The notes beneath the pieces were generated by a model, which saw nothing but the letters and a program-made list of their open reading frames with translations, ran no database searches and was not told where the DNA came from. From NCBI GenBank assembly GCA_017439405.1, contig JAFSJF010000101.1, positions 1 through 36,695 on the forward strand: 36,695 nucleotides of DNA. Reading direction: 5' to 3'. Below are positions 1 to 36,695 of the stretch, one piece after another (the first letter of the stretch is position 1; each line of letters starts with the position of its first letter). Source of the stretch: Bacteroidales bacterium (lineage in GTDB: Bacteria > Bacteroidota > Bacteroidia > Bacteroidales > F082). Both the position numbers and the translations under genes were made by a program.

Positions 1-110
1 CAAAAATTCAAAAATTCAAAAAAACAAAAAAATCGCTTTTTCTTTATTTCTTTATTTCTTTAATATAATATTAATATTAATGATTAATGGTAGAATATTA
101 CCTCGCGCGA
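1..110. other. AT-rich non-coding stretch
   Basis: This stretch is almost entirely A and T. It begins with two copies of a CAAAAATT-like unit and contains TAATATAATATTAATATTAATG around 61-85. No gene is visible in it. It lies directly beside the 12-bp-period repeats that follow. AT-rich DNA next to short direct repeats is the arrangement of iteron-type replication origins, but no replication initiator gene is in the window, so that reading is inference only. Confidence 0.5.
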
Positions 111-124
111 GGGCTGCGTTTCGG

Positions 125-286
125 TTTGTCGTGCCGTTTGCAGTGCCGTTTGTCGTGTGTTTTGTTGTGCTTTTTGTTGTGTTACTTTTCTGAAACCGCC
201 TTTGCAACACGCTAAAAGCCAAATCGTTACGAGCGAATTTTGTTGTGTTATCTGTTGTGTCGTTTGGTGTTCCGTTCTGGTTTCGT
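125..286. repeat. 12-bp-period direct repeats, family A (TTTGTYGTG)
   Basis: Five consecutive units begin at 125, 137, 149, 161 and 173. Each is a TTTGTCGTG or TTTGTTGTG-like 9-mer plus three variable bases, so the period is exactly 12 bp. A second block at the same period begins at 239, 251, 263 and, more degenerate, 275. About 54 bp of unrelated sequence (185-238) separates the blocks. The minus strand in one frame would give four-residue units ending in Gln-Thr. I regard the region as non-coding, but a remnant of a repeat-bearing protein tail is possible. Confidence 0.75.
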
Positions 287-308
287 TCTGCGTATTGTTA
301 AGATTTAT

Positions 309-561
309 GGTATAAAGTAGGGTATAAACTATGGTATAAAACGACCGCCGCCAAACGACCTGCAAAGGCATTGCGTTTCAATGTGTTAGGGTATGAATTA
401 GGGTATAAAGCACCCCATAAACTGGGTGTAAACTATGGTATAAAGCATGGCGTAAGTTTGGGTATAAAACACGGCTTCGGGTTGGTTTGCTTATGTGGCT
501 GTAACATAGCGCGTTGGGTGGCGGATTAGGGTATAAAGCCAAGTTCGGATTAGGGTATAAA
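309..561. repeat. 12-bp-period direct repeats, family B (GGGTATAAA)
   Basis: GGTATAAA or GGGTATAAA occurs at 309, 320, 333, 401, 437, 460, 529 and 553. Variants are at 389 (GGGTATGAA), 424 (GGGTGTAAA) and 449 (GGCGTAAGT). The GTATAAA cores fall at 310, 322 and 334; 391 and 403; 426, 438, 450 and 462; and 531 and 555, so spacing inside each block is 12 bp or a multiple. All copies face the same way. Repeats at about one helical turn suit binding sites for a repeat-binding protein, but the function is unknown. Confidence 0.75.
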
Positions 562-571
562 GCAAGGGCGC

Positions 572-595
572 GGGCAGGGGAACGCGCCCCTGCCC
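572..595 (-). terminator. GC-rich hairpin downstream of the minus-strand operon
   Basis: GGGCAGGGG (572-580) and CCCCTGCCC (587-595) form a perfect 9-bp stem with a 6-base loop. It sits 37 bp past the stop codon of the last minus-strand gene, where a terminator would be expected. The T run that should follow on the minus strand is weak, so the terminator call is tentative. Confidence 0.45.
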
Positions 596-631
596 TGCCC
601 CGCTGATGGTTGGTTGCGTTGAAAGACCCGC

Positions 632-1180
632 TCAATATGTGAGGTATTCCGACCACTCGCGCCAAAACGTGACCCCGCAATACTCGGCCAGTTCGCGGGA
701 GCGGAAGGCAAGGTGGATGTCGCAGTAGGTGGGGTTGAAGGCGAACGATGGAAGGACGGTGCAGAACTCCGCGTCACGCTTCGGGATTGCATCGTTGCCC
801 TTGAAGCGGTTCTTGACCTTCGCCGTTTGCGGGATGTATCGTGTGACTTCCTTTAGGGTGAACACGGGATAGTAGCGCGTCTCGCCTTCATAGAGGGTCG
901 GCTTCCAGCCGTCGTTGAGTGCCTCGGCTATGATGCAGAGTCGCATGTATGCCTGCACGTTGGTCGGCAGTCCCTTGTGGTCTTCGTTCCACTTGTAGGG
1001 GTCGATGCCCTGCTTGCGGCACGCCTCGCCGAAGTTGGCGGGCTTGTCTTGGATGTTGTAGGGGTTGAAGTGTTCCTCGCCGAAGAGGAACTCCATCATC
1101 TCGCGTGTTTCCTTGCTTGCCTTCTTGTAGGCTTTCTGCGCGATATTTGCGTTGGTTGTCAGTTTTATGTTTTCGTACAT
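632..1180 (-). CDS. Conserved-type phage hypothetical protein (182 aa)
   Basis: Function is not recognised. The protein is soluble, with no signal peptide or membrane segment. It has a charged N-terminal third (ASKETREMMEFLFG), a central stretch with many aromatic residues (YNIQ, DPYKWNED, RYYPVFTL) and the C-terminal motif FRSRELAEYCG before FWREWSEYL. I recall that C-terminal pattern from small accessory proteins of Bacteroides phages, but that is memory, not a search. The start is supported by AAGGAG eight bases upstream of the ATG. It is the last gene of a four-gene minus-strand operon, 31 bp after the 69-residue gene, and is followed by a GC-rich hairpin. Confidence 0.8.
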   Translation of the reverse strand: MYENIKLTTNANIAQKAYKKASKETREMMEFLFGEEHFNPYNIQDKPANFGEACRKQGIDPYKWNEDHKGLPTNVQAYMRLCIIAEALNDGWKPTLYEGETRYYPVFTLKEVTRYIPQTAKVKNRFKGNDAIPKRDAEFCTVLPSFAFNPTYCDIHLAFRSRELAEYCGVTFWREWSEYLTY

Positions 1181-1211
1181 TGTTGTTTCTCCTTGTTTTA
1201 TTGGTTGGTTG

Positions 1212-1421
1212 TTAGTTGTTTGATGTTATGTACCCCGCCACGATGCGGAGCGTCTCGGTGTGGAGGTCTTGGTAGGCGGTCAGGATGTCGATGGCGGCCT
1301 CGTCGCCCTTGTCGGGGTCGGTGGCGGCTTCGGCTGCGGCCTTGGCCATCTCCACCACTGCCTTGTCCATGCCGCCGATGGCCTCGAACGCGGCGGCAAG
1401 CCTCTCGTTGTCACTCATCAT
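1212..1421 (-). CDS. Small acidic hypothetical protein (69 aa)
   Basis: A small protein of unknown function. It is rich in Ala, Asp and Glu (AAFEAIGGMD, EMAKAAAEAATDPDKGDEAA) and probably mostly helical. Two adjacent ATG codons (1421 and 1418) are possible starts, with AAAGGAGG a few bases upstream. The first ATG overlaps the TGA of the upstream gene as ATGA, so the two genes are probably translationally coupled. Its operon partner is a KilA-N antirepressor-like gene, which suggests a regulatory or accessory role, but nothing in the sequence shows one. Confidence 0.7.
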   Translation of the reverse strand: MMSDNERLAAAFEAIGGMDKAVVEMAKAAAEAATDPDKGDEAAIDILTAYQDLHTETLRIVAGYITSNN

Positions 1422-1657
1422 TCCGCGCCTCCTTTCTGACGGAGCTCGTCACGGACGCGCTGGAGGTTGCGGATGATGTAGCTGATTTCGATGTTGGCGT
1501 TGGCCAGCGACTTGTCCTCGTCTGACAGTGTGACGAGCAGGGGAAGCCGCTCGGTGAGCGTCTCGATGTCGCATGACAGCTGCGTGTCCTCGCCGGGCTT
1601 GGTGCCGATGCCGAGGTATTCGTATGCCTCGGGGTAGTTCTCGCGGGTGAACGTCAT
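1418..1657 (-). CDS. Small hypothetical protein (79 aa)
   Basis: Unknown function. The reading frame is open further upstream, but the real start is the ATG at 1657. AAGGAGG lies six bases before it, and the ATG overlaps the stop codon of the KilA-N gene as ATGA. The protein starts MTFTRENYPEAYEYLGIG and has a helical, charged C-terminal half (NANIEISYIIRNLQRVRDEL). Its own stop overlaps the start of the next gene in the same way, so three genes are chained by ATGA overlaps. No domain is recognised. Confidence 0.75.
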   Translation of the reverse strand: MTFTRENYPEAYEYLGIGTKPGEDTQLSCDIETLTERLPLLVTLSDEDKSLANANIEISYIIRNLQRVRDELRQKGGAE

Positions 1658-2526
1658 CTCGCACCTCCTTCCTCGATGATGACGGTTTCGGACGGCCGCC
1701 AGTCGGGGTCTATCCGATAGACGGGTTCGGGCTTGGCTGGCTGGGCGGCTTGGGCGGCGGCGCGCTGCTTCCAGCGGCGCAGGGCTTCGTGGAGCATGGC
1801 GCGGCCTGCCTCGGTGACCACCGTGGAGATGTTGCTGCCTATGCTGCCGTCGGTGCGGACGAACTTGCAGGTGCGTGTGGTGAACCAGCCCCTGCCCGTG
1901 TAGCGGCTCGTTGGCAGCCATTGGCGGCTTTGGAAGTAGAGGATGCCCGCGAGGTGCGCCCACGCGGTGAACTTGTAGACCGAGGCGAAGCCCAAGTCCT
2001 TCGACACCTGCGTGAGGGTGTAGGTGGCGTTGCTTTGCAGCACCTCCTTGGTGTAGTCGGCCAGCGGGGCGAGTGCCTTGATTTCGGCTGACTGCGCCTC
2101 GATGGTGCCTTGCGCGGCCTGGATTTGCGCCTGCTTTTCGTCAAGTCTCCTTTGGAGCACCTGCATGGCGTGGGCAATAACGGCATCGTCATCGCTGACA
2201 GTTGCAACGCCTTCGCGGGCGAGTTCCTTGATGCGGTCGTTGCACCAAATGGCGAACATCGGGGAAAGCCAGCGGGCAAATTCGATGGCTACATCCTCGT
2301 GCATCCACGTGCCTCGCTGTGTACCACCGTTTATAACTTGCACTAAATCAGTCAGTAGGATTTTTCTCCTACTGCTTAAGGCTTTCAGGAACTCTTTGGA
2401 TTGCTGCGTTTTAAGCCAGTCTTTGGCTTGTTTGCCGAACTTGTTGGCCATCTGCGTGGCGTTGACAATTACGCTGTCGCCCTTGGCGAAGGTGATAGTA
2501 CTACCTTCGTAGGTGAACTCTTGCAT
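1654..2526 (-). CDS. KilA-N domain phage antirepressor-like protein with KilAC-type C-terminus
   Basis: The N-terminal ~110 residues carry the KilA-N DNA-binding pattern: VNATQMANKFGK, then a Trp-Leu step, GTWMHEDVAIEFARWLSP, and FAIWCNDRIKEL. A central coiled coil follows (VLQRRLDEKQAQIQAAQGTI). The C-terminal third (ALAPLADYTKEVLQS, TLTQVSKDLGF) resembles the KilAC domain of phage antirepressors. Such proteins usually relieve or modulate repression in temperate phages. I place the start at 2526, where GGGAGA precedes the ATG. In-frame ATGs at 2565, 2571 and 2661 would add 13, 15 or 45 residues, and the longest extension includes a hydrophobic run that looks unrelated to the fold. It is the first gene of the four-gene minus-strand operon, with a candidate promoter at 2738-2771. 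Confidence 0.88.
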   Translation of the reverse strand: MQEFTYEGSTITFAKGDSVIVNATQMANKFGKQAKDWLKTQQSKEFLKALSSRRKILLTDLVQVINGGTQRGTWMHEDVAIEFARWLSPMFAIWCNDRIKELAREGVATVSDDDAVIAHAMQVLQRRLDEKQAQIQAAQGTIEAQSAEIKALAPLADYTKEVLQSNATYTLTQVSKDLGFASVYKFTAWAHLAGILYFQSRQWLPTSRYTGRGWFTTRTCKFVRTDGSIGSNISTVVTEAGRAMLHEALRRWKQRAAAQAAQPAKPEPVYRIDPDWRPSETVIIEEGGAR

Positions 2527-2737
2527 TGCGGTCTCTCCCGCCGTCTCATTCTTACTGTTAGTCATCTTCATAAGAATTGCGACAAAAAGCAACGCCCCCG
2601 TAGGTGTGACTATCCACATACGCAGGGCGTTGATGGTTGCAGGCGTTTCCGTTGCTGCCACCGTAGAGGCGTTGCCGTTTATCGGTTCAAAATAAAGTCG
2701 TGTGATTTGCCCCGATGGTATGTGTGATAGTCGGACG

Positions 2738-2771
2738 CAAAAATACGGCTTTTTTTGGTACGCGCAACAAA
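2738..2771 (-). promoter_or_regulatory. Bacteroidales-type promoter for the KilA-N operon
   Basis: On the minus strand TTTG (2771-2768) and TATTTTTG (2745-2738) are separated by 22 bases, close to the Bacteroidales consensus of a TTTG -33 element and a TAnnTTTG -7 element. TCGGACG (2731-2737) and CGTCCGA (2785-2791) flank the pair as an inverted repeat, a possible operator. The leader to the chosen start is about 200 bases. Confidence 0.5.
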
Positions 2772-2805
2772 AATTTTCGTGCGCCGTCCGATGGAAGTGC
2801 CTGAT

Positions 2806-2836
2806 AGATACCTTATTTTGTGTGGTTTTGGTATCT
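2806..2836. promoter_or_regulatory. Inverted repeat AGATACC/GGTATCT, possible operator
   Basis: AGATACC at 2806-2812 and GGTATCT at 2830-2836 form a perfect 7-bp inverted repeat, 17 bases apart, upstream of the KilA-N operon promoter. GGTACTTGTT follows at 2841. Inference only: a repressor or antirepressor site in the 2662-2972 intergenic stretch, which otherwise holds no gene. Confidence 0.35.
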
Positions 2837-2972
2837 GTTGGGTACTTGTTCGGGTCGCAAAGGTCGGGAAAAATACTTTGCAGTCAAGTGTTTTTCGGGA
2901 AAATGTGGCGATTTGTTGAAAAAAAGCGGATTTTTTTGATTTTTTTTCGGGGGTGCTTGATAGGTAGTTTGC

Positions 2973-3314
2973 TTATTTCAGGTGCTGGAGGGTGGCAAGT
3001 GCCTTGCGGATTTCCTTCAGGGTGACGCTTTCGGTTTCGCTCTTGTCGTACACCTTCACGAGGAATATCTCCCCCTCTTTCTCTTTCACAAGGCAGTTCA
3101 GTGTAATCACCCTTGCGCCGCCGCTCTTGCCCTTTGCCTTCGAGGTGATGGCCATGCGGATTTTGCGGTATCCACCGGCGAGGGGTGTGCCTTGTTCGGG
3201 GTTTTCCTGAAGCGAGTCGGTAAGTGCCTTCAGGTCGTCCTTGAACGATGGGTAGTGCTTTGCGAGGCGTTTGGCCGAAGCCTTGAAGTCGGGCGTGGGC
3301 GTGAGCTTAATCAT
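2973..3314 (-). CDS. RelE/ParE superfamily toxin (mRNA interferase-like)
   Basis: 113 residues, the usual size for the RelE/ParE family. Visible family features are the N-terminal helix pair with FKASAKRLAKHYPSFKDDL, the strand segment YRKIRMAITSKAKGKSGGAR, then VITL and the late FLVKVYDKSE. The GKSGGAR run is typical of the Bacteroidales branch of this family. These toxins usually cleave mRNA on the ribosome or poison gyrase. The start overlaps the end of the upstream antitoxin-like gene by eight bases, the standard antitoxin-then-toxin order. Whether it is an RNase or a ParE-type gyrase poison cannot be told from sequence. Confidence 0.85.
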   Translation of the reverse strand: MIKLTPTPDFKASAKRLAKHYPSFKDDLKALTDSLQENPEQGTPLAGGYRKIRMAITSKAKGKSGGARVITLNCLVKEKEGEIFLVKVYDKSETESVTLKEIRKALATLQHLK

Positions 3315-3558
3315 CGAAGATGGAGGCTATGAGTTCTTCCGATGTGCTGTAGCTCTTGTGGGGCTTCGATGCGAGTTCCTCGGCCTGCTTTGCCGCCTTG
3401 GTGAGGCTGGCGAGGAAGCGTTCCTTCCTCGTGCGGCGTTTGCGGGCGGGCTTCATTTCCTTGCTGACCTTCACGCCGTGCGGCACGGTCTTGAGGAACG
3501 CCTCAACGCTGGTGGCGAAGGGGCTGTTGGGGTTGAAGGTGATGGTTATCGTTTCCAT
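3307..3558 (-). CDS. Antitoxin-like partner of the RelE/ParE toxin
   Basis: 83 residues. The N-terminus (METITITFNPNSPFATSVEAFLKTV) is followed by a very basic middle (KPARKRRTRKERF) and an acidic tail with KSYSTSEELIASIFDD. That tail resembles the toxin-wrapping C-terminus of many type II antitoxins. No classic ribbon-helix-helix or HTH motif is obvious, and the basic middle may bind nucleic acid. Assignment rests mainly on position: it precedes and overlaps the toxin by eight bases. The small gene at 3582-3809 lies 23 bp upstream on the same strand and probably shares the promoter. Confidence 0.72.
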   Translation of the reverse strand: METITITFNPNSPFATSVEAFLKTVPHGVKVSKEMKPARKRRTRKERFLASLTKAAKQAEELASKPHKSYSTSEELIASIFDD

Positions 3559-3581
3559 TTCGGTTGCGTTTTATATTGTTG

Positions 3582-3809
3582 TTATAGTTTCGCCCCATGA
3601 CCCATGCCGTTTTTCGCCAACGCCCTGCCGTAGGCTTGGCGGATTTCGTCCTTGGTGAGGGTTTGGCTGTAAACCTTGCCGTTTGCCGCTATCGACATGA
3701 CAACGCTTCCGTCGTCCAAGACGGTTGTACGGGCTTTCCTTGCAGACGGAACACCAGCGATCATCCTCCTGTTGGCGCGCCTGACGGTCTCTCTTGAAAT
3801 TTGGCACAT
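3582..3809 (-). CDS. Small basic hypothetical protein, first gene of the toxin-antitoxin operon (75 aa)
   Basis: Unknown function. The reading frame is open to 3941, but a promoter -7 element at 3839-3846 falls inside that extension, so the ATG at 3809 is chosen. The resulting leader is about 25 bases. The protein begins MCQISRETVRRANRRMIAG and is strongly basic at first. It then has a TVLDDGSVVMSIAANGKVY segment that looks like a beta-hairpin, and a helical ending (KDEIRQAYGRALAKNGMG). It could be a DNA-binding regulator of the toxin-antitoxin pair downstream, but no known domain is recognised. Confidence 0.65.
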   Translation of the reverse strand: MCQISRETVRRANRRMIAGVPSARKARTTVLDDGSVVMSIAANGKVYSQTLTKDEIRQAYGRALAKNGMGHGAKL

Positions 3810-3838
3810 AGTGATTATGATTAAGCGATTTGAGGGTG

Positions 3839-3868
3839 CAAAGATACGGATTTTCCGAAAGATGCAAG
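3839..3868 (-). promoter_or_regulatory. Bacteroidales-type promoter of the toxin-antitoxin operon
   Basis: On the minus strand CTTG (3868-3865) and TATCTTTG (3846-3839) are 18 bases apart, matching the TTTG / TAnnTTTG pattern apart from one base in the -33 element. The predicted transcript start is about 25 bases before the ATG at 3809. Confidence 0.6.
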
Positions 3869-3920
3869 TGTTTCGCCGTGTTTTTTTTCGGTGCAAGTGT
3901 TTAATAATGTGCAAGTTGTA

Positions 3921-4044
3921 ACTTGTTAGGTACTTATGCAAAAGCGAAATTTAGTGGTATTATCATGCTGGTTTTTAGTATGTTTTCCGATGTTGTGACA
4001 CCAAAGAAAACCAAAAACAACATTTTTTTGGTACTTGTTAGGTA
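3921..4044. repeat. Direct repeats ACTTGTTAGGTA in the divergent promoter region
   Basis: ACTTGTTAGGTA occurs at 3921-3932 and again at 4033-4044. Each copy is part of or beside a GGTACTT(G/A)T motif (3929 and 4030). A related GGTACTTGTT is at 2841 and GGTACTTATT is at 27742. The copies lie between the minus-strand toxin-antitoxin operon and the plus-strand structural operon and may be regulator sites. Nothing else is visible in 3870-4060. Confidence 0.5.
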
Positions 4045-4071
4045 TCATATTGGAAAATCTGTTTACCTTTG
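4030..4071 (+). promoter_or_regulatory. Promoter of the phage structural operon
   Basis: TACCTTTG at 4064-4071 is a perfect TAnnTTTG -7 element, 27 bp before the first ATG. A clear TTTG -33 element at the usual distance is missing. Instead GGTACTTGTTA sits at 4030, 34 bases upstream of the -7. This may mean the promoter depends on a phage activator. The holin promoter at 27742-27773 has the same two elements. Confidence 0.6.
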
Positions 4072-4098
4072 CCGCCGATTGATTCAAAATAATTGAGT

Positions 4099-4704
4099 AT
4101 GAACACAAAATTACGTAAGACCATTTCCGAGCTGTGCAAGGACATGGGATTAACCGAAAAGGCATTGGACGAACTCGCTGAAATCGGGTCGCAAGGCCTT
4201 ACCGACACCTCAACCGATGAGGAAATCAAGAATGCTGCGGATTCGCTTGTACCTTACGCCAAGCTGATGCAGGGCGAAATCACAAGGAAGACCAGCAAGC
4301 GCAATCAGACCCCAAAGCCAAAGAAAAAGGACGATGGGGATGAGGGTGATGACGATGACGATGACAAAGGCATCGCCGCCATTGTCGCCAAGCAATTAGC
4401 CCCGTTCAAGGAGCAGATGGACAAACTGCAGGCCGAGAACGATGCGCTGAAAGCCGAAAAGGCCAAGGGCGAGCGTAACGAACTCATCGCCGCCGAAGCC
4501 AAGAAACTTGGAATCCCCGACTACCTCGTGAAGCGTATCGCCATCGCCGATGATGCCGATGTCGCCAAGGAGTTGGCCGCTTTCAAGCAGGAATTGGTGA
4601 GCAACAATCTGATGCCAAAGGATGCGGCATCGGTGAAGGCTGGGTCTAACGATGAAATGAAGGCCGCGGCAAAGTCGTGGGCTGAAACCCTGCCCGACAA
4701 GTAA
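4099..4704 (+). CDS. Putative capsid scaffolding protein
   Basis: 201 residues from the ATG at 4099. An N-terminal helical domain (1-55) is followed by a Lys-rich then very acidic linker (PKPKKKDDGDEGDDDDDDK, about 75-93), a coiled coil (KEQMDKLQAENDALKAEKAK, about 105-124) and a helical C-terminal part. This charge pattern and coiled coil are typical of phage scaffolds. The position, two genes before the major capsid protein, fits. No protease signature is seen. It is the first gene after the predicted late promoter. The scaffold role is inferred from position and composition, not from a diagnostic motif. Confidence 0.6.
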   Translation: MNTKLRKTISELCKDMGLTEKALDELAEIGSQGLTDTSTDEEIKNAADSLVPYAKLMQGEITRKTSKRNQTPKPKKKDDGDEGDDDDDDKGIAAIVAKQLAPFKEQMDKLQAENDALKAEKAKGERNELIAAEAKKLGIPDYLVKRIAIADDADVAKELAAFKQELVSNNLMPKDAASVKAGSNDEMKAAAKSWAETLPDK

Positions 4705-4742
4705 GGCATCCGTAATTATTCACCCTTTAATTCGCAGTAACA

Positions 4743-5489
4743 ATGCCTATCGAATTTAAGAGAACGACCTACAAGGGTCACACCCCCGAAATTTGGCGTG
4801 GTGAGTGCAAGATGCTGCCTGGCGGCTTCAAGCCAAAGAACACCATTTCAACGGGTACGGTGCTGAATCGCGGTACGCTGGTCGAGGTGTTTTTCGACAC
4901 CCTCGAGGCCGCCGTGGTGAAGGTTGCCAAAGTGCTGAACGGCGGCACCACCTCCAAGCCCCGCATTGGCAAGGGTCATCTTTTTGCCGCTGGCGATGTG
5001 GTGATGAAGGTCGGCAAGAATGACAAGACCGTCACCGTGTCGAGCATCGACACCTCGAATGCCGACTACGATGTGCTGAACCTTTCAGCCGCAATCACCG
5101 GCCTTACCAAGGACGATGTGCTGGCAGAGAGCATCGATTACGGGTACATCGATGCCGAATCGGGTGACGAAGGCGCATTGACCATCGTGGCCAACGACAC
5201 CGCCAACCCGACCTCGACCCAAATCAAGCTGAACCAAGTGACCCCGTACCTTGGCGAGGAGACGCTGGCCGCTGGCGACTATGTGAAGTTGCAGCTTGCC
5301 AAGCCCAAGTACACGCCCAACATGATTGTTGGAGCCGTGAAGACCTTTGACGGCAAGGGTCTGCCGACCATCGATGCCGCCTACGAAGCCGTTGTCCTTT
5401 ATCCCAGCCTGAACTTCCCGCTGCTGGATGATTGGATGAACGGCTGCTGCCTGAAAGCTAACCCGAACATCTTGTTCATTAAACAGTAA
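4743..5489 (+). CDS. Putative capsid decoration or head-fibre protein
   Basis: 248 residues, no signal peptide. The sequence is rich in Thr, Val, Gly and Asp and looks mostly beta: TVLNRGTLVEVFF, GHLFAAGDVVMKVGKNDKTV, LAAGDYVKLQLAK. It ends with a segment that could contact the capsid (YPSLNFPLLDDWMNGCCLKANPNILFIKQ is split here only by eye). It sits between the scaffold-like gene and the major capsid gene, the usual place of decoration or head-fibre proteins in Bacteroides phages. The exact role is not shown by the sequence. It lies six bases upstream of the capsid gene. Confidence 0.55.
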   Translation: MPIEFKRTTYKGHTPEIWRGECKMLPGGFKPKNTISTGTVLNRGTLVEVFFDTLEAAVVKVAKVLNGGTTSKPRIGKGHLFAAGDVVMKVGKNDKTVTVSSIDTSNADYDVLNLSAAITGLTKDDVLAESIDYGYIDAESGDEGALTIVANDTANPTSTQIKLNQVTPYLGEETLAAGDYVKLQLAKPKYTPNMIVGAVKTFDGKGLPTIDAAYEAVVLYPSLNFPLLDDWMNGCCLKANPNILFIKQ

Positions 5490-5495
5490 CGAGCC

Positions 5496-6599
5496 ATGAA
5501 CGAACAAATCACTTCCCTTTTTGGCGAACTGACCCGCAATGTGCAGGTTCGCTTCGACACGGCCACCGAGCTGAACAAGCGTTTGTTTGACAATGTCATC
5601 TTTGAGCGTTTCCTTGATTGGGATGTGCCTTCCATCGGCCTGAACTTCGAGGAATTGATTGGTCAGTACAACATCACCATCGCCGCCCCGACCATCGGCA
5701 CCGATGCCAAGGAGGCCATTCTTGGCACTGAAGGTATGCAGACCATGAAGGAGGCCTTGCTGAACCATGCGCTGACCAAGCCGATGACCATTCAGGACTA
5801 TCGTAAGGTGCTGGCCATCTTGGACAGCAAGTCGCTGCCCGACAAGGCGAAGACGGAGCAACTCATCAAACTGATGTGGGGCGATGTTTCGACCGTGGTC
5901 GGCGGTGTGCTGGGCAAGTTGGACATGATTTTCTTGGGTGCCATGTCCAACGAAGGCAAGTTCACCCTTGACGAAACCACCAACCCCGAAGGCGGTGCCC
6001 GTGGCCTGATTGACTACAACCAGCCCGCCGATAACATCGCTTCGGCCACGATTCAGTGGATTGATGCCAACCTCGAGACGGTGGATTGCTTCGATGACAT
6101 CCAAGGCATCATCGATGCCGCGCAGGACAAGGTTGTTTTCGACCGCATCCTTTGCGCCCCCGCCATTATCTCCTACATCTGCCGTTCCAAGAAAATCAAG
6201 CAGATGGTTTGGGGAACCGACAAATCCGCAAGGATGGTGCAGCTTGCCGACCTGAACGCCTACATGACGGCCAACTCGTTCCCCGTGTTCGAGCCTATCC
6301 GCCGTCAGGTGCGCATCCAAAACGGCCAAGACAAGACCCCTTACAGCCCGTGGAACGCAAAGAACTTGGTCTTCATCCCCGCTGGAAAGCTGGGTGTGGT
6401 GAAGAACGCTTGGGCGAACAACGAGCTGAAGCCGGAGCCTGGCGTTGCCTATTCCAACTACGGCCGCGTCCGCGTGTCGCAGTGGGGTGTTGGCGAGACC
6501 CAAGGCAGCAACGGCGTGGAGTTCACCAAGGCCGAGGTCTTGGCATTGCCCGTCATCACGGAAATGAACGGAATCTACACCCTCAAATCCCGTACCTGA
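5496..6599 (+). CDS. Major capsid protein
   Basis: 367 residues, the right size for an HK97-fold capsid protein of the lambda gpE / Phage_cap_E type. Evidence is the position in the head operon, the polar N-terminus, the central GGARGLIDYNQ loop, the helix VVFDRILCAPAIISYICRSKK, the segment SFPVFEPIRRQVRIQ, the GVAYSNYGRVRVSQWGVGE strand and the terminal beta-strand VLALPVITEMNGIYTLKSR. No N-terminal protease or delta-domain is evident, consistent with the separate scaffold-like gene upstream. No Shine-Dalgarno sequence precedes the ATG, as for the other phage structural genes here. Confidence 0.85.
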   Translation: MNEQITSLFGELTRNVQVRFDTATELNKRLFDNVIFERFLDWDVPSIGLNFEELIGQYNITIAAPTIGTDAKEAILGTEGMQTMKEALLNHALTKPMTIQDYRKVLAILDSKSLPDKAKTEQLIKLMWGDVSTVVGGVLGKLDMIFLGAMSNEGKFTLDETTNPEGGARGLIDYNQPADNIASATIQWIDANLETVDCFDDIQGIIDAAQDKVVFDRILCAPAIISYICRSKKIKQMVWGTDKSARMVQLADLNAYMTANSFPVFEPIRRQVRIQNGQDKTPYSPWNAKNLVFIPAGKLGVVKNAWANNELKPEPGVAYSNYGRVRVSQWGVGETQGSNGVEFTKAEVLALPVITEMNGIYTLKSRT

Positions 6600-6602
6600 C
6601 CC

Positions 6603-6935
6603 ATGAATAACCTGACCGCATTGAGGAATTTGTGTAACGCCATTGCGAACACATTCTATCCTGACCAAGGCACCCTTGAACTTGCCCTTTTCAACGAGGG
6701 CATCGACCCCGCCGCAAACGCCACACCCAAAGACCCGAACATCTTCAAGGTGGCCGTGTCGCTGGTGATGGGCTATGTGGAGGGTAGCCGAAACGAGAAC
6801 GGGGTTTCGACCTCCGTCAGGGATGAGGCCGTGAAAGAGAGCATCAAGTATTGGTGCAACATCTACGGCCTCGATGCGGATGAGGTTTTGGGCGATTACA
6901 TCAGGGTTATTGAGGATTGTTCTCATAGATGGTAA
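6603..6935 (+). CDS. Head-tail connector (gp6-like adaptor)
   Basis: 110 residues, mostly helical, with LRNLCNAIANTFYPDQGTLE at the N-terminus and IKYWCNIYGLDADEVLG near the end. Small helical proteins directly after the major capsid gene normally form the adaptor ring under the portal. The DUF6706-like family of Bacteroides phages has this pattern, though I assign it from memory. It ends seven bases inside the next gene. Confidence 0.65.
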   Translation: MNNLTALRNLCNAIANTFYPDQGTLELALFNEGIDPAANATPKDPNIFKVAVSLVMGYVEGSRNENGVSTSVRDEAVKESIKYWCNIYGLDADEVLGDYIRVIEDCSHRW

Positions 6936-7258
6936 GCGGCATGAGGTACAACGGAAGCCTGAAATATCAGACCCTCACCGGAAACGAGCAGGTGAACGAG
7001 TACGGGGAACCCGTGGCGGCGCAAGTGTCATGGAGCGACCCCGTGCCTTGTTCAGTCAAGACCAACAGCGACACCCGAAAAGGAAAGTATGAGGACGGCG
7101 AGTTTCGCCACGCCTCGTTCACGGTGCTGGTAGAGTACCGTGAACACTTTGCAGCAAAGAGGGTGAAGCTGGAGCGGCTTGGGGAGGATTTGGGCGAGTT
7201 CCAGGTGATTTCCGTTGAGCCTCTTGTCACTGTCGGACGTATTCAGATCATCGTGTGA
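6929..7258 (+). CDS. Head closure (stopper) protein
   Basis: 109 residues, predominantly beta, with RYNGSLKYQTLTGNEQVNEY, SDPVPCSVKTNSDTRKGKYEDGEF and FQVISVEPLVTVGRIQIIV. It has the size and beta-barrel look of SPP1 gp16-like stoppers. It overlaps the connector gene by seven bases and precedes the HK97 gp10-like gene, the conserved neck order. An in-frame ATG at 6941 is an alternative start. Confidence 0.6.
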   Translation: MVSGMRYNGSLKYQTLTGNEQVNEYGEPVAAQVSWSDPVPCSVKTNSDTRKGKYEDGEFRHASFTVLVEYREHFAAKRVKLERLGEDLGEFQVISVEPLVTVGRIQIIV

Positions 7259-7261
7259 GCT

Positions 7262-7762
7262 ATGGCAAAGGTGACGACTACACATGGCAAGTACAAGGGC
7301 GTTGTGGTGAACACCACCGACTACAAGGCCGTCAACCGGGCGTTGCTGAAGCGCAAGGAGGAGCTGGAGCGCGCACTCGTCAAGCGTTTCACCGATATTG
7401 GCGAGAAATGCGTTACGATAGCCCGCGACCCCCATCCCGGCGACTGGGGCGATGTGACGGGCAACCTTCGCAGCTCCATCGGCTATGTTGTGCTGAAGGA
7501 CGGCCAAGCCGTTGTTGAGGGCGCATCGAAGCAGTACAGCGGGCCGAAGGGTGACGGGTCGGACGGACCCGCCGCCGCCGAAGCCCTTTTGACCCAGCTT
7601 CAGGCGAAGTTCCCCACGGGCATTGTACTGATAGTTTGTGCCGGAATGAATTACGCCGCGTATGTGGAGAATGTCCGTCACAAGGACGTGCTTACCACCG
7701 CAGAGCTGTTGATGGAGAGCCTCATAAGGAAACATCTGACTAACAACGGTATCGTGAAATGA
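7262..7762 (+). CDS. HK97 gp10-like neck / tail completion protein
   Basis: 166 residues. The diagnostic part is DWGDVTGNLRSSIGYVVLKDG, the TGNLRxSI motif of the HK97 gp10 family, together with the late GMNYAAYVENVRHKDV, the AxYVE motif, and the terminal helix. These proteins sit between the head completion proteins and the tail terminator. The stop overlaps the next start as ATGA. Confidence 0.75.
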   Translation: MAKVTTTHGKYKGVVVNTTDYKAVNRALLKRKEELERALVKRFTDIGEKCVTIARDPHPGDWGDVTGNLRSSIGYVVLKDGQAVVEGASKQYSGPKGDGSDGPAAAEALLTQLQAKFPTGIVLIVCAGMNYAAYVENVRHKDVLTTAELLMESLIRKHLTNNGIVK

Positions 7763-8178
7763 ACAGCGGAATCAAGACGGAAAAGCAGGTCGAGCGTGAT
7801 TTCTTCACCTTCATCCGTGAGAGCGAGCTCGGTCGTGGAATCAGGGGGACGGTTTACCGCCCCGAAATGAGACCCGCCGATGCCGACACGGAGGATTTGG
7901 TGGTGAAGTTCCTCGCTGGGCTTGACGAACAAATCCAAAGCGGCGTGGTCATCATCAACATCTACGTGCCTGACATCCCATTTGGGAATGACGGGCGCAA
8001 GGTTGAGGACATTACCCGTGTGGATGAGTTGGAAAAGCTGATTCGCGGTTTCGTTGACAATAACGACAACACCGAGTATTGGATGCAGACTGACGGCTCG
8101 CCGAGGTCAACTGCCATTGAGAATATAGAGCAACATTTGATTTACGCAAGAATTAAGTTTAACCGATTAGCACAATAA
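7759..8178 (+). CDS. Tail terminator protein
   Basis: 139 residues. Position between the gp10-like protein and the tail tube protein, ATGA coupling with the former, and an alternating helix/strand pattern (FFTFIRESELGRGI, DLVVKFLAGLDEQIQSG, VVIINIYVPDI, DELEKLIRGFVD) fit the tail terminator family (lambda gpU-like). Sequence motifs are weak in this family, so the call rests on order and size. Confidence 0.6.
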   Translation: MNSGIKTEKQVERDFFTFIRESELGRGIRGTVYRPEMRPADADTEDLVVKFLAGLDEQIQSGVVIINIYVPDIPFGNDGRKVEDITRVDELEKLIRGFVDNNDNTEYWMQTDGSPRSTAIENIEQHLIYARIKFNRLAQ

Positions 8179-8182
8179 CACT

Positions 8183-8698
8183 ATGAGTAAAATTATCATG
8201 TCTTGGTCGAAGTGCAAGATTGAGGTCGGTGAGACCGAAGCCAACGATGCGATGGCCGCAACGCTGACCGACATCGGCGTTATCAACGACAAATCGACCG
8301 CACTTGCCGCAGAAGACGGCGAGTCGCTTACCGCAGTCGCCACGGGCGGCGTTGTGGTAGCCGAGGAAGAAGGCGAGCCGGTCATCACCCTGACCACCCG
8401 CGTGAAGGAAATGTCCTACAAGGTGGAATCGATGTTCACGGGTGCCGAGGTTGGTACGGGTGACAACGATGGCGAGCTGACCGTGAAGACCAATGTTGTG
8501 TCGAAGGACTTCAGCGTGAAGCTGACCCCGAAAAACATCGGTGCCGTTGGCATCAAAGCCCGCCGTACCCATGTGTCGTTCCGTCCTGGCTCTTCGGAAG
8601 AGGAAGGCCAGTTCGTGGACTTGACCTTCAAAATCCTTGCTTGCGAGGATGGCGAACTGTACAAGAAGTTCAAGGTGAAGGCCGAGGATTGGGCTTAG
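8183..8698 (+). CDS. Major tail tube protein
   Basis: 171 residues, beta-rich: KIIMSWSKCKIEVGETE at the start, repeated strands such as PVITLTTRVKEMSYKVESMF and FSVKLTPKN, and ending FVDLTFKILACEDGELYKKFKV. It is directly downstream of the terminator and upstream of the tail chaperones. No tail-sheath gene is present, which points to a non-contractile siphovirus tail. Confidence 0.72.
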   Translation: MSKIIMSWSKCKIEVGETEANDAMAATLTDIGVINDKSTALAAEDGESLTAVATGGVVVAEEEGEPVITLTTRVKEMSYKVESMFTGAEVGTGDNDGELTVKTNVVSKDFSVKLTPKNIGAVGIKARRTHVSFRPGSSEEEGQFVDLTFKILACEDGELYKKFKVKAEDWA

Positions 8699-8815
8699 TC
8701 TCAGTCCGCAGGCGGCTAACCTATTGAGCATACGCGTACTTTTTTTGTTGGACATTTGATTTGGCGAGTGGAATTAGACACCCTTTTGCTGGTAGGTAGG
8801 ATAAACCAGCACAAC

Positions 8816-8888
8816 GGCGGGATGGAGCAGTTGGCAGCTTGTCGGTTTCATAAGCCGAAGGTCGGGGGTTCAAGTCCCTCTCCCGCTA
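8816..8888 (+). tRNA. tRNA-Met (CAT), possibly tRNA-Ile2
   Basis: The sequence folds as a full cloverleaf. The acceptor stem is GGCGGGA with TCCCGCT, where pair 1-72 is G-U. The D stem is GAGC/GCTT, the anticodon stem TCGGT/GCCGA, the T stem GGGGG/CCCTC, with loop TTCAAGT. The anticodon CAT is at 8849-8851. The 3' CCA is not fully encoded (CCC follows the discriminator A). The anticodon stem lacks the three G-C pairs of initiator tRNA, so it is elongator Met, or Ile decoding AUA if the C is modified to lysidine. It lies between the tail tube and tail chaperone genes. A 7-bp hairpin (TGCTGGT 8787, ACCAGCA 8805) stands just before it. Confidence 0.88.
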
Positions 8889-8908
8889 CCCATCAAATTC
8901 ATACCACA

Positions 8909-9445
8909 ATGGAACGCACCATCGAGCAGCGGGTGGCGGCTGCGATACTTGAAAAGGCCACCGACAGCATAGAGATTGGCGGCGAGGTCTATCCGTTGGG
9001 CGACCCTTGCATGGCCACCTTGATTCTCGTTTCCGAATTGATTTCAACGATGCCCGTGGTTGAGAAAGTGCCGAAGGAGCAGATTGTTTACTCGGTGCTC
9101 CATTATGCCAAGGACTTCAACGCCGTTGCCGACCTTCTCGCCATCCTGATATTGGGTGCGGGTCATTTGACGGAGGATATAGAGGTCGAGAAGGAAATTG
9201 TGGAATATGAGCGTTTCCTTGGCGTTTTCAGGCGCAAGAAAGTTAAGACGGTGACCGAGACAGTGACCGTTGACAAAAAAGCCTCTCTTGCGCGTGAAAT
9301 CGCCCTGAATGTGCGTCCGTCCATCGTGTTCAACTGCATCATCACGAGGTTGCAGGATGCGGAGGTGGCGCATTTTTTCTCCATTATCACTTCCCTAAGC
9401 GAGGCAAACATCCTAAAGCCAACAAGGGAAGTGGCAAATCCCTGA
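8909..9445 (+). CDS. Tail assembly chaperone (gpG-like)
   Basis: 178 residues from the ATG at 8909. The frame is open further upstream but runs through the tRNA, so the upstream part is not coding. The protein is helical: RVAAAILEKATDSIEIGG, GDPCMATLILVSELIST, NAVADLLAILILGAGH, FNCIITRLQDAEVAHFF. It sits between the tail tube and the tape measure, the place of lambda gpG. A slippery heptamer near its end (9373-9379) would send a fraction of ribosomes into the -1 frame to make a longer gpGT-like protein of about 258 residues. Confidence 0.75.
   Translation: MERTIEQRVAAAILEKATDSIEIGGEVYPLGDPCMATLILVSELISTMPVVEKVPKEQIVYSVLHYAKDFNAVADLLAILILGAGHLTEDIEVEKEIVEYERFLGVFRRKKVKTVTETVTVDKKASLAREIALNVRPSIVFNCIITRLQDAEVAHFFSIITSLSEANILKPTREVANP
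9373..9379 (+). promoter_or_regulatory. Slippery heptamer T TTT TTC for programmed -1 frameshift
   Basis: In the gpG-like frame the codons are CAT TTT TTC TCC, so T TTT TTC fits the X XXY YYZ rule for -1 slippage. The -1 frame is open through this site and continues without a stop to the TGA at 9682-9684. Downstream structure was not assessed. Confidence 0.7.
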
Positions 9446-9684
9446 ACGACAGCATTTGGGCTACCGTGCTTGGAGTGGCCAAGATGTTCGGCATGACGGA
9501 TAAGGAGGCGTTGTACGACATAAGCTATAAGAACGCCATCATGTATTCAAGGGCGATGCCGATGCCGAATGACGAGACGGAGGATGAAAACAAGCCGCTC
9601 TTTGATGAAAGCCTCGATGCCAACAATCCTGACAATTTCAACAAATTCAACGACTTTGAAGATGAGGAGGTAGTAAAAGCATGA
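9379..9684 (+). CDS. Frameshift extension of the tail assembly chaperone (T part of gpGT)
   Basis: About 101 residues read in the -1 frame after the heptamer. The segment passes through KANKGSGKSLNDSIWATVLG, GVAKMFGMTDKEALYDISYK and a Met/Pro-rich SRAMPMPND stretch to an acidic, Asn-rich end (LDANNPDNFNKFNDFED). There is no start codon with a ribosome site before 9466, so expression as a fusion is more likely than as a separate 72-residue protein. In lambda-like phages the T part recruits tail tube subunits around the tape measure. The stop overlaps the tape-measure start as ATGA. Confidence 0.68.
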   Translation, partial: LHYHFPKRGKHPKANKGSGKSLNDSIWATVLGVAKMFGMTDKEALYDISYKNAIMYSRAMPMPNDETEDENKPLFDESLDANNPDNFNKFNDFEDEEVVKA

Positions 9685-12600
9685 ACACTGACGGCAACAT
9701 TGACGGCACTTTGAGTTTCGGAACCGCCGTGGATATGAGCGGCTTCGATGAGGCACAAAACGAAATCATTGCAAGAATACAGCAGATTGGCGAAAAGGCC
9801 GAGGCGCAAGGAATGGAATTGCATGACTTCATCAGTAACATTCCAGCGGTCGATTTGGCAAGTTTTGCCAATGTTGATTCCTTGGATAAGGTTAAGGATG
9901 CCTTTGAAAACATCAACTATGTGATGGAATCGAGCAAGGCGGCAATCAAGCAACTTGAGCAAGAGTACGACCGCCTTGGCAAGGAAATGGACGATGCTTT
10001 CAAAAGCGGCAAGGATGAGGAATACGGCCAGCTCGACCGTAAGCGTAAGACCATCAAGGAACTGATTGCCTTACGCACGAAGTTGATGAGTACGACCGAC
10101 AAAGTGGCTGGCGAACTCTCCGAATACGAGGGGAAACTTAAAAAGAGTGCCGATGCCACCAGAAAAGCGGCTGATGAACTGAAGAAAGCCGAGCCTTCCC
10201 ATGTGTCGATGAGACAAAGAATCAGAGAGTTGAAGGATGCGCTCGTTGAAATGGAAGCCGCTGGGCAGCGCAATACCGATGAATATAGGAAAATACAAGC
10301 CGAGGCCGCAAAGTTGACTGACGCTTGGGCTGATGCAACACACCAAGCTACAATCCTTGCCCATGACCAAAAGGGATTTCAGGGCATCATTTCAGGATTG
10401 AGCGGCGTTTCGGGTGCTTTCACGGCTGCACAAGGCGCGGTTTCCCTATTTGCTGGAGAGAACGAGGATTTGCAGAAAATTATGTTGAAAGTGCAATCCC
10501 TCATGGCTATCACTATGGGATTGCAGCAAGTGCAAGCCACACTTGACAAGGATTCGGCCTTTAGGCTTGTAACCCTGAATGGGCTAAAAGAATGGTGGAA
10601 CAAATTGCTTGCCGTGGGTGCTGGCGAAGCCGCAACGGAGGCCACAGCCATTGCCGCCAACACCGCCTCAGAGGTGGCCAACGCAGAGGCAACCACCGCC
10701 GAAGCAGCTGCCAAAGAGGCCAAAGCCGCAGCCGCTGGAGGTGCGGCTTCAGCCGAGGTGGTGGATACGGCGGCTACCGGGGCGAATGCCGCTGCCGCTA
10801 CCGCCGGCACAGCGGCCAATATCGGGCTTGCTGGGGCATTCAGGATGGTTGGTGCGGCCATCAAGTCGATTCCCGTTTTCGGATGGATTGCAGCGGCCAT
10901 TGGTGCGCTCATTGGTGTCGTTTCCCATTTCGTAAAGAAATCGAGAGAGGCCAAAGAAGCCGCCAAGGAACAAAGGGAAATGGTAAAGGATGCCAACAAA
11001 GCCTACATCGAGGCAAAGGTGGGCATCAACGACAATATCACCGCCCTTGAAAGGTTCAACGGAACCAAGGAACAGGAAAAGAAACTTGTTTCCGACCTTA
11101 ACACCAAGTACGGCGAAACAATGGGCTATCACAAGAGCCGTGGCGAGTGGCTGGCCGTACTGAAGGAAAAAGGCGAGGCATATTGCCAAACAATGTTGCT
11201 TGAGGCCAAGGCACAAGCCCTATTGAACAAATACACCGAAGCCTACATCAATCTCATGGACGTGAAGGCAATGGCTGAAAATGGCGAGTTCAAGAAATGG
11301 TGGCGAAGCAAATCGGGCGACGAAAAAGCCGCTCAGGAAGCCATTAAAGCCGCCGAGGACAATGTGAAGAAGTGGGAGGATGAGTATAATAAATTGCAGG
11401 CCGAAATCTCCACCTTCAAAAGCGATAACGGGCTTGACTTCCATCCCCAATCCAATTTCGACCCGAAAAAGGCGGCATCAGAGATTAAGAAGGCTATGGA
11501 TGATTACAAGTCAAACGTAAAGAGGTTCATGGCCGATGCCGAAAAGGAAATAACCCAAGGGATAATAGACGCTCAAGCGGAGGGATTGGGGAAAGAACTG
11601 TTGGCATCCCGTGTGGCCACTGAGCGGCGTTTGGAGGATTGGGAAAACCAACTCCGCGCCCTTGCAAAGCAACGCAAGGAAATGCTGAAGGCGCAATACA
11701 TGAGCCGTGATGGTGCCACGGAATCGGGGTGGGAACAATCGTCAGCCGGAAAGAAATCGGAGGATGACTATATGAAGGACATCCTCAACGAGGGCGGCGA
11801 GATTGCGGAAATGTACTACAAACGAAGGGCACAAATCACAGAAAATGGCGAGCGTGAGATTGCAAACATAACGCAAAGGTATAACGATTCGTGGATTGAT
11901 GAGTTTGGCACAACCACCCAAAAGCTGGAGAAATTGGAGCGCGATTGGTTTGCGCGTTTCGCAAGCAATTCCATACCGCCTGAATTCATGGACAAGGCCA
12001 TTGAACAGATGGAACATCAATTCGCTTCCCTGAAATCCGAGAATTTCAAAAACCTGATTGATTGGGACAGCGTTTTCGGCGACCTTGACAACCAGTCCAT
12101 CCAATCGTTGAGGGCTAACCTCGATAGGATTAGAGCCTATTTTGAGCAACACAAGGAATCGATGGACACCGAGACCATCAAGGACTTCACGGAGGCAATG
12201 AAGCGGATGGAGGATGAAATCGCCAGCCGCAACCCCTTTGAGGCCATGCACAAGTCGTTGAGGGACATCGGGACGGCAAAGACGGAGTTGGTTGCCGCCT
12301 TGAACGAGGTAGCCGCTGCACAGCAGGGACTTAATGAGGCTCAAAATGAGTACAATGCCGCCCAAGAATACTACAACCAGCTTCAGGCCGAAATGATGAA
12401 CGGCGACCTAACGGAGGATAGCGAGGAAATGATTGAGGCCAAAAACCGAATGGCCGAAGCCAAAACCAAGCTGAACCAAGCCGAGGAAAGGGGCGTGAAA
12501 GCCGAGAACAATGTCATCAAGGGGCGAAACAACCTGACGGCGGCTTACCGCAATTTTGCCACGCAGTTGAAGAATTGCGGCTCGGTGATTAGTGGTGTAG

Positions 12601-14108
12601 GCACCAATGCGAAAAACCTTGCGGCCGTTTTCTCCAAGGATTTGGCTGACAGCATGGAAAAGGGCATCGACTTCATGGATGAGATTATCGATGCCGCCTC
12701 ATCGGTAATCAACGCCCTTGCGGATGTTGGCAAGGGTGCTGCCACGGGCATTGAGGCCGCCGTGGCGGCTTCGGCTCAAGGCTCGACCGCCGCTGCCGCC
12801 GCCGGTGCCACGGCAATCTCGACCATTGAAAAGGCATCGGTCATCCTGACCGTGATTTCAGCCGCCTTGCAGGTGGCAACGGCCATTGCCAATCTTGTGA
12901 GCAATAATGCGGCATCGGAAAAGCGCATCAAGGCACTTCAAGATAGGATTGATTCCCTTGAATGGGAAATCCAAAACAGCGATGTGCTTCTATTCCAAGA
13001 AAAGTACCGTGACACCGTTGCAGAAACAAAAGAGGCACTTGCGGAGGCTTTGGAGTATGTGAAGCAATATTCCGATGCCTACATACAAGCCGCCGCTGAA
13101 GCGGATGCCGCTTGGAGAGAGTACTATGCCAACCAAGACCCCGAAATGGACGAATCTCTTCGCCAGCAAGCCGTATGGAAAGAGGCAATGGCCAAAAGCA
13201 TATTGACGGAGGAACAAATGCAGAAGGCCACCGAGGTACTTGCCGAAAATTGGGCTCAAGTCGATTATTCCGCTACAAGGGCATTGAGTTCGGAGAAATA
13301 CAAGATTGCCTACGACAATGTGAAGAAACTTGCCGAGCAGACCATTGACTTGCAAAAGCAGAATGAGGAACTTGAAGAAGGCAAGGATTCGGAAAAGAAA
13401 AAGAAGGAAATCGAGGAAAACAACCAGCAAATCCAAGAAAACGCCCAAGAATCTGCGGAGATTGTCGCTGGTATCATTGAGGATGTCTTGGGCAGTTCGG
13501 CCAATGACATTGCCTCGCAGTTGGGCAACGCCTTCTTTGATGCGGTTTCCCAAGGAGAGGATGCAATGGAGGCATGGGGCGAAAAGACCAACGAGATTGT
13601 TGCCGACATCATCAGGCGAATGTTGGTGCAAAGTTTCCTTGAAAAAAAGATTGCCAAAATCATAGATGACTATCAGGAGCAGTGGTTTGATGCCGATGGC
13701 CTGAATATGGATGCCGTGATTGCATCGATGCCTGACTTTGCCAACAGCCTATTGAACGCTGGCGAGGAATTTCAGGCGATTTGGGAACAACTGCCCGATA
13801 ATATCAAGGAATTCTTGTACGGTGACGCGGAGCGCGAAGGCTCCCAGCGTGGCATCGCCACGGCCTCGCAGGATTCGGTTGATGAGAACAACGCCCGCCT
13901 GACCACCATTCAAGGCCACACCTACAGCCTTGTTCAAGGGCTGGAGGAACTGAATGGCACGGCCTCCCTTATTTTGGATAGGGTGACGGGCATCGAGGCC
14001 AACACCAACGAGGCCAACAACAAGCTGGACAATATGGGCAACCGTGTGAGGAACATCGAGAACACGATTGACGACATACAAAGGAACGGAATCAGGATAA
14101 GGGGTTAA
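9681..14108 (+). CDS. Tail tape measure protein
   Basis: 1475 residues, the length standard of the tail. Long coiled-coil stretches cover roughly 60-230, 590-760 and 860-960, with many Lys, Glu and Ala. Two hydrophobic segments occur: about 386-417 (IPVFGWIAAAIGALIGVVSH) and about 1040-1080 (VILTVISAALQVATAIANLV). These are typical of tape measures that form or cross the membrane during DNA entry. The C-terminus is again helical. By the usual rule of about 0.15 nm per residue, the tail would be around 220 nm long. It starts inside the stop of the chaperone extension and is followed by the distal tail genes. Confidence 0.92.
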   Translation: MNTDGNIDGTLSFGTAVDMSGFDEAQNEIIARIQQIGEKAEAQGMELHDFISNIPAVDLASFANVDSLDKVKDAFENINYVMESSKAAIKQLEQEYDRLGKEMDDAFKSGKDEEYGQLDRKRKTIKELIALRTKLMSTTDKVAGELSEYEGKLKKSADATRKAADELKKAEPSHVSMRQRIRELKDALVEMEAAGQRNTDEYRKIQAEAAKLTDAWADATHQATILAHDQKGFQGIISGLSGVSGAFTAAQGAVSLFAGENEDLQKIMLKVQSLMAITMGLQQVQATLDKDSAFRLVTLNGLKEWWNKLLAVGAGEAATEATAIAANTASEVANAEATTAEAAAKEAKAAAAGGAASAEVVDTAATGANAAAATAGTAANIGLAGAFRMVGAAIKSIPVFGWIAAAIGALIGVVSHFVKKSREAKEAAKEQREMVKDANKAYIEAKVGINDNITALERFNGTKEQEKKLVSDLNTKYGETMGYHKSRGEWLAVLKEKGEAYCQTMLLEAKAQALLNKYTEAYINLMDVKAMAENGEFKKWWRSKSGDEKAAQEAIKAAEDNVKKWEDEYNKLQAEISTFKSDNGLDFHPQSNFDPKKAASEIKKAMDDYKSNVKRFMADAEKEITQGIIDAQAEGLGKELLASRVATERRLEDWENQLRALAKQRKEMLKAQYMSRDGATESGWEQSSAGKKSEDDYMKDILNEGGEIAEMYYKRRAQITENGEREIANITQRYNDSWIDEFGTTTQKLEKLERDWFARFASNSIPPEFMDKAIEQMEHQFASLKSENFKNLIDWDSVFGDLDNQSIQSLRANLDRIRAYFEQHKESMDTETIKDFTEAMKRMEDEIASRNPFEAMHKSLRDIGTAKTELVAALNEVAAAQQGLNEAQNEYNAAQEYYNQLQAEMMNGDLTEDSEEMIEAKNRMAEAKTKLNQAEERGVKAENNVIKGRNNLTAAYRNFATQLKNCGSVISGVGTNAKNLAAVFSKDLADSMEKGIDFMDEIIDAASSVINALADVGKGAATGIEAAVAASAQGSTAAAAAGATAISTIEKASVILTVISAALQVATAIANLVSNNAASEKRIKALQDRIDSLEWEIQNSDVLLFQEKYRDTVAETKEALAEALEYVKQYSDAYIQAAAEADAAWREYYANQDPEMDESLRQQAVWKEAMAKSILTEEQMQKATEVLAENWAQVDYSATRALSSEKYKIAYDNVKKLAEQTIDLQKQNEELEEGKDSEKKKKEIEENNQQIQENAQESAEIVAGIIEDVLGSSANDIASQLGNAFFDAVSQGEDAMEAWGEKTNEIVADIIRRMLVQSFLEKKIAKIIDDYQEQWFDADGLNMDAVIASMPDFANSLLNAGEEFQAIWEQLPDNIKEFLYGDAEREGSQRGIATASQDSVDENNARLTTIQGHTYSLVQGLEELNGTASLILDRVTGIEANTNEANNKLDNMGNRVRNIENTIDDIQRNGIRIRG

Positions 14109-14112
14109 GGCA

Positions 14113-14604
14113 ATGAAAGAGATTAGGGATGCACAAAGGAAATGGCTGGAGGCGAAGGCCAAGGCCGCAAGGATGCAAGAGGGCAAGGGCGACTTCGAAC
14201 TTGCCGGAAAGTTGAACGCTTGCCAAATGTTCAAGGGCGATGAGAGCATTGAGGATTTGGCGGCATTGATGTTCACGCAACAGGGCATCGAGTTTATGAC
14301 GAGGCTGGGCGGTGGCTTCCCCGATTTGGCCGTTTTCCGCAAGTTCAAGCGGTATCAGCCCGCCAAGTTGGGGGTTTACATAGATGCTGGGCAAATCACC
14401 CTTGAAAACCCCGAAAAGGCCTTTTTGGTGGGCAATACCGTGGCCGTGCTGAAATACGATGAGTTGAAGGCCAAGCGGCTGGTTATGATGCACGGGGCGA
14501 AGGCCACCGTTGAGGCTTCGGGCTGGGCGGTGGTGAAGATTGACACGGACGGCACCTGCAATGTGGAAATCAAAAAGTCTGACCATGCAAAAGTATTGCG
14601 ATGA
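14113..14604 (+). CDS. Hypothetical tail-module protein (163 aa)
   Basis: Not recognised. Two parts are visible. An N-terminal helical part is rich in Lys and Ala (KWLEAKAKAARMQEGKGDFE). The beta-rich C-terminal part has regular short strands (LGVYIDAGQITLENPEKAFL, KRLVMMHGAKATVEASGWAV) and looks like a small solenoid. The stop overlaps the next start as ATGA. Its position between the tape measure and the distal tail protein suggests a tail-tip or chaperone role. Confidence 0.7.
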   Translation: MKEIRDAQRKWLEAKAKAARMQEGKGDFELAGKLNACQMFKGDESIEDLAALMFTQQGIEFMTRLGGGFPDLAVFRKFKRYQPAKLGVYIDAGQITLENPEKAFLVGNTVAVLKYDELKAKRLVMMHGAKATVEASGWAVVKIDTDGTCNVEIKKSDHAKVLR

Positions 14605-15545
14605 GATACACAAACAAACTATTCATAGACGAATTGGACGCGATGGTCGAGTACGGCGTTTTCGTGGAGCGGAACGGCTATCGGCAATTGCTCCAAATGC
14701 CCGTCTTCAAGAAAATCGAGCAAACCGATTGGCCGGAGTTTGACGGCATCGAGGCGGATTTGGCCAACCCCATGCTTGACGGGAGGCAGTTCCAAATCCA
14801 GTTTTGCATCAAGAACGTAAGATGGGCGGAGGATCTGTTCCTTGCCCTTTCGGATGGCGTTTACCATGAGTTTGATTTCAAGGACTTGGACATCAAGCGG
14901 AATTTGAGGCTGGTTTCCAACGGCTCCTTTTCATCCTATATCAGGCTGGGAAAGATGACCCTGACCTTTGCCGATGACTTCCCAGCGGGGTTGAAAGGCG
15001 ACCCCTACGAGCTGGGCGAGAGTGAGGTGGTGCAGCGCGGCTACAAGATTGACGGCATCGACTTCTCGCGGTTCGGTATGTATGTGCTTCGCGGTACTGA
15101 CGATTCCATCAGGAAAGCCCCCAACGTGCGTGAGAACCTGAAAATCACGGCAAAGAACATGAGCGGTGTGAGTTACGACAGCAACGGCGATGTGCATTGG
15201 AAGTCGAAGGATGTGACCCTGAAGCTGTTCGTTAGAGCCGCCGACATAGATGAGTTTTGGGAAAGATACGGGGCTTTGTACCAAATACTCCTTGCGCCTG
15301 GGTTGCGGACATTCACCTTCAGGCCAATCGATATGACCTACCATTGTTTCTATAAGAGCAACAGCATAACGAGGTTTGACATACTGACCAGCGGGAAAGT
15401 GTGGTGCGAGTTTTCCGTGGTCTTGACCTTCACCGATTGGCACCCCGTCAGTTCGTGGCTGTTGCTTGAAACCGAGCGTGAGGAATTGGTCATCACCGAG
15501 AATGACGGCAGCAACATCAACTACAACATCAAGATTAGGATTTAA
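14601..15545 (+). CDS. Distal tail protein (Dit-like)
   Basis: 314 residues. Position after the tape measure, and a two-part beta layout fit the Dit family, which forms the hub ring at the tail tip. The N-terminal part includes RQFQIQFCIKN, DGVYHEFDFKDL and FSSYIRLGKMTLTFADDF. The C-terminal part includes VHWKSKDVTLKLFVRAADID, FTFRPIDMTYHCFYKS and VWCEFSVVLTFTDWHPV. The order tape measure - Dit - fibre/hub is the standard siphovirus order. Confidence 0.65.
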   Translation: MRYTNKLFIDELDAMVEYGVFVERNGYRQLLQMPVFKKIEQTDWPEFDGIEADLANPMLDGRQFQIQFCIKNVRWAEDLFLALSDGVYHEFDFKDLDIKRNLRLVSNGSFSSYIRLGKMTLTFADDFPAGLKGDPYELGESEVVQRGYKIDGIDFSRFGMYVLRGTDDSIRKAPNVRENLKITAKNMSGVSYDSNGDVHWKSKDVTLKLFVRAADIDEFWERYGALYQILLAPGLRTFTFRPIDMTYHCFYKSNSITRFDILTSGKVWCEFSVVLTFTDWHPVSSWLLLETEREELVITENDGSNINYNIKIRI

Positions 15546-15565
15546 CCCTTTAATATCAATTTATT

Positions 15566-18500
15566 ATGTCAGATACTCCTACAAAGAAAATTTCGGAACT
15601 GCCATTGAGTTCGGTATTGACCAACCTATTCACCATTGGCGTTGACGAAAACGATGAGAGCGTAAAGATACCCATCGGGCAGATGCTCAATTCCTTGGCG
15701 CATGAGATTGACGATGTGGCACAAGACCTTGACGACCTGCAAGAGGCCTTCAATGACTTGGAGGTGACAACCGAAATGATTCAGGACGGCGCAGTCACGA
15801 GGCCGAAGATTGCGGACAATGCCATCAACTCCGATAAGATTGCCCCCGATTCGGTGAACCGTGACCAACTTGCGGATGAGGCCGTGAACGAGGATAAGTT
15901 GGCGGACGATGCTGTCACCACTCTTAAGATTGAGGATGAGGCGGTGACGGAGGATAAACTTGCCGATGACGCTGTTTCGACCGACAAAATCCAAGATGGG
16001 GCGGTGACGGCTGACAAGTTGGCCGAAGGTGCCATTGGCAACATGGCCTTGGCCGATGGTTCCGTGACCACTCCCAAGCTGGCCAATGGCGCGGTGACAT
16101 CGACCAAAATCGGCGTGGGTGCCGTTGGTTCAGGACACATTGCGGATGGCGCGGTCATTGGTTCCAAGATTGCGGATTCCGCGGTCGGCCAAAGCAAGAT
16201 TGCGGACAATGCCGTTTCAGGTTCAAAAATCGCTTCAGGCGCGGTTTCGACCGAGAAGATAGCCGACAATGCAGTGACGGGCGGGAAACTCGCTGACGGG
16301 GCTGTTTCGGAGGCGAAAATCGGAAGCGGCGCGGTGTCGATGGCGAAGATTGCGGACGGTGCCGTGGGTGCATCGAAATTGGCTGATGGTGCCGTTGGTA
16401 CGGGCAAGATTGCTGACGGAGCCGTGACGGGTGCGAAGATTGGCAGTCAGGCCGTTGGGATGGGCAAGCTGGCGAGCGATGTGTATGCCAGCCTCCTTTT
16501 CTTCAATGTGAACGTGAGCGGCGGCAACACCATTCAGACCCTGAATGCGGCTCGTTCCCATGTGGCTGGCCTCTCCAATGCCTCCTTGCTGAAAAAGGCT
16601 GGTTTGGTGCTGGTTTTCAAGAATGCCAACGGGACGGTAGAGAATTGGCAGTACAACGGCGGCACTTGGGGTGAGGAAACCTCTTGGAAAGCCCTTGGCA
16701 GCGATGTGAAGCAAACCCTTATTAACGTGGATAACCTTTGCGGGTCGCCCAGCGGCGCGAGTTTCTACAACCTGCAGACGGCCATTGCGGCCATCGTGGC
16801 ATTGGGCAACTCCACGGGCATGGATTATAGGATGAGCGGATTGGTCATCACTTATAAGACCGCCGAAAACACATGGGAAACGAAGCAGTTCAAGGGTAAC
16901 GTTTCGGACTTCAACGAAACGGGATTGTGGGCTGACTTTGGCGGTGGCGGCGGTCATGTCGAGACCTCCGACACGCCAGCCGAGGATGGCGAAGATGCCT
17001 TTTCCACGGGTGGCGCGTATGAGTACATTCCCGCTGGAATCGATGTCGATACCGAGACGGAGGGCGTGGTGAAGTTGCAGATGGTGAACGCTGGCAACCA
17101 GCCCGTAGGCGACCAAGTGCAGTTCCCCATCGGCACGGGTGGCGGCGGCGGCACGGGTACGGTGGTCTCGCTGGCCTTCCAAAGTTCCCCGCTGTATGGC
17201 AGCGCGGGCGGCACCTTCATATTGAGGGCGGCGGTGCGCTCGGTGACGATGGTAGGCAGCACGGAGCAGGCCAACACGATTATGACGATTGAGCTGTACG
17301 ACCGCGACACCAACACCCTTTTGCAGACCTTCAACTTCAATCAGGCATCTTCGGCCTCGATGAGTACCTACGACTTTTTGATGGATGTGACCCAATACTT
17401 TGCAACGGCCGGAACGAGGCGGTTCCGTTGCGTGGCCACTGACGATTCAGGAAACACGGGTAGCAGAAACATCAACATTACGGCCGTTGATGTGACCATC
17501 AGCAGCGTGCAGACCCTTCAATATACCCAAAGCACGGCATTGGTGGCTGGCGGCTCCCCAAAGAGCATTCCGATGTATAAGTTTGCCAGCAATGCGAGTG
17601 ACCGAGGTATCACGGCCTATGCCGAAATCTACCTCAACGGGCAATGGCGGTCGCTGGGTACTTCGGTGATTACCGACACCTATTCACACAGCATCACCAT
17701 CGACCCGCAGAACTGCCTTGGCAATGTGCTGGCGCATGGTGCCTACCAAATCAGGATTCACGGCGTTGATGTGGCTTCGGGCGTGGTGGGCAACTACCTC
17801 TATACGGGCGTGTTTGTCATCGATGAGACCAGCACCGTGCCGTTGGTGGTGGAAAGCTGGTTGTGTGAGACCGCAAACGCCGTGGTGAAGCTGTATGAGA
17901 CCATCGTCCTGAATTATGCAGTCTATGACCCAAGGGACACGGCACCGACCGCCACGGTGTATTTGGACGGTGTGGCCGTTCAAAGCCACACGGCCTATCG
18001 GTCGGCGGCCTACACCTATACCCATCAGGTTTCGGGCGTGGCCTCCGATGGCACTTTCAGCCATATCATCAAAGTGGGTTGCGGTGCCTCGTATGGCGTG
18101 AATGCCGTTTTCCAAGTGAACGGCTCGGTGATTGACGCGGTGCTGAAAAGCGGTGCCATCTATTCCTTCGATTTTTCCAACCGAAGCAATGACGAGGCAA
18201 GCCATGAGATAGAGAGCAACGGCTACCATATCAGGGTGAACGGCTCGAATTGGAGTACCACGGGCTTCATCACCTACAAGGGCGACAAGTGCTTGAGGAT
18301 TGCGGAGGATGTGACGGCCACCCTTGACCATCACCCGTTCCAGCCCACTTCGATTGAGAGCAATGGAATGGCCATTCAGTTTGCCTTTGCCGCAAAGAAC
18401 CTCGTTGATGACGATGCCGTATTGATGGAGTGCTTCAACGATGGCGTTGGCGCGGGCTTCTATGTGACGGGCAAGGTGGTGGGCATCTATTGCAGCACCG

Positions 18501-21500
18501 GCTTGACCAACCATGCGGAGGAAAGAGCCTATAAGCAGGACGAAATGAACACCGTGGCCGTGGTGGTGGAGCCAGCCGCCGAAGGTCTCGGAGTGACCCG
18601 CTCGGGAACGACCTACTACTTCATTAAGCTGTACCTGAATGGTGAGGAGGTGGCTTGCATCGGCTATGTGGCCGGCCAAAGCAACCTGATTCAAAACAAG
18701 CAAATCTCTTTCAGCGGCACGCAAGGCGACTTCTACCTGCGCTATGCCTTGGCGTGGGATGATTATTTCCAATTCGACCAAGCCTTCCAAAACCACCTCG
18801 TCAAGCTGACCAACACGGCCGACATGGTGACGGAGTTTGATTTTGAGGATGTGATGGCCTCCCAGCAGGTGACGGAGCAAGGCGTGACCACTACGAAGCT
18901 GCGCCCGCAAGCCGCCGACTTGGAGGAAAGGGATATGGCCTACATCATCGAATGCCCCTACAACGGTTCGGATATTGAGGCGTTGGATAACACCACCAGC
19001 ACCAAGCAAAAGAACTATGTGACCCTCTACTACATCGACCCGAAACGGCCTTGGACTAACTTCAGGGCTGACGATGTGCAAAGGAGGAATCAAGGCACGA
19101 CTTCGGCCAAGCGACCCGTGAAGAATCCCCGCTACTACCTTGCGGCCAAGAATGGTTCAACCTACGACAAGGTGAATAAGACGGGCGGCACGACCATCAC
19201 CCTTTTGAATCCCGACCCGACCACCACGGCAGGACAAAGGGCAATTGCGCTGGCCGCTATCAATAAGGTGCAAATCCATGACGATTCAATCCCCGTTGAC
19301 ATTATCACGGTGAAGGTGGACTATTCCGACAGCTCCAATGCCAACGACTGCGGCGTTTGCGACCAAATGAACGCCACCTTCAGGGCGTTGGGTGCCAACT
19401 ACCTGACCCCAGCGCAAAGGGCGTTTGACGGTACTTGGAAAAAGGGTTCGTTGGAACTTGAAGGCCTGACGATGAACCATTCCACGGCCAACTTCCCCGT
19501 GGCCATGTACCGCTCAAAGAGCGACACGGGCAGCAGTCCCTATTTCCATGCCAAGGGCAATTGGAAAGAGGATAAGAAGGAGCAGGTTGCATTGGGATTC
19601 AAAGACACGCCTGGTTATAACAAGGGATGCTTGAATTATGGCGACTTCACGGAGTTCTACGGCAATGATGGCGAGACCCTTGCGCAGGAAAAGACCCGTT
19701 TCCTTGCCAGCAATCCCGACACCTCAAAGACCTATATCCTGACCCAATATTGCGGCAGCTCCTACAAGGTGATGATGTATGAGGAAGGCCAATGGGTCGA
19801 GAAATCAGGCTCGATGGTTCAGGGCGCAAACGGCAAGTGGACGGTGACGGGCAAGGTGATGAATCCCGTTGAGGGCTTCGAGCTGCTGAACTATCAGGGC
19901 ATGGACTGGTTCAAGGGCGTTTCATCGGTGGCTGACATGATGGCACCAAGCACCTCGTTCTCAAAGTGGGTTCAGGCTTTGATTGATGATGGTGACATTT
20001 CCGTTGAGACCGTCCCCGCGTGGACTTACTACTACGAAAGCCTTGTTGACGATGACGACTTGGCCATTGCATACGCGCTGGGTAAGAAAGTGCCGTACAA
20101 CCTTTATCGCTGGATGAAGTTCTGCGATTCGTGCGATTATGACACCTACGGAGGCGCGGCACGACTGAATCTTTGGAAAACCGACCTTTACAAGTATGCG
20201 TCCCCGTATTCGTGTTTCGGGTATAGCATTTTCACGGACTATGACGCTGCCGTTGACCAAAGGGCAAAGAACATGCAGCCCATGTGGTTCCTTGAAGACG
20301 GCTGCAAGGTCGTGGATGGCGTTTACTACAATGCCAACAACGAGGCCAGCGACACCACCACGGGGATGCTGGCAATGAGGATGTACCTGAATAAGGTGTA
20401 CGACTGCGACACCTGCAACGGCAAGGATAACGATGGCGGTCAGACGGTGGATGCCGAGGTTGACCCCAATAAGCTGCCCGACCCGCAAACGGGCTACACC
20501 AACCCCTATGCAGGTTATATGTCGGTGCTGTTCAGGAATATGTATCTCCAGCAGACCGTCTATGTGGATAGCAGCCAAACGGAGCTGTCGCTGAAGACGG
20601 TGGCATCGGCCATGAGGTCATGCACTACCACGGTGGACGGTCAGACCTTGAAGCCGTTTTCGCCCGAAGGGGCGCAATATTTCTTCGTGGACGCGAGGAT
20701 TAAGCGTTGGCAGAAGAAAGTATCGTCCTATGACGGTGAACGCAAGTACATTGATTTTACGGCCACCTCCGACAATATTTATTTCTATGCCTTGCAGGGG
20801 CTTGGCCTGACCTCGTTGCCCGCCTTCATCGAAAGAAGGTGGCGCATCCGTGACGGCTTCTATGGCGTGGGCGACTTTTTCAGCGGCGTGCTGGCTGGCC
20901 GTGTGAACGCTCCAAGCGGCGCGAAAATCCGAATCACGGCGGCAAAGACGGGCTACTTTGGCATCGGCAACGATTCAAGCGGCTCCCTGACGGAGAGCGT
21001 GTATTTGGAGGCTGGGGAAAGCTACAATTTTACCCAATTCAGCCATGAGGAAGGCGCGTTGCTTTACATCTACCAAGCGGATAGGATGTCGATGATTGAC
21101 CTTTCGGAAATCACCCTATCGAACAACTTCGATTTCTCGGTGATGACCCTTGCGGAGGAAATATACATCGGCAAGGTTGGCAAGGTGAACCTGACCATTG
21201 GAGCCTACACCCTATTGAGCAGCGTGAACATGGGAGAATTGCCGTTCCTGAAAGTGCTTGACATCAGGGACACGGTGATTACGAATGTGGTTTGCACTTC
21301 GTGTCCGAGGCTTGAAAGCCTCTACGCTGCTGGTAGCCAACTGACCCGTGCCGACATTGCGGACGGTGCAAAGATTACCTTGATGCAGTTGCCCGCCACC
21401 TACAACTACCTGAAACTGCGCTATCTGCCCAACCTGACCCTTCAGGGGTTGGTGCTGGCCAATCCAGCAAGCGTTGTTACCCTGATTGTTGAGAATTGCT

Positions 21501-23422
21501 CCAAAATCAGTTCCATCGATTTGTTGAGGGTTATCTCGCAGACTACGGGGACGGGGCTTCGTGTGGTGAGGGCTGCACCCGTCAATGTGAGTTATGACGG
21601 CAGCGATTTGGCCGTGCTGGCCGAGTTGCCGCTGACGGGCTTGGATGCCAACCTGACGGCTCAGGAGAAACCCGCCATCGTTGGCACCTATGTACTGACC
21701 AAGTTCAAGGATAATGACCTTTTGAGTTCGTGGAGGTCGTTCTTCGGCAATGACCTGACCATCCATCAGGCGCAGTTTACCACAGTGGAGTTTGACGATG
21801 CCGTGAACGACCCCGCCAATATCAGCAACCTTGACAATGAGACGGGATATAAGTATGAAAACGACTATGTGCCGAATGGCCATATCAGCGTGATACGCCA
21901 GCGGCTTATCCCCGTGAACGGGCGTTTGATTAACGGCGTGTTCAAGGGCAAAAAGATTAGTGAGAGCAATTACAAGCAATATGCCGATGGCTCGGAGTTC
22001 GACTACTCGGATGTACTTGGCGTTGGCAACGATTCCTTTATGAGGATTCCCCATTGCTGGTACAAGGGTATCAACGACTTCAAGAACGAGAAAAAGTACA
22101 TTTGTTGGAGTTCGCTTGAGAATGAGCCGTTGAGTACCGCGACCCGCATCACCCGTGCGACCCTTTCAAACATTGTGCTTCAGAGCAATGCCGCCATTAT
22201 GGTTGCGAACATCACCGACAACACCAGCACCCTTGAAAGTGAGGGCGTGGTTCAGGCCACACCCAACCACAACATCTATCAGATTGACGTGGAAGGGATG
22301 AAGCAGGTGCGCTGGCCTGGGCTGAACAGCGCGACCATTGGGGCGTGTTTCCTGAATGCCGAGGGGGTCATCATCAGTCACTACAACATGGCCATTGCTG
22401 GCTCGCTGTTTGACTTTGTGATTGGTGAATACATCTTCATCGATGTGCCAAGTGGGGCGAAATGGTTTGCCTTTGCCACGAATAGCAGCAACAACGCGCT
22501 GGAGGCCATCGCCGTTGATAGTGACAACATCGAGGCCATTGAACCTGATTGGGTGGAAAGCGATGAGTGTTTGGGCGGCATCTATGAGGCTTCCCTTGAC
22601 ACTTTGAGGCAGTTGCGTTCCATTTCAGGCGCAACGGTGAGAGTTGGCACGGGTACGAACACCACTTCATCGGAATGGGTTTACGATGACGATGGCAACC
22701 CGACCAACACCCCGACCGGCACGATGAACTGGACGGCCAAGGATTTCCAAAACCTTTCCCGCCGCCGTGGGGCTGGGTACCAGCTATTCGATTACGAAAT
22801 GAGCAAGTTGATTGCCAACCTTTACTTCTCATTCCACGGGAATAGGGATTCCTCCAAGGTGTTAGGTAGAGGAAAGTCATCAGGTGGCACCACGGGCTAT
22901 TTGGATAGTACGGGAAATTCCAGCAGTACCAATTTGGCCAATACCAGCGGCAACGGTAACAAGTGCCTTGGATTTGAATCGTTCTTTGCCTGCACCTATG
23001 AGTGGATGGATATGGTGGCCGTGAATGTAAGCACCTTTGAGGCCGCATACAAGGCCAAGATGACTACCAGCGGCTCATATCCGACTAATGCCAAGTGGCA
23101 TATTTACGACCCGATAAGAGGCACGGAACGTGTCGTTCAGGGCATCAGCGGCTCGGGTAATAACATCGCCCGTGTGAAGCATGGCCGCTTCTGCGATGTG
23201 ATTGCTTCGAAGTGTACCAGCGACACATCGGCCTATGTTGCAAATTACTGCGATGGTAATTGGTATTCAGATTCAACGTGCCGTGTTGTCGTTCGTGCGA
23301 GTGTCAACGCCCACGTGAACGGCGGTGTCGTTTATGCGAGTGAGAACAATGCGTGGTCGTACTCGTATACGAGTGTCGGTTCCCGTCTTGCCTTCAGGGG
23401 TCAGATACAAATAGAGGATTGA
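15566..23422 (+). CDS. Giant tail fibre / adhesin, probable DGR target protein (2618 aa)
   Basis: Layout, by residue: 1-70 a fibre-attachment type N-terminus (TKKISELPLSSVLTNLF); 71-300 a shaft of 23 ten-residue repeats of the type KIADGAVTGA; about 540-900 beta-sandwich, Ig-like segments; about 900-1090 a lectin/laminin-G-like segment; about 1200-1800 a large unassigned part with NHSTANFPVAMYRSKSD and CDTCNGKDNDGG; about 1845-2010 a leucine-rich solenoid; about 2270-2618 a C-terminal domain with RRGAGYQLFDYEMSKLIANL and HIYDPIRGTERVV, resembling the C-type-lectin/FGE fold used by DGR targets. The last 47 residues form the variable region, ending in GSRLAFRGQIQIED. The protein likely mediates host attachment at the tail tip. 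Domain borders are by eye. Confidence 0.85.
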   Translation: MSDTPTKKISELPLSSVLTNLFTIGVDENDESVKIPIGQMLNSLAHEIDDVAQDLDDLQEAFNDLEVTTEMIQDGAVTRPKIADNAINSDKIAPDSVNRDQLADEAVNEDKLADDAVTTLKIEDEAVTEDKLADDAVSTDKIQDGAVTADKLAEGAIGNMALADGSVTTPKLANGAVTSTKIGVGAVGSGHIADGAVIGSKIADSAVGQSKIADNAVSGSKIASGAVSTEKIADNAVTGGKLADGAVSEAKIGSGAVSMAKIADGAVGASKLADGAVGTGKIADGAVTGAKIGSQAVGMGKLASDVYASLLFFNVNVSGGNTIQTLNAARSHVAGLSNASLLKKAGLVLVFKNANGTVENWQYNGGTWGEETSWKALGSDVKQTLINVDNLCGSPSGASFYNLQTAIAAIVALGNSTGMDYRMSGLVITYKTAENTWETKQFKGNVSDFNETGLWADFGGGGGHVETSDTPAEDGEDAFSTGGAYEYIPAGIDVDTETEGVVKLQMVNAGNQPVGDQVQFPIGTGGGGGTGTVVSLAFQSSPLYGSAGGTFILRAAVRSVTMVGSTEQANTIMTIELYDRDTNTLLQTFNFNQASSASMSTYDFLMDVTQYFATAGTRRFRCVATDDSGNTGSRNINITAVDVTISSVQTLQYTQSTALVAGGSPKSIPMYKFASNASDRGITAYAEIYLNGQWRSLGTSVITDTYSHSITIDPQNCLGNVLAHGAYQIRIHGVDVASGVVGNYLYTGVFVIDETSTVPLVVESWLCETANAVVKLYETIVLNYAVYDPRDTAPTATVYLDGVAVQSHTAYRSAAYTYTHQVSGVASDGTFSHIIKVGCGASYGVNAVFQVNGSVIDAVLKSGAIYSFDFSNRSNDEASHEIESNGYHIRVNGSNWSTTGFITYKGDKCLRIAEDVTATLDHHPFQPTSIESNGMAIQFAFAAKNLVDDDAVLMECFNDGVGAGFYVTGKVVGIYCSTGLTNHAEERAYKQDEMNTVAVVVEPAAEGLGVTRSGTTYYFIKLYLNGEEVACIGYVAGQSNLIQNKQISFSGTQGDFYLRYALAWDDYFQFDQAFQNHLVKLTNTADMVTEFDFEDVMASQQVTEQGVTTTKLRPQAADLEERDMAYIIECPYNGSDIEALDNTTSTKQKNYVTLYYIDPKRPWTNFRADDVQRRNQGTTSAKRPVKNPRYYLAAKNGSTYDKVNKTGGTTITLLNPDPTTTAGQRAIALAAINKVQIHDDSIPVDIITVKVDYSDSSNANDCGVCDQMNATFRALGANYLTPAQRAFDGTWKKGSLELEGLTMNHSTANFPVAMYRSKSDTGSSPYFHAKGNWKEDKKEQVALGFKDTPGYNKGCLNYGDFTEFYGNDGETLAQEKTRFLASNPDTSKTYILTQYCGSSYKVMMYEEGQWVEKSGSMVQGANGKWTVTGKVMNPVEGFELLNYQGMDWFKGVSSVADMMAPSTSFSKWVQALIDDGDISVETVPAWTYYYESLVDDDDLAIAYALGKKVPYNLYRWMKFCDSCDYDTYGGAARLNLWKTDLYKYASPYSCFGYSIFTDYDAAVDQRAKNMQPMWFLEDGCKVVDGVYYNANNEASDTTTGMLAMRMYLNKVYDCDTCNGKDNDGGQTVDAEVDPNKLPDPQTGYTNPYAGYMSVLFRNMYLQQTVYVDSSQTELSLKTVASAMRSCTTTVDGQTLKPFSPEGAQYFFVDARIKRWQKKVSSYDGERKYIDFTATSDNIYFYALQGLGLTSLPAFIERRWRIRDGFYGVGDFFSGVLAGRVNAPSGAKIRITAAKTGYFGIGNDSSGSLTESVYLEAGESYNFTQFSHEEGALLYIYQADRMSMIDLSEITLSNNFDFSVMTLAEEIYIGKVGKVNLTIGAYTLLSSVNMGELPFLKVLDIRDTVITNVVCTSCPRLESLYAAGSQLTRADIADGAKITLMQLPATYNYLKLRYLPNLTLQGLVLANPASVVTLIVENCSKISSIDLLRVISQTTGTGLRVVRAAPVNVSYDGSDLAVLAELPLTGLDANLTAQEKPAIVGTYVLTKFKDNDLLSSWRSFFGNDLTIHQAQFTTVEFDDAVNDPANISNLDNETGYKYENDYVPNGHISVIRQRLIPVNGRLINGVFKGKKISESNYKQYADGSEFDYSDVLGVGNDSFMRIPHCWYKGINDFKNEKKYICWSSLENEPLSTATRITRATLSNIVLQSNAAIMVANITDNTSTLESEGVVQATPNHNIYQIDVEGMKQVRWPGLNSATIGACFLNAEGVIISHYNMAIAGSLFDFVIGEYIFIDVPSGAKWFAFATNSSNNALEAIAVDSDNIEAIEPDWVESDECLGGIYEASLDTLRQLRSISGATVRVGTGTNTTSSEWVYDDDGNPTNTPTGTMNWTAKDFQNLSRRRGAGYQLFDYEMSKLIANLYFSFHGNRDSSKVLGRGKSSGGTTGYLDSTGNSSSTNLANTSGNGNKCLGFESFFACTYEWMDMVAVNVSTFEAAYKAKMTTSGSYPTNAKWHIYDPIRGTERVVQGISGSGNNIARVKHGRFCDVIASKCTSDTSAYVANYCDGNWYSDSTCRVVVRASVNAHVNGGVVYASENNAWSYSYTSVGSRLAFRGQIQIED
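15776..16465 (+). repeat. 30-bp coding repeats of the fibre shaft (23 copies)
   Basis: Twenty-three consecutive ten-codon units encode variants of (K)(I/L)ADGAVxxx, for example KLADGAVGTG and KIADGAVTGA. Early units carry more acidic residues (KLADDAVSTD) and later ones more Gly. The period is exact throughout, which allows copy number to change by recombination. Such repeats build trimeric or solenoid shafts in phage fibres. Confidence 0.9.
23278..23422 (+). other. DGR variable region (VR) at the 3' end of the tail fibre gene
   Basis: The first ~65 bases align with the downstream copy at 23538-23602 at a fixed offset of 260. Within 23278-23342 there are six differences. At five, the downstream copy has A and this copy does not (23301 G, 23303 G, 23304 T, 23312 C, 23340 G). 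The sixth (23292 T, G downstream) is not adenine-linked. The changes turn Asn codons of the template into Ser2579, Val2580, His2583 and Ser2592. Further on, Tyr2599, Tyr2601 and Ser2603 also have codons reachable from Asn codons. The invariant end encodes GSRLAFRG, the usual conserved 3' part of a VR. Confidence 0.85.
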
Positions 23423-23464
23423 GTATGAAAACGAAATGCGAATATGCGAATATGCGTGTGGCGT

Positions 23465-23484
23465 GGCGGTCTGATAAGACCGCC
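23465..23484. promoter_or_regulatory. DGR target-recognition hairpin/cruciform with GATA tetraloop
   Basis: GGCGGTCT (23465-23472), GATA (23473-23476) and AGACCGCC (23477-23484) form a perfect 8-bp stem with a GRNA-type tetraloop, 42 bp after the stop codon. In the Bordetella phage DGR and its relatives a hairpin/cruciform of this size and loop class, just downstream of the VR, is needed for efficient mutagenic homing. It could also act as a terminator, but no T run follows. Confidence 0.75.
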
Positions 23485-23537
23485 CGACCGCCCACCATGC
23501 CATGAAATAGAACAAAAAAGGTAGAGGGTCTCATGCG

Positions 23538-23603
23538 GTGCCGTGTTGTCGGTCGTGCGAATAACAACGCCAACGTGAACGGCGGTGTCGTTTATGCGAA
23601 TGC
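23538..23603 (+). repeat. Truncated DGR template repeat (TR)
   Basis: A 5' partial copy of the VR. Read in the VR frame it has Asn codons (AAT, AAC) at the variable positions: Ala-Asn-Asn-Asn-Ala-Asn-Val-Asn, the pattern of a TR. The match ends at about 23602, five bases before the stop codon of the HNH gene on the other strand. The remaining ~70 bases expected from the VR, including the priming end, are missing here and are not seen on the far side of the HNH gene. Confidence 0.8.
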
Positions 23604-23607
23604 GCCT

Positions 23608-24258
23608 TTATACCTTATTCCTCAATAACTCACGGCGTTTCTTGCCGTATGCTCTTTGACATGATTTGCAGTAGGTCTGATAGCCGTGGCCTTTGATGTG
23701 ATAGAAGTCCTCAATCGGCTTCGTTTGTCCGCATATTTTGCACTGTTTTGTTGAACGGTCGCGCTTTGGTGGCAATGTGCCATCGGTGTTGTAGGAGTTG
23801 AGCGCGGATTGATAGGCGGATGCCGCCTCTTCAGCGGTGGCGAAAAGGCCAAGATGATAGCGCGTTTTGTTGATGCTGATTTCGGCTCCAAACTTGCCAA
23901 GGCTGGCGTAGTAATGCACTCCCCTGCCATGCTTGTTTGACTTTGCGCGTGAGGTGTTGTCCCTCGTTGTAATCTTTCGAAGGTTTTCAAGGCGGTTGTT
24001 TCGCTTATTGCCGTCAATATGGTCAATGACCAATTCATCCGTGCGTGTGAGTTTCCGATAGGCATTGAACGAATAGAACACGGCCTTGTGGACGGCGATT
24101 GTGGAATGCCTACCCTCTTTTGATAGGACTACTTGAAGATAGCCGTGTTTGTCGGTGGATTGCTTCAATTCCTTGCCTGTTTTCAATGAGAATACGCAGC
24201 CTTCATCGCTGACGGCATACAGACCCTCAAAACCGATAACATTTATTACTTTCATCAT
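23608..24258 (-). CDS. HNH homing endonuclease (NUMOD4-HNH-AP2-zinc finger)
   Basis: 216 residues with four visible modules. NUMOD4-type N-terminus: VIGFEGLYAVSDEGCVFSLK, 7-60. HNH core: LVIDHIDGNKRNNRLENLRK, about 77-95, with His80 and the Asn residues of the motif. AP2-like DNA-binding segment: GKFGAEISIN to YHLGLFATAEEAASAYQ, about 112-155. C-terminal CxxC/CxxC zinc finger: Cys173, Cys176, Cys197, Cys200. These enzymes cut a specific DNA site and spread by homing. It is the only minus-strand gene in the tail module, has its own promoter, and its 3' end abuts the broken template repeat. An ATG at 24255 is an equal start. Confidence 0.92.
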   Translation of the reverse strand: MMKVINVIGFEGLYAVSDEGCVFSLKTGKELKQSTDKHGYLQVVLSKEGRHSTIAVHKAVFYSFNAYRKLTRTDELVIDHIDGNKRNNRLENLRKITTRDNTSRAKSNKHGRGVHYYASLGKFGAEISINKTRYHLGLFATAEEAASAYQSALNSYNTDGTLPPKRDRSTKQCKICGQTKPIEDFYHIKGHGYQTYCKSCQRAYGKKRRELLRNKV

Positions 24259-24281
24259 TCAATAAGTGTTTATTTCGGTCG

Positions 24282-24315
24282 CAAAAATAGTAAAATTATT
24301 CGTATTAGAAACAAA
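24282..24315 (-). promoter_or_regulatory. Promoter of the HNH endonuclease gene
   Basis: On the minus strand TTTG (24315-24312) and TATTTTTG (24289-24282) are 22 bases apart. Both -7 sequence and spacing are identical to the KilA-N operon promoter. The ATG follows 23 bases later. Confidence 0.55.
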
Positions 24316-24341
24316 AAAAAGACAAAAAAATCAGATAAGCC

Positions 24342-24845
24342 ATGAAAAACGGATTTTGCAAGGTGTATGGTGCCGAGGCCGCGCAGGACGGCATCATCGT
24401 ATTGAGTGAAAAGAACTGCGTGATATTCTACGGGTATGGCACGGACGAACTTGGTGGCTGGAATTGGCGCAAGGACTACGACCATATCCCGACCGTGGCC
24501 GAGGTGAGGGCTGACATTGAGGCTTTGGTGAACGCCAAGACCGATGAAGTGATATTGACGGGGCTGAAATGGAACGGGAAACCCGTGTACCTCTCCAGCG
24601 AGAATGAATTCAATTTCAAGGCGGCTTACGACTTGGCGAAGGAAACGGAGGGTGCCATCTTGCCAATCAAGTTCAAGTTGGGCGAGGATGCGGACGGGGA
24701 ACCCGTTTACCACACATTCACCAAGGTTGATGTGCTGGCCGATTTTGTGACCCATATCTTCACCCATATCCAAACGACCATCAAGGCGGGTTGGGCTGAA
24801 AAGGATTCCATTGACTATTCACTTTACCAAGTTTCCGAGCCATGA
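24342..24845 (+). CDS. DUF4376-like tail protein
   Basis: 167 residues. The second half has the pattern I associate with DUF4376 proteins of phage tail modules: EVRADIEALVNAKTDEVILT, then WNGKPVYLSSENEFNFKAAY and the late FTKVDVLADFVTHIFTHIQT with KAGWAEKDSID. The family usually lies beside tail fibre genes and may help fibre assembly, though no activity is established. The stop overlaps the hub gene as ATGA. It resumes the plus-strand tail operon after the HNH gene. Confidence 0.6.
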   Translation: MKNGFCKVYGAEAAQDGIIVLSEKNCVIFYGYGTDELGGWNWRKDYDHIPTVAEVRADIEALVNAKTDEVILTGLKWNGKPVYLSSENEFNFKAAYDLAKETEGAILPIKFKLGEDADGEPVYHTFTKVDVLADFVTHIFTHIQTTIKAGWAEKDSIDYSLYQVSEP

Positions 24846-27724
24846 TTACATTATATTGGGATAACACCGAGATGGACATCGTTTCCCTTCAGATTCAGGA
24901 GAATGACAGCAGCTATCGGAGCCGTGGCCTGATGCAGAGGCCGCAATTGGTGTTGAAGTTCGCGCTGCCGACCTACCACGAAATCCCCGTGGGTGCATAT
25001 TGCACCTATATGGGCGAAACCTATAGGGTGATGTCGCCGCAGAACATTAAGAAGCAGGGGACACGGAATATCGAGTACACCCTGACGATGGGGACATATC
25101 AGGACAATATGAGCCTCTACAAGATGAGGAACACCGTGGACGGGCGGCTGAAATACTCGATGTGCAGCACCCCAGCGGAGTTCATCGCGGAGATTGTGGC
25201 CAACATGAACGCCCGTGACGGGGCTGGCGTTTGGAGCGTTGGGGATTGCATCGACACGGCACCCAAGACGATTGAGTTCAACCACACCTATTGCGATGCG
25301 GCCTTGTCGATGGTTGCGGATGAGTTTGAAACGGAGTGGGAAATCGTGAACCATGCCATTCACCTTCACCCCGTGAAATACAACGAGAACGCCCCTTTGC
25401 CGCTGTCGTATGGCAAGGGGAACGGATTCGTGCCTGGTGTTGGCCGCACGACCCCCGTTGGCGAGCAACCCATCAAGCGGCTGTATGTGCAGGGCGGCAA
25501 CCGCAACATCGACCGCTCGACCTATGGCTACCCTGATTTGATGCTGCCCTTCGACCAAACCCTTCAGTTTGACGGTGAGAAATTCGAGGATGAAACGGGC
25601 TTCGATTCCACCAAGGCACGGACATACAAGTCGGATAAGCAGGGATATTACATTGAGCGCATTGATGAAAGTACGGATTCATCGAAGGAGGATTCCATCG
25701 ATTGCTCCGACCGCTACCCGTCAAGGGTCGGCACGGTTTCAAGTGTGGTGGTGGTGGATGCCAGCCGCAACTTCTATGATTTCATTGATAACTCAATCCC
25801 CAACGACCTCAACTATACTGATTGCCTGATTGAGGGCGAAACGATGACGGTGATTTTCCAAACGGGTATGCTGGCCGGAAAAGAGTTTGATGTCAAGTAC
25901 CACCATTCGGAGCGGCGTTTTGAGATTGTGCCGTTTGAGTATGATGGAATCACCATGCCAAACGCGACTTGGATTCCAAACCCAAATACCCCTGACACTT
26001 ACGCCATATTTGGCTGTATGCTGCCCCAATCCTACATTTGCGACAATAACGCCAAGGAGGGTGCCTCATGGGATATGTTCAGGATGGCGGTGCGCTATTT
26101 GTACGCCAACGAGGACCAAAAATTCACCTTCACGGGCAAGCTGCAGGCCATGTGGTCGAGGGCGAATTGGTCAACGATTAGTCCAAAGTTGGTGGTGGGT
26201 GGCTATATCCATTTCAGCGACACCCAATTTGCGCCCAGCGGCACGGATATAAGGATTATCGGGATAAAGGACTATTTGACCGACCCCTACGCCCCGACCA
26301 TTGACATTTCAAACGGCATTGTCGGCCAATCCGTGACCACCACGCTTAATCAGGTGGGATGTCAGGAAGTGACGATTGGAGAGGCGCACATCGATTCAAT
26401 CAACTTCACCAAGCGGCGTTTCAGGGATGCGCTTGAGACGCTTACGATGATTCAGGAATCGCTGTTGTATTTCGGCGAGGCCATCAACCCAATCACCATT
26501 CAGACGATGGCAATGTTGGTTGGCGATGAATCGTTGCAGTTCGTTTTGTTGAATACATTGACCGACCCGCCGACCGAAATCATCATTACCGACCCGTATA
26601 ATGAGGCCACGCGAATGGTTACGATGCCAGCTTGCGCTTTGAAGCACATGACGCTTGGAATCGATACGATTATGAATGAGCATAATGAGACTTACCGCCA
26701 ATGGTCGATGAGTGCGTTGTCAACGGTTTTGAATGTGAATGATGCCGACAAGGGTTTTTATCTTTATGCGAAGTGTGTGAGTGACCCCGCTTCGGCTCAA
26801 ACGGGTGAATTTGTTCTTTCAGAAACCGCAATAGGTATGGAATCGATGACGGGGTACTACCACTTTCTCATTGGAATATTAAATTCGGAATATGATGGGG
26901 ATAGGAGTTTTGTCACCTTGTATGGCTTTACCGAGATATTGCCTGGCCGAATTACCTGCGATAGGATTGTGAGTAATGACGGGGCAAATTACTTTGATCT
27001 TGTAAATGGCCATATCCAAGCCAATAGCGCGTTTATTCGTGGAACAATTAGAAGTCCTTTTCATAATGTCGCTGGCGAAGTTGCTGCATATCAGAAATAT
27101 GACAATCTTATTACACATGATAGGGTTGATTATAATGTATTGTTAAGGTGGCATCCTGACCAATCGGGAAGGCATATTACAATCGTTGGGGGTGGGCATT
27201 TGATGACCCCTCCTTCAGGAATGTACTACTTCAAAGATGGCTGCAATATGACTAATGGATTTTCATTTGGCACGGTGTCATTGGTTGGATATGGTACTGA
27301 ACAAGCGTTTTATGGTTGGATTGTGGATAACTACACTCCGTGGGGAATTGATATTGTAGGTGATAACGAATACTTTGGCAGTCCTTTTAGGGTAATGGCA
27401 TTAGGTGCCTATCATGTTGCAAGCGGCGGAGGTGCAGTTGTGCGTCCTACTATACGAACTTTTGATGACTCTGAAGCCGAGATAACAAGGAATGGTGTTG
27501 GTGATTACACACTTTCCGTTTCAGGTGATTGGTTTGCCCATACTGAGACCTTTCCAAAAAACATCATAGTTAATTCATTAGGTGCTGAATGCCTTGCAAT
27601 TTGCACTGGAATGGCATACAATTCAACGGATGATACGATGGATTTCAGCATTGCAGTAACGCAAAAAGGGTCGGCTTATGATGCCAGCTTCAACTTCATA
27701 TTATTCCAATATTATCAGTTGTAA
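24842..27724 (+). CDS. Tail hub / tip protein with C-terminal receptor-binding-like region (960 aa)
   Basis: The N-terminal ~380 residues (MITLYWDNTEMDIVSLQIQE, VGAYCTYMGETYRVMSPQNI, FNHTYCDAALSMVADEF, LPLSYGKGNGFVPGVGR) have the look of Tal or gp27-like hub proteins, which close the tail tip. No peptidase or lysozyme motif is evident. From about residue 690 comes a fibre-type segment (PGRITCDRIVSNDGANYFDL). The coding sequence then becomes clearly AT-richer from about 26.86 kb to the stop, with more TTA, AAT and GAT codons. That suggests a separately acquired C-terminal domain, possibly for receptor binding. Confidence 0.7.
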   Translation: MITLYWDNTEMDIVSLQIQENDSSYRSRGLMQRPQLVLKFALPTYHEIPVGAYCTYMGETYRVMSPQNIKKQGTRNIEYTLTMGTYQDNMSLYKMRNTVDGRLKYSMCSTPAEFIAEIVANMNARDGAGVWSVGDCIDTAPKTIEFNHTYCDAALSMVADEFETEWEIVNHAIHLHPVKYNENAPLPLSYGKGNGFVPGVGRTTPVGEQPIKRLYVQGGNRNIDRSTYGYPDLMLPFDQTLQFDGEKFEDETGFDSTKARTYKSDKQGYYIERIDESTDSSKEDSIDCSDRYPSRVGTVSSVVVVDASRNFYDFIDNSIPNDLNYTDCLIEGETMTVIFQTGMLAGKEFDVKYHHSERRFEIVPFEYDGITMPNATWIPNPNTPDTYAIFGCMLPQSYICDNNAKEGASWDMFRMAVRYLYANEDQKFTFTGKLQAMWSRANWSTISPKLVVGGYIHFSDTQFAPSGTDIRIIGIKDYLTDPYAPTIDISNGIVGQSVTTTLNQVGCQEVTIGEAHIDSINFTKRRFRDALETLTMIQESLLYFGEAINPITIQTMAMLVGDESLQFVLLNTLTDPPTEIIITDPYNEATRMVTMPACALKHMTLGIDTIMNEHNETYRQWSMSALSTVLNVNDADKGFYLYAKCVSDPASAQTGEFVLSETAIGMESMTGYYHFLIGILNSEYDGDRSFVTLYGFTEILPGRITCDRIVSNDGANYFDLVNGHIQANSAFIRGTIRSPFHNVAGEVAAYQKYDNLITHDRVDYNVLLRWHPDQSGRHITIVGGGHLMTPPSGMYYFKDGCNMTNGFSFGTVSLVGYGTEQAFYGWIVDNYTPWGIDIVGDNEYFGSPFRVMALGAYHVASGGGAVVRPTIRTFDDSEAEITRNGVGDYTLSVSGDWFAHTETFPKNIIVNSLGAECLAICTGMAYNSTDDTMDFSIAVTQKGSAYDASFNFILFQYYQL

Positions 27725-27741
27725 CAATAATTTGAAATTAT

Positions 27742-27773
27742 GGTACTTATTAAGCACTTTATTTATACCTTTG
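27742..27773 (+). promoter_or_regulatory. Promoter of the lysis cassette
   Basis: TACCTTTG at 27766-27773 is a perfect -7 element, followed by CGGC as at the structural promoter. GGTACTTATT at 27742 lies 24 bases upstream of it, ten bases closer than the equivalent motif at 4030. No TTTG -33 element is at the normal distance. The ATG at 27791 follows 17 bases later. Confidence 0.55.
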
Positions 27774-27790
27774 CGGCAAATTCTAACGAA

Positions 27791-28297
27791 ATGGAATCTA
27801 TTATGAAACTATCTGCACTCAAAGAAATGACCGTTTTGGTCGTAATTGCTTGTATCATCGTGTTTGTTGCCATGATGATTGACCTTGCCGCTGGGCTGTA
27901 TAAAGCCAAGCAACGTGGCGAAATCCGCAGCTCATGGGGCTTGAAACGCACCCTGACCAAATTCATCACTTATGAGGGGGGCATGTTGATTGCCGCTGGG
28001 GTGGATATGCTGATTTATGTCAGCCGACTTTTTGAGTTGTTCCACCTGACCCCAATAGTTGGGATTCCCGTGGTCACCTGCATGATAGGCATTTTCTTGC
28101 TGGTCGTTGAGTTTTTGAGCATTCGGGAAAAGTCGGACAAAAAGACAAAGAAGGACTTCTCGGAGGCTGGGGAAATGCTGACCAAGCTGTTTGAAAGCAA
28201 AACCTTCAAGGATGCCATCGCAAAGGCAATAGAGGTGAATGCGCAGGCCGTGGTCGTGCAAAATGAAGAAACTGAAGTTGAACAAACAATTGAATGA
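27791..28297 (+). CDS. Holin (phage holin 4-like)
   Basis: 168 residues from the ATG at 27791. The frame is open from 27740, but the promoter -7 element lies inside that extension, so the later start is preferred (27803 is also possible). Three hydrophobic segments are seen: EMTVLVVIACIIVFVAMMID, GGMLIAAGVDMLIYV and LTPIVGIPVVTCMIGIFLLV. The GLYKAKQRGEIRSSWGLKRT loop is typical of the Bacteroides holin family. The C-terminus is charged and cytoplasmic. Holins open the inner membrane at lysis. The stop overlaps the lysozyme start as ATGA. Confidence 0.85.
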   Translation: MESIMKLSALKEMTVLVVIACIIVFVAMMIDLAAGLYKAKQRGEIRSSWGLKRTLTKFITYEGGMLIAAGVDMLIYVSRLFELFHLTPIVGIPVVTCMIGIFLLVVEFLSIREKSDKKTKKDFSEAGEMLTKLFESKTFKDAIAKAIEVNAQAVVVQNEETEVEQTIE

Positions 28298-28878
28298 CTA
28301 TGGCAAAAGTAGAGTTATTGCTGCCGAAAATCCTGAAATGGGAAGGCGGCTTCGTGAACGACCCCGCCGACAGCGGCGGCGCAACCAACAAGGGCGTGAC
28401 CCTTGCGACCTATAAGGCATACCGCAAGGCTCACAATTTGAAGCCCCCGACCGTTGAAGACCTGAAAAAGATTACCGATGCCGAGGTGCTGGCCATTCTC
28501 AAAGAGTTCTTTTGGGATAAGATGCAGGCCGACCAAATCAAGAATCAATCCATCGCCAACCTTTGCGTCAACACCCTTTGGGGGAGCGGCAAGGGCTATA
28601 TCAAGACCATTCAGGGGGTGTTGGGTGTGAAGCAGGACGGCGTTGTCGGACCCGTGACGCTGGCCAAGATTAACGGCTGGGTGCCTCAAAAAGACCTTTT
28701 CGACCGCCTTTGGCAGCGGAGGAAAAAGTTCTTTGAGGATATTGTGGCCTCCAGCGTCAAAGCCTATGAACGCAAGATTGGCCGCAAAGCAACGGAGCGT
28801 GAGCTGCTGAAATACACCAAGAAACGCTTTTTGAAGGGTTGGCTGAACCGATTGAACGACTTCCGCTATGAAGACTAA
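28294..28878 (+). CDS. Endolysin, glycoside hydrolase 108 family lysozyme
   Basis: 194 residues. The GH108 signature is clear: KILKWEGGFVNDPADSGGAT then NKGVTLATYKAYR, with the catalytic Glu of EGG near residue 18. The C-terminal part holds the family's peptidoglycan-binding segment (QDGVVGPVTLAKINGW) and FDRLWQRRKKFFEDI. It cleaves the glycan backbone of peptidoglycan at lysis. A second ATG at 28300 is possible. No signal peptide, so export depends on the holin. It overlaps the spanin-like gene by 11 bases. Confidence 0.92.
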   Translation: MTMAKVELLLPKILKWEGGFVNDPADSGGATNKGVTLATYKAYRKAHNLKPPTVEDLKKITDAEVLAILKEFFWDKMQADQIKNQSIANLCVNTLWGSGKGYIKTIQGVLGVKQDGVVGPVTLAKINGWVPQKDLFDRLWQRRKKFFEDIVASSVKAYERKIGRKATERELLKYTKKRFLKGWLNRLNDFRYED

Positions 28879-29386
28879 TTTACCCATATATTTCCTCTTG
28901 TTGGCCTTCGCCACGGCATTCCTCACGGGATGCCGCGGTTGGAGGCTGGTAAGGTCGGATGAGGTGAGGAAAACCGACAGCGTAATCATCCGCACGGTGT
29001 ACACACAGCGGATTGACACGGCCTTTGTGACCATTGAGAAATGGATTCAGCAGGTTTTGGTCGATACCACTTCCATCTTGGAAAACAAGTATTGCGTTTC
29101 CCGAGCCGAAATCACGGCATCAGGCTTGCTCTACCATACCCTTGAAACCAAGCCCCAGCAACTGCCCGTCCCCGTGACCACAACGGAAAAGGTGAGGGAT
29201 AGCATCATCTACCAAGATAGGTATGAGTATATCAAGGAACCTTACCCCGTGGAAAAGGAGTTGACCCGCTGGCAGTTGGTGAGGCTGCACGGGTTTTGGT
29301 ACATGTTGGCCGCGCTGGTTTTGGCCTTGATATGGATATGCCGCAAGCCGCTGATAAAATTATTCTTGCGGATTGTCAAATTATGA
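28868..29386 (+). CDS. Spanin-like lipoprotein, probable unimolecular spanin
   Basis: 172 residues. The N-terminus is a lipoprotein signal (YFLLLAFATAFLTGC) with Cys22 as the lipid attachment site. The C-terminus has one membrane segment (FWYMLAALVLALIWIC, about 143-158) followed by basic residues. An outer-membrane lipid anchor plus an inner-membrane C-terminal anchor is the layout of unimolecular spanins, which fuse the two membranes in the last lysis step. The middle is a hydrophilic periplasmic stretch. Position last in the holin-endolysin cassette agrees. The family itself is not recognised. Confidence 0.72.
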   Translation: MKTNLPIYFLLLAFATAFLTGCRGWRLVRSDEVRKTDSVIIRTVYTQRIDTAFVTIEKWIQQVLVDTTSILENKYCVSRAEITASGLLYHTLETKPQQLPVPVTTTEKVRDSIIYQDRYEYIKEPYPVEKELTRWQLVRLHGFWYMLAALVLALIWICRKPLIKLFLRIVKL

Positions 29387-29427
29387 TTACCTTTGCACCG
29401 CTGATGATTACATCATCGGTTGCGTTG

Positions 29428-29466
29428 AAAAACCCGCTCGATGCGTCAGCTTCAGGGCGGGTTTTC
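29428..29466. terminator. Bidirectional terminator at the end of the phage lysis cassette
   Basis: AAAACCCGC (29429-29437) and GCGGGTTTT (29457-29465) make a 9-bp stem with A and T runs at the outer ends, so it can stop transcription from both sides. It separates the phage plus-strand genes from the minus-strand chromosomal gene. The following bases 29467-29583 contain no gene. Confidence 0.8.
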
Positions 29467-29583
29467 TTATGTTTTGTTGTTAGTTTGTTACTTGAAATAG
29501 GGATGATTGTTACAAGATATTGAGAATCAACGTAGTTTTGCAGGGTCTGTAGATTCTGCATCGGAAAGTAATAGCCTCCTCCT

Positions 29584-30918
29584 TTATTCTTCCTCAATGA
29601 CATGGTTGGCAGCACGCGCCTCATCAAACAAGGCTGTCATGGTTGGGTTTCCGCGAGTCAACTTCTTGATGGTCAGCGATTCAGCCTTATCGTTAGCCAA
29701 CCTTAGGTTGTTTTCGCTGCCGATAAGCGCTTCCTTGATTTTCTGTAGGTGGCTGATAGACTTGTCGATTTCGTCGATGGCCAATTGGAATTTTTCACTC
29801 GCGAGGCGATAGTTTCGCCCGAACTTGTCGCGGAAATCCAATAGTTGGTTCTCGAAGTTGGTCACGTCTATGGACTGGCTTCGCGCCACGGCCAGCTGTT
29901 GCTTGTATTCAAGGCTCTTTTTCGAGGTCTGCACCAACAGTGAGATGATGGGCAGGAAAAACTGCGGACGTATGACATACATCTTTTCATAGCGGTAAGA
30001 AACATCCACGATGCCGCCATTATATAGCTCATTGTCAGGCTCCAGGAGCGAAACCAGCACGGCGAACTCGCAGCTCTTGGCCTTGCGGTCGGCATCGAGT
30101 TTCTTAAAGAAATCCTCGTTTTTGTGCTTGGTGGCAGTTTCGTCGGCCTCGTTCTTCATCTCGAACATGATGGAGACATATTCCGTGCCGTCGGGAGCGA
30201 AGTCGCGGAAGATGAAGTCGCCCTTCGAGCCGCCCGAGGCGTCGTTGTCCTTCTCGAAATAGGCCTTGGGCATCATCGGGCGCATCATTTGGTTGAACTG
30301 CGTGGAGCAATGAATCTCGAGGGTCTCCCCTATCATCTTCGTGGACATCTTGGTTTTCAGGTCTTTATAGTAATCCACCTGCTCCTGCATCATCTTCAGC
30401 TTGGCTTCGTATTGCTCCTTTTGGGTGTTGACAAAATTGACAGCTTTCTGTCGCGAAAGATCAGCGTTTGCCTTCAGATCGGCGATTTCCCTGTCCTTGT
30501 TTTGGAGTTCGCCGTTGGCCTTGCGCTGTTCTTCCATCACCGCGATTTTCAGCTTGTTTTCGCCTTCTTTGATGGTGGATTTCAGGTCGAGGATGACCTT
30601 GTCCTTTTCGGCCAAGGCTAATGAAATCTCCGTTTTTTTGGTCTGCTCGACTTCAGTGAGTTTGCCGCTCAGTTGACTGATTCTCGCCTCTTTCTCCTTG
30701 ATTTCCAGCTCTTTCCTGCTCAATGCCTCTTGGTAGTCCTTCTCCACTTTGGCAATGGCCAACTGCTCCTCTGTTTTGTGCCGGTCGTGCAGTTCTTGGA
30801 GGCGACGATTCACCTCGGCGTTGAACTCGGCGTTCTTGACTTGGCTGACGATGGAAGCATAATCCGCCTCATCGACGGTGAACACGCTTCCGCATTTGGG
30901 ACATTTTAGTTCTTTCAT
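29584..30918 (-). CDS. DUF2130 domain protein
   Basis: 444 residues from the ATG at 30918, chosen because it gives [20 protein letters not shown], the usual start of the family. The CPKC pair looks like half a zinc ribbon. Residues ~40-210 form a long charged coiled coil. The C-terminal half carries the DUF2130 core: [46 protein letters not shown] and [19 protein letters not shown]. The SIMFEMKNE part resembles a nuclease-like PD-(D/E)xK strand pattern, but activity is not established. A bacterial, not phage, gene; it is 26 bp from the C25 peptidase gene on the same strand. Confidence 0.9.
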
Positions 30919-30944
30919 GGATTGAAACTCGTGATATAACCTAT

Positions 30945-33900
30945 TTATATGACAATCAATTTTGTATAACGTACACATTTGCCCTTTTCGGTGATGCGAA
31001 GCGTGTAAACGCCAGAAACATTTGGGGCAGTGATGGCCTGTAGAGACCTGGCGTGCCGTGTCTCTACCGTCGCACCAAGGGCATCGATGATTTCGATATT
31101 CACTGCACCCGTTTCCGAATCGTCGAGGCTGAGGCTGAAGGTTTGGCCATGAACGACAGGATTCGGGTAGGCATGCAGGCTCCTCTCCCCCTCGTCCTCA
31201 CCCGAAGTGCTGCGGAAGCTGACGACGTAGGGCGTTTCGAAGCTGCCCACGACGGCATTGGTCTCGTACTGTAGAGACGCGCCATGGCACGTCTCTACCA
31301 CAGTGCCCGTTTTGGCATCGTAGAGTCCGAAACGAAGCTCGGTAGCTTCGTCGCCAGCCACGGTCAGGAAGGCCATGTAACGGTCAAGCGGTTCAACGTG
31401 CAGCAATCTTGCACTGCCACGCACCTCGCCGTTGGCGAAGGCGGCCAGCTCGTAGTTATCGCCTTGAAGCCCAGTATCATCCAGTTCAACCACGGCCATC
31501 ACGCTCATGTTGTCGGGATAGGCGTTCAGGTTGGGTCGCCAGTGGTTGTTCTCTGCGGTCTGGTTGGCTTTCATGCAGTTCCTTATCCCACCCGAGGGAT
31601 AGGTCAGGGTGACGTCTGTGTCGTTGTTCGACTTGTACATCAGGCCCATGCCGGGATTCAAAGTGCCCAGCGAGCCGTACCAGCCGTAGCCTTCAAGGTA
31701 GGTTGCATAACCGTCGTTCTGCGACTTCAGCATATCGCCATTTTGCGGTACGATGGTGGACAAGGCTTCGTCAACGGACATTTCGGTACCCACAGGATAA
31801 CCCACCCAATTCCAGCCCGAGTGAAGCATGATGGGATGGCTTGACGGGTCGGCGGGGAGTCCCGTAACTTCAACGGTGCAATCGTTGGCCACATTCACTT
31901 GGTAAGTGGATTCGTTGTATATGGCCGCAAGCGATCCGTACCAACCGTAATTGGGAAGATAGGATGCGAAGCCGTTGTCCTGCGACTTCACCATCAAGCC
32001 GTCTTGGCCGAGGCTCTCCTCAAGCAGCTCCAGGCCTTCGATGCCGTCAAGCTCCACGAAGCTGCTCCACCAGTTCCATCCTGCATGGAAAGCCGTTGTC
32101 TGTTGTGGGGCAACTTGCGTGATTTCAACGGAAGCAACGTAGGTGACTTTGTTGTAGCCGAAAACGGTCAATGTGGCGGTCCCTGTCATAGCGGGGGCGT
32201 CAAAGGTGATGTTGGCCACACCATTAATAATGTTGGCTGAACCCAAGATTTCGCCGTTGAGTGTCAAAGTCGCCAAAGCGCCATTTCCGTTTGTGGCGGC
32301 GACGGTGAAACTTGTGGCACCCACTTCCATGGAAGCTGCATGGGTCACGTTCATGTTCCCGGGAATGGCGTTGCGCAGCGTCAGGGTCGGGTCGCCGAAA
32401 AGGATCCAGGCCAAATAGGTGCCTTTGGCGGCATTGTTGTTTGATCCGTACTGGTCCAAGACCTTCATGTTGCCATCGTAGGAACAACCGCCCAATGTGC
32501 GCTTGATGTTGCCGCCATAGCTCTCCACAAGCACATCGACCATCTCGTCTTGTGCGTATTGGGGAGGTTGCCAGGGCTGGCTGATGTAGGAGAACATGCC
32601 TCCGATAGCGCCCGTGGGCGTCCCGTTGGAGTTGTTGGTGGCACGAAGCCATGTCTCGGCAAAACACGGCTGTCCGTGGTCGTATTTGCCGTTAAGGCAG
32701 GCCACCGACCAAACGATAGGCCATTTGTAGTCGTTGGTCAGGGCGTTGACGTGAGAGTTACCGTAGCTAAACACACCCCAGCTGGTTTCGCTGCCATGGT
32801 TGCAATAATTGATGATGCTAAGGCCTTCATTGATGTGCTGGCTGACGATGGCCGCACTTGACGAGATGCCGGAAACGCCTTGATAGTCACGGTGAACCGT
32901 AGTGTAGTTGTAGGCCAAAAGGTCGGTGCGGATGTTGTCGATGTGCTGGTAGTCCGACTCCCCAAAGTGGCCGCTCCCCGCACCCTCGTTTTTCGACACG
33001 CCTTGACCCACGCGAAGCCACGTGTCGCTTGCAGTGATGTCGCGTTCATAGTGGATCACCTTGTTCACTTGCGTTGTGACTTGAGCCACGTTTTCTGCGG
33101 AGAATCGGCCCACTATCAGGTCGTTATATAGGTCATTGCCAACGATTTGGCCATAGAGGTTGTCTGACTTTCCCCCATACGAACCCGCCGAATAAGGGTA
33201 TCCGGGAATCTGCGCCACGTCGCCGACAAGCAGCACGTGAGTAATCCGGTTGTTGGCATTGTATTGGCTCTGGATGTAGTTCTTGATGGCGGTGTAGGTC
33301 GTTCCGGCCATCGAAGTCCCGACCATCGTCGTGGGTCGTCCAATCTGTTTTTTCCAAGCGACAAAAGGCAGCATGGCCTGCATGAAAGCATCGTGGCAGA
33401 TGATGAGCAAGTGGCCTGTCTCATCCACGGGCGTGTATTTCGACAAAGCGGCCTCGTAGTTGATGAAATGGTTGGCATACATCGCCTTGATTTCGGCATC
33501 CATGCTTATGGCATTGGAACGGCGTGCAATGGTGTCCTGGTCGTCGATGCCGTCGCTGAACATCTCAATAGTCATGCTGTAACACACTCTTAATGTATGA
33601 GTTACGGGGTTATATGAGAAAGGGTGAACCACCATGTTTTGGCCTCTGAAATCGCGCATGACGTAAGGATCGTAAAGCTCCACGTTCTCGTTGGGGAAAA
33701 AGGCGTCGGTCGAGTAAGCCTCGCCGTAGGTGTAAGGCACATCGTCGGGATCGACACTGCGCGGGAAATCGCCTTTCGATGGGGCAACTTCCATCTGGAA
33801 ATCAACGTATTGGGCATCGGTTATGCGAATGCCATAATGTTGACGGTCGCCAACCAAAACGGGTATGGCAATCATCGGCAAGTCGGGTTCTCCGGCTTGG

Positions 33901-34133
33901 GCCGTGCTGACGGTTCTCGGAACGGAGATGATGTTGGCTTTGCCTTGAGGTGTGTTTACCTCAAAGGCGTAGAATCCGGCAACTTGCAGTTTTACAACGG
34001 TTTGGTTCTCCGAAGAGGACAAGAGCTGCGTCTGGATCGTGTTCGGAGCGTCGCTCTTGATGGCAACCCACTGTTGGCCAAAACTCGAAAAGGCCAACAT
34101 GGCGAGCAAAAGGGTGAAGGCTTGTCTTTTCAT
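30945..34133 (-). CDS. C25 (gingipain-like) cysteine peptidase with type IX secretion sorting domain
   Basis: 1062 residues. A signal peptide (1-20, ending SFGQ) is followed by a C25-type propeptide (about 21-215) and the catalytic domain (about 240-600) with His446 in [12 protein letters not shown] and Cys479 in [10 protein letters not shown]. Two related repeats follow at about 690-835 ([11 protein letters not shown] and [10 protein letters not shown], each with a later YGWYGSL). The end (from about 975) is a type A sorting domain with LHAYPNPV and SGVYTLRI, which directs export by the type IX system and attachment to the surface. Family members are secreted proteases. Its presence supports a Bacteroidales host with type IX secretion. 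Confidence 0.93.
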
Positions 34134-34158
34134 TGGAAACGTTTTTTCAATTTGAGGG

Positions 34159-34166
34159 CAAATTTA
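34159..34166 (-). promoter_or_regulatory. Possible -7 element for the C25 peptidase gene
   Basis: The minus strand reads TAAATTTG here, a TAnnTTTG -7 element 25 bases before the start codon. A matching TTTG -33 element is not clear. Confidence 0.4.
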
Positions 34167-34238
34167 GGGAAATTTGTTTTATGAGGGAAAACAATTCGTG
34201 CAAACAAGTATTTTCCCGCTTCCGGCACATAAAGCAGG

Positions 34239-34344
34239 GGGTGACTAAAAAGTAGTCATCCTCTTCTTTTTATTCGGAGGGGAATACGAGTCTGTTGTCA
34301 AATAATCGATTCTCAGACAAGGTTCCAGACTTTTTTGGTCACCC
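34239..34344. mobile_element. MITE-like or IS-remnant element with terminal inverted repeats
   Basis: The left end GGGTGACTAAAAAGTAGTC (34239-34257) is nearly the reverse complement of the right end GACTTTTTTGGTCACCC (34328-34344). The ~106-bp unit carries no gene and has no clear target-site duplication. The GGGTGACYAAAAA ends resemble insertion-sequence termini. It could instead be a long hairpin. It lies in the 350-bp gap between the C25 peptidase and uvrB. The remainder of that gap (34345-34483) shows no gene. Confidence 0.55.
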
Positions 34345-34483
34345 TCTACAAACTCATTTCGGCTTTGTGATCAATGCACCCAGTTTATCTTACGACGACT
34401 CTCCTATGGCAGCTTCCCTTGCCCTCGAATGCTGCGGAAGCTGACGCTACAAGGTGGTTGGTGGTTCCCTAAATCCGTCACTC

Positions 34484-36490
34484 CTACAGCCGCTCCTGCA
34501 AGGCCAACATCTCGTCGCGATACTTCGCCGCGCCGAGGAAGTCCATCTCCTTGACGGCACGCTCCATGTTCTTCTTGGCCTGCTGGACGGCCTTCCTGAT
34601 TTGCTCCTTCGACATGTAAACGCCTTGGCTTTCGGCAGCCATTGAGGTTATCCCGCTTTGCTCGCCATAAGGCACGGGAGCGGGCTGGCTGCCTTTCAGC
34701 GTGCCAAGCGAGTTGTCGATGGCCTTGACGATGGTCTTCGGCACGATGCCGTGCGCCTCATTGTAAGCCATTTGCTTGGCGCGACGGCGGGCCGTTTCAT
34801 CAATGGTCTTGCGCATCGAGTCGGTGATGGTGTCAGCATACATGATGACCTTGCTCTCGGCATTGCGTGCGGCGCGGCCTGCGGTCTGGGTCAGTGAACG
34901 CTCAGAGCGCAAGAAGCCTTCCTTGTCGGCGTCGAGGATGGCCACAAGGCTGACTTCAGGCAAGTCCAAGCCTTCGCGAAGCAAGTTCACGCCGACCAAG
35001 ACATCAAAATCGCCCATGCGCAAGCCTTGCAGAATCTCCACGCGCTCCATCGTATCGACATCAGAGTGGATGTATCGCGTTTTGATTTTCAAGTTGTTGA
35101 GGTAAATATTCAATTCCTCGGCCATGCGTTTGGTCAATGTAGTGACCAAAACGCGCTGGTTCTTCTCCACCACCTTGTGGATTTCGTCGATGAGGTCGTC
35201 GACTTGGTTCAGGCTGGGTCGCACCTCAATCTCGGGGTCAAGCAAGCCCGTGGGACGGATCAATTGTTCAACATAAACGCCGTCGCTTTGCTGTAGCTCA
35301 AAGTCGGCAGGCGTGGCGCTGACATAGACGGTCTGCCCCGTAAGTGCCTCAAACTCATCGAACTGGAGCGGGCGGTTGTCCAATGCCGAGGGCAGGCGGA
35401 AGCCGTATTCCACCAAGGTTTGCTTGCGCGAGCGGTCGCCGCCGTGCATCCCACGGATTTGCGGAATGGTGACATGGCTCTCGTCGATGACGGTGATGAA
35501 GTCATCGGGGAAATAGTCGAGCAGACAGAAAGGCCGCGTGCCCGGACTGCGCCCGTCGAAGTAGCGCGAATAGTTCTCGATGCCGGAGCAATAGCCGAGT
35601 TCCTTCATCATTTCGATGTCGTAGTTCACGCGGTCTTCAAGGCGTTTGGCCTCGATGTTCTTCCCGATTTCGCGGAAATACTCAGCCTGCTTGAACATGT
35701 CGTCCTGGATTTCGCGCACGGCGGAGTTCAGCTTGGCTTGCGAAGTGACGAAGATGTTGGCGGGGAAAATGGTCAGTTCCGAAAGCTCTTCCATCTTCCT
35801 GCCTGTCACGGGGTTAAGCATTTCGAGGCTGTCGATTTCATCGTCCCAAAACACGATGCGGTAGGCGTAGTCGGCGTAGGCTGGGAACACGTCCATCGTC
35901 TCGCCCTTGATGCGGAACTTGCCTTGTGTGAATTCGATTTCGTTGCGCACATAGAGTGCGTTCACCAAAGCCTTCGCCACATCGTCGCGTGTGGTTTTCA
36001 TGCCGCGTTCAAAGTAAAGGATATTATTCCCGAAGTCGTCGGGGTTTCCGATACCGTAAAGGCATGACACTGAGGAAACTACGATAATGTCCCGCCTCCC
36101 CGACAACAACGACGAAGTGGTCGCCAAGCGCATCTTGTCGATTTCGGAATTGATGGCCAAGTCCTTCTCGATATAGGTGTTGGTGGCTGGAATGAAGGCT
36201 TCGGGCTGGTAATAGTCGTAATACGAAACGAAATACTCCACCGCGTTTTCGGGGAAGAACTGCTTGAACTCGCCGTAAAGCTGCGCCGCAAGGGTCTTGT
36301 TGTGGCTCAGCACCAAGGCCGGACGGTTCACTTGCGCCAGCACATTGGCGATGGTGAACGTCTTGCCCGAACCCGTCACGCCGAGCAGCGTTTGGGCACG
36401 GTCGCCGCGATTGAGTCCGTCCACCAACTGCTTGATGGCTTCGGGCTGGTCGCCGGTGGGCTTGAAATCGGAGATAAGTTTGAAATCCAT
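34484..36490 (-). CDS. uvrB: UvrABC system protein B (excinuclease subunit)
   Basis: 668 residues, normal length for UvrB. The start MDFKLISDFKPTGDQPEAIK is standard; the frame is open for another 67 codons, but these overlap the tRNA-Leu gene and are not real. Visible motifs: Walker A TLLGVTGSGKTFT, the damage-binding beta-hairpin region EYFVSYYDYYQPEAFIP, DESH in VIDESHVTIPQ, helicase motif VSATPADFE, QTAGRAARN and the C-terminal UVR domain (KNMERAVKEMDFLGAAKYRD), which contacts UvrC. UvrB verifies lesions in nucleotide excision repair. A chromosomal housekeeping gene. Confidence 0.99.
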   Translation of the reverse strand: MDFKLISDFKPTGDQPEAIKQLVDGLNRGDRAQTLLGVTGSGKTFTIANVLAQVNRPALVLSHNKTLAAQLYGEFKQFFPENAVEYFVSYYDYYQPEAFIPATNTYIEKDLAINSEIDKMRLATTSSLLSGRRDIIVVSSVSCLYGIGNPDDFGNNILYFERGMKTTRDDVAKALVNALYVRNEIEFTQGKFRIKGETMDVFPAYADYAYRIVFWDDEIDSLEMLNPVTGRKMEELSELTIFPANIFVTSQAKLNSAVREIQDDMFKQAEYFREIGKNIEAKRLEDRVNYDIEMMKELGYCSGIENYSRYFDGRSPGTRPFCLLDYFPDDFITVIDESHVTIPQIRGMHGGDRSRKQTLVEYGFRLPSALDNRPLQFDEFEALTGQTVYVSATPADFELQQSDGVYVEQLIRPTGLLDPEIEVRPSLNQVDDLIDEIHKVVEKNQRVLVTTLTKRMAEELNIYLNNLKIKTRYIHSDVDTMERVEILQGLRMGDFDVLVGVNLLREGLDLPEVSLVAILDADKEGFLRSERSLTQTAGRAARNAESKVIMYADTITDSMRKTIDETARRRAKQMAYNEAHGIVPKTIVKAIDNSLGTLKGSQPAPVPYGEQSGITSMAAESQGVYMSKEQIRKAVQQAKKNMERAVKEMDFLGAAKYRDEMLALQERL

Positions 36491-36555
36491 GCGATGTTCA
36501 ATAAATTTAAAGCCCAACTCATTGAAACTCAACGAATTGGGTTGTATTTTTTTTG

Positions 36556-36637
36556 TGCCCCGAACAGGAGTCGAACCTGCACACCTCTCGATATACGCAC
36601 CTGAAACGTACGCGTCTACCAATTCCGCCATCGGGGC
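36556..36637 (-). tRNA. tRNA-Leu (CAG)
   Basis: Minus-strand cloverleaf with acceptor GCCCCGA/TCGGGGC, anticodon stem-loop TACGT-TTCAGGT-GCGTA giving anticodon CAG (36601-36603), a long variable arm as in class II tRNAs, and T arm GCAGG-TTCGACT-CCTGT. CCA is not encoded. It precedes uvrB by 65 bp. Confidence 0.93.
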
Positions 36638-36647
36638 TTGGTGATTG

Positions 36648-36695
36648 TGCCCAGGACAAGAGTCGAACTTGCATGCCGTAATCGGCACCACCCCC
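36648..36695 (-). tRNA. tRNA-Leu, 3' part only (window edge)
   Basis: The minus strand reads into a class II variable arm (TGCCGATTACGGCA), T arm GCAAG-TTCGACT-CTTGT and acceptor 3' strand CCTGGGC followed by A. The anticodon lies beyond the window; the base pattern fits tRNA-Leu, perhaps GAG. It is in tandem with the tRNA-Leu (CAG) gene. Confidence 0.85.

What the first reader, a model, noticed from the sequence alone, without database searches (positions are those of the whole stretch)
23278..23603. Diversity-generating retroelement: variable region with adenine-specific differences from a nearby template repeat
Seen: 65 aligned bases of the tail fibre 3' end and a downstream copy at offset 260 differ at six positions, and five of the six are A in the downstream copy (13 A in total in that copy). 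The downstream copy has Asn codons at the variable sites, as DGR templates do. Known: DGR reverse transcriptases mutate only at template adenines, and targets are C-terminal lectin-fold domains. Inferred: this phage varies, or once varied, its host-binding protein.
Basis: partly seen in the sequence, partly recalled or inferred. Interest (0 to 1): 0.92.

Follow-up and report, generated by a model that had tools for sequence, protein, structure and literature searches.

The report
Endonuclease gene displaced phage diversity engine
A bacterial virus once used a reverse transcriptase to keep re-writing its host-binding tail tip, but in this copy the reverse transcriptase and part of its template are gone and a putative DNA-cutting gene sits in their place, a swap also seen in a few related viruses.

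Summary
In detail: the tail-fibre 3' end (VR1) and a copy 260 bp downstream differ at 6 of 65 positions, 5 at A of the copy. It is the remnant of a diversity-generating retroelement (DGR). Of 19 relatives with an RT, 15 have the order fibre VR, TR of about 115 nt, RT; 189 of their 193 VR/TR differences fall on template A. In the window the TR stops after 66 nt, the RT is absent, and a NUMOD4/HNH_3 endonuclease gene (23608-24258, minus) fills the gap; the RT's last codons remain as a scar near 24326-24341. No kin RT was found elsewhere in the assembly. The other half of the prophage (contig C88; shared 18-bp att core) carries a second VR, 6 of 6 differences at template A. The three closest viral relatives of the HNH protein (49-56%) also lie just after DGR-type fibres; two have a truncated TR and no RT. 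Within one genus the HNH state is scattered among phages with RT. I infer a homing-endonuclease lineage that repeatedly displaces DGR reverse transcriptases. Cleavage was not tested.

The parts
15566..23422 (+). tail fibre gene (2618 aa) whose 3' end holds VR1
   Evidence: its C-terminal part matches phrog_14959 (unknown function) and phrog_5302 (tail protein); relative 84% identical over the last 293 aa in same-genus genome G023
23279..23391 (+). VR1, variable repeat (full length as judged from the TR of relatives)
   Evidence: homologous VRs in relatives
23465..23484 (+). hairpin just after the fibre gene, 8-bp stem with GATA loop, like the target hairpin described for phage DGRs (PMC3240598 passages)
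   Evidence: 7-bp versions in L011, L012, L014, L035 and L060; of 19 sites tested 11 gave none and L032 and L033 gave unlike ones (perfect stems of 6 bp or more with 4- or 6-nt loops only)
23520..23534 (+). conserved block GGTAGAGGGTCTCAT just before the TR, also in L012, L035, L060 and L063
23539..23604 (+). truncated template repeat (5' part only; relatives have about 115 nt)
23608..24258 (-). NUMOD4 / HNH_3 endonuclease gene (sub-threshold AP2 match), 216 aa, in the place of the RT
   Evidence: Pfam, PHROGs; no HNH hit in the relatives with RT; remnant in G080
24326..24341 (+). scar: last codons of the lost RT gene plus the bases before the DUF4376-like gene
   Evidence: same bases at the RT end of L035 and nearly so L060; coordinates
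24342..24845 (+). DUF4376-like gene (below Pfam's cut-off) that follows the RT in most kin loci and in Bacteroides phage p00
29554..29571 (+). 18-bp att core, also at the 3' end of an mnmE-like gene (named by eye) on contig C88 (3389-3406): joins this half-prophage to the half with VR2
632..1180 (-). paralogue (phrog_11581) of the VR2 protein, without a recognisable VR

Best explanation
The segment is the remnant of a phage DGR. Shown: VR1 in the fibre, a second remote VR in an early-region protein on the other half of the same prophage, a template repeat cut to its first 66 nt, and, where relatives have the rest of the TR and the RT, an HNH endonuclease gene, with the RT's final codons left as a scar. 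Inferred: the DGR once rewrote both VRs at template A. A mobile HNH endonuclease gene then took over the locus by homing-like recombination (a cut in the DGR cassette, repair from a DNA carrying the endonuclease gene, using homology on the fibre/TR side and the DUF4376 side), removing the 3' TR and RT and freezing both VRs in their last state. The same endonuclease clade has done this in other phages.
For: Kin: 15 of 19 RT loci examined have an adjacent VR/TR pair, 189 of 193 differences at TR-A (some of the 15 are close relatives of each other). Window VR1 5 of 6 (5 of 7 to the end of the TR), VR2 6 of 6 at TR-A; kin G001 VR2 13 of 13 against its own TR. TR cut, RT absent, RT-end scar. HNH gene. 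Own genome: RVT_1 in two places only, a retron-like RT and a distant phage RT 22% identical to the kin RT; VR1 DNA finds VR1, the TR remnant and VR2, and otherwise only 7 short matches at E 5.7. Same swap in L227 (TR cut at 74 nt, 7 of 7 at A, no RT on the contig piece) and L086 (43-nt TR remnant, 2 of 2 at A, ending exactly at the HNH stop codon, no RT on the piece). G080 has a decayed HNH fragment in the same gap although its fibre is 95% identical over 700 nt upstream of the VR to L035, which has TR and RT; fibre tree.
Against: No cleavage was shown and no target site is known. Loss of the RT could have come first. L087 has the HNH gene downstream of a full TR and RT-like frames, so the gene need not enter by replacing the RT. 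Orientation differs (window and L086 opposite to the fibre, L227 and L087 same), which a single homing site does not explain. VR1 has two non-A differences of seven. The DUF4376 tree is poorly resolved and places G080 with G023 (88/88), unlike the fibre tree, so recombination may have carried DGR or HNH states about. The sample is four HNH loci plus one fragment. An RT of an unassembled or co-infecting phage acting on VR1 cannot be excluded.
Confidence: 0.7

Rival explanations
1. Decay first: the RT and 3' TR were lost by ordinary deletion, and an HNH gene later landed in the vacant space, or had been a neighbour of the RT and survived the deletion.
For: L087 shows an HNH gene downstream of the RT frames in a DGR with a full TR, and the related L086 (fibres 46% identical) shows the RT-less state; G099 shows fibre next to the DUF4376-like gene with no TR, RT or HNH between.
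Against: Window, L086 and L227 all keep the 5' part of the TR; in L086 the HNH stop codon abuts the TR remnant and in the window it is 3 nt away, which random deletions ending beside an HNH gene would not often give; HNH state is scattered over the fibre tree.
Confidence: 0.21
2. The DGR is still working in trans: an RT and full TR from another prophage or co-infecting phage rewrites VR1 and VR2.
For: VR1, VR2 and a hairpin like the DGR target hairpin are present; remote VRs occur with a distant cassette in 3 of 5 kin records searched and in published Bacteroidota prophages (PMC12629997, passages).
Against: No kin RT and no full TR found in the 98%-complete assembly; the C5 RT is 22% identical to the kin RT and no A-biased repeat was seen among the best repeats of its 12-kb contig.
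Confidence: 0.05
3. A simple duplication of the fibre end with random differences, no DGR.
For: The window pair alone has only six or seven differences, one or two of them not at A.
Against: VR2, 15 relatives with RT, and 189 of 193 A-site differences.
Confidence: 0.01
4. An assembly chimera joined a TR to an unrelated HNH contig.
For: TR, VR1 and VR2 are near-repeats and the genome is a 159-contig draft with 5% contamination.
Against: The right side keeps RT-end bases and the usual DUF4376-like gene; G080 is a separate assembly with a piece of the same HNH gene in the same gap.
Confidence: 0.03

Closest known systems
DGR of Bacteroides phage p00 (hankyphage)
   Same: RT of the kin phages is 47-48% identical; same order VR, TR, RT, DUF4376-like gene; its activity is reported in PMC12135933 (passages)
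   Different: the window has no RT, a cut TR and an HNH gene instead
Bacteroidota prophages with a second, distal VR (PMC12629997, passages read)
   Same: a remote VR in another gene. Bacteroides phage BI-TP1 has a relative of the VR2 protein (38%) whose DNA matches two copies by its RT and tail gene; whether BI-TP1 is one of the paper's four species was not checked
   Different: in the window phage the RT that would serve both VRs was not found
Free-standing NUMOD4-HNH homing endonucleases of phages (type recalled)
   Same: domain make-up, presence/absence between relatives at one place
   Different: the four most similar members found here all lie at DGR-type fibres; no RT-profile hit in the other fetched HNH contigs

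Membership tests
Diversity-generating retroelement | VR/TR pair differing at template adenines | tested here: met
   VR1 5 of 6 (5 of 7 to the end of the TR), VR2 6 of 6; kin 189 of 193
Diversity-generating retroelement | complete template repeat | tested here: not met
   66 of about 115 nt remain
Diversity-generating retroelement | cognate reverse transcriptase | tested here: not met
   RVT_1 not found in the window; own genome has only a retron-like RT and a distant phage RT
Diversity-generating retroelement | VR in a C-terminal ligand-binding (lectin-fold) domain | tested here: inconclusive
Diversity-generating retroelement | target-recognition hairpin downstream of the VR | tested here: met
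   8-bp stem, GATA loop at 23465-23484 for VR1; none found by the same script after VR2
Diversity-generating retroelement | Avd accessory protein | tested here: inconclusive
   no Avd model match among the few neighbours scanned; no genome-wide Avd search was made
Diversity-generating retroelement | ongoing diversification | not testable with these tools
   needs reads or passage of the strain
NUMOD4-HNH homing endonuclease | NUMOD4 and HNH domains | tested here: met
   Pfam over cut-off for both
NUMOD4-HNH homing endonuclease | present in some, absent in other close relatives at one site | tested here: met
   window with, G080 with a fragment, G023 and L035 without
NUMOD4-HNH homing endonuclease | cuts the allele that lacks it | not testable with these tools
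   needs the purified protein

The most novel reading that the evidence does not exclude
This HNH clade began as a working part of some DGRs, the target-cutting endonuclease that PMC3240598 says awaits identification (passage), as in the L087 state (full TR, RT, HNH in a row), and later escaped as a selfish gene that cuts TR/VR-like DNA and evicts the RT.
Probability: 0.07. Interest if true: 0.85.

Novelty: new variant of a known kind. Interest (0 to 1): 0.55.

Why it matters
DGRs are generally seen as an advantage to the phages that carry them. A clade of endonuclease genes that repeatedly takes the place of the DGR reverse transcriptase would be a direct conflict between two kinds of genetic element inside one virus, would show one way in which such engines are switched off, and would mean that VR/TR pairs without an RT should be searched for neighbouring HNH genes. 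It also gives apparently frozen VRs to compare with kin that keep the RT.

Tried and rejected
Simple duplication: rejected by relatives. Trans-acting RT from the same genome: the C5 RT was considered; no A-biased repeat among the best repeats of that contig. Reference phages by DNA: no match to 21500-24850. HNH relatives in GTDB genomes by alignment: 49 loci from two short peptide patterns, the best by E-value 40% over 97 residues, none with an RT-profile hit. HNH alignment in 393 genomes of the order at E 1e-30: only the window's own genome. PDB search with the fibre C-terminus: nothing. Fold prediction could not be done.

Corrected on re-checking: I had taken a C-to-T change in the window TR (23562), shared by both window VRs, as window-specific proof of recent copying; one search shows the same T in the templates of L011 and L012, and one search shows it in L013, L039 and L040, so it may be ancestral and I no longer use it. 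Confidence was lowered slightly for this (0.72 to 0.70). I had also called the small genes after the HNH in L086, L087 and L227 DUF4376-like; tblastn, Pfam and blastp do not support that for L086 and L087 and only weakly for L227 (the L087 gene was not scanned with Pfam).

Results that sit less well: VR2 of G023 has 6 of 20 differences to its own TR at non-A sites, one of them the first base outside the core, so VR2 there looks rewritten less often or from an older template. L041 has an indel and its ungapped count is not usable. In BI-TP1 the two copies gave the same best match in my script, so TR and VR were not told apart. L025, L026, L027 and L068 have an RT without an adjacent VR. L028 has no DUF4376 hit after its RT. 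One RT row (L065) had a stop in my translation.
Full report
Observation. Six differences, five at an A of the downstream copy, none at an A of the upstream copy. The upstream copy is the 3' end of a 2618-aa fibre gene. Carried on to 23604, where homology to kin templates ends, VR1 has seven differences, five at A.

Relatives show what the pair is. IMG/VR loci L011, L012 and L014 have a fibre whose last 293 aa are 65-68% identical to the window's, then a template repeat of about 115 nt, a 493-aa reverse transcriptase, then the DUF4376-like gene. The kin RT is 47-48% identical to the RT of Bacteroides phage p00, whose record annotates VR and TR; its best PDB sequence match is 8ub7, labelled Reverse transcriptase (from memory the Bordetella phage DGR enzyme). 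I tested 19 RT loci for an adjacent repeat pair. Fifteen have one, and 189 of their 193 differences are at template A (TR-A are 400 of 1718 sites; several of the 15 are near relatives, such as L011 and L012). Four (L025, L026, L027, L068) have no adjacent VR. A DUF4376 hit follows the RT in 14 of the 15 (not L028).

The window's copy is a cut template. Homology to the kin TR stops at 23604; three bases on lies the stop codon of a minus-strand gene of 216 aa with NUMOD4 and HNH_3 over their Pfam cut-offs and a sub-threshold AP2 match. On its other side, 24326-24341 repeats the last codons of the L035 RT gene and the bases before the next start codon. So the 3' part of the TR and the RT were exchanged in place for the HNH gene. 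The own genome (159 contigs, completeness 98%) holds RVT_1 matches in two places only: a retron-like RT on C56 and a phage RT on C5 that is 22% identical to the kin RT. A DNA search with VR1 finds VR1, the TR remnant and one more strong place; seven other matches are short, E 5.7.

That third place is a second VR. Contig C88 (12902-13019) carries it in a 201-aa early-region protein, phrog_11581. Against the TR remnant it has six differences, all at A. C88 and the window are the two halves of one prophage: an 18-bp sequence at the 3' end of an mnmE-like gene (named by eye) on C88 recurs at window 29554-29571, and both contigs break in the same kind of A/T-rich repeat. In 3 of 5 kin records searched, VR1, TR and a remote third copy lie on one contig (G001, G003, G004; the third copy of G003 is weak, E 0.04, but its VR2 protein is L041); in G001 the remote copy differs from the TR at 13 sites, all A. 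Distal second VRs near methyltransferase genes were already reported for Bacteroidota prophages (PMC12629997, passages), so VR2 is a known kind of target; its function is unknown.

How recently the DGR worked is not well fixed. Between the TR remnant and VR2 there is no non-A difference and between it and VR1 two, over 66 nt, which suggests that not much time has passed since copying. A C-to-T change shared by window TR and VRs against their nearest kin cannot be used, as more distant templates share it. Between eight VRs of the clade, 9-23 of 25 A sites differ but only 0-8 of 88 other sites (28 pairs). A hairpin with an 8-bp stem and GATA loop follows the fibre gene, like the target hairpin with a GRNA loop described for phage DGRs (PMC3240598, passages); of 19 sites tested, 6 have this type, L032 and L033 have unlike hairpins and 11, the VR2 site among them, gave none.

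The swap recurs. In same-genus genome G080 the gap between fibre and DUF4376-like gene holds about 20 nt of TR and a 35-aa piece of the same HNH gene, 80% identical. Among 99 same-genus genomes 12 match the HNH DNA; only the window and G080 (187 bases) are strong, the other 10 matches being under 90 bases (at most five candidates per genome were scored). G080's fibre is 95% identical over 700 nt to L035 and the window's 87% to G023, and L035 and G023 have TR and RT. In the fibre tree G080 pairs with L035 (100/100), and G023 joins these (99/96) with the window outside (97/97); the DUF4376 tree is poorly resolved and puts G080 with G023 (88/88). So the HNH state was gained at least twice, or the DGR was regained, perhaps by recombination. 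G099 has neither TR, RT nor HNH at this place.

Further off, HNH relatives of 49-56% identity over nearly the whole protein exist in three viral contigs, and all three lie just after a fibre with a VR/TR pair. L227: TR cut at 74 nt, 7 of 7 differences at A, HNH, no RT. L086: TR remnant 1484-1526, 2 of 2 at A, with the HNH stop codon ending at 1483, no RT on the fetched piece. L087: full TR, 13 of 13 at A, RT in three frames (broken gene or sequencing error), then HNH. The matched parts of the L227 and L086 fibres are only 30% and 21% identical to the window's; L086 and L087 are related (fibres 46%). So there are at least two further phage lineages. By E-value the next HNH relatives are about 41% over some 140-150 residues. 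An RT profile was run on all 277 fetched HNH loci (many contigs occur more than once, flanks of 4-6 kb at most); it hit only L087 and L228, which are one contig. A scan for A-biased repeats in 209 of the 277 found only L087/L228 and L227 as clear cases, with weak hits in L134 and again L087/L228; L086 did not pass its filter.

Mechanism. Shown: the exchange, its borders, its recurrence, the domain make-up. Inferred: the HNH protein is a homing endonuclease that cuts DGR cassettes, and repair from an HNH-bearing DNA replaces the RT. The main alternative, decay first with the HNH as neighbour or latecomer, is not excluded. The different orientations (window and L086 against the fibre; L227 and L087 with it) argue for more than one entry.

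Print. Searches pairing DGR with homing endonuclease, with HNH endonuclease, or with endonuclease/truncated/template repeat/degenerate (listings only) gave no paper whose title or abstract start reports this; the main text of PMC8144416 holds neither 'HNH' nor 'endonuclease' by word search, and the passages seen of PMC12386605 treat homing endonucleases and DGRs apart. The library is partial, so this is not proof of absence.

Noticed in passing
L070 (G071 C44) 1-920: A DGR TR and the first ~50 codons of an RT are followed at once by a CRISPR-like array with a repeat of about 47 nt (by eye); real insertion or misassembly not settled.
   Followed up: no
L016 6009-8447 (contig C88): The terminase-like gene (812 aa) of the same prophage looks, by eye, as if it carries an intein.
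   Followed up: no
L068 and L069 (G067), L025-L027: RT and TR without an adjacent VR; in G067 a TR-like copy lies on another contig in a VR2-type protein, so some cassettes may serve only remote targets.
   Followed up: partly
L013 6745-6927: A fibre VR runs on into the tail of the VR2 protein near a contig end: VR1/VR2 recombination or assembly chimera.
   Followed up: no
L002 55-2700 (contig C5): A second phage RT after a gene that looks fibre-like by eye, with no TR seen on the contig.
   Followed up: partly
L001 1114-2589 (contig C56): A retron-like RT (best NCBIfam models are retron RTs, below cut-off).
   Followed up: no
window 632-1180 (-): A phrog_11581 paralogue of the VR2 protein without a recognisable VR, in the same prophage.
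   Followed up: partly
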